Shown: in pieces, positions 1-64,000 of the stretch
How positions within the stretch are numbered: the first letter of the stretch is position 1
Layout of the letters: every line of letters starts with the position of its first letter
DNA from: a virus
Reading direction: 5' to 3' (one strand)
Virus record (IMG/VR): IMGVR_UViG_3300030617_000007
Span: 1 to 64,000 of that record
DNA: 64,000 nucleotides
The notes under the pieces: generated by a model
Database searches by the model: none
What the model saw: the letters and a program-made list of their open reading frames with translations, nothing else
What the model was told of the DNA's origin: nothing
Position numbers and translations under genes: made by a program

Positions 1-14
1 GATGAAATTTAGGC

Positions 15-43
15 TTGACAAACGGCCCTTTTTACTGTATATT
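15..43 (+). promoter_or_regulatory. sigma70-type promoter of the primase-helicase gene
   Basis: TTGACA (15-20), a 17-base spacer and TATATT (38-43) form a near-consensus promoter. The expected +1 is about base 50, only about five bases before the ATG at 55. No Shine-Dalgarno sequence lies in that gap, so the message looks nearly leaderless. The -35 box sits in the longer context CTTGACAAA, which recurs at other promoters in the window. Confidence 0.8.
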
Positions 44-54
44 TGAATTAGCAA

Positions 55-2148
55 ATGACTGTACCAAGTGAACTAGTAACAAGCAAGGCGATGCAGTTTA
101 TTACCTCTCGGGGCTGGAATTGGAGATCAGCCGGTCCTCCACAATATGAGATTGAGACTTGCCCTTACTGCGACAAAGATGGGTACCATTTTAGGATGTC
201 TCTGCATGGTGCAGATGACTCGCAGGCAAACAGGGACGGTTTGTGCGCCTGCATGAAGTGTGGTAAGCAGGGCAATCTAACCAGCCTGAAGCAGCATTTA
301 GGAGTGACTATCCCTGAAGTCGAATCGCGCAAGGACTCAGGCGACACAGGACGCAAGACAGAAGAACTACCTGATCTAGAAGAGGCTCATCAAGCCCTCC
401 TCGAAAACGCAAACGCAATGGACTACCTGATGAACGGTCGCGGCTTCTCGCGCGCCATCATCGAGCAGCAGAAACTAGGATACACACCAGAACGGTACTT
501 CCGTGAAACCGGTAAGGTTCCGGCTATCATCTACCCGTACTTGGTTAATTCCAACAGTGTCTTCGTACATTACCGGACTTGCCCTGACATGGACAATCCT
601 GGTAAGGTACCGAAGGCGTTTAGCTCTCCGATGGGCTGGACGGTGCCGCTGTACAATCAGGAGGCTCTGAACAAGGAAGGCCTCAAAGAGATCGTGATGG
701 TCGAAGGTGAGGCCAACTGTATCTCAGCAATGGATCACGCTGTCATAGACATCTGTGGTGTACCAGGCGCTAACTTTAAGAAGGCCGAGTGGATCGACGT
801 ACTCGATAAACTCGAACTGGAAAAGATATACATTTGCTATGACAAAGACAAAGTGGGCCAGAAAGCAGCGCAGACTCTCGCAGCGAAGATCGGCATTGAG
901 AAGTGCTGGAAGATTACTCTACCAGACTTCATGGTACCTAAAGACGATGGCACTGAACGCCTCGGGAAGGACTTGAATGAATACTTCACGTTCGGCGGCG
1001 GTACAGCAGAATCGTTCGCGAAGCTCAAAGAGGAAGCTGTTCTCTTTGACGTTGATGGCGTTGCGAGTTCCAAGGATTCGCTTTCTGAGTTTATGGACGA
1101 GCTCGAAGGGAAGAGCGGCCTGGAACCGAAGTATAAGTCCGCTTGGCCTAGCCAGAATAAGCTCGTGGGATTTGACGAGGGTGATGTCATTGACATCCTC
1201 GCACCTGAGAAGGTTGGAAAGACTACCTATGCGATGAACCTGATGGAGCACATGTGCTCCACATACGGTGAAGACGGTGTGTTCATCTGTCTCGAAATGA
1301 CCAGAGCGCGCATGGCCCGTAAGTGGGTCTCGCACAAGGCAGGTATCGAAGACAACCTACCAAAGGACGAAGCTGAGTCCCATGCTCTCCTCGCGAAGTT
1401 CAAAGAGGCAGTGCCGAAGCTTCAAAAGGAAGTACAGGATCGTGAAGGAGACTTCTACTTCTGCTATCCTCAGTACAAGAACTGCGAAGACATCTATAAC
1501 CTGATGCGTGCCTGTATCCGACGCTATGGAGTAAAGTGGATTGCCATCGACAACATTCAACGACTGGCCGATACGACGCCGCGAGGCCAAGGCCGTAACC
1601 GTACCGAGCACCTATCGGAGATCAGCAAGGTTATTTCGCAGATCGCGAAAGATTACGGTGTCCAGATTATTCGCATCCTCCAGCCGAACCGTATCCAGGG
1701 CGGTGGGATGGTGTCAACCGATAACGTAGACGGCTCGTCACAGATCGCGAAGGACTGCGATTGCATGTTGACGCTGCACCGCCCACGTATCGCGAACAAC
1801 AATACCGCCGACGTCATGCAGTTCGACAGCGGCGCGCCGATGGAAGAAGAGGCGACGTTCTCTGATCGTATGCTTCTGACCGTAGGCCTGAGCCGCTATA
1901 GCTCTGGTGGCCGGTGTGAACTCCACATGAACGGAGCTACCTCGACCGTAAGTGAGATGTCGGAGCATCAGAAGAAAGTCATTCAGGCAATGGCCAACCA
2001 CAACGTCGGCCACGCTGCACAGATACAAAACCAGAACCTCGCCGGTCTCAAAAAGGCCGTAGAGAAAACCGCACCAGCTTCCGTCGACGCAACTGCATCT
2101 GAGACGATAGCTGAGGAACCGAAAGAGACTGAGGAGATCGGCATCTAA
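55..2148 (+). CDS. DNA primase-helicase (phage T7 gp4-like)
   Basis: Bifunctional replication protein of 697 residues that should make RNA primers and unwind DNA at the fork. An N-terminal zinc site has CPYC at 36-39 and CMKC at 66-69. A TOPRIM primase core follows, with the catalytic VEGEAN segment at about 216-221 and DKD at 263-265. The C-terminal half is a RecA-fold (DnaB/gp4) helicase with Walker A APEKVGKT at 383-390 and Walker B WIAIDN at 495-500. Length and domain order match T7-type primase-helicases. The partner polymerase lies at 55.2 kb on the same strand. There is almost no leader before the ATG. The stop overlaps the next start (TAATG). Confidence 0.94.
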   Translation: MTVPSELVTSKAMQFITSRGWNWRSAGPPQYEIETCPYCDKDGYHFRMSLHGADDSQANRDGLCACMKCGKQGNLTSLKQHLGVTIPEVESRKDSGDTGRKTEELPDLEEAHQALLENANAMDYLMNGRGFSRAIIEQQKLGYTPERYFRETGKVPAIIYPYLVNSNSVFVHYRTCPDMDNPGKVPKAFSSPMGWTVPLYNQEALNKEGLKEIVMVEGEANCISAMDHAVIDICGVPGANFKKAEWIDVLDKLELEKIYICYDKDKVGQKAAQTLAAKIGIEKCWKITLPDFMVPKDDGTERLGKDLNEYFTFGGGTAESFAKLKEEAVLFDVDGVASSKDSLSEFMDELEGKSGLEPKYKSAWPSQNKLVGFDEGDVIDILAPEKVGKTTYAMNLMEHMCSTYGEDGVFICLEMTRARMARKWVSHKAGIEDNLPKDEAESHALLAKFKEAVPKLQKEVQDREGDFYFCYPQYKNCEDIYNLMRACIRRYGVKWIAIDNIQRLADTTPRGQGRNRTEHLSEISKVISQIAKDYGVQIIRILQPNRIQGGGMVSTDNVDGSSQIAKDCDCMLTLHRPRIANNNTADVMQFDSGAPMEEEATFSDRMLLTVGLSRYSSGGRCELHMNGATSTVSEMSEHQKKVIQAMANHNVGHAAQIQNQNLAGLKKAVEKTAPASVDATASETIAEEPKETEEIGI

Positions 2149-2678
2149 TGACTCGTCGTGAAAGCGCCCTCGAAGCAATACGCTATCATCACCCAAAGAC
2201 GGAGAGGCAACTGATGGTGCAATGTGGATTCAGCCTACGGCCTGTCGGCGGGGGCGCGTACAGAGACGCGTACCAGATCATCGGTACGGACCTGATCATC
2301 AAATTACCGAGGTGTGAGGGTCAGTCCATAGAACGTATCGAATACAGTATCGAGCATAGCTGGCTTGAGGTCGACGCTATCAGAAAGGTCATGAAGTCAA
2401 AGGCAAAGAGATGGCAGATGTTCAAGCCCCTTATGCCAGAGATTCTGTACTTCAATCACACGTACGGTACAATCGTTATGCCGAAATACAAGCGAGTCGG
2501 TCACAAGAGGCATTCAGATACTATCAGGAAACTCGAATATCTTGTTAACCGCTACCATGGTGTCGAAGACTCTGACTTGCATAATGCTGGCAATTGGGCG
2601 GAAGACAAAGACGGGAACTTGAAGCTTATTGACATGGGTTGCTTCCTCGAAGGAAACACAACTTGTCCATCAAACTAA
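2148..2678 (+). CDS. protein-kinase-fold protein, minimal
   Basis: 176 residues with the landmarks of an eukaryote-like kinase fold. There is a glycine-rich loop (VGGGAYRDAY, about 33-42), a candidate ATP-binding lysine in IIKLP (K52), a catalytic-loop-like DSDLHNAGN (141-149, with D143 and N149), and a metal-binding IDMG (161-164). The usual large C-lobe helices after DxG are almost absent, so the protein is very short. Whether it is an active protein kinase, a small-molecule kinase or a truncated relic is not clear. Its start overlaps the primase stop, and its 3' end overlaps the downstream nuclease gene, which may have been inserted here and shortened it. T7-like phages use an unrelated gp0.7 kinase to modify the host. 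Confidence 0.55.
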   Translation: MTRRESALEAIRYHHPKTERQLMVQCGFSLRPVGGGAYRDAYQIIGTDLIIKLPRCEGQSIERIEYSIEHSWLEVDAIRKVMKSKAKRWQMFKPLMPEILYFNHTYGTIVMPKYKRVGHKRHSDTIRKLEYLVNRYHGVEDSDLHNAGNWAEDKDGNLKLIDMGCFLEGNTTCPSN

Positions 2679-3091
2679 GTAAGTTGACACCGAAGGAACG
2701 AGCCAAAGATCTTCGTCTACAACGAGAGTTTCACATTACACTCGCAGACTACCGGCTAATATTCAAGTCCCAAGATGGTTGCTGTGGTATATGTAAACGT
2801 CCAAGATCAGACTTCAAAAATGACTTCGCAGTAGACCACAATCATCTTACAGGTGAGTTAAGGGGCCTGCTTTGTTTTACTTGCAATCGTGCTCTTGGCA
2901 AGTTTCGAGATAACGATGTTTTAGTTATAAACGCAGCCCAATACGTTCAGAACCCTCCGGCAGCTATTGCTTTAGGGAAAAGGATATTTACAGCCATAGG
3001 GCGTATTGGTACGAAGGTTAGGGCTAAGATCTTGGCTGGAATGAAGATAACGAAAGTAACGAAAGGTAAGAGTGGACTCAAACGTAAGTAG
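2663..3091 (+). CDS. endonuclease VII-like HNH nuclease (probable homing endonuclease)
   Basis: About 142 residues from a TTG start at 2663, preceded by GAAGGA. The reading frame is open to 2639, so the start is not certain. The core has CGICKR, the catalytic DHNHLTGELRGLLC segment and CNRAL, which together are the zinc-bound HNH signature of the recombination endonuclease VII family. Phage genomes often carry such genes as free-standing homing endonucleases. Here it overlaps genes on both sides, which fits an inserted mobile gene. A relative lies at 26895-27353 on the other strand. The basic tail (KGKSGLKRK) may bind DNA. Confidence 0.75.
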   Translation: MSIKLSKLTPKERAKDLRLQREFHITLADYRLIFKSQDGCCGICKRPRSDFKNDFAVDHNHLTGELRGLLCFTCNRALGKFRDNDVLVINAAQYVQNPPAAIALGKRIFTAIGRIGTKVRAKILAGMKITKVTKGKSGLKRK

Positions 3092-3557
3092 GGTGCGCCG
3101 AGCAGATCGGTTCGCAGAAAACAAGGCAGCTTTCGATGATGTAATTGGAGACCCATACGCGTTTCCAGAGCCTATCGATGGCCAGTACGCAAGATATAAA
3201 CAGCGTAGCTCGATTAGAGTTGCCAACAACGACTTCGATAGTGGTCACGCTACTCCTAATGTGTTACGTCCTTCACCACTTGACTTCTTCTGTGATGTCG
3301 AGCGTGCAGTAGAAGACGCGCTTACCGAAGACGAGAAGACTAAGTTCCTTCAGACGTACATCTGGGAAGAGGGCGAGGCATTCACACAACAAGAGCGCAT
3401 CGACATCGAGCAAAGAGTGGGTCAGGTTTTGCGTGACCGCAAGATCAGTCCTGTTACATTGTATTTTCGTGTCACCCGTCAATCGGTAGGCACAACCAAC
3501 AGAGCTAACAAGATCAAGAGGACTAAAGAAGATGCCAATTACGCAACTCAGCGATAA
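3072..3557 (+). CDS. hypothetical protein (161 aa)
   Basis: GTG start at 3072 with AAAGGTAAG just upstream, overlapping the end of the nuclease gene. The protein is hydrophilic and charged, with a helical middle (residues about 75-115, rich in E, K, R) and a basic C-terminus. I do not recognise the family. It is part of the tightly packed early operon between the replication genes and recA. Confidence 0.65.
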   Translation: MDSNVSRVRRADRFAENKAAFDDVIGDPYAFPEPIDGQYARYKQRSSIRVANNDFDSGHATPNVLRPSPLDFFCDVERAVEDALTEDEKTKFLQTYIWEEGEAFTQQERIDIEQRVGQVLRDRKISPVTLYFRVTRQSVGTTNRANKIKRTKEDANYATQR

Positions 3558-3726
3558 CAGCAGGCCAGCCGTAGTAGATCAGCTCAAGCAGGAACTCCCT
3601 GAGAACGCAACCATCGACCAGCGCAACATCCTGAACCAGAAGTTCGGCATTGGCGAAGTAGCCCTAACAGCATCAGAGAAGCTTTTGATCGAGAGAGAGG
3701 AACGACGTGGAAATAAACGTAAATGA
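3532..3726 (+). CDS. hypothetical protein (64 aa)
   Basis: Small charged protein ending in a basic tail (EERRGNKRK). The ATG lies inside the end of the preceding gene with a weak upstream AAGAAG, and the end overlaps the next gene, suggesting translational coupling. No recognisable family. Confidence 0.55.
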   Translation: MPITQLSDNSRPAVVDQLKQELPENATIDQRNILNQKFGIGEVALTASEKLLIEREERRGNKRK

Positions 3727-4156
3727 TACGGCCCGGTTTGGTGAGACGGTTACCTTCCTGTCGGACGCGCCGTCTCCGCCTATTACTGCACAAGAGATCG
3801 TAGAGGGTTTCGGTCTTATAGACGAGGATGCTGGGATAAATCTGAAGACCCGGCTTATCAAGGTCTATGACAGTTCAGCTAACGGTACGCTGAAATACGT
3901 TCAATCTAGCTGTGGACATAAGTTCGTACCTGGAAAAGAACCAAGGCACCGTGGCTGTCAAGTTTGCTGGTTCACCTACTTCACGACGTATGGCGAATTA
4001 ACGAGGACTGCCGACGAAGTGTACGTAAACCACGGCGAGGCTGCATTAGTCCAGTTGAGAGGAAGAACATTCACTACTAACTTCCTAAAATACATGGGTG
4101 CAATTGCACAGTGGAAGGCCCTGAGTGAGCAGCAGGCAGTACAAAGAGGTAACTAA
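3707..4156 (+). CDS. hypothetical protein with Cys/His cluster (149 aa)
   Basis: GTG start with GAGAGGAA upstream. The middle carries CGHKF followed by RHRGCQVCW, a possible metal-binding cluster (C, H, C, C). It directly precedes the Mom-like gene. In phage Mu the gene before mom (com) encodes a small zinc-binding translational activator, but this protein is longer and nothing beyond position and cysteines supports that role. Confidence 0.6.
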   Translation: MEINVNDTARFGETVTFLSDAPSPPITAQEIVEGFGLIDEDAGINLKTRLIKVYDSSANGTLKYVQSSCGHKFVPGKEPRHRGCQVCWFTYFTTYGELTRTADEVYVNHGEAALVQLRGRTFTTNFLKYMGAIAQWKALSEQQAVQRGN

Positions 4157-4912
4157 ATGGACTATAGTGTTAGGCGCATAGACAAAAAAACTGCCAACAA
4201 GATCGTGAGTGCTAAACATTACTCACATAGGTTGGGAATTTTCTGGGAAGGCTTTGGACTATACGCGCCTAATTTAATAGGTGTAGTCTGTTATGGACAA
4301 CCTTCTGCTCCCATACAGAAGCATGCATTTAAAAATAGAGATTTTAGGTTATATGAGCTTACTAGACTTGTAGTAGATTCTGGTACAAAAAATGGTGCAA
4401 GCTACCTAATATCCCATAGTTTACAAATGCTTACACAACAGCCATCTGCTGTAATAAGTTATGCAGATTCCGCGCAAGGACATGCTGGAATTGTGTACCA
4501 AGCTACTAATTGGAAGTATACCGGGGCTGTAAAGGCTCATGACTCTTTCTATAAGGTTGGCGAGGAGGTACTCCACCCTATGACAGTTAGAGATCGCTTC
4601 GGTATAAATGATCCCTCAAGGTGGGCTAAAGAAAACGGCATTGAGGTTGTTAAACCTCAGCCAAAGCATAGATATTTTTACTTTGTTGGTAAAAAACAAG
4701 AGCAGAAAAGAATGAGATCATTACTGTCCTATCCAATCATAGATACTTATCCTAAACTGGATAAAAAGACTTACGATGATGGGTCTTCTTGTATGAGCTA
4801 TATGGAGCAATCAGATGAGCGAAGCACTGGCAGCACTGAAGTCAGCAGTGAAGACACCACAAGTCCCTTCGACGGGGAAATCGACGGGCAGTACATCGGC
4901 GACTTCAACTAA
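4157..4912 (+). CDS. Mom-like DNA modification protein (GNAT-fold)
   Basis: 251 residues. The first ~205 resemble the Mu Mom family, which converts adenine in DNA to N6-methylcarbamoyl-adenine and protects phage DNA from restriction. Visible landmarks are AKHYSHRLG near the N-terminus, LIGVVCYGQPS, YELTRLVV, ISYADSAQGHAGIVYQA and NWKYTG. The gene looks clearly AT-richer than its neighbours, suggesting recent acquisition. The last ~33 codons read through the start of recA in another frame, so the native stop may have been lost and the tail may be non-functional. Assignment rests on motif likeness only. Confidence 0.7.
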   Translation: MDYSVRRIDKKTANKIVSAKHYSHRLGIFWEGFGLYAPNLIGVVCYGQPSAPIQKHAFKNRDFRLYELTRLVVDSGTKNGASYLISHSLQMLTQQPSAVISYADSAQGHAGIVYQATNWKYTGAVKAHDSFYKVGEEVLHPMTVRDRFGINDPSRWAKENGIEVVKPQPKHRYFYFVGKKQEQKRMRSLLSYPIIDTYPKLDKKTYDDGSSCMSYMEQSDERSTGSTEVSSEDTTSPFDGEIDGQYIGDFN

Positions 4913-6005
4913 CGTAATAGTCAACACACAGCTCGCCGTTCAGAGCACTACATCCAAGGCCGACAAGCTGAAGCAGCTCAAGACGGTGGCGGCGGCACTA
5001 AACGCGCAGTTCAAAACAACCAACAGTATCGTACGGCTCAAAGACCATGTAGGTCTGCCTATGCCCTCAATTCCGACTGGCATTGCGACCTTAGACCTTG
5101 ACGCCATCGGCGTCGGAGGATTCCCTCGCGGTCGCATCATCGAGCTATTCGGTCCTGAGTCAGGTGGGAAGACTACCTTAGCGTTGGAGACGGTAGCCGA
5201 GGAGCAGCGGACTGGAGCTCTGTGCGCCTATGTGGACGCAGAGCACGCGCTGGACCCGAACTACATGGAAGCCCTGGGCGTCAACGTCGAGGAGCTGGTT
5301 ATCAGTCAACCTGATAGCGGCGAGCAGGCCCTTGAGACCGTAGAGGCGCTGGTAGAATCCGGTACTGTTACCCTCATTGTAGTCGACTCCGTAGCCGCCC
5401 TGGTCCCGCAGGCCGAACTAGACGGGGATATGGGCGACTCCCACATGGGCTTGCAGGCCCGTATGATGTCCCAGGCGATGCGAAAGCTTCGTGGGAAATG
5501 CTCTCTGCACGGTGTAACTGTCATATTTATCAACCAGATAAGGGAGAAGATTGGCGTGATGTACGGTAACCCAGAGACGACGCCGGGCGGTCGCGCACTG
5601 AAGTTCTACGCATCGGTACGTATCGACGTTCGTCGTGGTCTCAGCGAGACGACTGACGGGGCCAAGAGTCCTCTCATCAAGGTCGGTGATACAATCATCG
5701 GACACCGTATGAGGCTCAAGATCGTCAAGAACAAAGTAGGCGCACCCGCTAAAGAGACCACCGTGGACCTGATCTACGGTAAGGGTATCGACCGGCGTAC
5801 TGACTTCATTACCTTCGCAAAGGACATCGGCGCAATCGAGCAGGCTGGCGCGTGGTTCAAGTTCGAGGGTGAGAACATAGGTCAGGGCTTCCTGAAGGCT
5901 ATCGACGCCGTCAAGGACAACCCTGCACTTGAACAGAAGATCAGGTTCAAGGTAGCTGAGCTTCTGGCCGCACGTAGGAAGAAGGTTCAAGAGGCACTGA
6001 AATAG
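4815..6005 (+). CDS. recA: RecA recombinase
   Basis: 396 residues, a bacterial-type RecA ATPase for strand exchange. Walker A GPESGGKTT is at 113-121. VDAEHALDP follows, then Walker B with LIVVDS (D191). The L2 region includes NQIREKIGVMYGNPETTPGG. It is longer than the usual ~350 residues because of a ~50-residue low-complexity N-terminus rich in S, T and K. The ATG at 4815 has GGAG eight bases upstream and lies inside the end of the Mom-like gene. Phages with T7-style replication usually lack a bacterial-type RecA, so this is an accessory recombination function. Confidence 0.95.
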   Translation: MSEALAALKSAVKTPQVPSTGKSTGSTSATSTNVIVNTQLAVQSTTSKADKLKQLKTVAAALNAQFKTTNSIVRLKDHVGLPMPSIPTGIATLDLDAIGVGGFPRGRIIELFGPESGGKTTLALETVAEEQRTGALCAYVDAEHALDPNYMEALGVNVEELVISQPDSGEQALETVEALVESGTVTLIVVDSVAALVPQAELDGDMGDSHMGLQARMMSQAMRKLRGKCSLHGVTVIFINQIREKIGVMYGNPETTPGGRALKFYASVRIDVRRGLSETTDGAKSPLIKVGDTIIGHRMRLKIVKNKVGAPAKETTVDLIYGKGIDRRTDFITFAKDIGAIEQAGAWFKFEGENIGQGFLKAIDAVKDNPALEQKIRFKVAELLAARRKKVQEALK

Positions 6006-6028
6006 ATCAAAAAGGCAACAAATAAACC

Positions 6029-6057
6029 TTGACAGCCTACCGGAATAGTGGTAGGCT
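6029..6057 (+). promoter_or_regulatory. promoter with start codon at +1 (leaderless)
   Basis: TTGACA (6029-6034), a 17-base spacer and TAGGCT (6052-6057), followed by six bases and then ATG at 6064. Counting seven bases from the -10 box places +1 on the A of the ATG. A palindrome overlaps the promoter. Confidence 0.6.
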
Positions 6058-6059
6058 GT
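6032..6059. repeat. perfect 10-bp inverted repeat over the promoter
   Basis: ACAGCCTACC (6032-6041) and GGTAGGCTGT (6050-6059) are perfect inverted copies with an eight-base loop. The repeat runs from the end of the -35 box through the -10 box. It could be an operator, or a weak terminator for recA transcripts. The bases after it (ATTTAT) are not a T-run, so the operator reading is slightly favoured. Confidence 0.65.
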
Positions 6060-6063
6060 ATTT

Positions 6064-6231
6064 ATGCCAGATGACATTCATTACCCCACAGTACCGCCGC
6101 GTAGTGAGTGGCAGGACTATCATAACTTTAGCACCTATAAGATCCGCAACATTCCTTTCCGATTCCATGGAACGCCCGAACAGGTTCACCGTCAGGCAAA
6201 GGAAACCTTATCTAAGGAGAAGAAGGCATGA
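6064..6231 (+). CDS. hypothetical protein (55 aa)
   Basis: Small ORF starting at the predicted transcription start, so likely a leaderless message. The protein is Pro/Arg/Tyr-rich at the N-terminus and ends in a lysine-rich tail (KETLSKEKKA). No family recognised. The stop overlaps the next ATG as ATGA. Confidence 0.6.
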   Translation: MPDDIHYPTVPPRSEWQDYHNFSTYKIRNIPFRFHGTPEQVHRQAKETLSKEKKA

Positions 6232-6431
6232 GATACGTAGTCGAACCAATAACCCGATCCGACATGATCGTCTTCCTCGTCCGCGATACGGAGCAGAGAT
6301 TTGTCCTGAAGGCCGACATGGATCTTCGCACAGCCAACGTCTTAGCCGGTATCATGAACACACCTGGACCAGCTATCACTATCCAGGGCGGAAAAGTTAT
6401 ATTCAAAGATAGACTGGAGGCAGGTAAATGA
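6228..6431 (+). CDS. hypothetical protein (67 aa)
   Basis: ATG overlaps the previous stop; AAGGAGAAGAAGG just upstream is a strong ribosome site. The small protein looks mainly beta-strand. No family recognised. It is coupled to the cupin-like gene that follows by an ATGA overlap. Confidence 0.6.
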   Translation: MRYVVEPITRSDMIVFLVRDTEQRFVLKADMDLRTANVLAGIMNTPGPAITIQGGKVIFKDRLEAGK

Positions 6432-7081
6432 TTGTCGAATTAGTGTATATTTTTATCCTTTTTATCCTTATGGCTATTCCAGCCATCATTGCCCTGAACC
6501 TTCTCGCCAAAGAGCATGGCCTCGGTATCTTTGAGTTCACGATGACTGAGCTATTCCCTTACGTCGACATCGAGCGCGACGATGAGCCGGGCGTGATCTA
6601 TCTGCGCCGGTTCCTTATCTACCCGCGCGACAAGGACTTCGGTAAGAACAAAGGGAAGGGTCGCATTTACCTTCACAAGTTCTATTTAGGAGATAGCGAT
6701 CCTCACCTCCACGATCATCCGTGGCGATACACTAGCCTGATCCTTACGCGCGGCTATTGGGAAGAAACGCCGTATGATCCAACTATCACCCCAGCTACGG
6801 CTTGGACTAAGGGCGATGATCCTTACATGATGTACGACCACGGTGTCGGCGAATTGCGTATTCGCAAGTTCTATCGCCGCTTAAGCGTCCTACGGCGACC
6901 AGCAGTCTGGAGGCACCGCGTCATTCTTAAAGACAAGACGCCCGTCTGGACAATTGTTCGTACAGGTGTAAAAGAACGGTCATGGGGCTTTTGGCTACTT
7001 GACAAATTCTGTCCCTGGCGTCAATATAACAATGGAGTCTGTTATTGCACTCCAGAAGAGAAAACTACAACGCAACTCTAA
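6428..7081 (+). CDS. membrane-anchored cupin-like protein
   Basis: 217 residues. An N-terminal hydrophobic segment (about 5-26) looks like a membrane anchor. The soluble part has a cupin-type metal motif (HLHDHPW, about 92-98) followed by beta-strands and RHRVILKD. Phages often encode proteins of this HDHPW type; their substrate is unknown to me. A metal-dependent oxygenase or isomerase is possible, but the fold alone does not decide. Confidence 0.55.
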   Translation: MIVELVYIFILFILMAIPAIIALNLLAKEHGLGIFEFTMTELFPYVDIERDDEPGVIYLRRFLIYPRDKDFGKNKGKGRIYLHKFYLGDSDPHLHDHPWRYTSLILTRGYWEETPYDPTITPATAWTKGDDPYMMYDHGVGELRIRKFYRRLSVLRRPAVWRHRVILKDKTPVWTIVRTGVKERSWGFWLLDKFCPWRQYNNGVCYCTPEEKTTTQL

Positions 7082-7097
7082 CCAGAAAGAAGACTCC

Positions 7098-7367
7098 GTG
7101 GCTCAGAGCAAATACAATTCGAAGGCGTCAAAGCGTAGCAACAAACCTGTCCGCAAGGTCGTAGCACCTGGGAAGCCGGTGTTCAACTACACGAGTGTCT
7201 GCTGTGGCGTGGCTGCACTGAAGAAGCCTCTCCTCGTGGACTACGATAAAGAGTTCAAGGATCGCGAAGGGCACCTTGGCTCATGGCGCTGCTCGAACTG
7301 CAAGAAGAAAGCCAAGGTCACTCGGACCAAGGTAAAGGCTGAGGAGCCTGTAGAGGTGGCTGCGTGA
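7098..7367 (+). CDS. small basic zinc-ribbon-like protein
   Basis: 89 residues from the GTG at 7098 (AAAGAAGA upstream). An ATG at 7032 in the same frame is an alternative start and lies 33 bases after a TTGACA at 6999. Lys/Arg-rich ends flank two cysteine pairs (VCCGV and CSNCKKK), suggesting a metal-binding or nucleic-acid-binding protein. The stop overlaps the next start. Confidence 0.55.
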   Translation: MAQSKYNSKASKRSNKPVRKVVAPGKPVFNYTSVCCGVAALKKPLLVDYDKEFKDREGHLGSWRCSNCKKKAKVTRTKVKAEEPVEVAA

Positions 7368-7516
7368 ACATGACGATCCCGCCTAAGCTTTGGATGCCTA
7401 TATTTCTAGTGGCCTCTGATGTAGTGGCGTCAATCGTGTACGGATGCTATCGAGACTGGCGGCACTGCATTTACTGGGGTGCCGCAGCAGTCCTTACCTC
7501 CGCCGCGAGCTTTTGA
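7364..7516 (+). CDS. small membrane protein, possible holin
   Basis: 50 residues, GTG start overlapping the previous stop (GTGA); an ATG two codons later is an alternative. Two hydrophobic stretches (about 10-27 and 36-49) are separated by a charged loop (YRDWRH). It ends 32 bases before the lysozyme gene, so a holin role is plausible from position and topology. Holins share little sequence, so this cannot be confirmed by motif. Confidence 0.45.
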   Translation: MNMTIPPKLWMPIFLVASDVVASIVYGCYRDWRHCIYWGAAAVLTSAASF

Positions 7517-7548
7517 AGTATTAAATACGTATTAAATAAGGATAATTT

Positions 7549-7992
7549 ATGCCACAAAATCCGTGGATGGTCTATAGCGACACAGGACTATCCCTAACAG
7601 AACGAGCTGAGGCACTTAGACTCGTAGCCTACCCCGACCAGGGGTATGTCTACACGATTGGCTACGGTCACACGCTGGGCGTTTACAAAGGGATGGTTAT
7701 TACGGCTGAGCAAGCAGTAGACTATCTCCGCATGGACATAGCTCACGCAGTAGCTACCGTCAACACGTACGTCAACGTACCGATTACGCAGAACCAGTTC
7801 GATTCGCTGGTCGACTTCACCTTCAACGTCGGTGCTCACGCTTTCGTAACGTCGTCACTACTTGCCGCCGTCAACGCGCGTAATTTTACTATGGCAGAAG
7901 AGCAGTTTAGCCGTTGGGTATTCGTCAAGGGAACGGTAAATGCCGGTCTTCAGAATCGTCGCAACGCAGAGATCAAAGAGTTCGAGGGATAA
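7549..7992 (+). CDS. endolysin, T4-type lysozyme (GH24)
   Basis: 147 residues. Aligning by eye with T4 lysozyme places the catalytic triad at E21, D30 and T36, within EALRLVAYPD and YTIGYGHT. NQFDSLVDFTFNVG in the middle and an RR-containing C-terminus also fit the family. It cleaves peptidoglycan at the end of infection. No signal peptide is visible, so release needs a holin. AAGGA lies upstream of the ATG, after the imperfect repeat TATTAAATACGTATTAAATA. Confidence 0.92.
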   Translation: MPQNPWMVYSDTGLSLTERAEALRLVAYPDQGYVYTIGYGHTLGVYKGMVITAEQAVDYLRMDIAHAVATVNTYVNVPITQNQFDSLVDFTFNVGAHAFVTSSLLAAVNARNFTMAEEQFSRWVFVKGTVNAGLQNRRNAEIKEFEG

Positions 7993-7993
7993 C

Positions 7994-8164
7994 ATGCCAG
8001 CCATAGAGAGAAGCGTAACAGTACGCTATGACGACGGGCGGGATGAGTTCATCTTGAACACGCAGTTTCACATCGAAGGCGAGTACGAGATCGAGGCAAG
8101 CGGGTCCACGTTGACCGAGGCCTTCGAGACGTTGGCGCAGTACATTGCAGACCGAGGATTGTAA
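7994..8164 (+). CDS. hypothetical protein (56 aa)
   Basis: ATG at 7994 immediately after the lysozyme stop, with GAGGGA upstream. The protein is short and acidic with beta-like segments; no family recognised. It ends directly before the MazG-like gene. Confidence 0.6.
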   Translation: MPAIERSVTVRYDDGRDEFILNTQFHIEGEYEIEASGSTLTEAFETLAQYIADRGL

Positions 8165-8506
8165 ATGACACTGAATGAGTATCAGGAACTAGCAGGAGCA
8201 ACTGCCGACTATCCAGATATGGGTGGTAACCTCTTATATCCAGCCATCGGCTGCGGAGAGGAAGCTGGAGAAATCTTAGGCAAGGTAAAAAAACTTTGGC
8301 GCAATCTCGGCATCACGTCCGGCAGTCTTCTCTCTCAGGATCAGAAAGATGCCATCGAGAAAGAGATCGGCGATAATCTTTGGTATTTACAGCAGATGTG
8401 TACAGAGCTGGGCATAACACTGGAGCACGCTGCCCAGACGAACATAGACAAACTCTATGACCGCAAGGCACGCGGTGTCATCAAGAGTGAGGGAGACAAT
8501 AGATGA
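8165..8506 (+). CDS. MazG-like nucleotide pyrophosphohydrolase
   Basis: 113 residues with the all-alpha NTP pyrophosphatase signature: EEAGEILGKVKK supplies the first metal-binding acidic pair and EIGDNLWYLQQ the second. The tail with NIDKLYDRKARGVI is typical of the family. Likely removes pyrophosphate from (d)NTPs, shaping nucleotide pools or lowering ppGpp during infection. It is overlapped by the next small gene. Confidence 0.8.
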   Translation: MTLNEYQELAGATADYPDMGGNLLYPAIGCGEEAGEILGKVKKLWRNLGITSGSLLSQDQKDAIEKEIGDNLWYLQQMCTELGITLEHAAQTNIDKLYDRKARGVIKSEGDNR

Positions 8507-8664
8507 GCCAATACGTCGTAACGCTGCACGTTGACACCGACTCCCTCATGATGGAAGAGCACAACGAGGAATCTGTACGCATCCTAATCGAAGAGGCTTT
8601 GGAGTACGGCCTGGATGCCGGTACGCGAGTAGACAACGTAAGGAAGCGAAGACCAAATGACTAG
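8503..8664 (+). CDS. hypothetical protein (53 aa)
   Basis: Small acidic protein whose ATG overlaps the MazG-like stop (ATGA). GAGGGAG upstream is a good ribosome site. No family recognised. Its end overlaps the phosphoesterase start. Confidence 0.6.
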   Translation: MSQYVVTLHVDTDSLMMEEHNEESVRILIEEALEYGLDAGTRVDNVRKRRPND

Positions 8665-9364
8665 CCTACGAGTAGTGATGACGAGTGACACCCATGAGAA
8701 GCACCGGCAGCTCATCGTACCTGACGGTGACATCTTCATCCACTCGGGAGACTTCAGCGAGGGCTCTGATAAGAACACCGTCAAGTCTGTGCAGGACTTC
8801 AACGCATGGCTAGGCGAGCTGCCACACAAGCACAAGATTATCGTCGCTGGAAATCATGACTTCCTATTTCAGAATCTTCCTGTCGAGGCGGAGAGTCTGC
8901 TGACCAACGCAACGTACTTAAGAGATATGCCGGTCGTCGTCGAAGGGCTGAAGATTTACGGCTCTCCTTGGCAACCTGAGTTCGGAGGCTGGGCGTTCAA
9001 CCTTCCCAGGGACGGCGACGAGCTGCGTCAGATCTGGAGCGAAATTCCTGACGACACTGACATCTTGGTAACGCACGGTCCTCCGTACGGTATACGGGAC
9101 TGGGTGGGACGGCTTGGAGGCGGTGTGGAGCGCGTGGGGGATAAGCTTCTCCTTGAACGCGTCCAGCAGATCAAGCCTTTGATCCATGTATTCGGTCATA
9201 TCCACGCTGGGGCAGGCTACGAGACGGCCAAGTACGGAACGGTCTTCGTAAACGCAGCAGCCTGCAATGAACAGTACAGGATCAAGCACGATCCCACAGT
9301 GATCCATCTACGGAAGAACGATGGGCCTGGTGGAGACGGTAAGATGTATGGAGCATCGGTATAG
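8657..9364 (+). CDS. calcineurin-like metallophosphoesterase
   Basis: 235 residues with the full metallophosphoesterase set: SDTHEKH (about 10-16), GDFSE, GNHDF, THGPPYG and GHIHAG. The layout resembles the short MPPED/UPF0046-type enzymes. Substrate unknown; candidates are nucleic-acid ends, cyclic nucleotides or phosphoproteins. It is one of three metallophosphoesterases in the window (others at 15008 and 59585). Confidence 0.85.
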   Translation: MTSLRVVMTSDTHEKHRQLIVPDGDIFIHSGDFSEGSDKNTVKSVQDFNAWLGELPHKHKIIVAGNHDFLFQNLPVEAESLLTNATYLRDMPVVVEGLKIYGSPWQPEFGGWAFNLPRDGDELRQIWSEIPDDTDILVTHGPPYGIRDWVGRLGGGVERVGDKLLLERVQQIKPLIHVFGHIHAGAGYETAKYGTVFVNAAACNEQYRIKHDPTVIHLRKNDGPGGDGKMYGASV

Positions 9365-9437
9365 TGACAGTCATAACGGGAAGCCATGGGCTCAAACCTC
9401 TGGCTTTTTGTGCATTATAGTTCCCTTTACAAAAGAC

Positions 9438-9466
9438 TTGACAAAATGGTTCCATCATGAAATGAT
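9438..9466 (+). promoter_or_regulatory. promoter with start codon at +1
   Basis: CTTGACAAA context with TTGACA at 9438-9443, a 17-base spacer and a weak -10 AATGAT (9461-9466). Six bases later is the ATG at 9473, the same 35-base TTGACA-to-ATG spacing seen at 6029 and at 14735 on the minus strand. Confidence 0.45.
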
Positions 9467-9472
9467 ACTGAC

Positions 9473-9664
9473 ATGACTAAGAAGCTACTACCTCTCGCCG
9501 ACTTCCTCAAGCTCAACTACATCAAAGGAGAATGGAAAACATCCACCTTCAAAGACGTGTACAATGGTGTACTTACTACCGTTCTTTTATGTCCACGTTG
9601 CGGGGCGGTAGTAGGTGGTGATCCGGCAGTACACTACAACTGGCACAAGGAGACTGGCCGATGA
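9473..9664 (+). CDS. hypothetical zinc-finger-like protein (63 aa)
   Basis: Starts at the predicted transcription start with no ribosome site. The C-terminal half has CPRCG followed by HYNWH, a possible CCHH zinc site. No known family recognised. Overlaps the next gene as ATGA. Confidence 0.6.
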   Translation: MTKKLLPLADFLKLNYIKGEWKTSTFKDVYNGVLTTVLLCPRCGAVVGGDPAVHYNWHKETGR

Positions 9665-9831
9665 ATTTCGAGACTTGGTTTATGTCGGCTTTAGGACATA
9701 CTAAGGGCTTACTAAAGCCTGAAGAGTTCTGGCAGTTCAAGTACGCGTGCCACCTAGCATGGAACGCCGGTATACGCTCCGCTGAAGTGTCATTATTTAC
9801 CGACTGTAGGCCAGGGATAGATGGTCAATGA
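9661..9831 (+). CDS. hypothetical protein (56 aa)
   Basis: Last gene of the left plus-strand arm, coupled to the previous gene by an ATGA overlap. Aromatic-rich helical N-terminus (FETWFMSALG; EEFWQFKYACHLAWNAG). No family recognised. Confidence 0.55.
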   Translation: MNFETWFMSALGHTKGLLKPEEFWQFKYACHLAWNAGIRSAEVSLFTDCRPGIDGQ

Positions 9832-9843
9832 GAGCTAAATAGA

Positions 9844-9881
9844 CAAAAAAATAGCCCCTCTCGATTATTAGTCGGAGGGGC
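9844..9881. terminator. bidirectional rho-independent terminator
   Basis: Seven-pair stem GCCCCTC (9854-9860) and GAGGGGC (9875-9881) with a 14-base loop. Reading leftwards it is followed by TATTTTTTT; reading rightwards by GTTTGTTTG. It sits between the converging arms, so it can stop both. Confidence 0.85.
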
Positions 9882-10116
9882 GTTTGTTTGCTCTAATTTT
9901 CATGACTGCGGACATTGCAGCCTTCATTTCTTCGTAGGTTAAAAAGTCCCTTCTGAATATGTTGCACCAAGAGCAGCACACTACGCAGTTATCTTTGCTA
10001 TAACCTTTAGATCCATCTTTGCGATCCAGATAGTATGCTCGCGACACGTATTCTCCATTGACTGTCCCGTAAGGTTGCCAGTCTATAGGCGTCCATCCGT
10101 CTTTCGAGGGATGGAC
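9868..10116 (-). pseudogene. C-terminal remnant of an HNH endonuclease
   Basis: An open frame of about 82 codons with no plausible start encodes YYLDRKDGSKGYSKDNC, CCSWCNIFRRD and LTYEEMKAAM. This matches the C-terminal half of phage HNH endonucleases (DR.D...GY..DN.V.CC..CN). An in-frame TGA at 10117-10119 cuts it off from upstream sequence and the N-terminal half is missing. It begins just after the reductase stop, and its last codons lie within the terminator stem. It is probably a decayed homing endonuclease. Confidence 0.65.
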
Positions 10117-10140
10117 TCACACCTGATCGCATCTTCTAGT

Positions 10141-11772
10141 CTAAGACCCACAGCTTCCTCCGCCAGTCAGTGAGCAAATGTCCATCTGCTCCATGAATAT
10201 TTCGTCCTTATGTTTCATAGCTGTCTTGTACGATACCACACTGAATGGTTGACCGGACCTGCACCCATCTGGATAACAAGTAAATCCTCTTAGCTTGGGA
10301 AGATATTTCATAAGCATATCTCCAAAACCTTTAACAAGGCTCTCGTTGTTGTACTCTGTGCCCCATGCCGGTAAATTTAGTGTAGAGCTAATACCGTGGT
10401 CTACCCATCTTTGTAGCCACACCTGGAAAGCCACACGTCGCTCTGGTGTCTGTGCCAGCGTGTAGGCGTCCTCAATAGAGGCAGGATTAACTCCAGCGTC
10501 TATCAGCCTTTTAGCTGTGGGGTCCAAAACGTACTGGTACACCCATTCTCCACCTTTAAGGTATCTTCGCTTGTAGGCAACACAGAATAGGGGCTCAAGT
10601 CCGCCAGTAGTTTCTGCTACAATAGCGATACTTCCTGTAGGGGCAATAGCTCTGGTCTTAATTGGTCTGGATATTCCAAGAGCATCGGCAGCGACGTTAG
10701 CAATGTCAGTAGATGTTTCGTACACATCTAGATAGGTTGCCAGTTCGTCACTAGGGCCATACGGTAGGCCTTTCTTAAGTAACCACTCGTGCAGGCCCAT
10801 TAATCCAAGTCCTAGTCGTCTGTTACGAGACCTGACCTCTGCCACCTTAGCGTAAGGAATATCGCTGTAGACTGTCCCTGCTAGAAGGAACTCTGTTGCA
10901 TATTTAGTGACATATGCCATTTCTTCTAGGCTTGTAATCTGCGCCATGTTAATTGAAGCCAAGTTGCAAATATCAGAATCATCGCGGCTGGTAATCTCTG
11001 TGCAGGCGTTGCGTAGGTCTTCGCCCTCGTTCTCGCCACAGTCAACAGAGAATCCAGGCTCGGCAGTCTCTAGCATGTGTCTAACGGTATCCCAGTAGAC
11101 CCTCTGCGCTACCTCGTGCTTTGGATGATGCGTATTGTTGTACGCAATAAAGAACTCTGTATCGAGACCTACTGATATGTTCGTACCGTCCATAGGAGCT
11201 GGAAAGTTAAAGTCTTGCGCCTTAAGTGCTTTGACTTCCGGCGACCAATCTTTCATCTTGATGAACTTCAGTACATCGGGGTGAGACCATTTGAGTCCGG
11301 CCCAGATTGCGGAGCGGCGTGATCCGCCTTGCATAATACCGTTGCCACAACGATTGGTCATTTCCATAAGGGCCAAAGGTCCGGTAGCAAAGCCTCCTGT
11401 GCGTTTAATGATAGAGCCTTCTTCACGGACAAGGCTATACTCGATACCGATACCTGCTCCGGTCATAAGGGCCATGGCGCACTTCTGAAGGTGATCTGCC
11501 CATCCCTCGCGCGAGTCTTCCACGCGCATGAGAAGGCAATTCTGAACCTGATGGAAGTCTCTACCTGCGGCGTATAAATACCGACCACCTGGAAGGAACT
11601 TTCGTTCGTAGATAATTTTGGCTGTAATCTGAATAGTTTCTTCAGATGCTCCCACAGCGGAGAGGACATTTCGTGCTACTCGATGGGCTATGTCGTACCA
11701 TGTTTCTTTGTTGCCGTCTAATTTTATCTGAGCATACTTTTGGAGCATGATCGTTTCAGCGAATACACTCAT
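10141..11772 (-). CDS. nrdJ: class II (B12-dependent) ribonucleotide reductase
   Basis: About 543 residues from the ATG at 11772. Converts ribonucleotides to deoxyribonucleotides for phage DNA synthesis. Landmarks are ERKFLPGGRYLYAAG, GGSRRSAIWAGLKWSHPD, NACTEI (the N.C.E active-site motif), GLGLMGLHEWL, and APTGSIAIVAETTGGLEP. C-terminal cysteine pairs (FTCYPDGC; CSLTGGGSC) probably shuttle electrons. No small radical subunit gene is nearby, which fits an adenosylcobalamin enzyme. It is the last gene of the minus-strand arm. AAAGGAA lies 14 bases before the chosen start; an earlier in-frame start would overlap the upstream gene. Confidence 0.88.
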   Translation of the reverse strand: MSVFAETIMLQKYAQIKLDGNKETWYDIAHRVARNVLSAVGASEETIQITAKIIYERKFLPGGRYLYAAGRDFHQVQNCLLMRVEDSREGWADHLQKCAMALMTGAGIGIEYSLVREEGSIIKRTGGFATGPLALMEMTNRCGNGIMQGGSRRSAIWAGLKWSHPDVLKFIKMKDWSPEVKALKAQDFNFPAPMDGTNISVGLDTEFFIAYNNTHHPKHEVAQRVYWDTVRHMLETAEPGFSVDCGENEGEDLRNACTEITSRDDSDICNLASINMAQITSLEEMAYVTKYATEFLLAGTVYSDIPYAKVAEVRSRNRRLGLGLMGLHEWLLKKGLPYGPSDELATYLDVYETSTDIANVAADALGISRPIKTRAIAPTGSIAIVAETTGGLEPLFCVAYKRRYLKGGEWVYQYVLDPTAKRLIDAGVNPASIEDAYTLAQTPERRVAFQVWLQRWVDHGISSTLNLPAWGTEYNNESLVKGFGDMLMKYLPKLRGFTCYPDGCRSGQPFSVVSYKTAMKHKDEIFMEQMDICSLTGGGSCGS

Positions 11773-11791
11773 TTGTTGCAATGTGGTTCCT

Positions 11792-12544
11792 TTACAGTAC
11801 AGCGTGTAATACAAATACAACAGTTACTCCAGCGCCTACGCCTACGCCATACAAGAACGCCTTAAACTTGCCTTTTCGCGCCTGGGCCTTCACAGTGGAG
11901 ATTTCTGCCTTGCATGTCTTTTCAGCTTCGACCTGTTGAGTCTGAAGCCCTGTCACCTGGGTATGAAGTCCGGTGATTAGATCGTCTGCCGATGCGATCT
12001 CCTTATCCTTATTGTCAGAAGTTTGCTGCAAATCACTGACATTGGCCTGGAGGGTAGGTATCTGTTCAAGTGCCTGCGTGGTTTGCAAAGCCCCGACAGG
12101 TGTAACCGTGATACCGGCAGTTGTCGCAGTGATATCTGTGGGTTTGATGTTAGCCAGTTGTGCCCAGCGGTTGCCGAGGTCCGGCATGGGGAGGGTCGCG
12201 TCCGACTTTACCTGCTGCTGAAGGACAACTGTGCGTGTCTGGATGCTTGCAGCAAGCTGGGCATTCTGCGCGCCAAGCTGAGCCACGAGCTGTTGGTACT
12301 GCTGACCCTGAGCTTGGACCTGGGCAAGGATCGCCGCGTTCTGAGCTTTCGTATCGTTGAGCTGCTGAACGGCAGCATCCGAGACGGCCTTGTCGTGCGT
12401 GGCTTGGTTGTCGAGAATCTTATTACCGACGAAGACAAGCGCGACGATTGCCAGGACGACGATGATAAGTCGCTCATGCTGTACAAGCCAACTCTTCGTA
12501 TTTGTTACATCTGTCTTCACAGAGGTTTCAATTGCTGAGGTCAT
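11792..12544 (-). CDS. membrane protein with coiled coil, possible spanin-like
   Basis: 250 residues. A transmembrane segment near 26-44 is followed by a long Gln/Ala-rich coiled coil (about 50-110), a Pro-containing linker (PMPDLGNRWAQL), a second coiled-coil part, and a C-terminal hydrophobic segment (about 228-248). Such proteins near lysis or late genes can act as spanins or as envelope-spanning factors, but no family was recognised. Its start overlaps the end of the HNH gene. Confidence 0.55.
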   Translation of the reverse strand: MTSAIETSVKTDVTNTKSWLVQHERLIIVVLAIVALVFVGNKILDNQATHDKAVSDAAVQQLNDTKAQNAAILAQVQAQGQQYQQLVAQLGAQNAQLAASIQTRTVVLQQQVKSDATLPMPDLGNRWAQLANIKPTDITATTAGITVTPVGALQTTQALEQIPTLQANVSDLQQTSDNKDKEIASADDLITGLHTQVTGLQTQQVEAEKTCKAEISTVKAQARKGKFKAFLYGVGVGAGVTVVFVLHAVL

Positions 12545-13091
12545 GCCGTCTCTTTTCTATCTCGGCGACTAGTTCTTCTATCGTGAAGTCTTCTATTCGT
12601 GCGAGTTTTCTTTGGTTCAGTCTTTGCTCTTTACGGGTGGACCACTTACAATTAGTCGGCTCGTAGTTTCCATTCACTTCGATACGGTCGATGGTATGAA
12701 GCTTAGTAGGTTTTTGACCCATATCCGCTAGAAAATTATCAAAGACTAACCATCTTTCACATATTGTGATACCCCTGCCACCGTAGTGATGATAGGCTCG
12801 ATTTTTAGGATCGAGGCAACGGCCTTTCATCGCGCACCAGCTATTGTACTCGCTGCTGTGATCTTTGGCTCTTGCATGACCGTGACGTAACTGGTTTGGT
12901 TGTTCTCTAAAAAGACACCCGCAGCTTCTCACATCGCCGGAGATCAGATTACTTGATGTTACGTTCTTATAGGAACCACAATCGCACAGACATCTTAGGC
13001 CACACTTACCGTTAGGCATAGTGGCCTTTTCAATTACGATCAGTCTACTGAACTTCCTACCTATCAGATCGATAGGTACACCTCTTGGCAT
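12528..13091 (-). CDS. HNH/AP2-type homing endonuclease
   Basis: 187 residues. The N-terminal FSRLIVIEKA...GLRCLCDCGSYKNV with a later SCGCL is the small DNA-binding cysteine module common in phage HNH proteins. The catalytic part has WCAMKGRC, YGGRGITICERW, and HTIDRIEVNGNYEPTNCKW. GGAGAAGAG precedes the ATG. It lies between a terminator and a membrane-protein gene, as expected for a mobile nuclease inserted in a late cluster. Confidence 0.85.
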   Translation of the reverse strand: MPRGVPIDLIGRKFSRLIVIEKATMPNGKCGLRCLCDCGSYKNVTSSNLISGDVRSCGCLFREQPNQLRHGHARAKDHSSEYNSWCAMKGRCLDPKNRAYHHYGGRGITICERWLVFDNFLADMGQKPTKLHTIDRIEVNGNYEPTNCKWSTRKEQRLNQRKLARIEDFTIEELVAEIEKRRHDLSN

Positions 13092-13107
13092 CTCTTCTCC
13101 TGAGACT

Positions 13108-13138
13108 AGAAAACGCCCCTCACGTGTTTAGTGAGGGG
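13108..13138 (-). terminator. rho-independent terminator
   Basis: CCCCTCAC and GTGAGGGG (13116-13123 / 13131-13138) form an eight-pair stem; leftwards it is followed by CGTTTTC. It lies at the end of the small-gene cluster and overlaps the last codons of the gene ending at 13120. Confidence 0.7.
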
Positions 13139-13344
13139 AGGTAGGTAGTCGCATTCATTTGGCCGTACGTCGGTGCAACGGGTGCGGCGGGTGCCTGATA
13201 GTAAAACGTGCCCGTATAGTGTCCAGAGACTTCCGTAAGGAACTCCATGTTCCATCTATTGTTCGGGTCGTTAGCTAGATCATTTAGGAACAATTCAAGT
13301 TCCATAGCTGAACCAAACATCTTGACCTTGACTAGCTGCTGCAC
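13120..13344 (-). CDS. hypothetical protein (74 aa)
   Basis: GTG at 13344 with GGAG seven bases upstream; another GTG at 13359 is possible. The C-terminus is Ala/Pro/Tyr-rich (YYQAPAAPVAPTYGQ). No family recognised. Confidence 0.5.
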   Translation of the reverse strand: MQQLVKVKMFGSAMELELFLNDLANDPNNRWNMEFLTEVSGHYTGTFYYQAPAAPVAPTYGQMNATTYLPSLNT

Positions 13345-13535
13345 GATGGGTCTCCGCACTGGCAGTTGTACTTGCTAGGCTCTTCGATAGGATTGAAACG
13401 GCTCTTCACAGTCTTACCGTCGATCTTTACAGAGCCCTCGGGCTTCTCGTCAAAGAACTCCTGAAGGACAGACACGTCCGGCTTGTGTGCATAAGCTGCT
13501 GCCTTGGGCAGGTTCTTGTCAATTGGTTTGTTCAT
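13332..13535 (-). CDS. hypothetical protein (67 aa)
   Basis: ATG at 13535 with GGAAGGAC upstream. The protein is Lys/Pro-rich and ends with a cysteine cluster (NCQCGDPSCSS) that may bind metal. Overlaps both neighbours. Confidence 0.55.
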   Translation of the reverse strand: MNKPIDKNLPKAAAYAHKPDVSVLQEFFDEKPEGSVKIDGKTVKSRFNPIEEPSKYNCQCGDPSCSS

Positions 13536-13692
13536 AGTCCTTCCATGCTGCCCTTGCAGTCTTACCGACGCCCAGGCATAGTTCCCATTTCTCATCGAGA
13601 ACGGGTCCATGTGCTTTGCTGTGACGAATGATACCCTGAAACACGCCATAGCCGCTCTTATCTTCTAGCTGCCTACAATAGACTGGATTCAT
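13519..13692 (-). CDS. hypothetical protein (57 aa)
   Basis: ATG overlaps the previous gene's stop (TTATGA). A small mixed protein with YGVFQGIIRHSKAHGPVLDEKWELC; no family recognised. Its end overlaps the next gene by 17 bases, so the three small genes here look translationally coupled. Confidence 0.55.
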   Translation of the reverse strand: MNPVYCRQLEDKSGYGVFQGIIRHSKAHGPVLDEKWELCLGVGKTARAAWKDYEQTN

Positions 13693-13910
13693 AATCTGTT
13701 TCTATCCTTCGGGCTTTCTAAGATGAACCCACGCTCATTCAAGAGCAGTGCGGCCATCTGCCGGACTTCATGAGACAGCGGCATATCTTTCTCATCATTA
13801 CTGATGAGGAACTTCACCAGACGCTTGCCTGTTATCTGTTTGCGACGGAGTGCGGCGTTAGCCTCATCGGTCAACTTTACGAATTGCGGCAGCTTATTCG
13901 GTAGTCTCAT
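13689..13910 (-). CDS. hypothetical protein (73 aa)
   Basis: ATG with AAAAGGAAATC upstream. The protein is basic and helical (ANAALRRKQITGKRLVKFL). No family recognised; a small DNA- or RNA-binding protein is possible from its charge only. Confidence 0.6.
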   Translation of the reverse strand: MRLPNKLPQFVKLTDEANAALRRKQITGKRLVKFLISNDEKDMPLSHEVRQMAALLLNERGFILESPKDRNRL

Positions 13911-13922
13911 TTTGATTTCCTT

Positions 13923-14282
13923 TTAGAACGGGACATCATCGTCGTTTATGTCTTGACCAATTGCTGCGGCTTCTGGGTTCTTATTATTATTACTTTCAAT
14001 CTCGATTTGTAAAGCAGCCAGAGCCCTCCAGGCTGCTTTCGTAGAGTGAAGATGGCCGTCGATATCCACTGTTCCGGCCTCTAGTAGGTGCCTCATGAGG
14101 GTATCGTGGTGGTCGCTAGACTTATCACGTGACCAGTGTAAAGGTTGCCCTGGATTATGCTGTAAATTACCTTGGTACGAAAGCGATGCTACGGCAGCTA
14201 ATGCATCTGGAAAATACTTCATCAATCCTGAGTAAAGCGGTATAGCCTTTCGAGCTGCCGCTTCAGTTGGTAGGTGTGGCAT
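13923..14282 (-). CDS. dATP/dGTP diphosphohydrolase-like protein with SSB-like tail
   Basis: 119 residues. The segment LYSGLMKYFPDALAAVASLSY followed by GNLQHNPGQPLHWSRDK and HHDTLMRHLLEA matches the all-helical phage family annotated as dATP/dGTP diphosphohydrolase (DUF5664-like), here from recall. It would adjust deoxynucleotide pools alongside the nearby reductase. The last residues, DINDDDVPF, resemble the acidic tip of bacterial SSB (DDDIPF) that recruits replication and repair proteins. No SSB gene is recognisable in the window. Confidence 0.6.
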   Translation of the reverse strand: MPHLPTEAAARKAIPLYSGLMKYFPDALAAVASLSYQGNLQHNPGQPLHWSRDKSSDHHDTLMRHLLEAGTVDIDGHLHSTKAAWRALAALQIEIESNNNKNPEAAAIGQDINDDDVPF

Positions 14283-14300
14283 GGACCTCCATCCATTTTG

Positions 14301-14543
14301 CTATCTGACAAGGTGACGTCTCTCTACGAAACCACGATACCCACGGTTTGTCTTGTCTGCTATCCAGTATCCAAGGCGGTCTAGTAATTCGTACCACCAC
14401 GTATACCGTACGACATAGCCGCACCAAGGATCGACACCGACGAGGATATGGAGCTGCCCGTCAATGTCAATCAGTGAGCCTATTTCAATCTCCGCGAACG
14501 CTAGTTTGTACTCCTCGTTCGGGAAAAACTTATGAATCCTCAT
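14301..14543 (-). CDS. hypothetical protein (80 aa)
   Basis: ATG at 14543 lies within the last codons of the upstream small gene. Small beta-like protein with many aromatic residues (YVVRYTWWYELLDRLGYW). No family recognised. Confidence 0.6.
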   Translation of the reverse strand: MRIHKFFPNEEYKLAFAEIEIGSLIDIDGQLHILVGVDPWCGYVVRYTWWYELLDRLGYWIADKTNRGYRGFVERRHLVR

Positions 14544-14700
14544 CCGGTCTCCTGATGAAACGGTCGTACAGCCTGTCCCACCAGAAGTAACGCTCGACCG
14601 CAATGGCCGTACTCGTCATCTTGGTGACCTTATAAGTCTTACCGTCGTGGTTTACGATCTGTCCAACGGTAGGTTTTTCTTCTGAGTAAGATAGTCCCAT
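14530..14700 (-). CDS. hypothetical protein (56 aa)
   Basis: Starts exactly at the predicted +1 of the promoter at 14707-14735, with no ribosome site, so its message is probably leaderless. Begins MGLSYSEEKPTVGQIV and has a C-terminus rich in W, R and D. No family recognised. Couples to the next gene by a 14-base overlap. Confidence 0.65.
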   Translation of the reverse strand: MGLSYSEEKPTVGQIVNHDGKTYKVTKMTSTAIAVERYFWWDRLYDRFIRRPDEDS

Positions 14701-14706
14701 GTAACT

Positions 14707-14735
14707 ACTCTACCACATAGGACTATATTTGTCAA
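14707..14735 (-). promoter_or_regulatory. leaderless-type promoter
   Basis: Minus strand TTGACA (14735-14730), a 17-base spacer, TAGAGT (14712-14707), six bases, ATG at 14700. The TGA of the -35 box is also the stop codon of the upstream structural gene, so no intergenic space is used. The CTTGACAAA context is present. Confidence 0.75.
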
Positions 14736-14995
14736 GCCTCGATTATAGAAACTACGTCATTAGCAGTACCGATAATCCAAATCTCATTTGTGTTACCTGA
14801 ACGACAAGGGATCGTGACTGTGACTCCGGCCCCTAGAAGGAAACCAGTACTGGCCGTTACTGCCGCTGTTGAGCCTACTGATATAGCAGCCGAGTTACCG
14901 GCTTTACCAGCGAGGGTAATAGAATTGAGTACCGGGTTACTGGGAAATTGCTGCGCCGTACCGGTTGCTGTAAGTTGAAAGGCTACTAATGCCAT
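14732..14995 (-). CDS. small virion protein (probable)
   Basis: 87 residues, rich in Ala, Thr, Ser and Gly, with beta-like repeats and no charged clusters, the usual composition of minor phage structural proteins. AAAAGGAAGAAC precedes the ATG. Its stop overlaps the next promoter. Exact role unknown. Confidence 0.5.
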   Translation of the reverse strand: MALVAFQLTATGTAQQFPSNPVLNSITLAGKAGNSAAISVGSTAAVTASTGFLLGAGVTVTIPCRSGNTNEIWIIGTANDVVSIIEA

Positions 14996-15007
14996 TTGTT
15001 CTTCCTT

Positions 15008-16402
15008 TTAGTCTGCGTTATAGAAGGCCATGTTTATCAGGCCCAGGATGTTGTTCCATGCATACGACTCAGCCGTCTTGATGTTGCCGACGTAGTTATT
15101 CGCAGCATGCCACGCATCGGGTTCGCACAGCGCCGGTAACGTGCGTACTCGTACGCCATGATATTCCTGTACCATCGTCTGATGGATATGTCCAGTGTGA
15201 CACTCGCGGAACGTAGTGTCTGCCCACATCTGCTTCTCTTCTTGCGCCATTGTCAGCGGGTAGTCCGGCTTCTTACCGGTGTTGCCGTGTGTGAACATCA
15301 GCATCACTTCGCCCCATTGGAAATACTTTCTTTCCTTTGGTTCGCAGTTGACTTCGACGTCTTCGTAACCGTGGAAGCGCATCTTGAGAGAATCAGCTAG
15401 GTGCCATGCGCTCAGCTTATCGTGGTTGCCTGGGCAAGACATAACGTAGACCGGAGCGATCTCTCGAAGCTGATTGATTACGTCGATGACCTTATTGCGT
15501 AGCTTGACGAAGGTCTTGTAGTACCTGCTATCGTTATCCTGTCGCGTGCCGCCTGTCGTGTTGCCCTCAAGCGTATCTGCGTTCTGCATATCATTGCCAA
15601 CAACGAATAGAACCTTGTCGAACTTTATATGAGCGTTACGTGCGATCAATGCATCTACTGCGTCTTGGAAGACATCGAGAGCGATATTTGTATCGTAGTC
15701 CTTGTATCCGGTCTCGCGGTTCCAAGCTAACTTGCCTGCGTGAAGATCCGGGATATTAATCTCTAGCAGGTTACCTGTCAGTCCACCGAGGTGCTTTACT
15801 GCGCGAACCTTTACAGCGTTTAGATTAGAAAGCGCCGCGTCACGCATTGCTGCGATTTCGTTCTTGGCAAACTCCTTCGACTTGTTGCGGACGAGGGTAG
15901 CCTTCAACCGGTAGAGCGGGGTGATGATCGGGTCAGTAGTCTCGCGAGACCAGTTACCACTCTCACCGACAGCCTTCGGAAAGCCTGCCATCTCCCATTT
16001 GGTACATTCCCAACGTTCAACCTCCCAGATATCGTGATCAACCTCACAGAACGCCAACAGCTCGGGGAGCGTATGGATACGTGTCTTGGGGAAGCTTACG
16101 TTGATCTTGTCCTGGCCGACGTGTTCGACTGTCTCGCCGAGCACTGCCTTCTGCTCCGAAGCTTGTGGCTCAGGTGCATCGGGTCCGACGTATGGTGTCT
16201 GCTTGTTATCTGTCGTTGTCTTCTTTGTTCTGAGTCCGGCTACGTAAAGGAACTCTCTGAAATTTCGGAAGGTCTTGCGCCACTCGCGTTCACTGAAGCT
16301 TCCATGCTTGCGGTAGAACTCGCGGCTCAAAAGACCGGGGTGTTTCTGGTCGAGCTGCTGGACATCTGCGATTAGTTTTGCTCGAAGTGTTTCACCTGCC
16401 AT
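15008..16402 (-). CDS. metallophosphoesterase (SbcD/MRE11-like core)
   Basis: 464 residues. A helical N-terminal region (about 1-200) is followed by a metallophosphoesterase domain: INIPDLHAGK, VVGNDMQN, CPGNHDKLS, FTHGNTGKK and CHTGHIHQ. This ordering resembles nuclease-type members, so a DNA end-processing role is plausible but not shown. AAAGGAGGGG sits before the ATG. The promoter at 16442-16470 lies just upstream. Confidence 0.75.
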   Translation of the reverse strand: MAGETLRAKLIADVQQLDQKHPGLLSREFYRKHGSFSEREWRKTFRNFREFLYVAGLRTKKTTTDNKQTPYVGPDAPEPQASEQKAVLGETVEHVGQDKINVSFPKTRIHTLPELLAFCEVDHDIWEVERWECTKWEMAGFPKAVGESGNWSRETTDPIITPLYRLKATLVRNKSKEFAKNEIAAMRDAALSNLNAVKVRAVKHLGGLTGNLLEINIPDLHAGKLAWNRETGYKDYDTNIALDVFQDAVDALIARNAHIKFDKVLFVVGNDMQNADTLEGNTTGGTRQDNDSRYYKTFVKLRNKVIDVINQLREIAPVYVMSCPGNHDKLSAWHLADSLKMRFHGYEDVEVNCEPKERKYFQWGEVMLMFTHGNTGKKPDYPLTMAQEEKQMWADTTFRECHTGHIHQTMVQEYHGVRVRTLPALCEPDAWHAANNYVGNIKTAESYAWNNILGLINMAFYNAD

Positions 16403-16441
16403 GCCCCTCCTTTGGGGATTTGCATTTCATGCCGTACTCCA

Positions 16442-16470
16442 ATACTACACCATCACAGGCTATTTGTCAA
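16442..16470 (-). promoter_or_regulatory. sigma70-type promoter
   Basis: Minus strand TTGACA (16470-16465), a 17-base spacer and TAGTAT (16447-16442). A second TTGACA begins 10 bases further upstream. Transcription would serve the metallophosphoesterase gene. A 12-codon ORF begins with an ATG 11 bases after the -10 box and overlaps the real start, so a leader peptide is possible. Confidence 0.7.
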
Positions 16471-16816
16471 GTGTCAATTCAACTACTTCAACTACTGTTG
16501 ACTTGGGCTTGGCCGGTTGCCGTTTACGGGGTGTCTTACGGGGGGCACGCGATCTTGCAGGTTCCATCACATCGTACTGCGGACGGTATTGCGAGTAGCG
16601 TACATCGTTACGGAGTTCTTTGATTTGCTCGACTAACTGCGTGGTCTGCCCTTGCAGGTCGCCGCGCAAGGATGTGATGCCAACGTGAATCTCTTTGAGG
16701 TCTTTCTCTCGGATGTCTTTGACCCAATTGAATCCCTTGAAGATTGCCCACAGGAATGATAGGAGTGCCAGCCAGAATTTTGACTGTTCGTATATGACTT
16801 CAGGTGAGAGCATCAT
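16460..16816 (-). CDS. membrane-anchored coiled-coil protein
   Basis: 118 residues. A hydrophobic segment at about 14-30 is followed by a charged coiled-coil stretch (DIREKDLKEIHVGITSL...QLVEQIKELR) and a very basic Pro/Lys/Arg tail. Coupled to the upstream membrane protein by an ATGA overlap. The pairing suggests lysis or membrane functions (holin/antiholin or spanin), but no family is recognised. Confidence 0.5.
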   Translation of the reverse strand: MMLSPEVIYEQSKFWLALLSFLWAIFKGFNWVKDIREKDLKEIHVGITSLRGDLQGQTTQLVEQIKELRNDVRYSQYRPQYDVMEPARSRAPRKTPRKRQPAKPKSTVVEVVELTLDK

Positions 16817-17154
16817 GCTGGCGTATCCCCTATTGGTGATGGACTGACATTCGCTGTGCCTGTTGAATTGACAGTAATGGCTGATGGAACATTAGGCTTG
16901 AGTGCCTTGGCTGCGCTTTTAGCTTGGTTGGCAGCATACGCGCTCTGGCCTGCTACAAGAAATGTACCTGGGCCTGTTAAATCTGGCGGCAATGCGTGGC
17001 TGTGAATGACAACATATGTAACCCATCCAAACACAAATATAGCAGTCCAGAAACCTAAGTACCTACTGTAAGAACCAATCCCGTCCTCCGAAAGGATTTC
17101 CTTCAGCGGCGGCATTTTCAAATGGCCAAAAGCCGCGCCGATCTGTTTGAACAT
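16813..17154 (-). CDS. membrane protein, possible holin
   Basis: 113 residues with a clear transmembrane segment (YLGFWTAIFVFGWVTYVVIH, about 32-51), a second weaker hydrophobic stretch (GTFLVAGQSAYAAN) and an Ala/Pro/Ser-rich tail. This fits some phage holins in size and topology. It sits next to a possible cell-wall hydrolase. Confidence 0.45.
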   Translation of the reverse strand: MFKQIGAAFGHLKMPPLKEILSEDGIGSYSRYLGFWTAIFVFGWVTYVVIHSHALPPDLTGPGTFLVAGQSAYAANQAKSAAKALKPNVPSAITVNSTGTANVSPSPIGDTPA

Positions 17155-17170
17155 AACTCCTCCTACTTGG

Positions 17171-17572
17171 TTATTTAAATATCATCAAAGAGTTCATCGA
17201 CCCTATAGATGGATGTCTTTCTTTATCCGCAAGAATCTTTTCCTTAAAGAAGGGAGTCTCTATCTTTGTAGTGTCCGCCCAATATAAACCACCTTTGGAG
17301 TAGTCTTGGGTTCCATCAAATATACCTTCTACTTCGTGTAAAAGTTTTACGAACTGAGGTTCCCAAATGGCAGGACTACCCCCTGGCTGCTCAAAGGTTG
17401 CAGAGTACTTAGGGATGTTGTCTATACATTCTGACCATGTACCCCAACCTAATCTAAATCTATTAGCAATGCACGATCCTATCATGCACGAAGCGAGGTG
17501 CCCACCGAACGTATTTCCATGCTGCCACATAACTGTGACTAGTTTGCTTTTTTGCCAGTCATCTTGCCTCAA
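17171..17572 (-). CDS. possible cell-wall hydrolase (SleB-like), start uncertain
   Basis: 133 residues from a TTG without a clear ribosome site. The segment SCIANRFRLGWGTWSECI, then IPKYSA, and later GGLYWAD recalls the SleB/hydrolase-2 pattern of NR..., a cleft and GA.YF. The catalytic glutamate usually found near the start is not evident, so the 5' end may be missing or the activity lost. Likeness is weak. Confidence 0.4.
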   Translation of the reverse strand: MRQDDWQKSKLVTVMWQHGNTFGGHLASCMIGSCIANRFRLGWGTWSECIDNIPKYSATFEQPGGSPAIWEPQFVKLLHEVEGIFDGTQDYSKGGLYWADTTKIETPFFKEKILADKERHPSIGSMNSLMIFK

Positions 17573-17657
17573 AATATGGCTACCCTACTTTCCCTCTTCG
17601 ATGCCTAAGATACTAGGCAACTCAGACATTTATGTCCAAATTGCCTAGCATTGTAGG

Positions 17658-20600
17658 TTACTTCTTTTTCTTTGCAGCTTCTTTCGGATAGGCACCGGCC
17701 ACACTTGCATCTGGAGGTCCAGGTGGGCGTGTCGCAGTGTTCAACCGTGTAGCATTGGGTGACGTAGGCATCGTGCCGGACAGCGCCGTGCGCGTCATGT
17801 CGTTGATCCAAGGTTTGAGGTTCGCGTTCTTCTTAGGGTCTTCGATATACTTCTGCACGATTGTCGCTTGCTTCTCCCGAGGGAGATCAGTCAAAGTCTT
17901 GCCTTGAGCACGAAGCTTATCTGCATCGGAGATGTCGAATGCTGCGGTACCACTAGCATCATCAGGTATCTTTGCCTGCACCGATGGCGGAAGGTTATTC
18001 TGCCATACGTGTGTGAGCTCATGCCCCTGCTGAGGTGCGCCATAGTCCTGCGGCCTGTTCACTTCGATGGTGTTGTTCCCTGCGCCCTGATCTACGTTCG
18101 CAATCGGTACGCCGCCGCCGCGATTGTTTGGATCGTTAATGGCTGCGCCTTTGACTGTCTGAACTGGTAGATCATTAGTAGCTGCTTGGACTTCAGGTGG
18201 AAGAACTGGAGCGGTCGAGGTGATGTCACTACCATCACCAGTCAGCGCCGTCAGCTTCTTTGGCTTTCCGCCGAGAGAGGACATCGTGTTCGAGAGCGTG
18301 CTCTTCAAGGTCGCTGCCTTCGCCGCCGCCGCTTGTCCTTTCGGAGAAGCCTTGACTGCATCCGCTACCTTACCTGCCAACTCTACGCCCTTCCAGGTTG
18401 CAGGATGGTTCGCGAGCCATTCGGCTGCTGAGCTTCCTGTCTTGAGAGCCTGAGCTGCATCGCCCCCACGTAGGAGTCCGCCAATGAGAATACCCCAGGG
18501 GCCTGCTACCAATCCGCCAGCCGTACCGAGTGCGAGAGGGATTACTCCATTCTCAACAAGCTTCTGAACTGACGCTACATTCTGCGTGTCGTGGATGAGC
18601 TTGTCGTAACGGGCCGCTGCTTCTGGTGTAGGTTTGAAGAGTGCGTCTGCTGCTTCTGGGTGGTTTGCGAACTCTTGGTACCAGTTCATGAACTTCTCAG
18701 CGTTGAACGCGCCCTTGACGAGCTGGCCTTGCTTGTTGGTCGCATTACTAAACTCAGCGACCTTCTGCTGGATAGCCATATCCGTAAGCTGCTCCATTCC
18801 ATTAGGCCCTACTGCTTCCTGTAGTCCTGTGCGTCGCGCCGGGTCTTTTACCAGTTCAGTAATATCGCCGTTGCCGATGATATCGCTGATCTGTTTGTTG
18901 ATATCCGCCGAGCGCCCTGATACAGTCTTTCCTACACCAGCCTTTGCCTGGGCTGCTGCATCCTGGGCTGCCTGCACTCTACCGCCTGCCTCTTCAGCAA
19001 GATCAGCAGATGAGGCTGCACGATTCAAAGCATTCATAATCGAACTACCGCCATCGCCGTACATGTCTGTACGAACGTCGGCCTTCAGTCGCGCCAGCTT
19101 ACTAACTGCTCCCTTGTAGTTGATCGAACCGTCTGGGTTAACAGAATCCGCGATCAAACGTCGAAGCGAGGCAGTCTGAAAGTCAGGCCAGTGCGATCCG
19201 AGTGTTTCTTTCATCGCGGCGATATTACCTGGAGACGATTGCTTTCCTGTCAGGTAGGCGTCAACGTCAGAGAGTTTACCTCCGCGTAGAGCCTTGACCG
19301 CTGGATTCTCGAACTTACGAATCTCAGTTCTATAATCTGAGTTCATTTGTTCAGCAGTATTGATAAGATCAGGATTTCCTGTCTTCTCGGCAATCTGACC
19401 TATAGTCTCAATGGCGGCTTTCTTCAAATCACGATAAATACCTTGATCGGCTAGGTCTTCAGAGGTTACCCAACCCGTCGATCTCTGTCGCTCACCAATT
19501 TTCTTATACATCTTCATGACATCAGCCATTGTCACTTGAGTCTTCTGCGCAGGTTGATCCATCATGTCGGTGCCTTGGATTTCTGTCTCAGGGTCGGTTT
19601 CGATACCGTGAGCGGAAAGTTGTTCCTGGTATTGCTCAGGTGTCAACTCATTGCCTTCTGCGTCTTTGACTACACCCTCCGCGTCCACCTCTTCAGGTCC
19701 AATAATTTTAGAGAGGTTATTGAGAGTTTTGTTAGCTCGTGCGGAGCCGGGTAGGTCGTCTGACACGGCTTTGGTCAATGGCCCTTCACCTTTGACCGTG
19801 CCCAACTTGTCTTGAACTACCTTGTGAATCGCTCCATTCTCGTAGTCTACACTGGCACCCTTTGATTCGTTCAACATCTTGTCTGAAGCTGCCTGATACT
19901 TGTCATGCGTTGCTTCATTAGAGTCATCGGCTACCTTCTTAGCAGCAGCGGTAATGGATTCATCGCCAGGACTGAGAGCAGCCTCCTTATCGACTTCGCG
20001 CTCGGCCTCGATTTGATTGAATTCATGCTGGGCCTGTTCTGCCTGGGCCGTGGCAACCTGGGACTGCGCGGTAGCGTCGATGTTCCTATTGGCCGTTTCG
20101 TTCAGGGCGTTGTTAGCATCTAGCTGAGGCTGGAAAGCCTGTTGAACCTTACCCTGTAGTGCGTTTTGAGTCTGTTCCGCTGACGGGGCACTCTGACTGA
20201 CTTGATTCAACTCCTCGCGCGTCTGAGCTGCACGCGTCAAGCTGGACTGATCCGTAGGACCGCCGCCGCCTGGACCGCTCGGGCCTTCAGGTGCTACTGC
20301 TTCGTCTGGGGCAGGAGGAATGCCTTCTCCCGCGCCGCCACCGCCGCCACCTGGAACGTCCGCCGCTTCTCCTGCCTCCGCTGCCTTCCCACCTTTCAAG
20401 AAGGGAAGGATGTTGGCGGCGATGGCTTCTGCGTCTCCGCTCACTGCACCCCAGTCACCCTTGCGAATGTCTTGGTCGATGGTTGGAGCGATGTTCTGGA
20501 TGGCTCCGCCGACGAGCGGGATGGCCCCTACCGCGTGCGATCCTAGAACAGGACTGACGACGTCAGCCGCCGCACCCTTGTAGTCACCTTTGCCTATATC

Positions 20601-21230
20601 ATTCGAGGCATTATTGAGGACGTCCTTGCCGCCCTGTATGATATTCGGGATGTTTGTCGCAGAGGCGATTCGACCATTACCGGCTGCTCGGTTCTCTTTG
20701 TACTGCGCCTCGATCTGCTTGAGGGGCTGCATGATGATGTTCTCAGCCGCCTTGTAAAGCGGGTGATCTTTATCTGACATGCCCATGTTGACGAGCTTGG
20801 AAGCTTCTTCAGCCGCCGTTGCCCAGTCACCAGTCTGCGCCGCCGCTACCGCTTTGTGGTAGTAGTCGATGGGACGCGTGACTACCGACCCAAGGGTACT
20901 AGCTACGCCTTCTACGGCAGGTTTGATAGCACCTTCATTGAGGCGGTTTAGATTGTGGTTGACAAAGGTAGCTGCCGTACCGAGTGCGGAGCTGCCGAGT
21001 AAAGTATTATCCGGCTGAGACGTCGCTGGTGTAGAAGTGTCCGCAGCCTGAGTAGCTTGTGGAGCTGCTACGATGCTGCTACCGTCAGGAGGAGGGGGAA
21101 TGGAGCCCGGCTGTGTATCGCCGGGCTGGGTGTCTGCGCTCGGAGCGGTGCTAGGATTTGCTGCGGCCACGATATTGCTGCCATCGGGCGGCGGTGGAAT
21201 TGCACCGTTCATTGCGTTTGGATCAGCCAT
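17658..21230 (-). CDS. giant internal virion protein with C-terminal HExxH peptidase motif
   Basis: 1190 residues, one of the largest genes. The N-terminus has two copies of the phrase IPPPPDGS(N/S)IVAA. The bulk is Ala/Gln/Asp-rich and mostly helical, as expected for podovirus internal core proteins ejected with the DNA. Near residue 1070 is HELTHVWQ, a zinc-metallopeptidase HExxH motif in a context like DUF4157-type peptidases. The tail is lysine-rich. A Gly/Pro-rich hydrophobic segment (residues about 900-930) could cross a membrane. Functions proposed are ejection and possibly proteolysis; neither can be proved from sequence. Confidence 0.7.
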   Translation of the reverse strand: MADPNAMNGAIPPPPDGSNIVAAANPSTAPSADTQPGDTQPGSIPPPPDGSSIVAAPQATQAADTSTPATSQPDNTLLGSSALGTAATFVNHNLNRLNEGAIKPAVEGVASTLGSVVTRPIDYYHKAVAAAQTGDWATAAEEASKLVNMGMSDKDHPLYKAAENIIMQPLKQIEAQYKENRAAGNGRIASATNIPNIIQGGKDVLNNASNDIGKGDYKGAAADVVSPVLGSHAVGAIPLVGGAIQNIAPTIDQDIRKGDWGAVSGDAEAIAANILPFLKGGKAAEAGEAADVPGGGGGGAGEGIPPAPDEAVAPEGPSGPGGGGPTDQSSLTRAAQTREELNQVSQSAPSAEQTQNALQGKVQQAFQPQLDANNALNETANRNIDATAQSQVATAQAEQAQHEFNQIEAEREVDKEAALSPGDESITAAAKKVADDSNEATHDKYQAASDKMLNESKGASVDYENGAIHKVVQDKLGTVKGEGPLTKAVSDDLPGSARANKTLNNLSKIIGPEEVDAEGVVKDAEGNELTPEQYQEQLSAHGIETDPETEIQGTDMMDQPAQKTQVTMADVMKMYKKIGERQRSTGWVTSEDLADQGIYRDLKKAAIETIGQIAEKTGNPDLINTAEQMNSDYRTEIRKFENPAVKALRGGKLSDVDAYLTGKQSSPGNIAAMKETLGSHWPDFQTASLRRLIADSVNPDGSINYKGAVSKLARLKADVRTDMYGDGGSSIMNALNRAASSADLAEEAGGRVQAAQDAAAQAKAGVGKTVSGRSADINKQISDIIGNGDITELVKDPARRTGLQEAVGPNGMEQLTDMAIQQKVAEFSNATNKQGQLVKGAFNAEKFMNWYQEFANHPEAADALFKPTPEAAARYDKLIHDTQNVASVQKLVENGVIPLALGTAGGLVAGPWGILIGGLLRGGDAAQALKTGSSAAEWLANHPATWKGVELAGKVADAVKASPKGQAAAAKAATLKSTLSNTMSSLGGKPKKLTALTGDGSDITSTAPVLPPEVQAATNDLPVQTVKGAAINDPNNRGGGVPIANVDQGAGNNTIEVNRPQDYGAPQQGHELTHVWQNNLPPSVQAKIPDDASGTAAFDISDADKLRAQGKTLTDLPREKQATIVQKYIEDPKKNANLKPWINDMTRTALSGTMPTSPNATRLNTATRPPGPPDASVAGAYPKEAAKKKK

Positions 21231-21245
21231 TATGTTCCCTTTGCT

Positions 21246-24179
21246 TTATTGCTTTGGTGGAGCGGGTTGTCCGGTCTTCACGTCGACCCACTGCTTGCCG
21301 TCCCAACCGAATGCGCCGCTTGAGCTCATTTGTGTAAAGGTTGGAAGCTTAGGTGCCGGAGCTGATGCTGTCTGACCGTTGGTCTGACCTGACATCTGCT
21401 GATTACCAGCCTGTCCGCCGTTAGTCTGTTTGATGTTGTCGAGCTGACCGCGACCGTACCATGTACCGTACTTACTGGCATTCTCACGCTGCTGAGCTGC
21501 TGCGTCGAAGTCCTGACCATCGTGAGCATCGCGGTATGCCTTGTGGGCTTGCGGTGTCATTAAGTCTTGGATCGGTGTCTTTGAGGATGGCATCACGTTT
21601 GCGAGACGACCGTCGACAGAGCTGTACTTCGCTGTCAGAAGGTCCATAGCCGTCTTTGCCATCTCCGCCTGCTTGCTCGGAGTAGCTGCGAACCAGCCAC
21701 CGTTGCCATGACCGAACATCTCCTTCGCATCTTCCTTGTCCTTGTCGGTCAGGGAAGCTCCACCATTCTTGTACGCTGCTTCAACTTCTGATGCAGAGCG
21801 CGTGATGGCTTGGTTGTACAGGTTGACGTTCGCTTTGTGCTCTGGTGTTCCATAGTTGCTCTCGAAAGAGTTCAACAGAGGATTCGTCGCACGGTAGCCT
21901 TCCTTCGTCACAGTGTTGTAGAAATCGCCCAAGTGCTGAATAGCGGTATTGGCCGCGTCGAGTGGTTTGGTCGACTGTAAACTCTTCTGTGTATCGTAGT
22001 AATTGTTCGCGGTCGCCTGATCGTAGTGCGGGAAGGCGGCGCGGACTTCTGCTGCTAGGTCGATGGTCTGCTGACGTGACAGACCCATTGTCGTGACTTT
22101 CTGCGCGCCTTCTGCGATTGCTCGGAGAAGATCGGCGTGAGCTTGACCTTGAGTGTTTACCACGGATGCGAGATAGTTCTGACGAATGCCGCTACCATCA
22201 GGCTGTTCGTTGGCTGATTCGCCGATAAGCTGCTGCTGGTGCGCAGTATCCGCGTCGGTCTTCGCTTTGATTCGAGCTGCCTCTTGTTTGTATGCCGTGT
22301 CTGACTTGATCTGCTCTTCCTGCTGATCCTGAGTAACCTTTTGTGCAGTCTTTGCCTGGGCCTGCTCTTGGGTCGTTATCAAATCCATCTTGCGAATCTG
22401 ATTCGTGCCACCATAGAGAGCGAGAATCTTACCGGCTGATGTTGGGTCTTTGGTACCAAGGGCACCAACAGCCTTTTCGTAGTTGTCACTCGAAGCATTC
22501 AAAAACGGCTGGAACTTTTGCAAAGCATCCAGCAATGTGGGATCGGCCTTTACAGCCGCCTTCAAGTCCGGTGCCTGTACAGGGTTCTCGGTGGGGATGG
22601 GAGCAGTAACTCCAGCAGCCTTACGTGCGTCCGCTGCGTACTGTGTCGCGTCGTTCTTATCGTACTTCGTGAAGAAGTCTTCAGGCGACATGTTTGGATT
22701 GCGCGAATAGTCAAGCTGCAACTGGTTAAGCAGTGCGGCGTGACCCTCATCGGGCGAATCGTATACGCGGAACCCAGTCTGTCCGGCAGGAAGGTTTACG
22801 TTGTCGATCTTACCTGTCCATGACTTGTCTGCTACGAGGTTGCCTGGGTTATTGTTTCGTGCGTTGCGATCCGTTGGCTTGCTACCTTCGTGCTGGGCGA
22901 TGAAGTCGGCCAACTTGTCGAAGTTAGGCTTGCCGTCGCTATCCTGTCCGAAGAGACTGAACACGGACTTAGGGCTAGCAGTTGTGCCGTCACCATTGTC
23001 GCCATGCGCGTCGTGAGTGTTCAGCTTATCGTAGAAGTCATTCAGGTTCGACTGGCTGAGCTGATACGTTGCAAGCTTGGACTTGATACCGAGACCCATC
23101 GACATGTTCATCAAAAGGTCTTGAGGAAGCTTTGTCGGTTTGCCGTCGCCATCGGAGAAGCCTGCCATACCGAGGTCCGCTGCAAGCTTCTTGTCAGCAT
23201 CGGTCAAGAGGCCGCTGGACTTGAAGTTCGGATCAACAATCGCGTACTGAATGTCCCACTGTGGCTTGCCGTTTGAATCCACGGTCTGCTCACCGGCATG
23301 AGGTGCGCCGGGCGGATTAACTCGTGCGACGACGCGATACGGAATCGCGCTGTCTTGGGTGACATGATACTTGGCGAGGTCGCTGCCGTTGACGACACCC
23401 TTGATGACCTCTGGGTGGTCCTTCATTAACTGCTCGACTTGTGGGGCAAACTGTCCGACGTAGTTAGTATTCGTGTTGTAGTCGGCGCGTCCCGCTGCCT
23501 GCGCATTATTGTACAGCTTCATGTTGGTTTCGAGAACCTGGGCATGACGCTGGAAATCCTGATTGGCCTGCTGATCCTGCTGCTGATTCTTCTGTTGGAC
23601 TGCCTGGGCCTGCTGCATCCCAAACTGACCGCCAGCCGCAGCCGCGCGCCCAAGGTTACCTGGGCCGTTCTGTACACCAAAGCCAGCCAATGCTCCGCCA
23701 AGTGCTTCGAAGGCAAGCGCAAGACCGAGCTGCTTGGTTGTAACCGGCTGTTTGGTACGAGTCGCCACGCCAGTATTCGGGTCGATGGTCGTCTTGTACT
23801 GAGCTCCACCAGTCAGTGCTTCAGCGAAGGAGCTAAAGCGCGAAGCCTGCTGAATCTTTGGATCAACAGGCTGAGACGCTGGGTTACCAGCCGTACCACT
23901 TGCATTCTCCACAGACTGCTTGAGGTTGGGTTGACCGGGCTGCTGGCCGTTAGGTTGCTGGGCCTGATCTTGCTGAGACGGACCTGCTGGCTGCGTCGGA
24001 CCGTTGCCCTGATCCGGGGTTGTAGCAGAGGCATCGGGCGTGGACGTACCGTTGTCGGTAGAATTGCCTGACATCGGAGTGGTACCGGTGCTAGAAGTGT
24101 CGGCACCGTTTACCTGTGAGTCTGGTGTAACATCCGATCCGATAGGAGCCGCGCTGCTATTTGAAGTATCTTCTGCCAT
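21246..24179 (-). CDS. internal virion protein with lytic transglycosylase-like domain
   Basis: 977 residues. A disordered Ser/Thr/Gly/Gln-rich N-terminus (about 1-100) precedes a Gln-rich helical part. A domain at roughly 415-525 begins LADFIAQHEGSKPTDRNARN and holds NNNPGNL, then GFRVYDSPDEGHAALL. That is the pattern of phage particle-bound murein transglycosylases, with the glutamate in HEG as candidate catalyst. The remainder is helical. Together with its neighbours it likely forms the ejectosome that opens the cell wall. Confidence 0.75.
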   Translation of the reverse strand: MAEDTSNSSAAPIGSDVTPDSQVNGADTSSTGTTPMSGNSTDNGTSTPDASATTPDQGNGPTQPAGPSQQDQAQQPNGQQPGQPNLKQSVENASGTAGNPASQPVDPKIQQASRFSSFAEALTGGAQYKTTIDPNTGVATRTKQPVTTKQLGLALAFEALGGALAGFGVQNGPGNLGRAAAAGGQFGMQQAQAVQQKNQQQDQQANQDFQRHAQVLETNMKLYNNAQAAGRADYNTNTNYVGQFAPQVEQLMKDHPEVIKGVVNGSDLAKYHVTQDSAIPYRVVARVNPPGAPHAGEQTVDSNGKPQWDIQYAIVDPNFKSSGLLTDADKKLAADLGMAGFSDGDGKPTKLPQDLLMNMSMGLGIKSKLATYQLSQSNLNDFYDKLNTHDAHGDNGDGTTASPKSVFSLFGQDSDGKPNFDKLADFIAQHEGSKPTDRNARNNNPGNLVADKSWTGKIDNVNLPAGQTGFRVYDSPDEGHAALLNQLQLDYSRNPNMSPEDFFTKYDKNDATQYAADARKAAGVTAPIPTENPVQAPDLKAAVKADPTLLDALQKFQPFLNASSDNYEKAVGALGTKDPTSAGKILALYGGTNQIRKMDLITTQEQAQAKTAQKVTQDQQEEQIKSDTAYKQEAARIKAKTDADTAHQQQLIGESANEQPDGSGIRQNYLASVVNTQGQAHADLLRAIAEGAQKVTTMGLSRQQTIDLAAEVRAAFPHYDQATANNYYDTQKSLQSTKPLDAANTAIQHLGDFYNTVTKEGYRATNPLLNSFESNYGTPEHKANVNLYNQAITRSASEVEAAYKNGGASLTDKDKEDAKEMFGHGNGGWFAATPSKQAEMAKTAMDLLTAKYSSVDGRLANVMPSSKTPIQDLMTPQAHKAYRDAHDGQDFDAAAQQRENASKYGTWYGRGQLDNIKQTNGGQAGNQQMSGQTNGQTASAPAPKLPTFTQMSSSGAFGWDGKQWVDVKTGQPAPPKQ

Positions 24180-24187
24180 GATTTCCT

Positions 24188-25009
24188 TTATCCGATGCCG
24201 TTACTAAAGTCCATTGCGGCTGAACTGCTGCCTGTATTCGCACTACTCGCGCCTGCATTAGGGCTAGAAGCTCCCCCACTACCCGTTAGGGCACTTAGTC
24301 CGCCAGATGCAAATGCACCGCCGACCGCGCCTAGCGCACCTGTTACGCCTTGCACCCACGAGTTGTTCTGGGTTGCGATCTGATTGGCTGTATTTGCCGA
24401 AGCAGTACCGGCATTTGTCTCCGCGTTGTTAGCTGAAGTCGAGGAGTTGAAACTATTTGTCGCGTTTAGAAGGCCACTCGTAGCCGCATTGTAGTTTGCG
24501 TTCCCTTGCGCGTAATCGTTCGTGTTGATCGTATTGAGTTGGCTGGCCGTATTCTGAGCCGCGCTATTCGCCACGCTAAGATCGATGCCAGTATTAGTAC
24601 CACTCTGAAGTGCCGCATTGTTACCACCGCCTTCGGAGGCTTCTGCTTCACCGGCAGCTTGCTTGGCGTTACGTGCTGCAATGCCTGAATTGGTAATGGC
24701 CGCTGAGTCAAGATTGGACTTCTCTGCCGCGCTGTAGCCTTGCTGGGATGGTCCGGCCTCAATTGTTGGGGCGAACGTCGACATCAGGTCATTGAAGACC
24801 TGGTTGTCTGCACCGAATACTTGTCCGGCCTGCTGGTTGACCTGTGTGGCGAAACCTGCCTGCTGCGTCTGTGCAGCATTTTGTGCTGAGGTCGCCCCAC
24901 ACGCAAGATCTAGTGGTCCATAGTAACCATCATAGCACAGGGAGTTGTCTTTGTCAACAACAAAATTAGGGCCGTCGAGTTTGAAGCTAATTCTTGTCCA
25001 TATTCTCAT
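24188..25009 (-). CDS. internal virion protein, Ala/Asn/Gln/Ser-rich
   Basis: Up to 273 residues of low complexity, rich in A, N, S, Q and G, with a C-terminal Gly/Ala hydrophobic stretch. It precedes the two large core proteins, the position of T7 gp14-type proteins. The start is unclear: the first ~35 codons contain a strong promoter (24929-24957), and no later in-frame ATG or GTG exists before the conserved-looking part. The annotated ATG at 25009 follows the upstream stop by one base. Confidence 0.6.
   Translation of the reverse strand: MRIWTRISFKLDGPNFVVDKDNSLCYDGYYGPLDLACGATSAQNAAQTQQAGFATQVNQQAGQVFGADNQVFNDLMSTFAPTIEAGPSQQGYSAAEKSNLDSAAITNSGIAARNAKQAAGEAEASEGGGNNAALQSGTNTGIDLSVANSAAQNTASQLNTINTNDYAQGNANYNAATSGLLNATNSFNSSTSANNAETNAGTASANTANQIATQNNSWVQGVTGALGAVGGAFASGGLSALTGSGGASSPNAGASSANTGSSSAAMDFSNGIG
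24929..24957 (-). promoter_or_regulatory. strong sigma70-type promoter inside the 5' end of a gene
   Basis: Minus strand TTGACA (24957-24952), a 17-base spacer and TATGAT (24934-24929). Seven bases later is ATG (24921), but that frame stops after three codons. The promoter would transcribe the internal virion protein genes. Confidence 0.65.
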
Positions 25010-25010
25010 T

Positions 25011-25400
25011 TTATGCGATCATCCGACGAAGTTCATGCCCTGACACTGCTGTAAATCCTAAACGCTTCTCACAAAACTTTTTGAGGAAGTCATTCGACGT
25101 GACACACACAATCTCAGTGAAGCCAAATGATCTGGCTTTTTCAACTAGCTCTGGAAATCCTTGTATCATAGCCGCCATGTTGCGTTTGGCATCATGATTT
25201 GAAACATATTGGATATCAAGCCGAAGGGCTTTTGAACCCCTAAGAAAGAAGACCGGGCCACGCTCGTCCTCGTAGACGTTGCAAACCGATCCGATCTCTG
25301 TGAAGAACTCGGGTTCCGTTCCTTGATGGTGCTCATCTGCGGCCAGCGAAAGCGCCAGGGTCGGCATATCGTCCGGCTCTAAAGGTCGGTAAGTAATCAT
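25011..25400 (-). CDS. GNAT-like acetyltransferase (virion cluster)
   Basis: 129 residues with a GNAT-like layout: MITYRPLEPDDMPTLA at the N-terminus and a C-terminal ...LKKFCEKRLGFTAVSG. The central acetyl-CoA loop is not sharply recognisable. Acetyltransferase-like proteins sit at the same place, before internal core proteins, in several podoviruses. Substrate unknown. Confidence 0.55.
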   Translation of the reverse strand: MITYRPLEPDDMPTLALSLAADEHHQGTEPEFFTEIGSVCNVYEDERGPVFFLRGSKALRLDIQYVSNHDAKRNMAAMIQGFPELVEKARSFGFTEIVCVTSNDFLKKFCEKRLGFTAVSGHELRRMIA

Positions 25401-25407
25401 GTATTCC

Positions 25408-26196
25408 TTATATAAACTTCACAAACGCTTGGAACACCTCAGTGGACATGGTATTTGGCCCATTCCATTGGAGTTCTAAAACCAAGGGTGTAGTGGTATC
25501 GGAGGTAGTGGATGTATTGACGGCGCTTACAATCTGGCTAACGGCGCTTGCTGTATCTACTTGCAAAGGTGTAATTACAAAGGTCTGTGAGTTTGTGACG
25601 CCAGGTAAATTGACAATCCTAGCGCCACCGAAAGCTTGTTCAGAGGCACCAACGAGTCCGTTCCACCCTAGCACGTTCCCGTCAAACACAATCTGCCACG
25701 AATTTGTAGTAAATGTCCCGCTCAAACCTATAGCACTAAAATCAAATTCAATGCCCTTGCCTGGTGGTATAGTGTTTGCAGGTATGGTGTAAGTGATCAT
25801 GGTCTGAAACGTACTGTTACCTGTCACCGCACCCTGCGGACCCCACGACTGTATGATGGTACTCGCGCCAGTTGGTGTCGGCGCATTGATAGTGACGGTA
25901 CCACCTGATTCAGTCAGGGTTATGTTGGTTCCTTCAGCCAAGTTGAGAAGAGTCTGGGAAGAGTTATCTGTGCCGTTTGTTTGCAATTCAATTGAGCTGA
26001 TTACTACCGAGCGATTGACCCAGTTGTTAACTGTTTCATCATACACTAAAAAGTCGCCGTCGTCAAGTCCCGAAAAAGCGAGGGGGATTCCTTCGAGTCC
26101 GGTGACTGAAACGGTAGGACTCCCTGCGACAGACTGAATGTCGCCAGTCAAAGGATAAATGCTTGCTCCACCACCACCTACGATCTCTCGATTCAT
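25408..26196 (-). CDS. virion/tail fibre-like protein
   Basis: 262 residues, rich in Thr, Ser, Asn and Val with few charges, and beta-structured throughout (ISSIELQTNGTDNSSQ; VTINAPTPTGAST). The Gly-rich start and composition are typical of a phage appendage or capsid-surface protein. No specific family recognised. Confidence 0.5.
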   Translation of the reverse strand: MNREIVGGGGASIYPLTGDIQSVAGSPTVSVTGLEGIPLAFSGLDDGDFLVYDETVNNWVNRSVVISSIELQTNGTDNSSQTLLNLAEGTNITLTESGGTVTINAPTPTGASTIIQSWGPQGAVTGNSTFQTMITYTIPANTIPPGKGIEFDFSAIGLSGTFTTNSWQIVFDGNVLGWNGLVGASEQAFGGARIVNLPGVTNSQTFVITPLQVDTASAVSQIVSAVNTSTTSDTTTPLVLELQWNGPNTMSTEVFQAFVKFI

Positions 26197-26200
26197 TATT

Positions 26201-26920
26201 CTAGCTCGTTTCTAAGGGTACATACTGCAACGTCACAGTAATCGCCGCGACCGCACCGGACAAGTTCGTGACCGTCACGTACGCCATAGGCTTCTGTGGG
26301 TTGTCGCCATTCGCACCAATACGGTTCTGAAAGTTCCATGCATAAGGTACGGTATCCATGGCAACGTCGGTGATAATGTTTTGCGTCGAGCCTGCCGGAG
26401 GGGGAACGTCAATCGCACGACTGAGGTCTGCCGTCTGCGAGAACGCTGTCCCGTAAATCTCCACGCGCGCTTGTGTGCTTGCCGTCAGACTGAGAAGCTG
26501 GAAGCTCTCAGTAGTCACAGCAAACGCACCGGTAAAGGTTGCGCCGGGTCCGAGTGGGGTTGTGGTGACCGATACCTGCTTAGCGGCGAGTTGCACCGGG
26601 GCCGGGTTCGATCCGCTGCTCTGGGTTATTACGCTGGATACGACCGCGTTACCGCCGCCTCCACCTCCATTTATACCAGAAGTCACGGCAGAAAGCAAGC
26701 GCGTTTGTGGCACAGATGAAGAATAAAATTGACGGAGAGAATCTGGGGTCGCTTGGAAGATTGGCGGGAGAGGACAGCGAATCGCCGAGTTGTACCCCGG
26801 CTGCATGTCGTTGGTCTGAGATGCAGGCGGGGTATAACGTTGCGGTACGGCTGCGGTTCCTGCTTGTATAGGAGAGTATCCACTGAGATCGACGTTACTG
26901 GCTTCTGATAGGGTTGGCAC
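26201..26920 (-). CDS. virion structural protein
   Basis: 239 residues with a GTG start inside the end of the nuclease gene. A hexaglycine linker (NGGGGGGN) divides a Pro-rich N-terminal part from a beta-rich C-terminal domain. Probably a tail or head appendage component; exact role unknown. Confidence 0.5.
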   Translation of the reverse strand: MPTLSEASNVDLSGYSPIQAGTAAVPQRYTPPASQTNDMQPGYNSAIRCPLPPIFQATPDSLRQFYSSSVPQTRLLSAVTSGINGGGGGGNAVVSSVITQSSGSNPAPVQLAAKQVSVTTTPLGPGATFTGAFAVTTESFQLLSLTASTQARVEIYGTAFSQTADLSRAIDVPPPAGSTQNIITDVAMDTVPYAWNFQNRIGANGDNPQKPMAYVTVTNLSGAVAAITVTLQYVPLETS

Positions 26921-27353
26921 GTCTTAGGTACTCCGATGCTCGGTCGACTATCACAGGATCATCTTTCAGGTTACCAATAGCTGAGTTGCATCCTTTGCAA
27001 AGGAGGCCGCGTACCTTACCGGTAAGATGGTCGTGATCGACATGCGGTACGCCAAAGGGCTCTAGGCATATCGCGCACTTATTGTCTTGCTCCGTAAGCA
27101 TTGCATCATGACGTTCAATAGTCAGATCGTAACGCAGCTTCAGGTGCGATTTTTTCTTTGATACAGGATTTTGTGGCTTACGTTTATGACTACGAGCCCA
27201 ATCTCTGCGTTGTTTGTTATACAACTCTCGGTTTTCTTTTGCCCACTTCTGAAGTCTGAGCTTTGCGCAAGCCCTACACACCCTACCCCCGTTCTTTCGG
27301 AGTAGGGTGTTTTCAGGAGAGAACTCATGTCCACGACTGCAATGGGTTATCAT
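26895..27353 (-). CDS. endonuclease VII-like homing nuclease
   Basis: 152 residues. The N-terminus has CSRGHEFSPENT and CRACAKLR, a zinc module common in phage HNH proteins, followed by a helical basic region and the core CAICLEPFGVPHVDHDHLTGK with LCKGCNSAIGN. It lies between the tail nozzle gene and a structural gene and overlaps the latter. It is related in its core to the nuclease at 2663-3091. Confidence 0.85.
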   Translation of the reverse strand: MITHCSRGHEFSPENTLLRKNGGRVCRACAKLRLQKWAKENRELYNKQRRDWARSHKRKPQNPVSKKKSHLKLRYDLTIERHDAMLTEQDNKCAICLEPFGVPHVDHDHLTGKVRGLLCKGCNSAIGNLKDDPVIVDRASEYLRRANPIRSQ

Positions 27354-27367
27354 TGGGTTTTATTATA

Positions 27368-30300
27368 TCAATTTTCTTGATAAAAAGCACCAAAAACCGT
27401 CAGCGTAAGCAACTCATTTTGAGCTGCCTCGGTCGCCCAAATTACCTTCATTTGCATGTGACGGCAAACTGCACCCGAGTCGATGTCTGCCAGATAGAAT
27501 CGCTGGCTAGGTATCGAGCGGGATCGTCCCAGGGTCGGTGGGTCAGGGACATTCTCTTTCAAGATGTCGAACGTTCCGGTGTAGTATGGAAGGGCTTCAT
27601 CCATAAGTACACCGAGTGTCAGCGGCGTTCCGAACGGTGCACTGTCGGTGACGATATAGCTGACAACCGCGACTTGGCCGGGCTGCGCTAAGACGGCTGA
27701 ACCGATCACAGCGTTAGCCGGATAGCTCACCCCATTGTCCTGCGAGGCGTTCAAATCTCGATTCAAGATCGGGCCGGTACCGGTGGGACCAAGCAAGAGT
27801 CGGTGGACTCCAGGGGTCACTTCGATACTCGTCACTGCCTTGCATCCGCCTTGGATCGTTGCGAACGGTGACCACGTGTAGCCGGACTCCGGTGAAGGAG
27901 TGGCCATCAAGCGGAACCAACCGTTGACACCATCTGAGACGTACCAAGCTTTATCTTCACCTTGGACATGCCATGTGACGTAGACATTAGCCGGGTTCCA
28001 GTTCTGACCAATGTTGCCACTAGTCTGACGGAGTTGATCGCCAATCGGGAAGCCTGCATCTGTGACACCCGCCGCTGGGTCGATGATGATGAACTCGTTG
28101 TCAGTGCTGAAGAAGCCAATGATCGAGCCATTGATATCGAGCGCGTCGTAGTTCAACAGACCAATGCCTGTCATGATTGGGATCGCCGACTGGATCGGGC
28201 TCTGAGACGTTCCTGATCCTTGGATCAAGTATACGTCCGAAACGGTGAAGACCATCAAGCCCGAGGTCGTCGGAACCATTCTCTTCACGAGTGAAGGAAA
28301 GGTATCGAAGTCGAGCGGAGACGTACCGTTTACGCCGTTGCCGATTGGTGTATCCGGTCCTGATGTCCAGTATACCGTATTTCCTATCGAGTAGAAGATA
28401 CGGTTGAGATGGAAGGTCAGGTTGATCGCGCCGTTGGCCGGTGGGGTATTCTCTCCGCCGATAGGAGCTTCAATCAAGTTATTTAGGCCGGTGTCAGGTG
28501 TCGTGTCAGTATATCCGCTCGTGATGTACGTCGACAGCGGAATCGTGTAGACCGTGTTCGTGCCGGGGATGAGGAATGGTGTTGCTTCTCCATCAGTGGT
28601 ACGAAAGATCGCCACGTAGTCTGCTTGTGGGTCGATGTCAGCGAGGTTACCCAGACCGGAGGCCGGAGGGATCGTGACACTAGCAAAGCCGACATGATTT
28701 CCGGTCGCTATCGAGAGCTGGGTCGCGTTGCTTACTGTGTTGTCAAGCGTATTCACGAGCGCGATTGCATATTGCCAACCGCCGTTGAACGTGCTCAAAC
28801 TTCCAGCAGGAGGTTGCGTTGCAGCGCCCTGATTGATCCAGATCAGATTAGGATTGTCGAGCGTCAGGCCATTCAACGCCGTGGTGAATGTAGGGGCAGT
28901 CGTGCCGGTTGCGCCGGTACGGAATGGTCCCTCCGTGTAGCCGTTGGGGTCGATGATGACGTTATTCGGAAGCGTGTAGTTAACGTTTGGAAGGAACGTG
29001 AAGTCCGTTACCGGACCCAGGTTGCTCCAAACGTATTGACCAGCCGACTCTGATACTGTAGCGTAGTTCGGAGCGTTTGATGTAGTGAACGCTGGCCATA
29101 CGGGTTCTGCTGTGCCAGTAGTCGCTGTGCCGAATGGGATTGTCTGTCCGTTAGCTGATAGGTTAAGTTGCTGGCCGGAATGGAACCAGTAAGCGTAGTC
29201 AATCTCGTAATGGTAAGTGCCAGCGGTCGGAAAGTTCAGGACGAATGAGTTCGTGGAGATACCACCAGCTTCGAAGCGATTGTTGTTACCACCGAATACT
29301 GGGTATCCCTGCACTGCCGTCTGCGTTGGATTCGTGCCGCCACCCGAGGGAGGGATGTTTGGTCCAGAGACATACTGCGCGCCGTCGCCGATGCCCCACA
29401 GTACCGCATCGTGACTGACGAGGGTGAAGGCATATTGCCCGGCAACTGGGATATCAAAGCTGCCGAGAACGACCATCTGATAGTCATGGTCTGCACCTGT
29501 TGGGAAGGGTGTCGTGGTTCCTGTGACAACTCCTGCACCGTTTAGGTTATTCCATGACTGAGTCGCACCGCTTCCTGTTGGGGTACCTGTCATCTGCAAG
29601 CTTGAAAGCGTTGTATAGCTTTCTGTAGCACTGCCAAGACTGGTGGGATACGTTAGGTAAACTACACCTGGGACCGATCCTTGAGGATAGATATAAGCGG
29701 CAATGTTCGAGTTGAACGCGAGTGATGATCCTGATGCAAGCTGAAAGAGACAGTTGGTACCGGTAGCCGTACCTATTACGAAGTGTCCGTTCGGATACGA
29801 GGTGTTTGGTTGCCATACCATTGACGACGCAAGCTGGATCAGCGTGAATACTGCGGTGCCAGAAGTCGTCGTAGCTCCTACAGTTGTCTGCCATGTCGGT
29901 GTTGAACCTGCTGTGAGTCCTGCTGTCGTTACTTGCTGGAGATTCCCGTTTGAGTCGATGAGGACGCCTGGGAGCGAGTAGTACGTGGAAGCCTGCCACG
30001 ATACGCGCGACGAGCCAACGACCGGAGTAACGACTCCGGTAGGAGCAGCAATTCCCCAATTCTCCATAGGGTTGCCGCGATTAGTCCAAACAGAAGTACC
30101 ATCGGTCGTGGTTCCTCCCTGAAAGTTATTGCCTACAGAAGGAACGGTTTCGTTCCAAGTTGGTTCAGTGCCGCCAGAAATACCTGCGGTAGTTAGCTGC
30201 TGAATGTTTCCTGCGGGATCAATCAAGAACGTGGTGAAGGTGGGCGTGCTGTTGTTAGTCCAGTTGAAACCAGCCTGCCATGTAGTGAGCGTCTGTACCC

Positions 30301-30763
30301 ACTTCTTATTGTCGATACCGTTGCCGAAGTAAAGCGAGTTTCCTACCGACTGCATGAAGGTCGAACCTGCGCCAGCGGTCTTCGTAAATATTTGCGTTTG
30401 TATACCGTCGAACAAAGAGAACAACGCTGCGGCCTGGTCGATCATGACATAAATCTCTTCAGTCGTGAGATTGAAAAGGCGGAAGTCATAGAAGCGGTCG
30501 ACGCTGTTCCATGTGTTGCTGTCATATACCGAGTTGCCAGGGCGACGACCGAGCGTTAGACGATTAGTGATCTCGACGTTGGAACCAGCGATGAGAGCAT
30601 CACCGCTGGCACCATAAAACTTTTCCGTCAAGCGCGTCGTGTTTGCATCTCGCAGAGGACTACGATTCGTCCAGATACCACTAGACCAGCGACCTGTGTA
30701 AATAGGTGCAAAGCGAGTTTGTTTCTGAGCTTGGCCACCGGCCAAACCTATGAGATTCGGCAT
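27368..30763 (-). CDS. large tail protein (tail tube B / nozzle-like) with repeat modules
   Basis: 1131 residues, beta-rich. The N-terminal ~150 and the C-terminal ~330 residues look like a T7 gp12-type nozzle protein (for example FHLNRIFYSIGNTVYWTSG and MVFTVSDVYLIQGSG). Inserted between are several modules of the form D..GN.Q..TTAG....PTW followed by TTTDGT...WTN.G. Similar modules occur in the two adaptor proteins at 35636 and 36662. They may be surface decorations that bind sugars. GAAGGAGC precedes the ATG. Confidence 0.75.
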   Translation of the reverse strand: MPNLIGLAGGQAQKQTRFAPIYTGRWSSGIWTNRSPLRDANTTRLTEKFYGASGDALIAGSNVEITNRLTLGRRPGNSVYDSNTWNSVDRFYDFRLFNLTTEEIYVMIDQAAALFSLFDGIQTQIFTKTAGAGSTFMQSVGNSLYFGNGIDNKKWVQTLTTWQAGFNWTNNSTPTFTTFLIDPAGNIQQLTTAGISGGTEPTWNETVPSVGNNFQGGTTTDGTSVWTNRGNPMENWGIAAPTGVVTPVVGSSRVSWQASTYYSLPGVLIDSNGNLQQVTTAGLTAGSTPTWQTTVGATTTSGTAVFTLIQLASSMVWQPNTSYPNGHFVIGTATGTNCLFQLASGSSLAFNSNIAAYIYPQGSVPGVVYLTYPTSLGSATESYTTLSSLQMTGTPTGSGATQSWNNLNGAGVVTGTTTPFPTGADHDYQMVVLGSFDIPVAGQYAFTLVSHDAVLWGIGDGAQYVSGPNIPPSGGGTNPTQTAVQGYPVFGGNNNRFEAGGISTNSFVLNFPTAGTYHYEIDYAYWFHSGQQLNLSANGQTIPFGTATTGTAEPVWPAFTTSNAPNYATVSESAGQYVWSNLGPVTDFTFLPNVNYTLPNNVIIDPNGYTEGPFRTGATGTTAPTFTTALNGLTLDNPNLIWINQGAATQPPAGSLSTFNGGWQYAIALVNTLDNTVSNATQLSIATGNHVGFASVTIPPASGLGNLADIDPQADYVAIFRTTDGEATPFLIPGTNTVYTIPLSTYITSGYTDTTPDTGLNNLIEAPIGGENTPPANGAINLTFHLNRIFYSIGNTVYWTSGPDTPIGNGVNGTSPLDFDTFPSLVKRMVPTTSGLMVFTVSDVYLIQGSGTSQSPIQSAIPIMTGIGLLNYDALDINGSIIGFFSTDNEFIIIDPAAGVTDAGFPIGDQLRQTSGNIGQNWNPANVYVTWHVQGEDKAWYVSDGVNGWFRLMATPSPESGYTWSPFATIQGGCKAVTSIEVTPGVHRLLLGPTGTGPILNRDLNASQDNGVSYPANAVIGSAVLAQPGQVAVVSYIVTDSAPFGTPLTLGVLMDEALPYYTGTFDILKENVPDPPTLGRSRSIPSQRFYLADIDSGAVCRHMQMKVIWATEAAQNELLTLTVFGAFYQEN

Positions 30764-30778
30764 ATTGCTCCTTCTTTG

Positions 30779-32962
30779 TTACACGATGCTTGTAATGATT
30801 CCGCCGACAACTGTTACAGTCTTGCTATCCTCACTGACGAAAGAACCGGTAGCTCCGGCCAGCGGCGCTCCGGTTTGGTTTGTGACGAAGGTATTGGCTA
30901 GTAAGTTGCCACTGAAACTCCACCATCCGTTTGTCGGACTGTATATGAAGTTGCCACTTTCGTTATAGTTAAACTGAATAACGAATACGTCGGCTTGAGT
31001 TACACCATCAAAAGGACTACCCACTTTTATTAGTGGGTATTGCGCATCAGTACCGGACTGCGGAGCGTTGCCGAAGAACAAACCAGTGCTGTAGGGGCCT
31101 GTGAACGTCAATGCTCCCGGCGCTACCAGTGTATTGTTTGCATTTCCTCCACCACCATAATAAGTTACCGGGTTATAGTTATTGGCCTGAATGTGATTAG
31201 TGTTGCCACCACCCCACCCTGTCCCACCAATATCCAATAGAAACCCTGAACTACCGTGACGAGGATTAGCAGGGGTTATTTGTGATTTGATAATCCACAT
31301 TCCCGTACCGCCGTAAACAGGGTAATGGGGATTTTCTACTACGTCTCCCGCAGTCCATGGTACGTTATTCTGTTCGATATGGCCTGCTGGATTGTTATAG
31401 TCTGGATTGGATACGATCTCTGCGCCGGGGTATATTGTAAACTCTGAGTTTGCTGTTCCGTCAGATGTCCATTGTTCACTACCTGCCTGCGGTAGTAAGT
31501 TAGTTGTTCCTCCACCTACATTAAGTCCGTATATTAGATTAGTACCGTCGAGAGACCCGAAGGCATAGTAGCTAGAACGCATTCCAGAGAAAGCTAGGTT
31601 AGCCGCAGAGCTAATATATCCGCCAGCTACTCCACCCTTGAATATAATTACTTGAGAGTTAGGGTTGCGCAGTAAGCAAGTCACACGCTGCGTCGTACCT
31701 GTAGTAGTTACCGCTGTGATGACGGACTGTTCTGGATAGCTCGTGCCTGCAACAGATATATGATCTCCTACACTGAAACCATTAGTGCTGTCGTTGAAGG
31801 TGACAAGTTGTATCGTAAAAGTACACGATACGGGGGAGTCAGCAGTGCAACTTTGATTAGGTATCTGCTCAAAGCTTGTTCCTTGATTCTGCCATGACCC
31901 TGATGTTGCAGGATTTTGATTTAGGTTTCCAGCAACAGTAGACTGGTAGTAGTTTCCATCCGTGTAGAGTACAACCTCTCGGTCGGTATATGTTACAGAA
32001 GAGTCCCAATTAGGAATTATCCCGTAACCTATAGCAGTTGAAATAGGGATGCTACTTGCTGTGCAGCCGAACGAGTACAGATATGTGTCAGTCTCCGTAC
32101 CATTCAAGTCTAACTGTACAAAAGTTGTGCCTGAGCTTGGAGTAGGTACTGTAACTCTACTAGACACTATAGGTCTGCTGATATTCAGCATAAAAGCACC
32201 GTCAGTTGTCCAGTTGTTACCAGAGGTTGCAGAACTCCAAACGGGCGAACGGTCGTTAACTCCGCTGGAAGATACTACTGTTCCGTGATAATATCCTACA
32301 TTTTCGCTCTGTTCACATTGCAGACCAGTGACACCCTCGTCAGACTGAGCAGACACTCCGCCATCAGTGAAGACGTAGCCGTAGATACCTGCCGTGTCTC
32401 CGGCTGAATGTTTGTTGATAATGAAGGAAGTATTTTGATGAATACCACGTACTCCGGTATTGAGCACAGAGGACATCCCATGACCTACAGTCCATAGACC
32501 GGCGTTGCCTAGAGAGAAGCCTGACCCTTCAATTGTGAAGTTAGTGTCTAATCCTACGTAGTTAGAAAAGTACCCATAATTAGATATGCTATTGTAGTCA
32601 GTAGTGGATGGGAGCAAGACGGGTATTGGGTTCTGTGATCCTAAACTCAAAGTACCAGGCCAAGACATATCCCATTGGTTACTTTGATTTAAGTTGCTTA
32701 GACTAGCGCCTGTACCTTGTACTTCTAATCCATTCTCAGTGTAAGCTGGAAGAATTGTGGTAGCACTGGGGACTACACCACCTCCGCCCCCCGGCTCGAC
32801 GTATGCCGATATATTACCATCGCTATCAGTCTGCCAGTTGATATTCGCCATACCCTCTGGTGGGGCAGGCGTGTTGTCGCTGAGACAAACCACGCCGTAT
32901 TCACGGAGATAGCGGTTGAGGTTCTTGGTAGGCTGGAACTGAAAGCCGTTAGGGTGCGTCAT
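30779..32962 (-). CDS. tail fibre / receptor-binding protein
   Basis: 727 residues. The N-terminal ~70 residues (NLNRYLREYGVVCLSDNTPAP, then NINWQTDSDGNISAYV and a glycine run) match the start of the next fibre gene and probably attach to the particle. The rest is Gly/Ser/Asn/Tyr-rich and beta-structured, as in fibres or spikes. No catalytic motif recognised. GGAGATATAC precedes the ATG. Codon use and base content look somewhat AT-richer than in neighbours. Confidence 0.7.
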   Translation of the reverse strand: MTHPNGFQFQPTKNLNRYLREYGVVCLSDNTPAPPEGMANINWQTDSDGNISAYVEPGGGGGVVPSATTILPAYTENGLEVQGTGASLSNLNQSNQWDMSWPGTLSLGSQNPIPVLLPSTTDYNSISNYGYFSNYVGLDTNFTIEGSGFSLGNAGLWTVGHGMSSVLNTGVRGIHQNTSFIINKHSAGDTAGIYGYVFTDGGVSAQSDEGVTGLQCEQSENVGYYHGTVVSSSGVNDRSPVWSSATSGNNWTTDGAFMLNISRPIVSSRVTVPTPSSGTTFVQLDLNGTETDTYLYSFGCTASSIPISTAIGYGIIPNWDSSVTYTDREVVLYTDGNYYQSTVAGNLNQNPATSGSWQNQGTSFEQIPNQSCTADSPVSCTFTIQLVTFNDSTNGFSVGDHISVAGTSYPEQSVITAVTTTGTTQRVTCLLRNPNSQVIIFKGGVAGGYISSAANLAFSGMRSSYYAFGSLDGTNLIYGLNVGGGTTNLLPQAGSEQWTSDGTANSEFTIYPGAEIVSNPDYNNPAGHIEQNNVPWTAGDVVENPHYPVYGGTGMWIIKSQITPANPRHGSSGFLLDIGGTGWGGGNTNHIQANNYNPVTYYGGGGNANNTLVAPGALTFTGPYSTGLFFGNAPQSGTDAQYPLIKVGSPFDGVTQADVFVIQFNYNESGNFIYSPTNGWWSFSGNLLANTFVTNQTGAPLAGATGSFVSEDSKTVTVVGGIITSIV

Positions 32963-32983
32963 GTATATCTCCGAGTGTTACGA

Positions 32984-33625
32984 TTAGACTAACGTGACGG
33001 TCTTACGAGTTCCGCCTACAGTGAAATAGAGATTCGTGCCGTCATACTCGAAGGCACCGTTTACAGGAGTGTCCACCAGTGTTCCTGCTGTCAAAAGAAT
33101 AGGGACAACGCTAGAAGCATTGATAGCGAGACTGGCATTCAAAGAAAAAGTCTGCCCGAAACCTATTGAAATACCTTGGTCAGTGTTAGGTATCGCTAAT
33201 CCATTGACGTTGAATTGGTTGTAAGTAAATCCAGCAGAACGAAACTGATAAGCTCCACCGCTTAGTGTATCGAAGTAAAAAGTAGGGTCTGACGGAGACG
33301 CTACGAAACCCTGACGAAGATCGTTATCGTTACTACCACCTAACGTTAGGCTACAATAAGTACTAGACGGTAGTTGCTCGGCAAGTAGGTTTGGTACGGA
33401 TGTAAAGTTACCATCCCCATCGGTCGTCTGAATAGAGGCTACCGGACCTGACGCAGTACTGCCGCCCCCTCCTGATACATATCCTGATACGTTACCGAAC
33501 ACGTCGAACTGCCATGTGATGTTAGTCGCGCCATCTGGGGCTGCGGGAAGAGTGTCGTTGAGCGTAACCGCGTCAAAGGTGCGCAGAGCTACGTTCAGAT
33601 TATTGGTAAACATTTGAACTGACAT
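32984..33625 (-). CDS. short tail fibre protein sharing an N-terminal anchor
   Basis: 213 residues from the ATG at 33625 (a TTG at 33634 is possible). NNLNVALRTFDAVTLNDTLPAA, NITWQFDVFGNVSGYV and a glycine run repeat the N-terminal module of the 727-residue fibre downstream. The remaining short C-terminus ends in VGGTRKTVTLV. It may be a shorter paralogue or adaptor fibre. Confidence 0.65.
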   Translation of the reverse strand: MSVQMFTNNLNVALRTFDAVTLNDTLPAAPDGATNITWQFDVFGNVSGYVSGGGGSTASGPVASIQTTDGDGNFTSVPNLLAEQLPSSTYCSLTLGGSNDNDLRQGFVASPSDPTFYFDTLSGGAYQFRSAGFTYNQFNVNGLAIPNTDQGISIGFGQTFSLNASLAINASSVVPILLTAGTLVDTPVNGAFEYDGTNLYFTVGGTRKTVTLV

Positions 33626-33640
33626 TTGTATCAATCTCCG

Positions 33641-34141
33641 TTACAAGTTGTAATAAGGCATCTTGAAGTTTGTGCCGTTGATGCTGATGGTCACATAGCC
33701 TGCTGGTGGTGAGGGGAGGGCTGATGCTGAACCGGATGTTGCGCTGGTGTAGGTCGTAGCTTGTGATACGGAGAGCTGACCTTGCAGTCCGCCAGATACG
33801 TTCACACTGCCTGGAACCCATGCTCCAATGCTGAACGGTGATGGCGTACTCAATACCTGCTGTGCGTTCGGCCCCCATACAAGCTGACCGTTTTCGCTAT
33901 ATGCAGATACGATATAAAACGTGTTCGCTGGGGCAATAACATCGTTAGGCCAAATACTAGGTGTACCTAACACGTTACCGCTACCGTCGAGCGGTATGTT
34001 TAGTTTAGAGCCTGCCGTGATCTCGGTCGTACCGTTGACCTGTGCATCTTGGCTTAGCTGAAATATGAGATAACCAGATGCTAATGGGTTTCCTTCGGCG
34101 TCTTGAAAGCCCCCACCTGCGATGACCACTTTGCTTGCCAT
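33641..34141 (-). CDS. tail fibre module protein
   Basis: 166 residues. The N-terminal half (FQDAEGNPLASGYLIFQLS, then LDGSGNVLGTPSIWPN and YSENGQLVWGP) parallels the protein at 35286. The C-terminal end (LPSPPAGYVTISINGTNFKMPYYNL) parallels the end of the protein at 34150. It looks like a recombinant of two neighbour types. GGAGCATC precedes the ATG. Confidence 0.65.
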   Translation of the reverse strand: MASKVVIAGGGFQDAEGNPLASGYLIFQLSQDAQVNGTTEITAGSKLNIPLDGSGNVLGTPSIWPNDVIAPANTFYIVSAYSENGQLVWGPNAQQVLSTPSPFSIGAWVPGSVNVSGGLQGQLSVSQATTYTSATSGSASALPSPPAGYVTISINGTNFKMPYYNL

Positions 34142-34149
34142 GATGCTCC

Positions 34150-35277
34150 TTATACCGAGTAGTACGGAATCTTCACAGTCGTACCGTTGATGACTGTCTC
34201 CCAGAACCCTAGTGGGTTTGCAGGAAGAGTTTCGCTACCGGCTGTCGCTGTCGTGGCGACTGTCGCAGAGCTAATAGTTAGTGAGCCAGTTTCAACGCTG
34301 CCCTGTACACTAATGTTAGGTACTTGGAACTGAAAGTCTGATCCTGATCCGCTGGTGTGTGATAGCACGAGAGTAGACACTGGATTTGAACCAGAAGAGA
34401 GCACTACACCTAGTTCCCAACTTTCTGAGACACTTGCTGACCCATTCCAATAGTTGCTAGAAAATACTAATGGTGGGGCGGCAGAGTTGGTGACGTTAGT
34501 CGCCGCCGAGGTGCTATACACTAGAACCTCACCGGCAAAGTTTGCCTCTAGTCCATTAACAATGCCGCTAAAGTCTGCATTTACACCGTTGAAATTTTCA
34601 GCAAAAACATCGGAATTGAACTGTAAAAGATGAGTACCGCTTGATCCGGAAAATACAAGAGCAAGCGTTACAGTGGGATTTGTTCCCGAACCGGGCTGCA
34701 CTTGCCACGACCATGTGTCGGTCTGGGATGTACTGCCGTCCCAATAGTTACCAACTAGTTCAAAAATAGGAGAATTCTGATTGGCTGAGTTAGTGGCTGG
34801 TGCTGTCGCAAGTACACTTACATTTGAGTCCGATACCCATCCTTCTTCAAAAGTTTGAGCTGCCGTCCAGTTATTATTTATATTGGTCTGTGGTACGTTT
34901 ACTAGAAGGTTCTGCCACCCGGTATTCGTAAAGACTAAGAGCTGCTGAGCGCCGACGCTCCACACTTGCCAACCGTTGTTTGGAGTGTAGTAAACCCATG
35001 CTGGTACCTTTGTATTAGTGCCGGGCGTGGTGACCTCTGTCGACCATACTGCCAATGCGCTTCCGTGGCCTGCCCACGTCCCTGTAGGGCTCGTGCCTAC
35101 GATGTATGCGTCTCCGTTCGCTGGAGAACTTGGAGCCGTATTGCCGCCTGCACTAATGACCGTGGCCTGCACCAGACTATCGAAGCCGATGAGGAAAGGT
35201 CGGAACGCATCATAGTAGACTTCATTGATATCAGCGTTGATAAAAAGATTTAGTTTTGGGCCGAAATCTATTGCCAT
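34150..35277 (-). CDS. tail fibre protein with DUF2793-like domain
   Basis: 375 residues. The N-terminal region APSSPANGDAYIVG, GTWAGHGSALAVW and YYTPNNGWQVW matches the DUF2793 domain found in many phage fibres. Repeated NYWDGS/NYWNGS segments then form the shaft, and the end (LPANPLGFWETVINGTTVKIPYY) shares a C-terminal module with the 33641 protein. Confidence 0.7.
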   Translation of the reverse strand: MAIDFGPKLNLFINADINEVYYDAFRPFLIGFDSLVQATVISAGGNTAPSSPANGDAYIVGTSPTGTWAGHGSALAVWSTEVTTPGTNTKVPAWVYYTPNNGWQVWSVGAQQLLVFTNTGWQNLLVNVPQTNINNNWTAAQTFEEGWVSDSNVSVLATAPATNSANQNSPIFELVGNYWDGSTSQTDTWSWQVQPGSGTNPTVTLALVFSGSSGTHLLQFNSDVFAENFNGVNADFSGIVNGLEANFAGEVLVYSTSAATNVTNSAAPPLVFSSNYWNGSASVSESWELGVVLSSGSNPVSTLVLSHTSGSGSDFQFQVPNISVQGSVETGSLTISSATVATTATAGSETLPANPLGFWETVINGTTVKIPYYSV

Positions 35278-35285
35278 GATGCTCC

Positions 35286-35627
35286 TTATGAAGAGAATGA
35301 CGCGCCGAATGCCGCGCCGAAGCCAGTAGGGTTGGACGGAGTAACGGTCACTACAATGGGAGTGACGGTTACAAGCTGTCCCTCTTCCGTGTAGGCGCGT
35401 AGTAAATAAACTGTATTTGCCGGTAGTAAGCTGACATTAGGCCAGAACAACGGCGTACCTGATACGTTGCCGCTGCCGTCGAGCTGGACGCGCACTTTAC
35501 TGTACGCGCCAAGCTGACCGTTTGGTGTCTGACTGTCGGTGCTGATGTTGACAAGGAGAAAGCCGTTGGCCAGCTCATTCCCCTCAGCGTCAGTAAACTG
35601 TGTGACGGGGAGACCGTTCTGTGCCAT
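35286..35627 (-). CDS. small tail fibre module protein
   Basis: 113 residues from the ATG at 35627 (AAGGAGTAGC upstream). TQFTDAEGNELANGFLLVNIS, LDGSGNVSGTPLFWPN and AYTEEGQLV repeat the N-terminal module of the protein at 33641. Likely an accessory fibre or baseplate piece. Confidence 0.65.
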   Translation of the reverse strand: MAQNGLPVTQFTDAEGNELANGFLLVNISTDSQTPNGQLGAYSKVRVQLDGSGNVSGTPLFWPNVSLLPANTVYLLRAYTEEGQLVTVTPIVVTVTPSNPTGFGAAFGASFSS

Positions 35628-35635
35628 GCTACTCC

Positions 35636-36538
35636 TTATGTCTGTCGCGCCTGGAAGCCTTGATTCTGTCTCTGCCCGTTGGCAGATGGCGCACCGGTAA
35701 TTGAGTACCACGTGTTGAGGAAGATGTTCTTTTCCGTCTCCGTGAGACCTTCTGCTGTACCGAGTAAGCCTGCCATGAACTTTTGATTGGCCGTAGCGAA
35801 GCGTGGGTCATCGGCGAACAGCCACATCATCGCGAGGAAACCCCAATTGTAGATGTGGGAATACTCGTCAGGGATTGGTGCCCAAGTCTGCGATAGCTTA
35901 CTGAAGATCGGGGGTTTCTGCTGGATAGTGATAGCAATAGGATACGCCTTGTCCGGTGTACTCATCAGACGGAAGGTGACGTTACCGAGGCCATCGTCAG
36001 TCTGCGCCGCGATGAAAGCCGGACGTCCCTGAGTCGAATCGAGGCCGAGAGAAATCTTTGCACCAAGTTCTACCCATCCTTTTGTCGGATCGTTGACTGA
36101 CTGCGTCTCCATCCATGCAAAGGTGTAAGAGCCTACTGCTGTCGGGAGCACTGGACCTCTGTTTGTCCAGGTCACTGACCCGTCCGTAGTTGTGCCTGCG
36201 AGCGTGTGGTTCCATGTTGGGCCGGTGCCGGTGGTACCTGCTGTCGTACAGACTTGGGAGTTACCTGCATCATCTATGGTGAACCAACCTAGTGTGACGG
36301 CTGTTGAGGCAGTGTAATTGAATACGGTGTAGTCCTGCTGGCCTATGACAGTAACAAAGCCAATGATGCGACGGTTCCACCGCCATGCAAAGGGCGCGCC
36401 CATGATCGTCTGGACCACAGTATTGGCTGAGGTGAGGGCTGGTTCGAGGAAGTCGTTGTTGGCATTCGTTCGACCAAAATTAAATTTCTTTGCCCATTCC
36501 GAGGTCCGAAGGAGGGTTATTGTACTAGATGCTGCCAT
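35636..36538 (-). CDS. tail adaptor protein (tail tube A / gp11-like), copy 1
   Basis: 300 residues from the ATG at 36538 with GGAGAGATC upstream. Helical ends (ANTVVQTIMGAPFAWRWNRR; IPDEYSHIYNWGFLAMM) frame one module of the type DDAGNSQVCTTAGTTG...TTTDGSVTWTNRG. The terminal parts parallel the next protein, marking the two as paralogous adaptor proteins joining portal and tail. Confidence 0.65.
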   Translation of the reverse strand: MAASSTITLLRTSEWAKKFNFGRTNANNDFLEPALTSANTVVQTIMGAPFAWRWNRRIIGFVTVIGQQDYTVFNYTASTAVTLGWFTIDDAGNSQVCTTAGTTGTGPTWNHTLAGTTTDGSVTWTNRGPVLPTAVGSYTFAWMETQSVNDPTKGWVELGAKISLGLDSTQGRPAFIAAQTDDGLGNVTFRLMSTPDKAYPIAITIQQKPPIFSKLSQTWAPIPDEYSHIYNWGFLAMMWLFADDPRFATANQKFMAGLLGTAEGLTETEKNIFLNTWYSITGAPSANGQRQNQGFQARQT

Positions 36539-36617
36539 TTGATCTCTCCAAATAACCAATGAGGTTTCTCATATGGTCAGTATCATCTTTCAATATCCCG
36601 AGGATCAGGTTGCTCAT
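36525..36617 (-). CDS. possible small ORF (30 aa)
   Basis: Reads MSNLILGILKDDTDHMRN and runs into the start of the following adaptor gene. The ribosome site is poor. It could be a coupling ORF or chance. Confidence 0.25.
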   Translation of the reverse strand: MSNLILGILKDDTDHMRNLIGYLERSNGSI

Positions 36618-36661
36618 GCCCGTTTTTACAATGTGTTTTAAGCAATTAAATACCTTATTTA

Positions 36662-37783
36662 TCAACGACTTGACCAGGGTCCATAGGGGTAACTAGCCGA
36701 AATTTGGGCTGTGCCCCAACCGTTGTCCATGATACTTTGGCCTGGATAAAATCCATAGTCGTCCTGCTCGCGGTCGGCTTGGCGTACTGCCTTGTCGAGG
36801 GCTTCGAGGAAGAGCTGACGCTCCAGTTGATATTTAGATCGAATCTTCGGATCAGGATTGCGCCGATAGCATTCGGCAAAGAAGCCTTGCTTGAATGCCC
36901 ATGCATAATCATCAGGGATAGGCTCAAGTGTCTGAGAGGTGCTCTTAAAGCGCGGAGCGCGCATCTGAGCTTCGACTACGATCTGCCATGCCACACCGTT
37001 CTGAGGCGGAATGGGATTCAGGCGGAAGCCCTGGCCCTTCGGGTTGATCGCGGTCCATATGCAAGATCCGTCTGCTACTGTGGTAGCCACGGTGGTGGGA
37101 GCAGGGATCGTCGGATAGACCGGGTTCGTTGGCCAAGTCGGTTGCGTGTTGCCGCACGTACCGAAGGTCGTGAGGTTCCACAGGTTCCCGTTAGGGTCAG
37201 TGATGCAAGTCGTCGCGTTCGTAGGCTGATTCAGGATGCCGATAGGATTAGTATAGATTACGTTTGGACCGGGGTTCTGCAAGCCGCCGAGATTCGGGCC
37301 GATGTTGATCGTGTCGCCCTGAAGTTGAGTGGCGGTAGGGCCGAGGGGGTTCGCACCCCATGTGCCGGTCTGTAGCAGATCGTTCGGGAGCCAGCAAATC
37401 TTTCCTGGGTCAGAATTCTGCTCATACGTTACGTCAAGGTCTTTCTTGACTTCGAGCTGCTGCTTCTGCTTCGGTATGGATGTCTGGTTGATCTGGGATG
37501 CCCATGCATGCTCAAGCCACGCGACGTTTACGACGCCGGGCACGAAGTAGTCCTGCTGGTACGAGATGGTCGTAAAGGTAGGAACGTTGGTGCGGTTCCA
37601 CTTCCAGTTATACGGCTGACCGATAGGTCCGCCATTGATGATGTCCTGCATGACATCGTTCGCGATGGAGATGGCCGGGGCGTTCGAGAACCCGCCAGTA
37701 GCGAGTGCCGGTGATACATCTCCAAGAGATGCGGCGTCATCGATTATTTCTTGGAGCTCCACATTCGAGTTCTGTCCTGGCAT
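36662..37783 (-). CDS. tail adaptor protein (tail tube A / gp11-like), copy 2
   Basis: 373 residues from the ATG at 37783, with GGAGACAT upstream. The N-terminal ISIANDVMQDIINGGPIGQP and YNWKWNR and the C-terminal PIPDDYAWAFKQGFFAECYRR match copy 1. It also carries one ITDPNGNLWNLTTFG module. A duplicated adaptor gene in tandem is unusual, and each copy may form a different ring. Confidence 0.65.
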   Translation of the reverse strand: MPGQNSNVELQEIIDDAASLGDVSPALATGGFSNAPAISIANDVMQDIINGGPIGQPYNWKWNRTNVPTFTTISYQQDYFVPGVVNVAWLEHAWASQINQTSIPKQKQQLEVKKDLDVTYEQNSDPGKICWLPNDLLQTGTWGANPLGPTATQLQGDTINIGPNLGGLQNPGPNVIYTNPIGILNQPTNATTCITDPNGNLWNLTTFGTCGNTQPTWPTNPVYPTIPAPTTVATTVADGSCIWTAINPKGQGFRLNPIPPQNGVAWQIVVEAQMRAPRFKSTSQTLEPIPDDYAWAFKQGFFAECYRRNPDPKIRSKYQLERQLFLEALDKAVRQADREQDDYGFYPGQSIMDNGWGTAQISASYPYGPWSSR

Positions 37784-37796
37784 TATGTCTCCATAC

Positions 37797-37833
37797 AACA
37801 AAAGAGCCCTCGCACATAAAGTGTACGAGGGCT
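37797..37833 (-). terminator. rho-independent terminator
   Basis: AGCCCTCG and CGAGGGCT (37805-37812 / 37826-37833) form an eight-pair stem; leftwards it is followed by CTTTTGTTG. It lies just before the adaptor genes and after the gene ending at 37862, so head and tail genes may be partly uncoupled here. Confidence 0.75.
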
Positions 37834-37861
37834 GGTTGTTTCTTGATTCGTATTTCTACCA

Positions 37862-38542
37862 TCATCTCATGGTAGTGTGTCTTGTCTGTTCCCTGTAGAA
37901 CGCACCGTTGTCTGAGTAACCAAACAACACGGAGCTCGACCCAGTATTACGGGTCGGGAAGTTGCAAGCCGTCTTATAGTCGGCATACGCGTCGAGATAG
38001 GCCTCGCGGTCGTCGCCGTAATCAGCAGCGATGGGCGGCTTCCATGTCTTGCCACAACGCATACAGCGGACGTTGATGTCACCGTTACAGAACGTGTGCT
38101 TCATGACTGCGTACTGCGAATCATCACCCTGTCCGCCAACATAACCGGCCTGGCCGTTTCCACCTTTGCGGTGGTTGCACTTCTCTTCGCTCTTTTTCTG
38201 GGTGCGGTTCTTGTCTGCGATGGCCGCGCCATTGATACGCGCCTTAGCGCCATGATCGTTGGACTTGAGGGCACGGTCGTCGAGACGAGCTTGGATGTCC
38301 TGCGAGTTGAGCTTGCGCTCTGCGATGGCGAGCTGGGTTTCTTCCTGCTGGAGACGAAGGGACTCAAGCTGAGCCTTTGCGATCTCGATCTGAATCTTTT
38401 CCAGCTCGGTCGGCTCTGCGTTGAACTTGGGCTGTTCTTTCTCTTTAGGCTTCTCTTGCTGCTTCGGTGCTTCGATTGTCTGCTGTGCTTGTGCGGTAGT
38501 CGTGTTGATTCCCGCGATCTGTTCTAAACTCTTATCTGCCAT
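37862..38542 (-). CDS. coiled-coil protein with zinc-ribbon-like cluster
   Basis: 226 residues. A Gln/Lys/Glu-rich N-terminal half forms a coiled coil (about 45-95). CNHRKGG and later FCNGDINVRCMRCGKTW suggest a bound zinc. Located in the head-tail gene block, so probably a virion or assembly protein. No family recognised. Confidence 0.55.
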   Translation of the reverse strand: MADKSLEQIAGINTTTAQAQQTIEAPKQQEKPKEKEQPKFNAEPTELEKIQIEIAKAQLESLRLQQEETQLAIAERKLNSQDIQARLDDRALKSNDHGAKARINGAAIADKNRTQKKSEEKCNHRKGGNGQAGYVGGQGDDSQYAVMKHTFCNGDINVRCMRCGKTWKPPIAADYGDDREAYLDAYADYKTACNFPTRNTGSSSVLFGYSDNGAFYREQTRHTTMR

Positions 38543-38563
38543 TCATCCCTCCTCTGGGATTTG

Positions 38564-39211
38564 TTACATCGCGCCGACGCTGTTGCGATAAGCCGTGACC
38601 AGCGCGTTATATTTGTGGAACTGCTCTGTCTCTTTAGGTCTCCCGAAGAACTTGATTGCTTTCGCCTCGGAGATGATGCCTTTCAGGATGAGCTGTAGGA
38701 GCGGAGTGCGCCAACCGCGCCGACGCTCGGCCAATGGTGCACCGTGGTCGTCAAAGTTCATGATGGATAGTTCAGGCATCTGCCCTATCTGCACCCAGCA
38801 CTCGACTGTGGGTTCGGAGAAGCCATCTTTACCGATCAGCAAGTTTGCTTTGTCAGCATGTAAATGCTGTTGGTAATACGCGTGTACGCCAGCCTTACGC
38901 AAGAGAGTGATGAACTCTGTGTGCGCCATGACTCGCCCGATACGAGCGCCAATGTCAGCGTACTCTTCAGGGGTCAACCACTGGTACTGCTTTGCAATAC
39001 CGTCGCTAAACTCTTTCTGCTCGGCGGCGGCTTCTTTGTTCTGGTTGCTGATCTTGCTCTCGTCGATGTATGACCGTTTAGAGTATTCAGCGACGGCGGC
39101 TTCCAGGTCAGGGGCGAGACGCTGCTCCATCTCGTACGCGTACGACTCCCAAGGAGCCTTCTCACTCAGACGTGTACCCTGTCCGGTGTATACTGCTTCT
39201 TTCTGATCCAA
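38564..39211 (-). CDS. hypothetical head-region protein (215 aa)
   Basis: TTG start at 39211 chosen because GAGGAGAGAC lies just upstream; the frame is open back to an ATG at 39370, but that extension has an atypical composition. Helical and charged, with a WLTPEEYADIGARIGRVMAHTEF segment and a central beta part. Function unknown. Confidence 0.55.
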   Translation of the reverse strand: MDQKEAVYTGQGTRLSEKAPWESYAYEMEQRLAPDLEAAVAEYSKRSYIDESKISNQNKEAAAEQKEFSDGIAKQYQWLTPEEYADIGARIGRVMAHTEFITLLRKAGVHAYYQQHLHADKANLLIGKDGFSEPTVECWVQIGQMPELSIMNFDDHGAPLAERRRGWRTPLLQLILKGIISEAKAIKFFGRPKETEQFHKYNALVTAYRNSVGAM

Positions 39212-39397
39212 AGTCTCTCCTCTTTGGTGAATAAACAAATAACGTGTCTGCCAAACGATGACGTTCGCGCGATGAACATTACACACCGTCGGCAGTACCT
39301 CCATACAGACTGGCCGGTCATATAGGAGATAAAAGTTCTCTGTCAGAGATAGCACCAGCAGATAATCCATCCCTGGGTATGTAACAGAAAACGAAAC

Positions 39398-39715
39398 TTA
39401 GTCGGCAATGCGCTCAGCTACCGGGCTCGTGTGGCTCTCGTGCTCTCGCTGAAACTTCAGTGCAGCGATGCTACGCTCGATTATGATTGTATAATCCTCT
39501 GGGCCGATGGGTGGTTGAAACCCGCCACGCTCCCAGAGTTCCCTCAGTGCTTCTTGCGCTTGCACATCTACTTCGCAAAGGGCGGTAAACAACTCGTCAG
39601 CTTTCGCTCCGAGACGTTCCGACTTTCTGCGTAAACTTTTATTGACGGTTCGCAGGACTCTGTTATGGTGCCGGGTCGCAGTGCGAAGGTCTTCTGAACA
39701 ATTTTCACATGCCAT
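39398..39715 (-). CDS. hypothetical helical protein (105 aa)
   Basis: Starts MACENCSEDLRTATRHHNRV; strongly helical and charged. A CxxC lies at the N-terminus. The position between decoration and tail genes suggests an assembly role, not otherwise supported. The 186 bases downstream (39212-39397) hold no convincing gene. Confidence 0.5.
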   Translation of the reverse strand: MACENCSEDLRTATRHHNRVLRTVNKSLRRKSERLGAKADELFTALCEVDVQAQEALRELWERGGFQPPIGPEDYTIIIERSIAALKFQREHESHTSPVAERIAD

Positions 39716-39757
39716 AGTTGGCGGCTCCTCTTCCGCCTTTCTGGTTTGTCTTGTTGC

Positions 39758-39773
39758 TTACTTACTTACTTAC
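39758..39773. repeat. tetranucleotide repeat giving stops in all frames
   Basis: Four exact TTAC units (plus strand) over the stop codon of the decoration gene. On the coding strand this reads AAGTAAGTAAGTAAGTAAG, placing TAA in all three frames within 12 bases. Confidence 0.8.
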
Positions 39774-40720
39774 TTGACCACCGTGACGTTTACTTCTGCA
39801 TAGACCTTATTGACCGGCAAGCCGTTCATAGGGTTTCCAGAAGAAACAATCGCAGGGATCGCGTTGTTGGCAAACGGATACGATACTTCAACCACACTTC
39901 CGCCAGTCACACCATTGGTAGTGATAAGGCCGGATGCGGATACGTTCAGTACCTTTACGCCGGTAGCGCCTACGGCAACGGGACTGGTCCCGCCGACATA
40001 AGACTGCGTACCGTCCACGAAGTAGGTAAGAGCATTGGTGCCACTCTCTTCTACAGTCGCAGTCGCCGCATGAGTCTCTGCTACAGCCGCCGAGTTGTCG
40101 ACAGTAATCGTAGTCGCACCAGAGTTGGCTACGATCAGGAAGCTGCCGTTGTTCACGGTGTTAGTAACAAAGCCTGCAATCTCGACAGTCAGTCCGACGA
40201 GCGAACCTGTGGTGGCACTTGTGAAGGTACCGGTGTAGACTGCAACGTTAGGGGTACTGGTAGCGGTTCCCGCGTGTGTGTCAGCGACACCCAACGCATT
40301 GCTAAGCGTAATGGTGGTCGTGGTGTTGGCAGTGCATTCAAACGTGCCGTTGTTCGGCGCAAGGTCGAAGCCGGTGACGATGAATGTCTGTCCGACAAGA
40401 CTACCAGCAGCCGGAGCGCTAGAGGTCGTGTAGACAGTGGAACCACCAGAAGCGGCAGCGGCGGCAGACAGGGTCTCGGTGAACTGAGCGGCTGCACTGG
40501 CGACGGAGGTCACAACGTATGCGGTACCTGGGGTGATGACGTTCCCGCCTGCATCCTCAAGGACTGGATCAAGCTGGAATGATTCTGGGAAGCCGGTGCC
40601 CGACAGGGACAACGTTACATCGTTGTACCCAGGGGTAGTGCTCAGAGGGGTTTCATTTCCCTGAACCTTGATCGCTGCGGCTACGCCAAGACCAGTAGTA
40701 GGGGCTGGATAAAGAGCCAT
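39770..40720 (-). CDS. capsid decoration-like protein with Ig-like repeats
   Basis: 316 residues, very rich in Thr, Ala, Val and Ser. Two tandem ~65-residue repeats share GSLVGQTFIVTGF/GSLVGLTVEIAGF, then NNGTF/NNGSF, TTITL/TTITV and ADTHAGTAT/AETHAATAT. It follows the capsid gene after a terminator, a usual place for head decoration or fibre proteins. Likely surface exposed. Confidence 0.65.
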   Translation of the reverse strand: MALYPAPTTGLGVAAAIKVQGNETPLSTTPGYNDVTLSLSGTGFPESFQLDPVLEDAGGNVITPGTAYVVTSVASAAAQFTETLSAAAAASGGSTVYTTSSAPAAGSLVGQTFIVTGFDLAPNNGTFECTANTTTTITLSNALGVADTHAGTATSTPNVAVYTGTFTSATTGSLVGLTVEIAGFVTNTVNNGSFLIVANSGATTITVDNSAAVAETHAATATVEESGTNALTYFVDGTQSYVGGTSPVAVGATGVKVLNVSASGLITTNGVTGGSVVEVSYPFANNAIPAIVSSGNPMNGLPVNKVYAEVNVTVVK

Positions 40721-40747
40721 ATTTCTTATTCCTTTCGAGGTCTTACA

Positions 40748-40783
40748 GTAAAAGAATCGGCCCTCTGTTTTTACGAGAGGGCC
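40748..40783 (-). terminator. rho-independent terminator after capsid gene
   Basis: GGCCCTCT (40759-40766) and AGAGGGCC (40776-40783) form an eight-pair stem with a T/A-rich loop; leftwards it is followed by GATTCTTTTACTG. It lies between the capsid and decoration genes and may lower downstream transcription. Confidence 0.75.
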
Positions 40784-40798
40784 AGAGTCTTAGCTGAT

Positions 40799-41830
40799 TT
40801 ACGAAATCGCCGATGCAGCATCTATTTCGCGGATGCGGATCGTGGTGTCGGGACCGAGGCTGGTAGTGAAGTGAACCTTGTAACTGGTCCATCCAGGGAT
40901 CAAACCTTCGGGGTCGGCAACGCTGTTAGGCGCATTCTGCGTGATGTTCGGCTTGATGTTGTTCCACTCGCCGTCACCGTACTCCGTGTCGCCCTGTGCT
41001 CCGAGCTTGATGGAGTAGATACCGTCACGACCGAAGATGTAAGTGCGAAGGGCGGTGAGGCCGGTGATCGCCTTATAGTTCGGAGTGGCAGTAACCTGAT
41101 TCGACTGGAAGAAGCGGACGCCCGAGGACGGCAGCTCGATCATTTCGGTCAGGTCGGTGCTGATGAGGTCTTCCATGCGCATGAGGCCGACCGGAGTGTG
41201 CTTCAGGATGTCGATGGGGCTGTTGTTGCTGACATCAGAGAGCACGTCGCCGAGAGCGAACGGATGGATGACTCCACAGAAGCTCTTGGAAGCTTCGTCA
41301 AACGGACGGACGGAGCGACCTGCGAGGCCCTGCACGGCGTTACGAATCTGGTTCAAGCTGAGAGTCGTAAAGCTGGTGGTGCTGGTCGCGGCAAGCTGCA
41401 CAAGGACGCTAGAATCAACTGCGGTAGCGCCGTCTGCGGTTGCGCGAACGAGACCAGAGAGGGATTCGCCGAGGCGATATGCCATCTCACGAGCAACGTT
41501 CTCAATCGTGTTGTCAATCGCGGTGGCGAGAGACAGCGAGGAGAAGTTGGCGAAGTCGGCGTACTCGCCGATGGTCGCGGTGGTATTCAGTACGGAAACA
41601 GTGATCGAGTTGCCGACAGTACCTTCCGTGGTCTGCGCAGTGTTCGCAGCCAGGGGCACGTACATAAACATCTCGTATTGATTACCACTTTTGGTGGGTA
41701 GGTCGAGTCGTTCGGAGCAAGCTACGAAAGGCGTCTGAGCCTTAAGATTTTCTCGGAACTTTTTATCATAGAACTTTACAGTGGACTGAGGCAGATTACT
41801 CTGGCCATTTGCTGCTGGGTTATAAGCCAT
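40799..41830 (-). CDS. major capsid protein (N4-gp56-like, HK97 fold)
   Basis: 343 residues. TVKFYDKKFRENLKAQTPFV near the start, then a TTEGTVGNSITVS-type segment, IGEYADFANFSSLS and LATAIDNTIENVAREMAYRLGE fit the N4-gp56 family of HK97-fold coat proteins. It follows the scaffold-like gene and precedes a terminator and the decoration gene, as expected. AAAGGTATC lies before the ATG. Confidence 0.85.
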   Translation of the reverse strand: MAYNPAANGQSNLPQSTVKFYDKKFRENLKAQTPFVACSERLDLPTKSGNQYEMFMYVPLAANTAQTTEGTVGNSITVSVLNTTATIGEYADFANFSSLSLATAIDNTIENVAREMAYRLGESLSGLVRATADGATAVDSSVLVQLAATSTTSFTTLSLNQIRNAVQGLAGRSVRPFDEASKSFCGVIHPFALGDVLSDVSNNSPIDILKHTPVGLMRMEDLISTDLTEMIELPSSGVRFFQSNQVTATPNYKAITGLTALRTYIFGRDGIYSIKLGAQGDTEYGDGEWNNIKPNITQNAPNSVADPEGLIPGWTSYKVHFTTSLGPDTTIRIREIDAASAIS

Positions 41831-42120
41831 TATTGATACCTTTGAAACAACAACAATCTTGTCTTTTCATCTCCTCCCAGAGATAAAGCTGCTCGATTGT
41901 CGCCCAATGTGTTGTCATCTCATAGCTGTGTAATCCGACACAGTGTCAGCGATGGCCGTCCCAGGACTCGGGACCGCATTTGCCTCAGCACATAACTTTG
42001 GGAATGTGGAATCGTAATCCGACGACCCATTCATTCAAAACTTTCAAATATTGCAAAATTCAGGGGCCAACTTCTACGGTGCGGCCCACTACCGCTCGGG
42101 GCATTTATTCCCGAGGAGTC
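41831..42120 (-). other. capsid gene leader region with hairpins and tiny ORFs
   Basis: This 290-base gap upstream of the capsid gene holds hairpins (CTCGGG/CCCGAG near 42099-42119; GTCCC/GGGAC near 41963-41980). Two very short ORFs are linked by an overlapping stop and start: 41915-42034 (39 codons) and 41820-41918 (32 codons), the second running into the capsid start. They may tune capsid translation. No promoter with both boxes was found. Confidence 0.4.
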
Positions 42121-43161
42121 TTACTGACCGTTACGTGCGGCGCGGCGTGCGGTGGCTTCGGCCTCAAGCTTCTCCAATTTCTTGTTGAAGGCTGGATCTT
42201 TAGCGCGGCGACGGAGTTCGTCTGACGGCATCATCTCAACGGCCTTTGTACCGGTGTAGATGGTTTTCTTTCCTGCTGCATCCACGACTTCGTAAACGAT
42301 GTCGCTGCCCGGCGCGTTGCTGCGCGGGGCTTCTGCGGAACTGTTGCGGCTGTTCAGTCCTGTTGGGATGTGCGCCGGAGCGTACACTACAGGGGTTTCC
42401 TCTTTAGCTTCAAGAGGCGGCGTTGGTGGGTCAAGCACAACTTGTCCAGGCTCTACTTCAGAGCTAGGAGTGGTCACGGACGGCGTACTGTATACGTCGT
42501 TCGATTCTACAAGAACTCCTGCGGCTTTCAATGTATCGAAGGCCTTGCGGAAGTTATCTCTGACCGGTGCGAGGTCATATCGTACCATCCAGTTTGTCAG
42601 TGCCTCGAAGTTCTCGGGACACTTCACGTAGTCAGGAGTATCGGCTACGAAGGCCTCTGCTTCCCTCTGCGCCTTCATCTGAACGTTATCGGCCTGCAAA
42701 CCCTGGATAGTGCTGACGAGCACGCTCGGCTTGACGCCAAACGTTGACTCCATCAAGAGGTCTCGCGCCTCTTCAAACTTTTCAGGGTCTTGCAAGTTAC
42801 GGCTAATCTTAAAACGATCCTCATTAGAGAGCGTCCGAGGGGCAAATTCGAGTGGCGCAGCGTACCGTGTACCCTCTATGGGGGTCTCGTCGGTAATGCC
42901 GAGTCGATTCTTCTTCGTCTCCTGGCGGAGCTTTCTCAAGAGCAACGTTTGAGATTCTGCAAACTTGGCGGGTAGCTCATCAGGTGTGGTATATTTGATG
43001 ACCTGTACTCCGCCCATGGGACGGCCTTGTTCGTCCGTGGGCTGATATTCGTAACGCAGCTCAGGGAGAACTACTGGCTCCGGTGTTACCGGTGTCTCGA
43101 CAACCGGGGCGTTCTCACCGGGAGTCTCAATGTTTTCTACTGGGTCGAGTATTTCACTCAT
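42121..43161 (-). CDS. scaffolding-like protein
   Basis: 346 residues, acidic, Pro/Glu-rich N-terminus and Pro-rich middle, with helical segments (LPAKFAESQTLLLRKLRQET; VQMKAQREAEAF) and a basic helical C-terminus (NKKLEKLEAEATARRAARNG). Such composition just upstream of the coat gene is typical of phage scaffolds, whose basic C-terminal helix binds coat protein. No sequence family recognised. Confidence 0.65.
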   Translation of the reverse strand: MSEILDPVENIETPGENAPVVETPVTPEPVVLPELRYEYQPTDEQGRPMGGVQVIKYTTPDELPAKFAESQTLLLRKLRQETKKNRLGITDETPIEGTRYAAPLEFAPRTLSNEDRFKISRNLQDPEKFEEARDLLMESTFGVKPSVLVSTIQGLQADNVQMKAQREAEAFVADTPDYVKCPENFEALTNWMVRYDLAPVRDNFRKAFDTLKAAGVLVESNDVYSTPSVTTPSSEVEPGQVVLDPPTPPLEAKEETPVVYAPAHIPTGLNSRNSSAEAPRSNAPGSDIVYEVVDAAGKKTIYTGTKAVEMMPSDELRRRAKDPAFNKKLEKLEAEATARRAARNGQ

Positions 43162-43581
43162 TTAGAATGGGCTCTCCTCGAAGCCAAATTCATGGTCGTT
43201 CTGAACATCGTCTTGCGTACTGGCCGGTGCGCCCATGTCTATCAGGTGCTCGGTCATATCTACAGGCGTCGGGTCAGTTGCTGTGGACGCGTAGATTGAA
43301 ATCTCATGATTCATTCGGTTTATCACGCCGTCGTAGAAGAGAGCTCCGGCCTTTACCAACTTGTGTTTGTTCAGGACCATTGCGTCACTGTCACCAGGCT
43401 CATTGACGAAACTCATGATAAGTTTGTCGACTTCGCCGCGCATGATGCGGTTCAGGACTTTGAAACCTTCCGACGCGCTCAGGAGTACGAGCGCAGCTTG
43501 TTCTTGTGGGCTTATGATAACTTCTGGATCAAACTGATTATTGAACTCTTGCACTATTCCCTCCCAGGACAGTGACGTCAA
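43162..43581 (-). CDS. hypothetical head-region protein (139 aa)
   Basis: TTG start at 43581 overlapping the stop of the small basic ORF before it (TTGA). Acidic C-terminus (DVQNDHEFGFEESPF). The helical N-terminal region IISPQEQAALVLLSASEGFKVL is unremarkable. Located between portal and scaffold; role unknown. Confidence 0.55.
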   Translation of the reverse strand: MTSLSWEGIVQEFNNQFDPEVIISPQEQAALVLLSASEGFKVLNRIMRGEVDKLIMSFVNEPGDSDAMVLNKHKLVKAGALFYDGVINRMNHEISIYASTATDPTPVDMTEHLIDMGAPASTQDDVQNDHEFGFEESPF

Positions 43582-43733
43582 AGCGAGTGCCGTAAGTCTT
43601 TACGGTCTTTATAAGGGACTCCAACCCTAACTCTTCTCTGCGCTCTCATACTTGGATCAGGGGGTCGTGTAGGGCGCATCGCCCTTCTCACCTTGCCGTA
43701 TGCAAGGATGCTTTCCCTGATCGTCTTGAGCAC
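43578..43733 (-). CDS. small basic protein (51 aa)
   Basis: GTG start; the protein is strongly basic (KVRRAMRPTRPPDPSMRAQRRVRVG). Overlaps the next start. Two hairpins lie upstream after the portal stop: AAACCC/GGGTTT near 43742-43764 and CCCTAC/GTAGGG near 43779-43797. The ORF may be real or may be part of an untranslated spacer. Confidence 0.4.
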   Translation of the reverse strand: MLKTIRESILAYGKVRRAMRPTRPPDPSMRAQRRVRVGVPYKDRKDLRHSL

Positions 43734-43808
43734 AACTAAAAAACTATGGCCCAAACCCAATCACCGAGGGTTTGACTTAGCCCTACTCGATGTAGGGAAC
43801 CTAGTGTT

Positions 43809-46146
43809 TTACTGCACCTCTGGAGTCGAACCTTCAATACCCAAAGGGTTGGCTTGTCCTGAGACTGCCTCACTCTGGCCGTTGTCCTTGAATGCCTCGC
43901 GCACGATGTCGCGCTTGATACGTCCTTGGGTGGCTTGATCTTCGAGTTGCTGTTTCTGTTGAAACTTCTGTGTATTGCTCTGTTGTGTAACAGCGGCTTT
44001 CGATGCATTCTGAGCGGCGGCTGACTGAGCCTGACGACGTTGCTGCATCTCTGGTGTGAGAGGCTTGATGATGTCGTTGGAGTTCTTCCACTCCGAGGCT
44101 TCGAGCCACATTTCGACAATCGGCTTGAAGTCAATGTACTCTCCGTTGATATCGGCCAGTGAAGACTGAATCTGCGGATTCTCAAGGATCTGAGTGATGA
44201 GTGTAAGCGACTGTGCCATCGTGCGCTTCGCGGCCAATGATGACCCGGCGAGGACTTCGTACGAAATACGGGCATCGTGGAACGCCTGCATGTCGACTGA
44301 AATTTCCTTACCAACCTCATCGCCGAGAATCGCCGTGATCTCAGAATCCGATAGGAAGTTGAGAATCAAGTCGTCCAAGATGTAGAGAAATGGTTTGAAG
44401 ACTTGCTCGATGAAGTTGTCAAGAGGACCATCTAAGCGTGTCGCGCTAGCACCCGCGAGGGTAGCTGCGCCGCCTGCCGTACGGCCCATTGAACTACGAG
44501 GGCCTGCGGAAGAACCTTGCACGAGTGCTTGGTCTGCGCCGGATGTGCTCTCTGTTGCCGTGTTGCTCTCCGACAATGCCGTCCAAATATCTGCGGGAAC
44601 CTTGGGGGTTTCCATCAGCTTGTAGGCTTTGTCGATATCCGTGTCGACGGTCAGGATCTTACCCAGGCCGGTGCGGATCATCTGCGTCGGCGAGTTAGTG
44701 TCGCGCTTGCGCAGGTAAATAGGATTAACGCCAAAAGACAAAATCTTGAGTATGGCGTTGATTGTTCCTTGGTCGACGCGCTGATTCTGTCCTACTAGCA
44801 AACCGAGGCCCATACCATAGAAAGCCTTTGGGCGATTCATCCAGTTTGACGATAGGAACGGAATTTTCTTGAAACGATTAGCGCCAGCAAAGATCACATG
44901 CTTACGGTCAATGACCATAATCTTTCGGCCTTTGTCCCAGTACTCCAAGACTTCCATCTTCTTGAACAACAGGTCGGGGGTTACCTCGATGTTGATCTCT
45001 TCCGAGTGGTGAACGATACCCTTCGCGTACTGCGCGGTATCACTCTCAATCGGGGCGGCTACGTTAGTGCTATAACCTTGCATCCACCAACTCTTGAGTT
45101 CTTCCTCGCTTAGAGGTAGTTCCCAACCGACGAGCTCGGGGTGGCCTTTCGGCAGCTCCGATAGAGCTTGACGGATGTTGTTGAGTGCGTAAAAGTCCAT
45201 GTAGCGAACGTCGATCACGTAGTCAGCGGTGCGGATGTCTCCGACGCTCGTCTTAGGGTCGACCAGCACCGTGTTCAGCGGACGGCTCTCGAAGAACGGT
45301 CGCGGCACAGTGCGTACTTCTTTGGTTATGACTGGTAGTGTGTCCAGAGGGATCGTGATCTTCTCTGAGGTACTTGGATCGCTTCCGCTCGTGATGGTCG
45401 CGCTCGTAGCGGTACGCTTAGAGCTGACGATCTCCTTAAAGTCGATACCCCATTTCCATATGCCGGTGCCAAGCAGGGTCATCTGCTCTAAACCCCATTT
45501 GGTCTGGGTCTTGAACCCACACTCGTCAAGCAAGTAAGAGAACAGAGCAGTCTTTGCGTCTACGGTTTCTTGCGTGGTGCCTGGGCGCGGACGGAGGAGC
45601 ATGGGCGGATCTTGGTAGAACAGACCCTTGTACAACTGAGGTACGATTGCGGAACAAACTTTAGCTACGGTGAAGCGCTGCACGTTCGGTTCTAACACAT
45701 CAATATGTTATCGGCTTGCGCCGAGATAGGGCATTTCTGCCTACCTCTGCATGTTTTTATTCCATGCAGGTCGGACTATCGCTTCACCCTAAAGGGTGTC
45801 GTCTCACTTAGTCTCTCACGCTGCTGAAGTTATCAGCTTGCGCCCTGTTAGCCATTTCAGCTTCCAAGTCAATCAGAGTCGATTCGCACTCTCGAATTTC
45901 GGCGAGGTGCCCCATGTATGTCTAGGTATTTTCGTACACACTCATCGGTCGCGGCGACTGGAACAGAAGGTCGGCATCACGCCAGAGCAAATTCCATTGC
46001 TTATCATTCACGAACTGAATAGATCTTGTTGCAGCTCCGACGACTAAGTTCAACTCCGCATTGGAGGTCTTTAGGTCCGAACCTTTACCATAATCGCTAG
46101 GGTTTAGTGTCCCTGTGACTGGCCCTTCTGATGTTATCTCACCCAC
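43809..46146 (-). CDS. portal protein, split by a group I intron
   Basis: Two exons. Exon 1 (46146 to about 45925) has a GTG start with GGAGG upstream and encodes ~74 residues ending LLFQSPRPMSVYEN. Exon 2 (about 45695 to 43809) encodes ~629 residues starting LEPNVQRFTVAKVC. Exon 2 has portal features: a helical NRPKAFYGMGLGLLVGQNQ clip-stem region, a C-terminal GGAATLAGASATRLDG loop and a Gln-rich coiled tail. Total about 702 residues, normal for podoviral portals. Without splicing, exon 1 stops at TAG (45922-45924) inside the intron. It lies directly downstream of terminase, as usual. Confidence 0.8.
45696..45927 (-). ncRNA. group I intron in the portal gene
   Basis: About 230 bases with no ORF. 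The conserved 3' core is readable on the minus strand: AGAGACTAAGTG (R element, P7 5' strand), a P8-like hairpin ACACCCTTTAGGGTG, and AAGCGATAGTCC (S element, P7 3' strand). Two related segments, GGCGCAAGCTGATAA and GGCGCAAGCCGATAA, flank this core. Ends were set by joining the exons in frame: intron starting after AAT or ACC and ending in G before TTA. The exact 5' splice site is unresolved because P1 is weak in either choice. Confidence 0.8.
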
Positions 46147-46237
46147 TCATAGCCTCCTGCCTTTTCTTGTAAGAGTTCAATTCACCCGCGTGCCTTCTGC
46201 ACCACGTCTGGGCGTAGGAAAATGACGTGCCCGTCAT
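46139..46237 (-). CDS. possible small ORF (32 aa) before the portal
   Basis: Reads MTGTSFSYAQTWCRRHAGE and ends within the portal start. The region 46139-46310 also contains hairpins (ATGACG/CGTCAT followed by TTTT; GCCGC/GGCGGC; CTGGTT/AACCAG). The ORF has no good ribosome site and may be chance. Confidence 0.3.
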   Translation of the reverse strand: MTGTSFSYAQTWCRRHAGELNSYKKRQEAMSG

Positions 46238-46310
46238 GCCGCCATGAATTGCGGCGTCCGCTGGTTTGAACTCGAACTAACCAGTTTTTCCGCGAGTGAG
46301 TCAGTGCAGC

Positions 46311-46424
46311 TTATTTCTTTTTCTTGACATCTTTCTTCAAAACTTGTTTGAGAAGTTTGGCGTCGTTTTTGCCATCCTGTTTTGCGAAATCTTTCACTAC
46401 CTTCTTAGCTAATGCCTTTGACAT
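46311..46424 (-). CDS. small lysine-rich protein (37 aa)
   Basis: ATG at 46424 with AAGGGAAGAG upstream. Highly basic (starts MSKALAKKVVKDFAK, ends in KKKK). It lies between terminase and portal; it may bind DNA in the head or be packaged, but this is inference from charge. Confidence 0.55.
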   Translation of the reverse strand: MSKALAKKVVKDFAKQDGKNDAKLLKQVLKKDVKKKK

Positions 46425-46436
46425 ACTCTTCCCTTT

Positions 46437-48485
46437 TTAGCCGAATAGACCGGCGTCGGACAGTGGGTCTTTATCGCCACCGTCGTCGTCTCTGAACAAC
46501 CGATTGTTCTGCACTTGGTAGGCAGTGGACGGGTTGTCGTCGTTTTGAATTGCGTTGGCATTCAGATGAGCGTACTTGCCAACTCCATAGATCATGTCGT
46601 GCATCGCTTTCGACTTAGCGTCGGCGGCAAAGCTCATGTCTGTGTTGTCGACGCGTTTTCCCATCTCTGCCCAACCCTCGAATACATCTACGAGGATGGA
46701 GAATGCAGATACGATGTCGTCGTGCTTATCTTCTGAGGTGCCGGTGAACTGTGTGAGCTCGTTCAGAATCTCATCGTATCCTTCGCAGGAGTTGAGGAGT
46801 TTCAAACGGTCGTCACCGAGCAGGCGGATGAAAGGCTTGGCCTTCATCTTCTTCGAGTTGGCTTTGCTTCCTAGTCCCAGGGAAACATATTCCACAGGAA
46901 TGCTTATCTGAAGCTTGTCCATCTCGCGCTTGAGTTCGCGGCCCATCCACTTCACGCCGACCGACTCCTCGATAGCGATTCGCTTAGGTTTCCACTTGGC
47001 AGCGGTGGCGGCGAGTACGGCAGGAAGCTCCACGTCGTTGAATCGTCCGCGTACCATGTTCAGCACGTAGAAGCGTCCGCCATAGATCAGAGCGGTAACG
47101 GCAACCGTGTAGTCTGCCCAACTCTTCGTAGAGTACGCGGTGTCGACGGCCATCACGACTACTCCCTGATGAGGGAGGTCATTGTGCTTGATCGTCGCGC
47201 CTACTAGTAGCTCACGAGGAATCTTTACCTTGTTGATCTTGCGCGGATTGTTGAGATACTTGATTGCGAAGTTGCCTTTACCTGCGTCCTGCTTCTCATA
47301 CTTCTTGAGAAGTTCATACGGTAGGCGTGAGGGGAACCAAAGCTCCAGGTCATCTTTCTTCGCGATGTCATCAGTCTTACCGGCCTTGATCGCCTCGGGC
47401 GTTAGCCACCAGCATGCACGCAGGTAAGTCTTTACCATGACGGCGCTCTCAAACCGGCCACTCTCGACAGAACCGTGAATGTTCCCTTGAAGGCCCATCT
47501 CTTCCGCGAAAGTTTCTTCCTGTTTGATAGTTATGCCGTAGAAGTCATACTCGTCGTACCACGTACCGATTACGTCAAAGAAACCGTAAGGGTGCATCAT
47601 AGCTTTGTTGATGCTGATTTGGTCGTTGATCTTCGAGAGACGTTCTGGTGTCTGACTGTTTTCGTTTGTTACCACGTCGTCAAGCTTCAGGATTCCGAAG
47701 TGCTGACCGACGAGGGACTGCTCGATAGACGCGGCTTCTACGGTCGACTCTTTGTCGTTACCGCCAGCAGGCGTCTGAAATTTGAATTGGCTCCCGTCGT
47801 TAGGCTGAATGCAGTGCTCTGGGAAGAGCGTCTGAAACAAACTGGGTGTCCACTCATTAGTTTCTGCGTTAAGCATCATGCGAGGGACGAAGCCAGCTTT
47901 ACCTGCTTTGCCGGGGGCGTTCACATCCTCTTCGAGAGTGAAGTGCTGCTTCAACTCACCTACAAAGTCTCCGGCCAGTTTGTACACACCGGTTAGGATT
48001 AGGATGGTAACAGCGGGGAAACATATTACCCATTGCACACAATCTGCGATGTCGATACTTGACTTGAATCCGCCGCGTGGTACGAGCAGCAATCGTTCCT
48101 TCAAATCAGTGTACTGGTTAGCAAACATCTCGAAAGTAGCAAAGGTCGGATTCTTCTGCGTGAAGAATTTGTTGCAAATGTCTTCGTGCGTTTTGATCGT
48201 GACTTGGTTGTATTTTTCCAAGACATGACAAAGGAAGTAAAGATTGGTTTGGCAAAGAAAACGGAGTTTTAAAAACTCAGTCTGATTCTCGGGGGTTACC
48301 GGCTCACCATTCTTCTCAAGCAAGTTCGTCCACGATTGCATTGCCTTCACCTGTTGTGCAGGAGGCAAACGCAGAAACGAGACCTGGGCCATTGCCAGAA
48401 TCTCGTCTTGTGTTTTATCGCGGAATTGGTAGTTCGGATCTAGGTAAGACGACGCAGCAAGATCTCTGAGTTTAGCGAGATGCAT
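46437..48485 (-). CDS. terL: terminase large subunit
   Basis: 682 residues. ATPase: Walker A-like LVPRGGFKSS (about 134-143) and Walker B ILKLDDVV (D269-D270). RNase H-fold nuclease: VMAVDTAYS at about 450, then IAIEESVG and KHDDIVSAF near the C-terminus supply the metal-binding acids. It packages DNA into the prohead and cuts concatemers. A long helical N-terminal region (1-110) is present. No small subunit is recognisable nearby. Confidence 0.92.
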   Translation of the reverse strand: MHLAKLRDLAASSYLDPNYQFRDKTQDEILAMAQVSFLRLPPAQQVKAMQSWTNLLEKNGEPVTPENQTEFLKLRFLCQTNLYFLCHVLEKYNQVTIKTHEDICNKFFTQKNPTFATFEMFANQYTDLKERLLLVPRGGFKSSIDIADCVQWVICFPAVTILILTGVYKLAGDFVGELKQHFTLEEDVNAPGKAGKAGFVPRMMLNAETNEWTPSLFQTLFPEHCIQPNDGSQFKFQTPAGGNDKESTVEAASIEQSLVGQHFGILKLDDVVTNENSQTPERLSKINDQISINKAMMHPYGFFDVIGTWYDEYDFYGITIKQEETFAEEMGLQGNIHGSVESGRFESAVMVKTYLRACWWLTPEAIKAGKTDDIAKKDDLELWFPSRLPYELLKKYEKQDAGKGNFAIKYLNNPRKINKVKIPRELLVGATIKHNDLPHQGVVVMAVDTAYSTKSWADYTVAVTALIYGGRFYVLNMVRGRFNDVELPAVLAATAAKWKPKRIAIEESVGVKWMGRELKREMDKLQISIPVEYVSLGLGSKANSKKMKAKPFIRLLGDDRLKLLNSCEGYDEILNELTQFTGTSEDKHDDIVSAFSILVDVFEGWAEMGKRVDNTDMSFAADAKSKAMHDMIYGVGKYAHLNANAIQNDDNPSTAYQVQNNRLFRDDDGGDKDPLSDAGLFG

Positions 48486-48505
48486 GCGGTCGGCCCTCCC
48501 AAGCC

Positions 48506-48703
48506 TTAGTGTTTCCAGCCTTCCATCGTAGAGGCAAACTCGGCCATCTTTTTAAGGTGGGGGTTGCTACTGTTTTTGGCTTTGGCTAACTTGTCGGCGG
48601 GAATTTTCTCGCCCTCTTTAACACCGAGCGCACGATGCAATCCACCTTTATTTAGGTGGATCAACGCGCGATGGTGACTTAAATGAATCGTATCTTCTGC
48701 CAT
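48506..48703 (-). CDS. small basic phage protein (65 aa)
   Basis: Core LHRALGVKEGEKIPADKLAKA followed by NPHLKKMAEFASTM. Short proteins with this LHR.LG...G..IP pattern are common near virion genes of phages; function unknown to me. Confidence 0.6.
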   Translation of the reverse strand: MAEDTIHLSHHRALIHLNKGGLHRALGVKEGEKIPADKLAKAKNSSNPHLKKMAEFASTMEGWKH

Positions 48704-48705
48704 GA

Positions 48706-49044
48706 TTACATTCCAGGTGCGCCGGTCGGCGTCGGGCCAGAAGGCGCGGCGGCGGGTGCGGGGCTAGGGCTTGCGGTCATAGGTGCCGCTCCCTGCATTG
48801 TCGGATCAGCAGCTTCGCCAGGATTCGGCGTGCCTGCGTTTGCAGCCATGTGCGCCAGCATCTCATCATCGCCCTTGGTCGTATGCGTCTCGTCTGGGTG
48901 AGCTGAGTTGTGGTGGACATGTGTATGAATATGGCCGCCATTAGCGGACTTGCTGGTGATGATGTGCTTGATTTCTTTCTTCGGACCTTTATCGGAACCG
49001 CCCATTGACTTAGCGGCTGCGTCTGTCCACTTCTTATCTGCCAT
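48706..49044 (-). CDS. His-rich low-complexity protein (112 aa)
   Basis: N-terminal Lys-rich part, then a histidine-rich stretch (HIHTHVHHNSAHPDETH) and an Ala/Pro/Ser/Gly tail. Possible metal binding or a virion appendage. No family recognised. Confidence 0.5.
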   Translation of the reverse strand: MADKKWTDAAAKSMGGSDKGPKKEIKHIITSKSANGGHIHTHVHHNSAHPDETHTTKGDDEMLAHMAANAGTPNPGEAADPTMQGAAPMTASPSPAPAAAPSGPTPTGAPGM

Positions 49045-49547
49045 TATGATGCCTTTCGTAGGTACTGATCGAACTCGCTCCAGTGGCTAGATGCGAAAGT
49101 TCGCATACCGATGCCAGGATCATACTGAGGGTAGAGCGTCTTGAATACGCGCTCTGAGTGATGAAAGTTACCTGCCAGTTCACCGATGCTTCGTAAGTAG
49201 AGCATGGCGGTCGTAGGACCGCGACTGTGGCCTTTATTGCACGCGATTAAGACCTTATCGCCTGCCGCCAACCTCGCGTCGATGTAATCGAGACCTTGTT
49301 TGACCATCTCTACAGGAATGAAGTGTGGGTCATGCGGATCAATAAAGTTCAACGCACGCCGGTTCAACTGGTCGACCGACAAGTAACTCGGTCCTTTCGG
49401 AGCACCTTGAGTTTCGTACCCAAGAGTCTCACGATGTCCACCCGGCCCTTCCTTCGCGCACCTAAGCACGCTCCAGTCAGGTTTATCTTTTACTTTTTCG
49501 TAATCATGATCGTCACCCACCCAAAGGCGCGGTATGATGTTTTCCAT
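49044..49547 (-). CDS. dual-specificity protein phosphatase-like
   Basis: 167 residues. IACNKGHSRGPT holds the Cx5R phosphatase loop (C103, R109) preceded by a beta strand (DKVLIAC). A region rich in His/Asp before it could hold the general acid. Could dephosphorylate Tyr/Ser/Thr on host or virion proteins. It lies among structural genes, overlapping the glycosyltransferase gene, so it may be packaged or act late. A kinase-like gene occurs at 2148. Confidence 0.75.
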   Translation of the reverse strand: MENIIPRLWVGDDHDYEKVKDKPDWSVLRCAKEGPGGHRETLGYETQGAPKGPSYLSVDQLNRRALNFIDPHDPHFIPVEMVKQGLDYIDARLAAGDKVLIACNKGHSRGPTTAMLYLRSIGELAGNFHHSERVFKTLYPQYDPGIGMRTFASSHWSEFDQYLRKAS

Positions 49548-50211
49548 AATACTCCCGCATCTGCTCAGGTGTTAGCGCATGAAGTATTGTGTACCTATGG
49601 TCGCTGTATAAAAGGCCATCTTCAATGTACTGAAGTCGGGTAGATTCAGGTGCTCTTTGGTAATAGTAGCTCGGATCGAACTGAAGCTTTACATTCTGCC
49701 TAGCTAAAGCAAGCCCGGCCCATCGGTCCTCTGCCCAATCTTGCGATCCTGTTGGAGTTGAGGCTAGTATTTCCATCGCCGACTTATCGAGCCAGTAGCA
49801 GCCGCCAAAGGCGTATGCTTCTTGAGGAGAGTACCCACCACCCACGTATGAGCCGGTGGTAAATCCCTTGCTGGCCGTCATGCGATCCCAATGAACGAAG
49901 ATATCATCATCTATTTTTAGGATACGGTCGTAGCCGTTTTCCAAAGCCCAGCGAACTAATGCTTTAGTTTTTTGGTTAGAAGTGTAGTATCCATCAGGAC
50001 ATTTCAGGAAGACTTCATCAGGTAAAGGTTCTTTGCTTATACCTTTAGGTAAATCACCGTAGAAGAACTTATAATCTACGGTTACATCTTTGATCCATGT
50101 GTCGCGTATAGCTGGCACCCGGTCGACTACCGGGTGCTTCAGCCAGTTCTGCATCATGTCGTGTTGGTAGTCGTATTTATGACATGTATAGATTGCGACG
50201 AGCGTTTTCAT
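49513..50211 (-). CDS. glycosyltransferase (GT-A fold, GT31-like)
   Basis: 232 residues. IRDTWIKDVTVDYKFFYGD, KIDDDIFVHW (DxD motif, D101-D103), YVGGGYSPQEAYAFGGCYWL and EDRWAGLALA (about 161-170) follow the order of beta-1,3-galactosyltransferase-type enzymes. The donor and acceptor are unknown; virion proteins, phage DNA bases or host envelope sugars are all possible. Confidence 0.75.
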   Translation of the reverse strand: MKTLVAIYTCHKYDYQHDMMQNWLKHPVVDRVPAIRDTWIKDVTVDYKFFYGDLPKGISKEPLPDEVFLKCPDGYYTSNQKTKALVRWALENGYDRILKIDDDIFVHWDRMTASKGFTTGSYVGGGYSPQEAYAFGGCYWLDKSAMEILASTPTGSQDWAEDRWAGLALARQNVKLQFDPSYYYQRAPESTRLQYIEDGLLYSDHRYTILHALTPEQMREYYGKHHTAPLGG

Positions 50212-50212
50212 C

Positions 50213-50587
50213 TCAGAAGGTCAAGATGCCGACTGCCGGAAAGACGCCGGTAAAGCCGATTGCAGGAGTGACCGTAATATCATAGCCCGATACAGCAACA
50301 CTGGAAAAGTTACCTCCGCTACCTGGAGTACCTGTGGCTAATGCGAATGTAGGTGAGCCGCTTGTAGCGGTGAACTCACCGAGAAAGGCTCCTGTTGGCG
50401 GTGTCTTCACGATATCGAATCTAGGCGATACTGCCTGACTGAGCGGGTTGGAGCCTGTGGAGCTAGGGGTCAATGGGTCTACTGAAAACAAGTATATCGG
50501 GTCTGTAAGCAAGCTTACGGTGACTGGATCGGTGGTGCCGTCACCCACTACAAAGAATGAAAAACCGACTGCAATGCTTCCTGCCAT
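50213..50587 (-). CDS. virion structural protein (124 aa)
   Basis: Gly/Ser/Thr/Val-rich and beta-structured, with almost no basic residues. Probably a small head or tail appendage protein. TACCAAGGAG lies before the ATG. No family recognised. Confidence 0.5.
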   Translation of the reverse strand: MAGSIAVGFSFFVVGDGTTDPVTVSLLTDPIYLFSVDPLTPSSTGSNPLSQAVSPRFDIVKTPPTGAFLGEFTATSGSPTFALATGTPGSGGNFSSVAVSGYDITVTPAIGFTGVFPAVGILTF

Positions 50588-50624
50588 TTATTTCTCCTTG
50601 GTATTACTTTTTACTTTCAGTCTA

Positions 50625-50701
50625 TGGTCTGGGTGGTTCGATTTGAACGAACGGCCTTCCGATTCCAGATCGGAAGCTCTACCAGACTGAGCTACACCCA
50701 T
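50625..50701 (-). tRNA. tRNA-Pro (UGG)
   Basis: Cloverleaf read on the minus strand: D-arm GCTCAGTCTGGTAGAGC, anticodon arm TCCGA-TCTGGAA-TCGGA with anticodon TGG, T-arm GTTCG-TTCAAAT-CGAAC. The acceptor has six pairs with an A1/G72 mismatch, and ACCA is encoded. It lies between virion genes, where it could supplement rare-codon supply. Confidence 0.92.
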
Positions 50702-50706
50702 GCGGG

Positions 50707-51063
50707 TTAGCTCGGGGTAACTGTGACGAAGTTGAACTCAAGGCCGACAGTGCGCGCGCCGGAAGGTGCGACAGTGATAGTGAGGGTGGCCACGGCGGTG
50801 AAGCTACCGGTGGTGCCATCGGGATCGACCACAGTAGCGGTGACGGTCAAGGTGTCGGTAAAGGTACCAACAGTTGTAATGGTCGGCGTAAACACTGCCG
50901 AACCATCGCTGGCGGTAGCTAGACTACCAAGAGTCTCGTCGGAAAGCGTGTAAACGATATTCGATACCGTCGCGCCTTCGGTAATTGCTCCCGAAGCCTG
51001 GACCGGATCAATCGTAATGTCTAGCTGCTGAAGATTGGTAAGGCTTACTGTCTGATTTGCCAT
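50707..51063 (-). CDS. Ig-like virion protein (118 aa)
   Basis: Beta-sandwich composition (Thr/Val-rich; FTPTITTVGTFTDTLTVTATV), like bacterial Ig-like domains used by phages on capsids. Follows the tRNA gene on the same strand. Confidence 0.5.
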   Translation of the reverse strand: MANQTVSLTNLQQLDITIDPVQASGAITEGATVSNIVYTLSDETLGSLATASDGSAVFTPTITTVGTFTDTLTVTATVVDPDGTTGSFTAVATLTITVAPSGARTVGLEFNFVTVTPS

Positions 51064-51175
51064 TTGATTTTATCCTAAAGCGTATCTCAATACGCGCGGT
51101 GCGCTGTGTCTTGTAGCTGTAAAGAGCTATGCCCAAGATCACTAGTAGCGCGATAATTACAGCGGTGATGAACAT
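51008..51175 (-). CDS. small single-pass membrane protein (55 aa)
   Basis: N-terminal hydrophobic segment (MFITAVIIALLVILGIALY) with a basic C-terminal tail. Start overlaps the previous stop (TAATG); the end overlaps the start of the Ig-like gene. Confidence 0.5.
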   Translation of the reverse strand: MFITAVIIALLVILGIALYSYKTQRTARIEIRFRIKSNGKSDSKPYQSSAARHYD

Positions 51176-51324
51176 TACTCAGCCTGCGGTTGCGCTGCGT
51201 CCAACTCGTCTTTACCGTATTTCTCTTCGAACTCTTTCGCACTGAGAAATGCACGGTCCCATGTTTTCTGATCGGTATGATTACCGGCAGATGGGCAAGT
51301 GAAAGTGCGGTATTGATAAAGCAT
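51175..51324 (-). CDS. hypothetical protein (49 aa)
   Basis: ATG at 51324 with GGAGGAGC upstream. Begins MLYQYRTFTCPSAGNHTDQK and ends acidic. No family recognised. Confidence 0.5.
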   Translation of the reverse strand: MLYQYRTFTCPSAGNHTDQKTWDRAFLSAKEFEEKYGKDELDAAQPQAE

Positions 51325-51335
51325 GATCGCTCCTC

Positions 51336-51563
51336 CTACAGAGTGACTAGCGGCTGGACAGCGAGTTCGGCCTCTTTGGCTTTCGCCTGGGCACGCTCGT
51401 TGCAAAGATTGATGAAGTTGTTTAGGACCACATTGGCGAAGTCAGTCGCAAATTGTAAACTGGTATCGTTGAGAAACACAGCGAGTCCATTCTGCGTATA
51501 GACTTTCGAAAAGCCAATTGTATCCTTAAAGGTTACACTAAGCGGGATTTGCGGCTGCGACAT
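51336..51563 (-). CDS. hypothetical protein (75 aa)
   Basis: ATG at 51563 with AAGAGGAAC upstream, inside the end of the previous gene. Contains a helical LQFATDFANVVLNNFINLCNE segment. Function unknown. Confidence 0.5.
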   Translation of the reverse strand: MSQPQIPLSVTFKDTIGFSKVYTQNGLAVFLNDTSLQFATDFANVVLNNFINLCNERAQAKAKEAELAVQPLVTL

Positions 51564-51858
51564 TCTCGTTCCTCTTGGCCCGTAGCGTATCGAGGAAGCT
51601 GTTGATAGCTGCCTGCGCCTCCAGGTCCACATCGTTAGGTCGGGCTACACCGTCGTCACCGCTTGCGGTGTCTGTCCAGCGTATTCCTTTGCCATCGATA
51701 AAAGAGAGGATGATCTTTGTAAGAAGGTCCGTCTCGGCTTCGGTCTCCGCATCAAGCAGTTGGGAGGCGAATGAGCCGAGCAGCGCACGATTCGGAGAAA
51801 GTTTTTCGTTATTCAGAATCTTCGTCAGAATCCGCTGGTGTTCCTTTTTTCTTTTCAT
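51538..51858 (-). CDS. hypothetical protein (106 aa)
   Basis: Begins MKRKKEHQRILTKILN; helical and charged with an acidic centre. The start at 51858 is inside the end of the JAMM gene. No family recognised. Confidence 0.5.
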   Translation of the reverse strand: MKRKKEHQRILTKILNNEKLSPNRALLGSFASQLLDAETEAETDLLTKIILSFIDGKGIRWTDTASGDDGVARPNDVDLEAQAAINSFLDTLRAKRNENVAAANPA

Positions 51859-52267
51859 AGATAATTTCGTAAGGTAATGCACTATCCATCGACCAAAACC
51901 GCGCCCGAGTCTTGCGCCCTTGCGTGGAAACTATCCCACAGATGCGGTGCATATCTCGAATGCAAATATTGTAATCGGTGCCTGAAAGCACGGCGTCCCA
52001 TTCGGGATGGCTGTGAATAAAGCCGATAATGCTCAACCCACGCTCCTCTGCGTCTAGTCGAACTTTTTCAAAATCAATTGTGTACCACTGAACGTGGCTT
52101 GGTGATTGGTCTGCGTATCGCGGTGGATAAGCGAAACTGTCGATCCGTACTGAATGCGGACCAAGTACTTCGCCCACCAGGAATGCTTGAATCTCGTTTT
52201 TTGAATCACGAGAAAGCCGTCTGAAATGGTCGAGTTGGCCCTTCTTGAGCCGAACCTTATTTCGCAT
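51809..52267 (-). CDS. JAMM/MPN-type metallopeptidase
   Basis: 152 residues from ATG at 52267. The metal motif fits exactly: H85-x-H87-x7-S95-xx-D98 within FIHSHPEWDAVLSGTDYN, with a candidate glutamate at E26. JAMM enzymes cleave isopeptide or peptide bonds. In lambdoid phages one sits in tail-assembly proteins, usually fused to or beside NlpC/P60; no such partner is seen here. It could instead process virion proteins or act on host ubiquitin-like conjugates. Confidence 0.8.
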   Translation of the reverse strand: MRNKVRLKKGQLDHFRRLSRDSKNEIQAFLVGEVLGPHSVRIDSFAYPPRYADQSPSHVQWYTIDFEKVRLDAEERGLSIIGFIHSHPEWDAVLSGTDYNICIRDMHRICGIVSTQGRKTRARFWSMDSALPYEIIYEKKKGTPADSDEDSE

Positions 52268-52370
52268 GGGGTTGGGTCTCTCGTTATTAGGGGCCGGATA
52301 TTGCCGGGTATTTCCGGCATGTCTGCTACGGTTAGGTGTTGAAATCAACACGGCAGAGCATTTGTAAAAG

Positions 52371-52453
52371 GTGGTCTACGTCGGATTTTCACCAGTAACC
52401 TCCTCGGTCCTGTGAAGGATATCGGGGCGCTCTCGTAGTTGAGCTACTAGACC
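52371..52453 (-). tRNA. degenerate tRNA-like element
   Basis: Acceptor GGTCTAG / GTAGACC (six of seven pairs) and D-arm GCTC-AACTACGA-GAGC are clear, and ACC is encoded at the end. The anticodon arm has an enlarged loop and an imperfect stem, so no anticodon can be assigned. The T-loop reads TGAAAAT instead of TTCRANN. It may be a decayed tRNA or a tRNA-like RNA. Confidence 0.45.
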
Positions 52454-52535
52454 ATAAATATAAAGTTTGCGGAGGTCTGTTCTTCACCCGGCTAAGTTTG
52501 GTAGCCCGACCTTCCGACTTGGGTGTTGTCTGTGC

Positions 52536-52605
52536 TTTGTGACAGCGCAAATAGAGTCGTGTTGCTCGGGTTCTGGGTTGCGTCCCTCCCCTACCTTGTC
52601 ACAAA
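52536..52605. repeat. 9-bp inverted repeat, long stem-loop
   Basis: TTTGTGACA (52536-52544) and TGTCACAAA (52597-52605) pair perfectly across 52 bases. It lies between two tRNA-type elements and may aid processing of the tRNA precursor. The stretch 52268-52724 has no protein gene; it holds this repeat, the tRNA-like element and tRNA-Asn. Confidence 0.6.
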
Positions 52606-52612
52606 CTTGATG

Positions 52613-52687
52613 TGGCTGGCTCGCTAGGTCTCGAACCTAGAACCGTTCGGTTAACAGCCGAATGCTCTGCCGTTGAGCTACAAGCCA
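52613..52687 (-). tRNA. tRNA-Asn (GUU)
   Basis: Minus strand: acceptor TGGCTTG / CGAGCCA, D-arm GCTCAACGGCAGAGC, anticodon arm TTCGG-CTGTTAA-CCGAA with anticodon GTT, T-arm CTAGG-TTCGAGA-CCTAG, then G and an encoded CCA. A complete, normal tRNA. Confidence 0.95.
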
Positions 52688-52724
52688 GTAAATGTCTGAG
52701 GGATAACGCGCCCCCTACGCGATC

Positions 52725-53270
52725 TTAGATCTTCTGTCCTGAACGTTTGTTGAAGTCCTCAAGACGCGCTTCGACAGCGGCGATACGGGCTTCAATAGCA
52801 GCTACGTCACCGGTCTTAGCGGTAGCGTTGAGGTCTACTTCTACGGCCTTTACGGGAGATGCTACGGCTGTCTCGACCTTAGTCACGTCCGCTTTGGCGT
52901 CGGTCTCAACGGTAGTGGCGTCGGCCTTAGCTGCTGTTGCGGTGTGATGGAAGGCGTTCTCTACGGCCTGAATGCCTTTGTGGGCCTCATTCTCGACGAA
53001 GTGAGCGGCTTTAGCTGCCAAGGACTCGTGAGTGTTACCAGCAGAGGGGGCAGCGGAACTTGGGACGGTGGCCGAGGCTACAGTAGAGGCTGTCTTTGCA
53101 ACAGATGCGGCGGTTGCAGCAGGGATTGTGTGGGCGGACGCGGCGCGCTGTCTAGCTGCTATCAGACTTGCGTGAGCTGTAGGATCTACAGCATGGGCTA
53201 CGAACGGCTTGGTGGCTGCGTGCTCGGCGTGCCCAACGGCAGGCGTATTAGTTACGGGGGTATCGCTCAT
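52725..53270 (-). CDS. Ala/Thr-rich helical protein (181 aa)
   Basis: About one-third alanine, with amphipathic repeats (AKADATTVETDAKADVTKVETA) recalling apolipoprotein- or phasin-like helices and a short C-terminal coiled coil (IEARIAAVEARLEDF). It follows the strongest-looking promoter of the left-going arm, so it may be abundant. Function unknown. Confidence 0.6.
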   Translation of the reverse strand: MSDTPVTNTPAVGHAEHAATKPFVAHAVDPTAHASLIAARQRAASAHTIPAATAASVAKTASTVASATVPSSAAPSAGNTHESLAAKAAHFVENEAHKGIQAVENAFHHTATAAKADATTVETDAKADVTKVETAVASPVKAVEVDLNATAKTGDVAAIEARIAAVEARLEDFNKRSGQKI

Positions 53271-53442
53271 GATGTCCTCTATAATCCTCTATATCCTCTC
53301 GAATGTTACCTTTGGGGGCGGGGCTATGGGGGAAACTATGCACCCAGCCTCACCGCCCCCTGCGTAATAACGACTGGCAGGTAGTGCCTTGCGGCTACTA
53401 GGAGGAGGCCTGCTCAGTCTATCTCGTTCGATCTCTATACCT
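53271..53442 (-). other. long 5' leader of the Ala-rich gene
   Basis: About 165 bases from the expected +1 near 53436 to the ATG. GC-rich runs (GCAGGGGGCGGTGAGGC; CCCCGCCCCCAAAGG) can pair with each other, and GAGGATTATAGAGGAC supplies a ribosome site. A structured leader is likely; no known riboswitch recognised. Confidence 0.4.
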
Positions 53443-53471
53443 AGTATAGCATGATTCTGGCCATTTGTCAA
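53443..53471 (-). promoter_or_regulatory. strong sigma70-type promoter
   Basis: Minus strand TTGACA (53471-53466), a 17-base spacer and TATACT (53448-53443). The CTTGACAAAT context is present. It drives the leftward block beginning with the Ala-rich gene. Confidence 0.8.
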
Positions 53472-53526
53472 GTGTTTGGCAATCAAAATGCTACAAAACC
53501 AGCGTAAACATTGTGTATATTTATTT

Positions 53527-53955
53527 TCATGCCATACATTCAATAGGTTTGGCGGGAGGTATATATACGAATCCTACAACCGGCGTTCTAAAAGCAGTAG
53601 GTAGTTCCTTCTTTTTCTCTCTGTTCATGCGCACCGGATCGAATCGGTGAACCTTCTTATGACAGCTAAGGCATAGTGGAACTAAGTTCTGAGGGCAGTC
53701 GTGGCCTCCTCGCGATAAATAAACGATGTGGTGCCACTGATCGTACCCTTTCTTATCACAGCAATAGCATTTGATATAAGGGTTAGTGGCCGGTAGATGC
53801 TTGCGCTTGTAGTCCGCGTATCGTCCGCGCCGGAACTGTAAGGCCTGACCGGTCCACTCTCTGGGCGTACCTGCGCTTCCGTGTTTGCGCAGCCAGTCCA
53901 GTCGATCTTTGAGCTTTACTGAACTGTACTTCTTTTTGGGAAAACTTATCGCCAT
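53527..53955 (-). CDS. HNH endonuclease
   Basis: 142 residues. Core motif CYCCDKKGYDQWHHIVYLSRGG, then LVPLCLSCHKKVH, is the classic McrA-type HNH with zinc cysteines. The basic N-terminus (FPKKKYSSVKLKDRLDWLRK) likely binds DNA. Besides homing, HNH proteins near terminase genes can assist packaging, but terminase is about 5 kb away here. Confidence 0.85.
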   Translation of the reverse strand: MAISFPKKKYSSVKLKDRLDWLRKHGSAGTPREWTGQALQFRRGRYADYKRKHLPATNPYIKCYCCDKKGYDQWHHIVYLSRGGHDCPQNLVPLCLSCHKKVHRFDPVRMNREKKKELPTAFRTPVVGFVYIPPAKPIECMA

Positions 53956-54444
53956 TAGTCTATTCCTGCCCTAGGTACACAAGGGGCTTTCCTTCTGTGG
54001 TCTTCAGTATCCTGTTTCCTACCACCATCTTTGGTCATTGATTGACCGTGTGAAGGGGATAAGACATTGAACTGGCTTGTGCTATTGCTTGGCTCTGACG
54101 GAGGGTGACCTTCTGTTGCCCACTACGAAAGCTAGGGCACTGTATTTCACTCTGCTGGTATTAGGCTTTACTGATAACCGTTCCCAAACCCCTGTATTAC
54201 ACGATGTTTTTATACAATACCATTTGTTGACCTGGACGTTTGCCCCTCGAAGCGAATGCAAGTTACTGCAAACATGAGAACATCTCACACCGGAGCCAGG
54301 AAAAACTGCTTTACGCAGAACATCGTTTTACATTGTCATACCGTACTGCTGTAGCTTTATCGAACAGACTGAAAGCTTGAGTTCTTAGCTTATCACACCA
54401 GTACGGGTTTTGTCAACACCTTTTTTGAATTATTTTCACTTTAT
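53956..54444 (-). other. intergenic region, promoter-bearing leader
   Basis: About 490 bases between RNase HI and the HNH gene with no convincing ORF. It contains the promoter at 54389-54416, a short hairpin CTGC/GCAG followed by TTTTT on the minus strand (near 54305-54325), and GGTCATTGATTGACC near 54032. An attenuator or untranslated RNA is possible. Confidence 0.4.
54389..54416 (-). promoter_or_regulatory. probable sigma70-type promoter
   Basis: Minus strand TTGACA (54416-54411), a 16-base spacer and GATAAG (54394-54389). No start codon is near, so transcripts would carry a leader of over 400 bases before the HNH gene. Confidence 0.5.
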
Positions 54445-54876
54445 TTAGCGATGCTCTTTACTCAGGTCGTCGCACTCTTGGTTCATCTCTCGGTATACAT
54501 GGTCGAAATGTACCGTAACCCCTTTAGCACGAATATTTATTAGCAACTCATTGGCTAGAACGTAACCCTCGTAGTAGAGCTTATCTGAGGACGCACGCCA
54601 CTTCCGGTTCATCACTTGGATGACGAGTTTGCTGTCCCCACGCACCTGAAGGAAGTCACCGCGATTGGCGACAGTCTCATACGCGATCAATCCTTTCGCC
54701 AGAGCGACGAACTCGGCCAGGTTATTAGACATACCCGGTCCGGTTCCTATAACCCCATTACCTGTAGTGGGAGAGGCCGGATTAGAGATATCGCGCAAGA
54801 CGAATCCGTACGCCGCCGTACCGCCTGGGTTCTTGGGACCGCAGCTCCCGTCGAAGTTGAGTGTGTAGTTTGCCAT
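54445..54876 (-). CDS. rnhA: ribonuclease HI
   Basis: 143 residues with the DEDD set: NFDGSCGPKNPGG (first Asp), NNLAEF (Glu), RGDSKLVI (Asp) and NQECDDLS (last Asp). Removes RNA primers and R-loops during replication. It faces away from the polymerase gene across a 336-base divergent region. The ATG lies six bases after a -10 box, so the message is probably leaderless. Confidence 0.9.
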   Translation of the reverse strand: MANYTLNFDGSCGPKNPGGTAAYGFVLRDISNPASPTTGNGVIGTGPGMSNNLAEFVALAKGLIAYETVANRGDFLQVRGDSKLVIQVMNRKWRASSDKLYYEGYVLANELLINIRAKGVTVHFDHVYREMNQECDDLSKEHR

Positions 54877-54882
54877 TGAGAA

Positions 54883-54910
54883 ATACTAGCATACTTTTTC
54901 TAAATGGCAA
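54883..54910 (-). promoter_or_regulatory. leaderless-type promoter of the RNase HI gene
   Basis: Minus strand TTGCCA (54910-54905), a 16-base spacer, TAGTAT (54888-54883), six bases, ATG at 54876. The expected +1 falls on or next to the start codon. Confidence 0.6.
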
Positions 54911-55116
54911 CAAAAAAATAGTTGCGATTGTGTCCTGTATTGCACATCTTTATTTTTGAGCAACGTGTCTACTCATTTCAAAGAGGTGTCATCGTGCTGA
55001 AAAAAACCATACTATACACAGCAATGCTGCTATGTCAGTCAATTATTCCCATCACTCGTGTACGCTTTAACCACATTGCCGATGAGAGGTACTGCATAAG
55101 GCCTCCTAAAAACATC

Positions 55117-55145
55117 TTGACATGATTACTAACCTGTGGTAATCT
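55117..55145 (+). promoter_or_regulatory. promoter of the DNA polymerase gene
   Basis: TTGACA (55117-55122), a 17-base spacer and TAATCT (55140-55145). The leader of about 60 bases includes CTCCCGAGACCGGGGCCGG, which can fold, and GAAGGG before the TTG start. The rest of the 54911-55116 interval shows no gene. Confidence 0.7.
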
Positions 55146-55212
55146 ATTCTTAGTCTCCCGAGACCGGGGCCGGTACAGTGGCGTCGTAGGAGATTTGAAG
55201 TGAAGGGTATTC

Positions 55213-57903
55213 TTGAACGAAGTACAAGCTCTCACACCTGTAAACCTTGCAACATTGAATCCACCGTTGAAGATTACCCGTGTCACTAATGAGGCCGGTC
55301 TTTCACTACTTCAGGACTTTTTCAATAGGGTGAGAAAAGAACAAGGTGGCGTTATTGGGTTCGATATTGAAACGACTCCGATGCGGGACTTTATCTTGCG
55401 AAAAATGCGTACGCTTCAGTTCGGTAATTCTTTCGAACAATACGTCGTTGACCTTCGTGCTTTCTGTGACGCAGAAGGTACACACACTGCTGGGGATGTG
55501 CTAGCTGACGAGCAAGGTAAGTACGGCGTTAACCTTGGTCCGGGACTACAGAAGGTCCGCGACGTAATCGCTCCTATACTATGCAGTAATGACTTCCTCA
55601 AGGTCGGCGTCATGCTGTCGTTCGAATATATGAATATGTACTGGCAGCTAGGCCTGCGTTCATATCACTTCTACGACTGCTCGATGGTAGAGAAAGTTAT
55701 CTACGCAGGCGCGCTCTCACTAAAGCAGTACGGCAACTTCTCGATGGAATCGATGATGGAGCGGTACTTCCGCGTACAGATCGACAAGCAGTATCAGGAA
55801 TCCTTCACGATGGACGCCGATCTGGATGATGATCAGATCATGTACGCTGCACTCGATACGCGTTTCCCTTTCTCTATCATGCGCGCACAGACTCTTATCC
55901 TGAAGGGTAAGACGTACGCACAAATGATTGCCAATGGCGAACCCGCTGCGGCCCTGAAGCACATCGACCCTCTAGTGACCGGAGACAACCTCCAGTGGAT
56001 CGCGCAGATTGAGAACGACGCCATCGGTGCCTTCCAAGATATGCACGTCCACGGCGAGCGCCTTGATCAACCGCGCTGGCTCGCACGCGTACAGAAGTCT
56101 AAAGATAAACTCACTGAGCTTATCAAGTACACGCTCGATCCGATCTTCATTCCGTACGTCGGTGTGAAGACTGACATCATCACTGAAGAGCAGATTCTCG
56201 AAGCCACGAACAAGTGGAAGAAGTTCAACGAGCTGTCCGATGAAGAACTCGCACTGAAGGCAGAAGCGCGCACAGCGAAGAAGGCCGGAAACATTGGCCT
56301 GTACAACCAACTCGTCGGTGAGATGAACGGTCTCGAATTAGCGCGCAAGACTGAAAAAGAAGTATGGAAGACCAAAGCTTCGGAGATGGGTAAGAAGCGC
56401 ACGAAGATCAAGAACCTTGCAGCGCAATGCGAAGGCGACGCGCTGATCAACTACGGCAGCGACGCCCAACTCATGAAGATCATCACTGGGATGAAGGGCC
56501 TTGGTACCGTCAAGGATTTGAAGGACGACACTCTAGAAAAGTTTTCACACAAAGCCGTGATGAAGGCTATTCAGGAATACCACGGTCTTCAGAAAGAAAT
56601 TGGAACGTACGGCGACCAGTGGGCTCAGCGTTGGGTCACGAAGCCTTGCAAAGAGGAAGGCTGGCTGCACCCGCTCGACGGGCGGCTGCACTGCGTCTTC
56701 AACCAGTACGATGCAGAGACAGGCCGGTCCAGCTCAGAGAAGCCGAACGGTCAGAACCTTCCCCAGGACAAAGAAGTCCGCGAATGCTTCATCGCTGACG
56801 ATCCTGACGAATCGGTACGCATATCTGACTGCTGCAACGCTGACACTACGGACGAGGGTGGTCATTGCTTCGGTCCAACGGATCAGTATAAAGTCTGGTG
56901 TACGAAATGCCAGAACGGATGCACGACTCACGCCGAAGACTACGTCATTGTCACGGCTGACATGTCCGGCGCAGAACTCCGCATCATCGCGGAGCTGTCC
57001 GGCGACCAAGTCTGGATCGACGCCTTCAACGCCAACGAGGACGTTCACTCGGTCTGCACGCACTTCCTGTACGGTAAAATTTGGGAAGACGAAGCATTAC
57101 CAGATTGCAAATACTTCAAGCTCGGCCCGAACGGTCTACCCCTGCATGAGAAGTGCAAATGCCCGAAGCACAACGAGCGCCGTAACGCGACCAAGGCCGT
57201 CAACTTCCTTCTAGCATACGGAGGCGGACCATCCACACTCGCGAAGCGTCTAGGCTGCTCTCAGGACGAAGCTGCTGACATCATGTTCCGTCACAGCCAA
57301 GCATTTGCTGCTGTGTGGGCATACCTGGAGAAGTCCGGCAAGGACGCGGCTGTGTTGAGCAAGTCATTCGACATGTTCGGTCGGCGCAGGTTGTTCCCTA
57401 AGCCTACGAATGCGCGCGCAATCGCCTATGCCAAGCAGGACATCGAAGAGAAGCTTAGACTCGATCCGGCTGTCGCTGAGAAGAATGTAGAGACTTACTT
57501 CTTCATGCACGGTGTCAAACCAAGCGGGGATGACCTGTGGAACCTCACGCACAGGCAACCGAACAGCGGCGAAGTCGCCCGAGCGTATAAAGGCCTGTCC
57601 GGTTCCATTCAGCGTCAGGGAAAGAATCACGCAATTCAAGGAACCAACGCAACTATCGCGAAGCTCGCAATGGGTTGCGGATTCGACAAGGATGGGGTAC
57701 CTTACCTCTGGCACACACTGCCGAAGTACAAAGCGAAGATCATCAAGTTCGTCCACGACGAGTTGGTGTTCCAATGCCCGGCGCGGTACAAGGAAGAAGT
57801 CAAGGCTCTCGTCAAAGACGCATTCAAGCGTGCGGCGGCGGCGGTCATGACATTGGTAGTTATGGAGAGTGAAGCGAATGCCGAGACTTACTGGAGCAAG
57901 TAA
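55213..57903 (+). CDS. family A DNA polymerase (T7-like) with a cysteine-rich insertion
   Basis: 896 residues from a TTG start (GAAGGG upstream); no in-frame ATG precedes the exonuclease motif. 3'-5' exonuclease: FDIET (D51). Polymerase motif A DMSGAELRI at about 583, motif B RRNATKAVNFLLAYGGG at about 656-672, motif C HDEL at 848. Residues about 537-575, just before motif A, carry many cysteines (DCCNA, GGHC, WCTKC, NGCTTH), and CKCPKH lies near 648; these are not part of T7 polymerase and suggest a zinc-binding insertion. It is also longer than T7 polymerase (704 residues) in the thumb region. Confidence 0.93.
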   Translation: MNEVQALTPVNLATLNPPLKITRVTNEAGLSLLQDFFNRVRKEQGGVIGFDIETTPMRDFILRKMRTLQFGNSFEQYVVDLRAFCDAEGTHTAGDVLADEQGKYGVNLGPGLQKVRDVIAPILCSNDFLKVGVMLSFEYMNMYWQLGLRSYHFYDCSMVEKVIYAGALSLKQYGNFSMESMMERYFRVQIDKQYQESFTMDADLDDDQIMYAALDTRFPFSIMRAQTLILKGKTYAQMIANGEPAAALKHIDPLVTGDNLQWIAQIENDAIGAFQDMHVHGERLDQPRWLARVQKSKDKLTELIKYTLDPIFIPYVGVKTDIITEEQILEATNKWKKFNELSDEELALKAEARTAKKAGNIGLYNQLVGEMNGLELARKTEKEVWKTKASEMGKKRTKIKNLAAQCEGDALINYGSDAQLMKIITGMKGLGTVKDLKDDTLEKFSHKAVMKAIQEYHGLQKEIGTYGDQWAQRWVTKPCKEEGWLHPLDGRLHCVFNQYDAETGRSSSEKPNGQNLPQDKEVRECFIADDPDESVRISDCCNADTTDEGGHCFGPTDQYKVWCTKCQNGCTTHAEDYVIVTADMSGAELRIIAELSGDQVWIDAFNANEDVHSVCTHFLYGKIWEDEALPDCKYFKLGPNGLPLHEKCKCPKHNERRNATKAVNFLLAYGGGPSTLAKRLGCSQDEAADIMFRHSQAFAAVWAYLEKSGKDAAVLSKSFDMFGRRRLFPKPTNARAIAYAKQDIEEKLRLDPAVAEKNVETYFFMHGVKPSGDDLWNLTHRQPNSGEVARAYKGLSGSIQRQGKNHAIQGTNATIAKLAMGCGFDKDGVPYLWHTLPKYKAKIIKFVHDELVFQCPARYKEEVKALVKDAFKRAAAAVMTLVVMESEANAETYWSK

Positions 57904-58348
57904 ACCTGACGCACCCGAGTTTAGGGACTACCCAGGTCACCGTGTAGCACTGTTAGAAATTGAACCCTATGGTGGAAGCATCGTACTCCACCTGTGTGAA
58001 GACATACGCGCGGCATTCGAAGAATCCGGCCTGAAGGGAGACTTAGCCTCCGTGGCCGAAGCCTTCACTTGGATGAGCTCTGCGCGTATGGACGTACACG
58101 TATTCTATCCTGAGGGACCCACGGTCGGCACCATAGCGCACGAATCGCTGCATGCCGTTACCGAGGTGCTTACTAAAGCTGGCATCGAGTTTTGTGACCA
58201 CACAGAGGAGGTATGGGCCTACCATCTGCAAAATGTCTGTGACCACACTATAGATTTCGCGATGGAAGTAAAAAATATTGTGAAAAATAAGGCCTTGACA
58301 AAAAATAAACCTGCGCGTAGAGTCAAGACATCAGCAACACAGGCATAA
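57869..58348 (+). CDS. zinc-peptidase-like protein (HExxH)
   Basis: 159 residues; GTG at 57869 or ATG at 57878, both within the end of the polymerase gene and served by GGAG. The central GTIAHESLHAVTEVL holds HExxH, and a nearby EEVWAYHLQ may give the third ligand. Similar short HExxH proteins occur in many phages without known function. The end is lysine-rich and contains the next promoter. Confidence 0.55.
   Translation: MKRMPRLTGASKPDAPEFRDYPGHRVALLEIEPYGGSIVLHLCEDIRAAFEESGLKGDLASVAEAFTWMSSARMDVHVFYPEGPTVGTIAHESLHAVTEVLTKAGIEFCDHTEEVWAYHLQNVCDHTIDFAMEVKNIVKNKALTKNKPARRVKTSATQA
58295..58323 (+). promoter_or_regulatory. sigma70-type promoter
   Basis: TTGACA (58295-58300), a 17-base spacer and TAGAGT (58318-58323), inside the end of the preceding gene. 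It precedes a short gene with a normal leader and AGGAG. Confidence 0.65.
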
Positions 58349-58371
58349 CCCAAACAACCAACAGGAGAAAC

Positions 58372-58524
58372 ATGGAAGACTACTTCGACGCGCCAATCGT
58401 CCCTCTCGCACAAGCACTCGAAAACAGCCGGATCATGGGTGACTATTACCGAGACCTCGCCAACAACTACGACGATTACACGACAGGTAAAAGGGCGTGG
58501 CCGTATCAGCCCAGCCTGAATTAG
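58372..58524 (+). CDS. small hypothetical protein (50 aa)
   Basis: CAGGAGAAAC before ATG is a consensus ribosome site. Starts MEDYFDAPIVPLAQALE; acidic and Tyr-rich. No family recognised. It ends directly before the next promoter. Confidence 0.65.
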   Translation: MEDYFDAPIVPLAQALENSRIMGDYYRDLANNYDDYTTGKRAWPYQPSLN

Positions 58525-58525
58525 C

Positions 58526-58554
58526 TTGACAAAGGAAAGTAACTTAGGTATGAT
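58526..58554 (+). promoter_or_regulatory. near-consensus promoter with very short leader
   Basis: TTGACA (58526-58531), a 17-base spacer and TATGAT (58549-58554). The ATG at 58565 is ten bases after the -10 box, leaving about four bases of leader and no ribosome site. Confidence 0.8.
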
Positions 58555-58564
58555 TGAGAAATCA

Positions 58565-58876
58565 ATGGCATTCGAGAAAGTAGACAGGACGTTTTGGCAG
58601 GGAACACTATTCAACTACCAAGACTTAGGACCGGCAATCAAAGGCGGGAAGACCCACAAATTTAGGGTTATATCCCGCAAGCGCAGAGATGTGGGTACCC
58701 ATGTTGGTTATATTCGATGGGCCAACCCTTCAAACTGCATGTCCTTCTACCCGCTCGTGCCTATGCTTTCACCGACCGATATGGAAGAGCTAGCAGCATT
58801 CTCAAAAGAGCGTACCGATACGCATCTGGCAACCACGGACTACGGGGCGGGAAGACCGCCAGGGAGAAAGAAGTAA
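58565..58876 (+). CDS. hypothetical protein (103 aa)
   Basis: ATG at 58565 is chosen because the upstream in-frame codons lie inside the promoter. Basic, beta-rich (KTHKFRVISRKRRDVGTHVG) with a Pro/Arg/Lys tail (GRPPGRKK). No family recognised. The stop overlaps the next ATG (TAATG). Confidence 0.6.
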   Translation: MAFEKVDRTFWQGTLFNYQDLGPAIKGGKTHKFRVISRKRRDVGTHVGYIRWANPSNCMSFYPLVPMLSPTDMEELAAFSKERTDTHLATTDYGAGRPPGRKK

Positions 58877-59007
58877 TGGGAATAGGATTGATCCTGCTCT
58901 TTGGTCTTGCACTGTATTTAAAAAAGCGCAAGAAAGACCTTGACACACCAACCAGACTTGAAGTAAGGTATACAGAAGACATCTCGGACAAAACACTCGT
59001 CCGGTAA
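58876..59007 (+). CDS. tiny membrane protein (43 aa)
   Basis: Hydrophobic N-terminus (MGIGLILLFGLALYL) followed by KKRKK. The 3' part overlaps the tmRNA promoter and its stop lies at the start of the tmRNA acceptor piece. Confidence 0.45.
   Translation: MGIGLILLFGLALYLKKRKKDLDTPTRLEVRYTEDISDKTLVR
58940..58969 (+). promoter_or_regulatory. probable tmRNA promoter
   Basis: TTGACA (58940-58945), an 18-base spacer and TAAGGT (58964-58969). +1 would be near 58976, about 25 bases before the acceptor piece of the tmRNA. Confidence 0.5.
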
Positions 59008-59336
59008 CACACGTAGAAGGTTGCTTGTTATTGTCGGCGGACGCGAGGGCAGAACTCGCCACCTCCACCATAAATTGATCTTGATTCGATTATGGGGGTG
59101 ACTCAGTTTCGACGGCGGCTGATAGTGGGTACAACTTGCGTGTCGGGAATTTGTTAGCTTCGCCCGTAAAAAGAAACTCGCAAAAAGAAATGTCACGAAC
59201 AATGACGAAATGGCTTCGATCCGCAACATGGTGATGTTCCCCTCGGCTTCGGCTGGGCACGACATCGACACCAAGGTGCGAGTAGCCGATCTGGTTGCAG
59301 CCTAAGCTGCTAAGGTAGTCCCTGCCTCACAGGGAC
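59003..59336 (+). ncRNA. ssrA: circularly permuted (two-piece) tmRNA
   Basis: The acceptor piece comes first: T-arm GCGAG-GGCAGAA-CTCGC (59043-59059), acceptor strand CACCTCC (59060-59066), A and an encoded CCA (to 59070). After a 23-base spacer the coding piece starts with GGGGGTG (59094-59100), which pairs with CACCTCC, then ACTCAGTTTCGACGG. AGGTTGCTTGTTATTG (59018-59033) pairs with TGATAGTGGG and CAACTT (59120-59137), joining the pieces. CGGG...CCCGTAAAAA is a PK1-like element. The tag frame ends GTT GCA GCC TAA inside the hairpin GCAGC-CTAA-GCTGC. A final hairpin (GTCCCTG/CAGGGAC) marks the 3' side. Both outer ends are approximate. Confidence 0.85.
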
Positions 59337-59584
59337 ACACATTGAAGTCTAGACCCGCCTCCTAAAAAGAGCAATCTCCGGTGCCATCGTGCTCGGAAGT
59401 AATGGCGCACTCCATCCCTAAGCTGAGACCCAGTAAGGGCGCTGAGAAGGTGTGCGGCGGTAGTCGGGCATTTGCAGCAATGGGAACGGCTGGCCAGTTA
59501 GTTCGGGGCACCCAAGGGGCGGGTTCAGGCGGGTTTCGCCGCTCCACCAAATTGAAACAAATACGTAACAAGAATCGAGAAACT
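59337..59584 (+). other. spacer after the tmRNA, unresolved
   Basis: No clear gene. A frame continuous with the next gene is open back to an ATG at 59402 and would add a basic Gly-rich N-terminus. The DNA also ends a GC-rich stretch with GCCGCTCCACCA (59537-59548), which looks like a tRNA 3' end, but I could not fold a cloverleaf. Either reading is uncertain. Confidence 0.35.
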
Positions 59585-60205
59585 ATGACACCGAACATTC
59601 ATTTCACCAGCGACGAACATTTCGGACATCGAAACGTAATGCTCGGCTTTCTAGATCACAAGACCGGTCTACCAACCTCAAAGCCTCGTCCCTGGGGGAC
59701 TCTCGAAGAGATGACTGAGGGAATGATCGACCGGCACAATTATGTCGTCAAGTCCGGTGACCTCGTGTACCATTTGGGAGACGCTTTTTGGAGAACTTTT
59801 GGCGTCGACAATGCAATTGAAGTCATGCAACGTCTAAACGGGAACCACTACTACATCTTCGGCAACCATGAAGAGTTGTTTGAAGAGGCTGGGCGTTCGG
59901 TGACTCTCAAGCATCAGTTTGTGTGGTTGAAGGATCGTGCGAAGCTAAAGGTTCAGCTCGATCCTACGAAGTCCAAGAAGCAGATGATCGTGCTCGATCA
60001 CTTTGCCGGGCGTGTGTGGGATAAGTCTCATAGCGGATCGTGGCAGTTATATGGCCACAGTCACGGCGCTCTACCTGAGCAGGACGACCTCCTGTCGTTC
60101 GACGTAGGAGTCGATGCAAACAACTGGTATCCGGTATCCATCGAAGAGGTGGCGCAGCGGATGTCTCTCAAGGGAAAGCCGAATCGTTTCGGCCAACACG
60201 GATAA
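59585..60205 (+). CDS. metallophosphoesterase (small, calcineurin-like)
   Basis: 206 residues from the ATG at 59585: TSDEHFGH, GDLVYHLGDAFW, FGNHEELF, YGHSHG and FDVGVDANNW are the metal-binding motifs, in the order found in short phage and bacterial phosphoesterases. Substrate unknown. The weak site GAGAAACT precedes the ATG; an upstream extension to 59402 is open. Confidence 0.85.
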   Translation: MTPNIHFTSDEHFGHRNVMLGFLDHKTGLPTSKPRPWGTLEEMTEGMIDRHNYVVKSGDLVYHLGDAFWRTFGVDNAIEVMQRLNGNHYYIFGNHEELFEEAGRSVTLKHQFVWLKDRAKLKVQLDPTKSKKQMIVLDHFAGRVWDKSHSGSWQLYGHSHGALPEQDDLLSFDVGVDANNWYPVSIEEVAQRMSLKGKPNRFGQHG

Positions 60206-60214
60206 GGATCAGGC

Positions 60215-60898
60215 GTGGCTTATAAAGGTATAGGAGAATCGGTAGCGGCTTTGAAGAAGGTCACAGGTACCGACTTAGATCACCTAAAAGCCACGCCTAT
60301 TTCTCTCGAAGAGTTCAAAGCTAAACAGGCCGCTAACCAGCATCTTGTAACTCCGGTGTTCAAGCCTAAGTCACCACAATGGATACAACCGGGGTCGTAC
60401 AAATCCAGCAAGCCACAAATGTTCATTCTTCCGAAAAAGGAAGCTCCACCAAAAGAACATATCGGAGATTGGGAAAGAGCAATGCCACCTGAAGGAACCG
60501 CAGTAGACTACATCCTCGACGGCATCACGACAAAGCTAGGGGTATCTACGCCGCCCAAGCTCGTGCATGAGTGCCATCCCGGTCTGATGGATCGTGTATC
60601 GATGGCGACGAACGATAACGTTCAACTTCAGAATCGTTCCATGCACTATGGCTCTTCGTTCGACTACCGACTATACTGCGACCGCTGCAAGCAAACTCAG
60701 GTTCTTCTCACGACGCAAGTCAATCACGTCGAAGACCCCGACGACGCTATAGTAGCCTTCTGCATGGCTCACCAGCACAACGGAAAAGCAAATAACGCGT
60801 TGAAGGTGCTGTCGGCCTTTGCAAACGTATCGTATTCGGAGGCGGGTTCGTTGGAGCCAAAAGCTACGCGTAAATTCCGCGATGATGGAGATGAATGA
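60215..60898 (+). CDS. hypothetical protein with C-terminal RKFRD tail
   Basis: 227 residues, GTG start with AAGGATC upstream. A Lys/Pro-rich first half; YCDRCKQTQVLLTTQ suggests one metal-binding cysteine pair. The end, TRKFRDDGDE, resembles the end of the following protein. No family recognised. Confidence 0.6.
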   Translation: MAYKGIGESVAALKKVTGTDLDHLKATPISLEEFKAKQAANQHLVTPVFKPKSPQWIQPGSYKSSKPQMFILPKKEAPPKEHIGDWERAMPPEGTAVDYILDGITTKLGVSTPPKLVHECHPGLMDRVSMATNDNVQLQNRSMHYGSSFDYRLYCDRCKQTQVLLTTQVNHVEDPDDAIVAFCMAHQHNGKANNALKVLSAFANVSYSEAGSLEPKATRKFRDDGDE

Positions 60899-61857
60899 TA
60901 TCCTCTCTTATGAGCCTCTTGAACCAGGGTTTCTCACCGTTGCCGAACGAGCCAAAAGAGCCCGAGTCAGTGAAGCAAACGCTAGGGCCAAGTTCGTTGG
61001 AGAAGCTAGAACCTACCTCAGTCTCCAAACTAGCATCTACGACTTGCCCATCCATGGGCTTGTACGTCCCGTTGGATATAAATTCAGACCCTTTATGGAA
61101 GCCGTGGCCGAGCAGTCCAATAAATCCAAACTACGTTTTAGACTATTCCGAGATGAAGACTAAACAAGAGCCTAAGAACTTAAATACCGATCCTACTACA
61201 CCGCCGATCACCTTCGAGTACCGATGGAGTCTATGGGGAGGAGGGCCGTGTCTCATTCAGGAAGACCTATGCTACGTATTCCCAGAAGCCACTACAGTAG
61301 AGGATTTGGTATCAAAACACTTGGCATATCTTCCACCTGGTAGGACACTCAAGGACATGGCGTACGTCTCCGCAGTCATGCCGTACAAAAAGCAGTCAGA
61401 AGTCCCGAAGCTCCCGCCCGACGACACGCTCGTGGTTCCGGCCAAAACTTATAAGGGTGTTCTTTCCACCCCGAAATTTTCAGACCCTTCTCAGCAGATA
61501 GCTTCGGCGGCCAGCTACTACGAGCAGAAGATGGGGGGTAGCTATGCAAACCAGCAGGCCAATGCTAATGCGCTCTTTGGTCTTGGGTATGGACAATCAG
61601 GACTATCCAGTATCGGGGGTATTCCAGACAGCGTCATTCAGGCCGGACTAGAAGCTCAGGCTTATAAGAAATCCGTACCATCCATGCTCACGTACTCACC
61701 AAAGAAGATCACTCCTTTGGCGTCGCTAACTCCCGAGCAGATCAAAGCAATAAAGGACGGAGCGATGGATCATTTGCTTGACAAAGAGGATCAGGCTCCT
61801 GTAGAATTGGAAGTAGTAACAGTCCCAACGGGTAGAAAGTTTAGAGACGAGGACTAA
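60895..61857 (+). CDS. hypothetical protein with C-terminal RKFRD tail (320 aa)
   Basis: ATG overlaps the previous stop (ATGA) with GGAG upstream. The Pro/Ser/Lys-rich N-terminal ~110 residues look disordered. A folded part begins FEYRWSLWGGG. A Gly/Ala/Gln-rich stretch (YANQQANANALFGLGYGQSG) follows, and the protein ends PTGRKFRDED. A second frame over 60900-61163 is also open but lacks a better start. Confidence 0.6.
   Translation: MISSLMSLLNQGFSPLPNEPKEPESVKQTLGPSSLEKLEPTSVSKLASTTCPSMGLYVPLDINSDPLWKPWPSSPINPNYVLDYSEMKTKQEPKNLNTDPTTPPITFEYRWSLWGGGPCLIQEDLCYVFPEATTVEDLVSKHLAYLPPGRTLKDMAYVSAVMPYKKQSEVPKLPPDDTLVVPAKTYKGVLSTPKFSDPSQQIASAASYYEQKMGGSYANQQANANALFGLGYGQSGLSSIGGIPDSVIQAGLEAQAYKKSVPSMLTYSPKKITPLASLTPEQIKAIKDGAMDHLLDKEDQAPVELEVVTVPTGRKFRDED
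61778..61807 (+). promoter_or_regulatory. possible promoter inside a coding region
   Basis: CTTGACAAA context: TTGACA (61778-61783), an 18-base spacer and TAGAAT (61802-61807). It would transcribe the membrane protein and nucleotidyltransferase genes. It may be a chance match within codons. Confidence 0.4.
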
Positions 61858-62039
61858 TGATGATTTTCGCATTCCTAGTGTATCTCCTGATCGGGGCTAT
61901 TTGGATCGGTATTATAATGACCGAGGCCATACAGCAAGGCGAGTTTGAAAGCAATAAGCCTATTTTGGTATTCATGGCTATGGTCACGGCTATTCTGTTC
62001 TGGCCGGTTATCTTTGTGATGATTGCGATGGAGGACTGA
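61857..62039 (+). CDS. small two-pass membrane protein (60 aa)
   Basis: Two hydrophobic helices (FAFLVYLLIGAIWIGIIM and VFMAMVTAILFWPVIFVMIAM) around an acidic loop. Start overlaps the previous stop (TAATG), and the next ATG overlaps its stop. Role unknown; it could alter the host membrane. Confidence 0.6.
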   Translation: MMIFAFLVYLLIGAIWIGIIMTEAIQQGEFESNKPILVFMAMVTAILFWPVIFVMIAMED

Positions 62040-62194
62040 TGAACTCAGGCGGTGGCGCTAGGACTTGTACAGTGAAGTGTGCAAAATGTTTGAAACCTGT
62101 TGTCTGGAATATAGACATAGGTCAATGGGAGCACGTCGACAACGCGTCGAAGTGCAGATACAAAGGCGTGCCAATAGCAGGAGAGGCAAGATAA
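62039..62194 (+). CDS. small zinc-binding-like protein (51 aa)
   Basis: CTVKCAKCLKPVVW and a later cysteine (ASKCRYKG) give four cysteines, a likely zinc site. The start overlaps the previous stop. No family recognised. Confidence 0.55.
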   Translation: MNSGGGARTCTVKCAKCLKPVVWNIDIGQWEHVDNASKCRYKGVPIAGEAR

Positions 62195-62196
62195 GC

Positions 62197-63249
62197 ATGA
62201 GCGAGAGCGTAGTAGTCAAGATCAAATTTGGCAGTCACCTTTACGGCACGAGCACACCCTGGTCCGATACCGATTACAAGTCTGTGTACCTGCCATCTGC
62301 CTCCGACATCCTGCTTGGCCGGGTGAAGAAGACCATGCGTGAGGGACGTCGCGATAAGGCCGAGGGTGAGAAGAACCTGCCTACCGACATCGACAACGAA
62401 GCCTATAGCCTAGACTACTTTTTCGAGCTGCTTGCTTCCGGTCAGACTGTGGCTATCGACATGCTCTTCGCACCGGAACCCGAGATCACCTCGCCTACCT
62501 GGAAGATGATCCAGCGGAATCGTGACAAACTTATCACGAAGAAGGCTAGCGTGTTCCTGGGCTACTGCCGTCAGCAGGCGAACAAGTATGGGATTAAAGG
62601 GAGCCGAGTTGCGGCGGCTCGTGCGGCGGCATCGTTCTTCAAGCAGGCCTATGAGACGTGTGGGGCAACCTTCAAAGTTGAAGGTATGTCAGATTATATC
62701 CCAGGCTTAGTCAGAATCCATCCAGATCACATGGCGATCACTCATTACGACGATCCGAAAGGCGTGCGACCGAGCGAGGTGTACTTCGAGTGCTGCAATC
62801 GGAAAGTCCCGTTCAAAGCTTCGGTCAAGTTGGCTGCTGAAATCTTCACCAAGATATTCGAGAACTACGGAGCGCGTGCTCTCCAGGCTGAGTCGAATGA
62901 AGGTGTAGACTGGAAGGCTCTGTCCCACGCCGTCCGCGTCGGTCACGAAGCCCTCGAACTCATGTCCACCGGCAAGGTCACGTTCCCGCTGCACAACGCG
63001 GCGCACGTCCTAGAGATCAAGCAGGGAAAACTTCCCTACGAACAGGTCTCGAAAGAGATCGAGGACTTGCTCGACACGGTGGAGGCTGCGGAAAAGATTT
63101 CTGTGCTCCGCGATGAGCCGGACTACGAATGGATTGACAGATTCGTGAAACGAGAGCATAGTTACATCGTGCGACATGCATCCTACGCCGAAATAGAGGG
63201 CAGCAACAAAGGGAAGACTGACGTAGTATTCTCTGGCCCGATCTGCTAA
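62197..63249 (+). CDS. predicted nucleotidyltransferase (pol beta superfamily)
   Basis: 350 residues from the ATG at 62197. The N-terminal GSHLYGTSTPWSDTDYKSVYL has the GS...G...SD.D pattern of the minimal nucleotidyltransferase fold, with D.D as metal ligands. A helical second half follows, as in phage and bacterial relatives of unknown target. It could add a nucleotide to a protein, a small molecule or an RNA end; none can be preferred. CAGGAGAGG lies upstream. Confidence 0.8.
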   Translation: MSESVVVKIKFGSHLYGTSTPWSDTDYKSVYLPSASDILLGRVKKTMREGRRDKAEGEKNLPTDIDNEAYSLDYFFELLASGQTVAIDMLFAPEPEITSPTWKMIQRNRDKLITKKASVFLGYCRQQANKYGIKGSRVAAARAAASFFKQAYETCGATFKVEGMSDYIPGLVRIHPDHMAITHYDDPKGVRPSEVYFECCNRKVPFKASVKLAAEIFTKIFENYGARALQAESNEGVDWKALSHAVRVGHEALELMSTGKVTFPLHNAAHVLEIKQGKLPYEQVSKEIEDLLDTVEAAEKISVLRDEPDYEWIDRFVKREHSYIVRHASYAEIEGSNKGKTDVVFSGPIC

Positions 63250-63252
63250 CCA

Positions 63253-64000
63253 ATGGCAACTCAAACCGGAGTGAACATAGAAATGGCGTATCCACAGAAG
63301 GCCGAACTGAAAGCCGCATCTGAAGCTAACGACGAGCAAATCGGCTTTGAGATTTTGAAGCTGATGAAGATGGTCTTTGGCGACGGGCGCGGCTTTGCGC
63401 ATCAGCTACCTTTGCAGACCATAGATCCAAACCACCGTGTTCAGTTTGGATGGCATGATCCTGTAGACGGCTCTCGGCAGATTTGGCACGGAAGCTCTTG
63501 GACCGATGCCTGGGAAAGCTACCTCAAGACTTCGGTACCCGAGACAGGTCCGTGGGTGAACTGTGACGGTAGACCTTTCACCGATGCGTTTCACTTCCAA
63601 GCCACTCCATTACCCTCCGCCATGGCGACGCTGGGCGCGGCGTTGCAGTCGGAGCCTGATCCAGATATCTACGAGGTAAAGAACTCGAAGAACTTCAAGT
63701 CCTTCGAGTCCAAAGGCTTCGACGCGGCGGTAGGTTACAACATCAAATTCAATAGCAGTCCCAGCCCGTATAGTAACACCAAGATCATAAATGGTAGTGG
63801 TATGGTTCTCCCTGTGCAGAGCGTCTACGTCAACCTACCGGCTCCGCTTGATCCACCGGCACCGAAGTACGTCGAGAAGACAGACTACGTTGAAGACCCT
63901 TCGACCGGCGCATACAAATACTACACCTACAAGGTACCGGCTCCGCAGGTTACCCAGAAATCTTATCCTGATCCGATCCAGCCTCCGTCTTGGGGCACAA
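63253..64000 (+). CDS. hypothetical protein, cut by window end
   Basis: Open frame of 249 codons without a stop up to the last base. Begins MATQTGVNIEMAYPQKAEL (an ATG ten codons later with GGAG upstream is possible). Helical N-terminus, then Trp/His-rich part (FGWHDPVDGSRQIWHGSSW) and Pro/Tyr-rich C-terminal repeats (APKYVEKTDYVEDPS). No family recognised. Confidence 0.65.
   Translation, partial: MATQTGVNIEMAYPQKAELKAASEANDEQIGFEILKLMKMVFGDGRGFAHQLPLQTIDPNHRVQFGWHDPVDGSRQIWHGSSWTDAWESYLKTSVPETGPWVNCDGRPFTDAFHFQATPLPSAMATLGAALQSEPDPDIYEVKNSKNFKSFESKGFDAAVGYNIKFNSSPSPYSNTKIINGSGMVLPVQSVYVNLPAPLDPPAPKYVEKTDYVEDPSTGAYKYYTYKVPAPQVTQKSYPDPIQPPSWGT

What the first reader, a model, noticed from the sequence alone, without database searches (positions are those of the whole stretch)
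59003..59336. Phage-encoded circularly permuted tmRNA
The acceptor end (T-arm, CACCTCC, A, CCA) lies 23 bases upstream of the coding end (GGGGGTG...TTTCGACGG). The two halves form a 7-bp acceptor stem, a perfect 5-bp T-stem, and a 16-bp inter-piece helix with a two-base bulge (many G-U pairs). Permuted tmRNA genes are known from alphaproteobacteria and a few other lineages. One carried by a lytic-looking phage implies tuned ribosome rescue or proteolysis tagging during infection.
Basis: partly seen in the sequence, partly recalled or inferred. Interest (0 to 1): 0.9.

Follow-up and report, generated by a model that had tools for sequence, protein, structure and literature searches.

The report
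Split ribosome-rescue RNA in soil phages
A phage related to phages of soil Acidobacteria carries its own two-piece copy of the RNA that frees stuck ribosomes; two-piece versions in phages are already known, but here related phages share one while their bacterial hosts use the ordinary one-piece form.

Summary
Window 59009-59305 (+) is a circularly permuted tmRNA gene: Rfam RF04321, 67.4 bits, cut-off 47. CCA ends at 59070, a 23-nt spacer follows, the coding piece starts at 59094. ARAGORN misses it. Nearest isolates are Acidobacteriota phages Tunturi_3 and Tunturi_4; both carry an unannotated permuted tmRNA. RF04321 is over cut-off in 12 of 50 portal-related records, 8 of 8 of those of 89 kb or more, and in 9 of 27 polymerase-related ones. 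Among 18 distinct genes the pieces co-vary. Hosts differ: 159 of 200 family genomes have a standard tmRNA; the 11 host-phylum loci over the permuted cut-off read as standard. Origin is open: a 3' hairpin shared with alphaproteobacterial-type genes suggests common descent, but the beta model fits most relatives best and a short tree leaves them unplaced, nearest to host genes. Many tags look long. No SmpB in 9 phage records. Phage two-piece tmRNA was already published (PMC9004378). New member of a known kind; transcription and function untested.

The parts
59009..59070 (+). acceptor piece of the permuted tmRNA: 3' strand of helix H2, GGAC (59039-59042), T-arm (59043-59059), acceptor strand CACCTCC, A73, CCA (mature 5' end not defined)
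   Evidence: RF04321 alignment; 7/7 and 5/5 pairing; H2 duplex with the coding piece
59071..59093 (+). 23-nt intervening sequence expected to be removed
   Evidence: between the encoded CCA and the 5' end of the coding piece; 11-219 nt in the 18 distinct genes
59094..59336 (+). coding piece: acceptor 5' strand GGGGGTG, TTTCGACGG, H2 5' strand, tag frame, H5-type stem, 3' hairpin (mature 3' end not defined)
   Evidence: RF04321 alignment to 59305; the rest read from sequence
59195..59305 (+). probable tag reading frame TNNDEMASIRNMVMFPSASAGHDIDTKVRVADLVAA + TAA (36 codons if ACG 59195 is the resume codon; the resume codon is a guess)
   Evidence: open frame to TAA 59303-59305
59297..59310 (+). 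H5-type stem GCAGC/GCTGC with the tag stop codon in its loop region
   Evidence: 5-bp stem around the stop
59318..59336 (+). hairpin GTCCCTG-CCTCA-CAGGGAC after the tag; near the place where 11 of 18 genes have the ACCTNGNAACAGAA-loop hairpin

Best explanation
It is a phage-encoded, circularly permuted (two-piece) tmRNA gene. Shown by sequence: acceptor piece, spacer and coding piece in that order; acceptor stem with G3-U70, T-stem, inter-piece helix, tag frame and stop; the same gene in many related phages. Inferred from established tmRNA biology: one transcript is made, host tRNA-processing enzymes remove the spacer, the two pieces stay paired, host AlaRS charges the CCA end with alanine (G3-U70), host SmpB delivers it to ribosomes stalled on broken mRNA, and the tag is translated and sends the product to proteases. 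During infection, when mRNA is being broken down, this would free ribosomes for phage translation. As no SmpB was found in the phages, the host's would be used. The split gene is not a copy of the host form, which is one-piece. Common descent with alphaproteobacterial permuted tmRNA is my preferred but contested reading of its origin.
For: RF04321 67.4 bits, E 8.1e-11; over cut-off in 9 of 27 polymerase-related records and 12 of 50 portal-related records, 8 of 8 of those of 89 kb or more. In 18 distinct genes: 3-4 pair types at acceptor positions 4-6, 2-3 at each T-stem position, G3-U70 in 18 of 18; inter-piece duplex mean -27.7 cognate against -21.3 non-cognate, 0 of 20,000 re-pairings with as good a mean. 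A tag frame in 16 of 18. RF00023 over cut-off in 0 of the 27 records. Hosts: 4 of 4 named genomes and 159 of 200 family genomes have a standard tmRNA; 11 of 11 loci over the RF04321 cut-off in host-phylum genomes read as standard genes. SmpB in 0 of 9 phage records, control found it in 10 of 14 genomes.
Against: No transcript or processed ends are known. The perfect stem pairing is partly by selection: genes were found with a model, 15 of 18 placed by a rule asking at least 6/7 and 5/5 pairs, 3 placed by eye; and foreign acceptor halves also pair 7/7 in 49 of 306 combinations. G514 encodes ACCC, not ACCA. The tag filter itself asked for small or hydrophobic ends; G543 and G524 gave no convincing frame. 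The window T-loop is GGCAGAA. 4 of 11 polymerase-related records of at least 80 kb have no match over cut-off. On origin: the window and 6 other genes lack the strict ACCTNGNAACAGAA hairpin; of 17 relatives the beta model is the best clan model in 12, RF00023 in 4, alpha in 1, and 16 of these 17 best matches lie below their own cut-off; in the core tree the phage genes lie outside the alpha/beta/marine group (support 0.27) and the nearest non-phage tip is a host tmRNA for 18 of 18. The resume codons, and so tag lengths, are guesses.
Confidence: 0.88

Rival explanations
1. It is a permuted tmRNA-like decoy: the tRNA-like domain binds host SmpB or AlaRS and blocks host trans-translation, as reported for the domain-only RNA of mycobacteriophage DS6A, and the tag is not translated.
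For: PMC11915505 (section 12 read) and PMC4131195 (passages read) report the DS6A case; the window's T-loop is unusual.
Against: DS6A keeps little more than the tRNA-like domain; here 16 of 18 genes have a tag frame to a stop with a stem of at least 4 bp around it, which a pure decoy would not need.
Confidence: 0.1
2. Same RNA, other origin: the phage genes arose by a separate permutation of an acidobacterial-type standard tmRNA, and the 3' hairpin was gained or kept independently.
For: Nearest non-phage tip is a host tmRNA for 18 of 18 (short host branches may cause this); 14 of 18 have TTCRA T-loops, as do the four named host genes (read); the alpha model is the best clan model in only 1 of 17 relatives.
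Against: The ACCTNGNAACAGAA hairpin is in 11 of 18 phage genes, 17 of 19 other IMG/VR permuted genes and 21 of 29 alphaproteobacterial-type genes, and in 0 of 24 host genes.
Confidence: 0.3
3. It is a decaying tmRNA fragment left by recombination or integration, without function.
For: tmRNA genes are common integration sites (PMC11915505); the host-family genome G224 has an extra upstream tmRNA copy.
Against: The hosts have the standard form; the gene is in 8 of 8 long portal-related records with changes on both sides of pairs.
Confidence: 0.03
4. Chance fold, or a plain tRNA misread as tmRNA.
For: Ordinary folding energy; ARAGORN calls nothing.
Against: E 8.1e-11, conservation and piece-to-piece matching.
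Confidence: 0.01

Closest known systems
Permuted tmRNA (Rfam RF04321), with alpha_tmRNA RF01849
   Same: order acceptor-spacer-coding, tRNA-like domain, inter-piece helix, tag frame, G3-U70; 3' hairpin with ACCTNGNAACAGAA loop in 11 of 18 of the phage genes
   Different: only positions 87-168 of the alpha model match the window; 16 of 17 relatives do not reach the cut-off of their best clan model; many tags look long; the host phylum uses the standard form
Two-piece tmRNA of methylophage Melnitz and marine relatives (PMC9004378, passages read)
   Same: phage-borne two-piece tmRNA unlike that of the host lineage; the paper counts 53 two-piece among 133 unique phage tmRNA structures
   Different: marine myophage with a glutamine riboswitch and an alphaproteobacterial tmRNA by its tree; here soil phages related to Acidobacteriota phages, no riboswitch match in 58850-59700, origin unresolved
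Standard tmRNA of the host family (RF00023)
   Same: same tRNA-like domain
   Different: one-piece gene with the acceptor half downstream; the ACCTNGNAACAGAA hairpin in 0 of 24
tRNA-like-domain-only RNA of mycobacteriophage DS6A
   Same: phage-borne tmRNA-derived RNA
   Different: no tag frame there; a tag frame here

Membership tests
Permuted (two-piece) tmRNA, RF04321 | covariance model score over the gathering cut-off | tested here: met
   67.4 bits against 47
Permuted (two-piece) tmRNA, RF04321 | acceptor piece upstream of the coding piece, with an intervening sequence | tested here: met
   CCA 59070, spacer 23 nt, coding piece from 59094
Permuted (two-piece) tmRNA, RF04321 | acceptor stem with G3-U70, T-arm, CCA position | tested here: met
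   window 7/7 and 5/5 with CCA; G3-U70 in 18 of 18, CCA encoded in 17 of 18
Permuted (two-piece) tmRNA, RF04321 | the two pieces can be held together by base pairing | tested here: met
   cognate duplex mean better than in any of 20,000 re-pairings; window partner ranks 1 of 18
Permuted (two-piece) tmRNA, RF04321 | tag reading frame with its stop in a stem (H5) | tested here: met
   window frame ends VADLVAA-TAA, 5-bp stem
Permuted (two-piece) tmRNA, RF04321 | two processed RNA pieces, alanine charging, SmpB binding, tagging in vivo | not testable with these tools
   needs RNA and protein from infected cells
alpha_tmRNA, RF01849 | match over cut-off across the whole model | tested here: inconclusive
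   57.9 bits (cut-off 50) but only positions 87-168 of 355
alpha_tmRNA, RF01849 | 3' hairpin with ACCTNGNAACAGAA loop (a feature I derived here, not a published definition) | tested here: not met
   absent in the window; 11 of 18 phage genes; 21 of 29 alphaproteobacterial-type genes
Standard tmRNA, RF00023 | coding 5' half upstream and acceptor half downstream in one gene, score over cut-off | tested here: not met
   no RF00023 match listed in the window at gathering cut-off; 0 of 27 related records over cut-off

The most novel reading that the evidence does not exclude
A phage lineage, rather than bacterial chromosomes, is a long-term reservoir of split tmRNA and may have carried the split form between bacterial phyla; its long, phage-specific tags would mark proteins differently from the host's short tag during infection.
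Probability: 0.15. Interest if true: 0.75.

Novelty: new member of a known kind. Interest (0 to 1): 0.45.

Why it matters
A split tmRNA is shared by many related soil phages, two cultivated ones among them, while the hosts keep the one-piece form. What a phage gains from its own ribosome-rescue RNA therefore becomes testable in existing phage-host pairs, because phage RNA and phage tag can be told apart from the host's. It also shows that deposited phage genomes hold unannotated tmRNAs: both Tunturi records do, and ARAGORN calls neither the window's nor that of Tunturi_3.

Tried and rejected
A nucleotide search of 58700-59900 in the phage collection found nothing, so proteins were used. RF04321 hits over cut-off in host-phylum genomes (3 of 200; 9 of 297; 11 distinct loci) first looked like host permuted genes; reading showed the coding half 314-322 nt upstream of the acceptor half in 11 of 11, so that idea was dropped. 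The matches below the cut-off (87 of 90 genomes, 79 of 88) were not read, except L213, L215 and L230, printed.

A tree of the tRNA-like core (89 sequences) was made to test alphaproteobacterial origin. It did not support it: the phage genes are unplaced and nearest to host genes. 3 of the 31 bacterial permuted loci (L604-L633, L345) did not parse and were left out.

The stretch 59337-59584 was examined as a possible second tRNA-like RNA. Folding is ordinary (z -0.01). A hairpin GGGGCGG...CCGCTCC-ACCA at 59516-59549 has likes near the tmRNA of G541 and after the portal gene in L273 and L290. In five genomes (one of them the window) such CCA hairpins number 1, 4, 3, 7 and 3 against shuffle means of 0.6, 0.9, 1.85, 1.25 and 0.8; only G507 (7) exceeds all its 20 shuffles, and the hits include tmRNA acceptors and other types. 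Left as unexplained.

A search with the polymerase in bacterial genomes found no relative. An RF-1 domain gene was considered as a conserved partner; 2 of 24 records have it. Mature RNA ends could not be fixed.

Full report
What is there. Window 59009-59305 on the + strand matches Rfam RF04321 (tmRNA_permuted) with 67.4 bits (cut-off 47, E 8.1e-11), and 59038-59114 matches alpha_tmRNA with 57.9 bits (cut-off 50) over positions 87-168 of 355. ARAGORN calls two tRNAs and no tmRNA in the window. Read directly, the acceptor strand CACCTCC, A and CCA end at 59070; 23 bases follow; the coding piece begins GGGGGTGACTCAGTTTCGACGG at 59094. Pairing is 7 of 7 in the acceptor stem, with G3-U70, and 5 of 5 in the T-stem. 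The tag frame runs to TAA 59303-59305 and ends DTKVRVADLVAA; the stop lies within a 5-bp stem GCAGC/GCTGC. A 7-bp hairpin closes at 59336.

What carries it. The window is part of a 65,737-base virus record with primase/helicase, UvsX-like recombinase, DNA polymerase, terminase, portal and major head genes by PHROG matches. By its portal protein one phage record matches, Tunturiibacter phage Tunturi_3 (71%); by its polymerase 176 records match, of which only Tunturi_3 (49%) and Tunturi_4 (40%) cover at least 80% of the protein. Both were isolated on Tunturiibacter, family Acidobacteriaceae, phylum Acidobacteriota. Polymerase, tmRNA and phosphoesterase lie in the same order and orientation in the window and in Tunturi_3; in Tunturi_4 the tmRNA is elsewhere, about 31 kb from the polymerase. 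No integrase was seen among 39 window ORFs scanned; not all ORFs were scanned. An 85,920-base record, G003, appears to be the same virus: its polymerase is 100% identical and the stretch 59000-59600 recurs in it unchanged.

How widely it is kept. With RF04321, 9 of 27 polymerase-related records (counting both isolates; two of the 27 came in by a DNA pattern) are over the cut-off. Of the 11 records of at least 80 kb among them, 7 have it; G011 (polymerase 37% identical), G013 (31%), G023 (24%) and G025 (22%) do not, while G012 (34%) does. With the portal protein, 201 loci encode a relative and the best 80 were kept; of the 77 in records not yet searched I searched 50: 12 over cut-off, among them 8 of 8 records of 89 kb or more. 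RF00023 was over its cut-off in 0 of the 27 records, with weaker matches in 13. The two isolate records have no annotation at these places, and the main text of the isolate paper does not contain the word tmRNA (PMC11924767; term search and passages).

Do the pieces belong together? The window and 21 matches make 22 genes. G007 was left out because its stretch printed the same as that of G005; of the remaining 21, three repeat others, leaving 18 distinct. Acceptor positions 4, 5 and 6 show 3, 4 and 4 pair types and the T-stem 2 or 3 at each position; all 216 cells pair, against a mean of 165 and a largest value of 180 in 2,000 column shuffles. This is partly by selection: the genes came from a model search, 15 of 18 were placed by a rule asking for at least 6 of 7 and 5 of 5 pairs and three by eye. 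Foreign acceptor halves also pair 7 of 7 in 49 of 306 combinations. The inter-piece helix was not selected by my rule: the cognate duplex averages -27.7 kcal/mol against -21.3 for foreign partners, and none of 20,000 random re-pairings had as good a mean; the window's own partner ranks first of 18, Tunturi_4's ninth and G523's tenth. Spacers are 11-219 nt. CCA is encoded in 17 of 18; G514 has CCC.

Tags. With a filter that itself asked for small or hydrophobic ends, a frame was accepted in 16 of 18 genes, G543 and G524 being the exceptions; some genes offered two frames. Four probably encode short tags with Ala-rich ends (G012, G016, G526, G534); in the other 12 the frame is open for 35 or more codons before the stop, which is an upper bound. 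If the codon after AATGTC is the resume codon, the window tag has 36 residues; the commonest length in the tmRNA database is 10 (PMC11915505, section 12 read). The resume codons are my guess. Window TKVRVADLVAA and Tunturi_3 RKVRVAQFATMLAA share a core.

The hosts. Four named genomes reached through a 16S probe (Edaphobacter lichenicola M8UP30, now Tunturiibacter lichenicola and so of the isolates' host genus, Granulicella mallensis X5P3, Terriglobus albidus DSM 26559, Occallatibacter savannae AB23) each have a standard tmRNA of 164.2-195.5 bits. In 200 genomes of the family of the first, 159 have one at E 1e-20 or better and 41 gave none. RF04321 was over cut-off in 3 of 200 and in 9 of 297 of the phylum, 11 distinct loci; all 11 have the coding half 314-322 nt upstream of the acceptor half, so they are standard genes. 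Weaker matches were mostly not read. The phage gene is thus not a copy of the usual host form. That the window's own phage infects Acidobacteriota is inferred from its isolate relatives.

Where it comes from. A hairpin after the tag with loop ACCTNGNAACAGAA and a stem of at least 4 bp is present in 11 of 18 phage genes, in 0 of 24 host standard tmRNAs (the 4 named and the 20 best-scoring of the family), and in 17 of 19 other distinct IMG/VR permuted tmRNAs. It is also in L345, the 254.8-bit alpha-model gene of G551, reached through a record titled Alphaproteobacteria bacterium. The background is 7 in 791,316 strand-bases of phage sequence, some of them the tmRNAs themselves. This favours common descent with alphaproteobacterial permuted tmRNA. 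Against it: the window, Tunturi_4, G008, G511, G524, G012 and G514 lack the strict motif; of 17 relatives the best clan model is beta in 12, RF00023 in 4 and alpha in 1, with 16 of these 17 matches below cut-off; the core tree leaves the phage genes outside the alpha, beta and marine set with support 0.27, and the nearest non-phage tip is a host tmRNA for 18 of 18, perhaps because host branches are short. The window's T-loop GGCAGAA resembles the alphaproteobacterial GGCAGTA, while 14 of 18 phage genes have a seven-base TTCRA loop. Cyanobacterial permuted tmRNA was not compared. I hold alphaproteobacterial descent to be more likely than not, no more.

Mechanism. Shown: gene architecture, conservation, matching of the pieces, tag frame, no SmpB match in 9 of 9 phage records. 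Inferred: spacer removal by host tRNA-processing enzymes, alanine charging through G3-U70, use of host SmpB, rescue of ribosomes on mRNA broken during infection, tagging for proteolysis. A decoy role, as reported for mycobacteriophage DS6A, is the main functional rival and is weakened by the kept tag frames.

What is known. Two-piece tmRNA in phages was described for methylophage Melnitz, with 53 two-piece of 133 unique phage tmRNA structures counted and an alphaproteobacterial affinity despite another host (PMC9004378, passages read). RF04321 was published in 2025 with 79 unique bacteriophage tmRNA sequences in its database (PMC11915505; first part of the text, passages and section 12 read). 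PMC4131195 was read in passages. Searches for permuted or two-piece tmRNA with phage and for tmRNA with Acidobacteria and phage listed 2 of 2, 10 of 11, 15 of 165 and 15 of 16 papers; no listed title or abstract start concerns tmRNA of acidobacterial phages. Only open-licence papers are held, and I did not read the rest. I file it as a new member of a known kind, with the host mismatch and the long tags as its notable features.

Noticed in passing
window 59516-59549: Hairpin GGGGCGG-16 nt-CCGCTCC followed by ACCA (G3-U70-like, CCA-ended) in the non-coding stretch after the tmRNA; 0 of 500 shuffles of 59306-59584 gave a GGG/TCC-ACCA hairpin, 13 gave any 7-bp one. Like hairpins lie upstream of the tmRNA of G541 (L332) and between the portal gene and the next start codon in L273 and L290. 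CTCCACCA occurs 10 times in the window, 2.15 expected.
   Followed up: partly
L634:2947-3294 (-) (Tunturi_4 43946-44293) and L031:14802-15140 (+) (Tunturi_3): RF-1 domain genes with GGAGGQ/GGKGGQ, ArfB-like ribosome-rescue candidates; in Tunturi_4 directly upstream of the permuted tmRNA on the same strand. 2 of 24 records searched have one.
   Followed up: partly
L031:10712-11466: 755-base stretch without annotated gene in Tunturi_3 between a lipoprotein gene and the phosphoesterase, with GGGGCCGTAAGG twice; no Rfam match up to E 1. Possibly a large structured RNA.
   Followed up: no
L031:9785-9859: Tunturi_3 tRNA that ARAGORN reports with a four-base anticodon (gaaa), downstream of the tmRNA.
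   Followed up: no
L210 (G224, a genome of the host family): Two tmRNA coding starts 419 bases apart on one strand; the downstream one is a standard gene, the upstream copy lacks a normal acceptor end, perhaps an integration remnant.
   Followed up: partly
window 4157-4909: Mom-like DNA modification protein (phrog_1384, E 5.1e-47), suggesting modified phage DNA.
   Followed up: no
window 50625-50701 and 52613-52687 (-): tRNA-Pro(tgg) and tRNA-Asn(gtt); a tRNA-Asn(gtt) is also in Tunturi_3.
   Followed up: no
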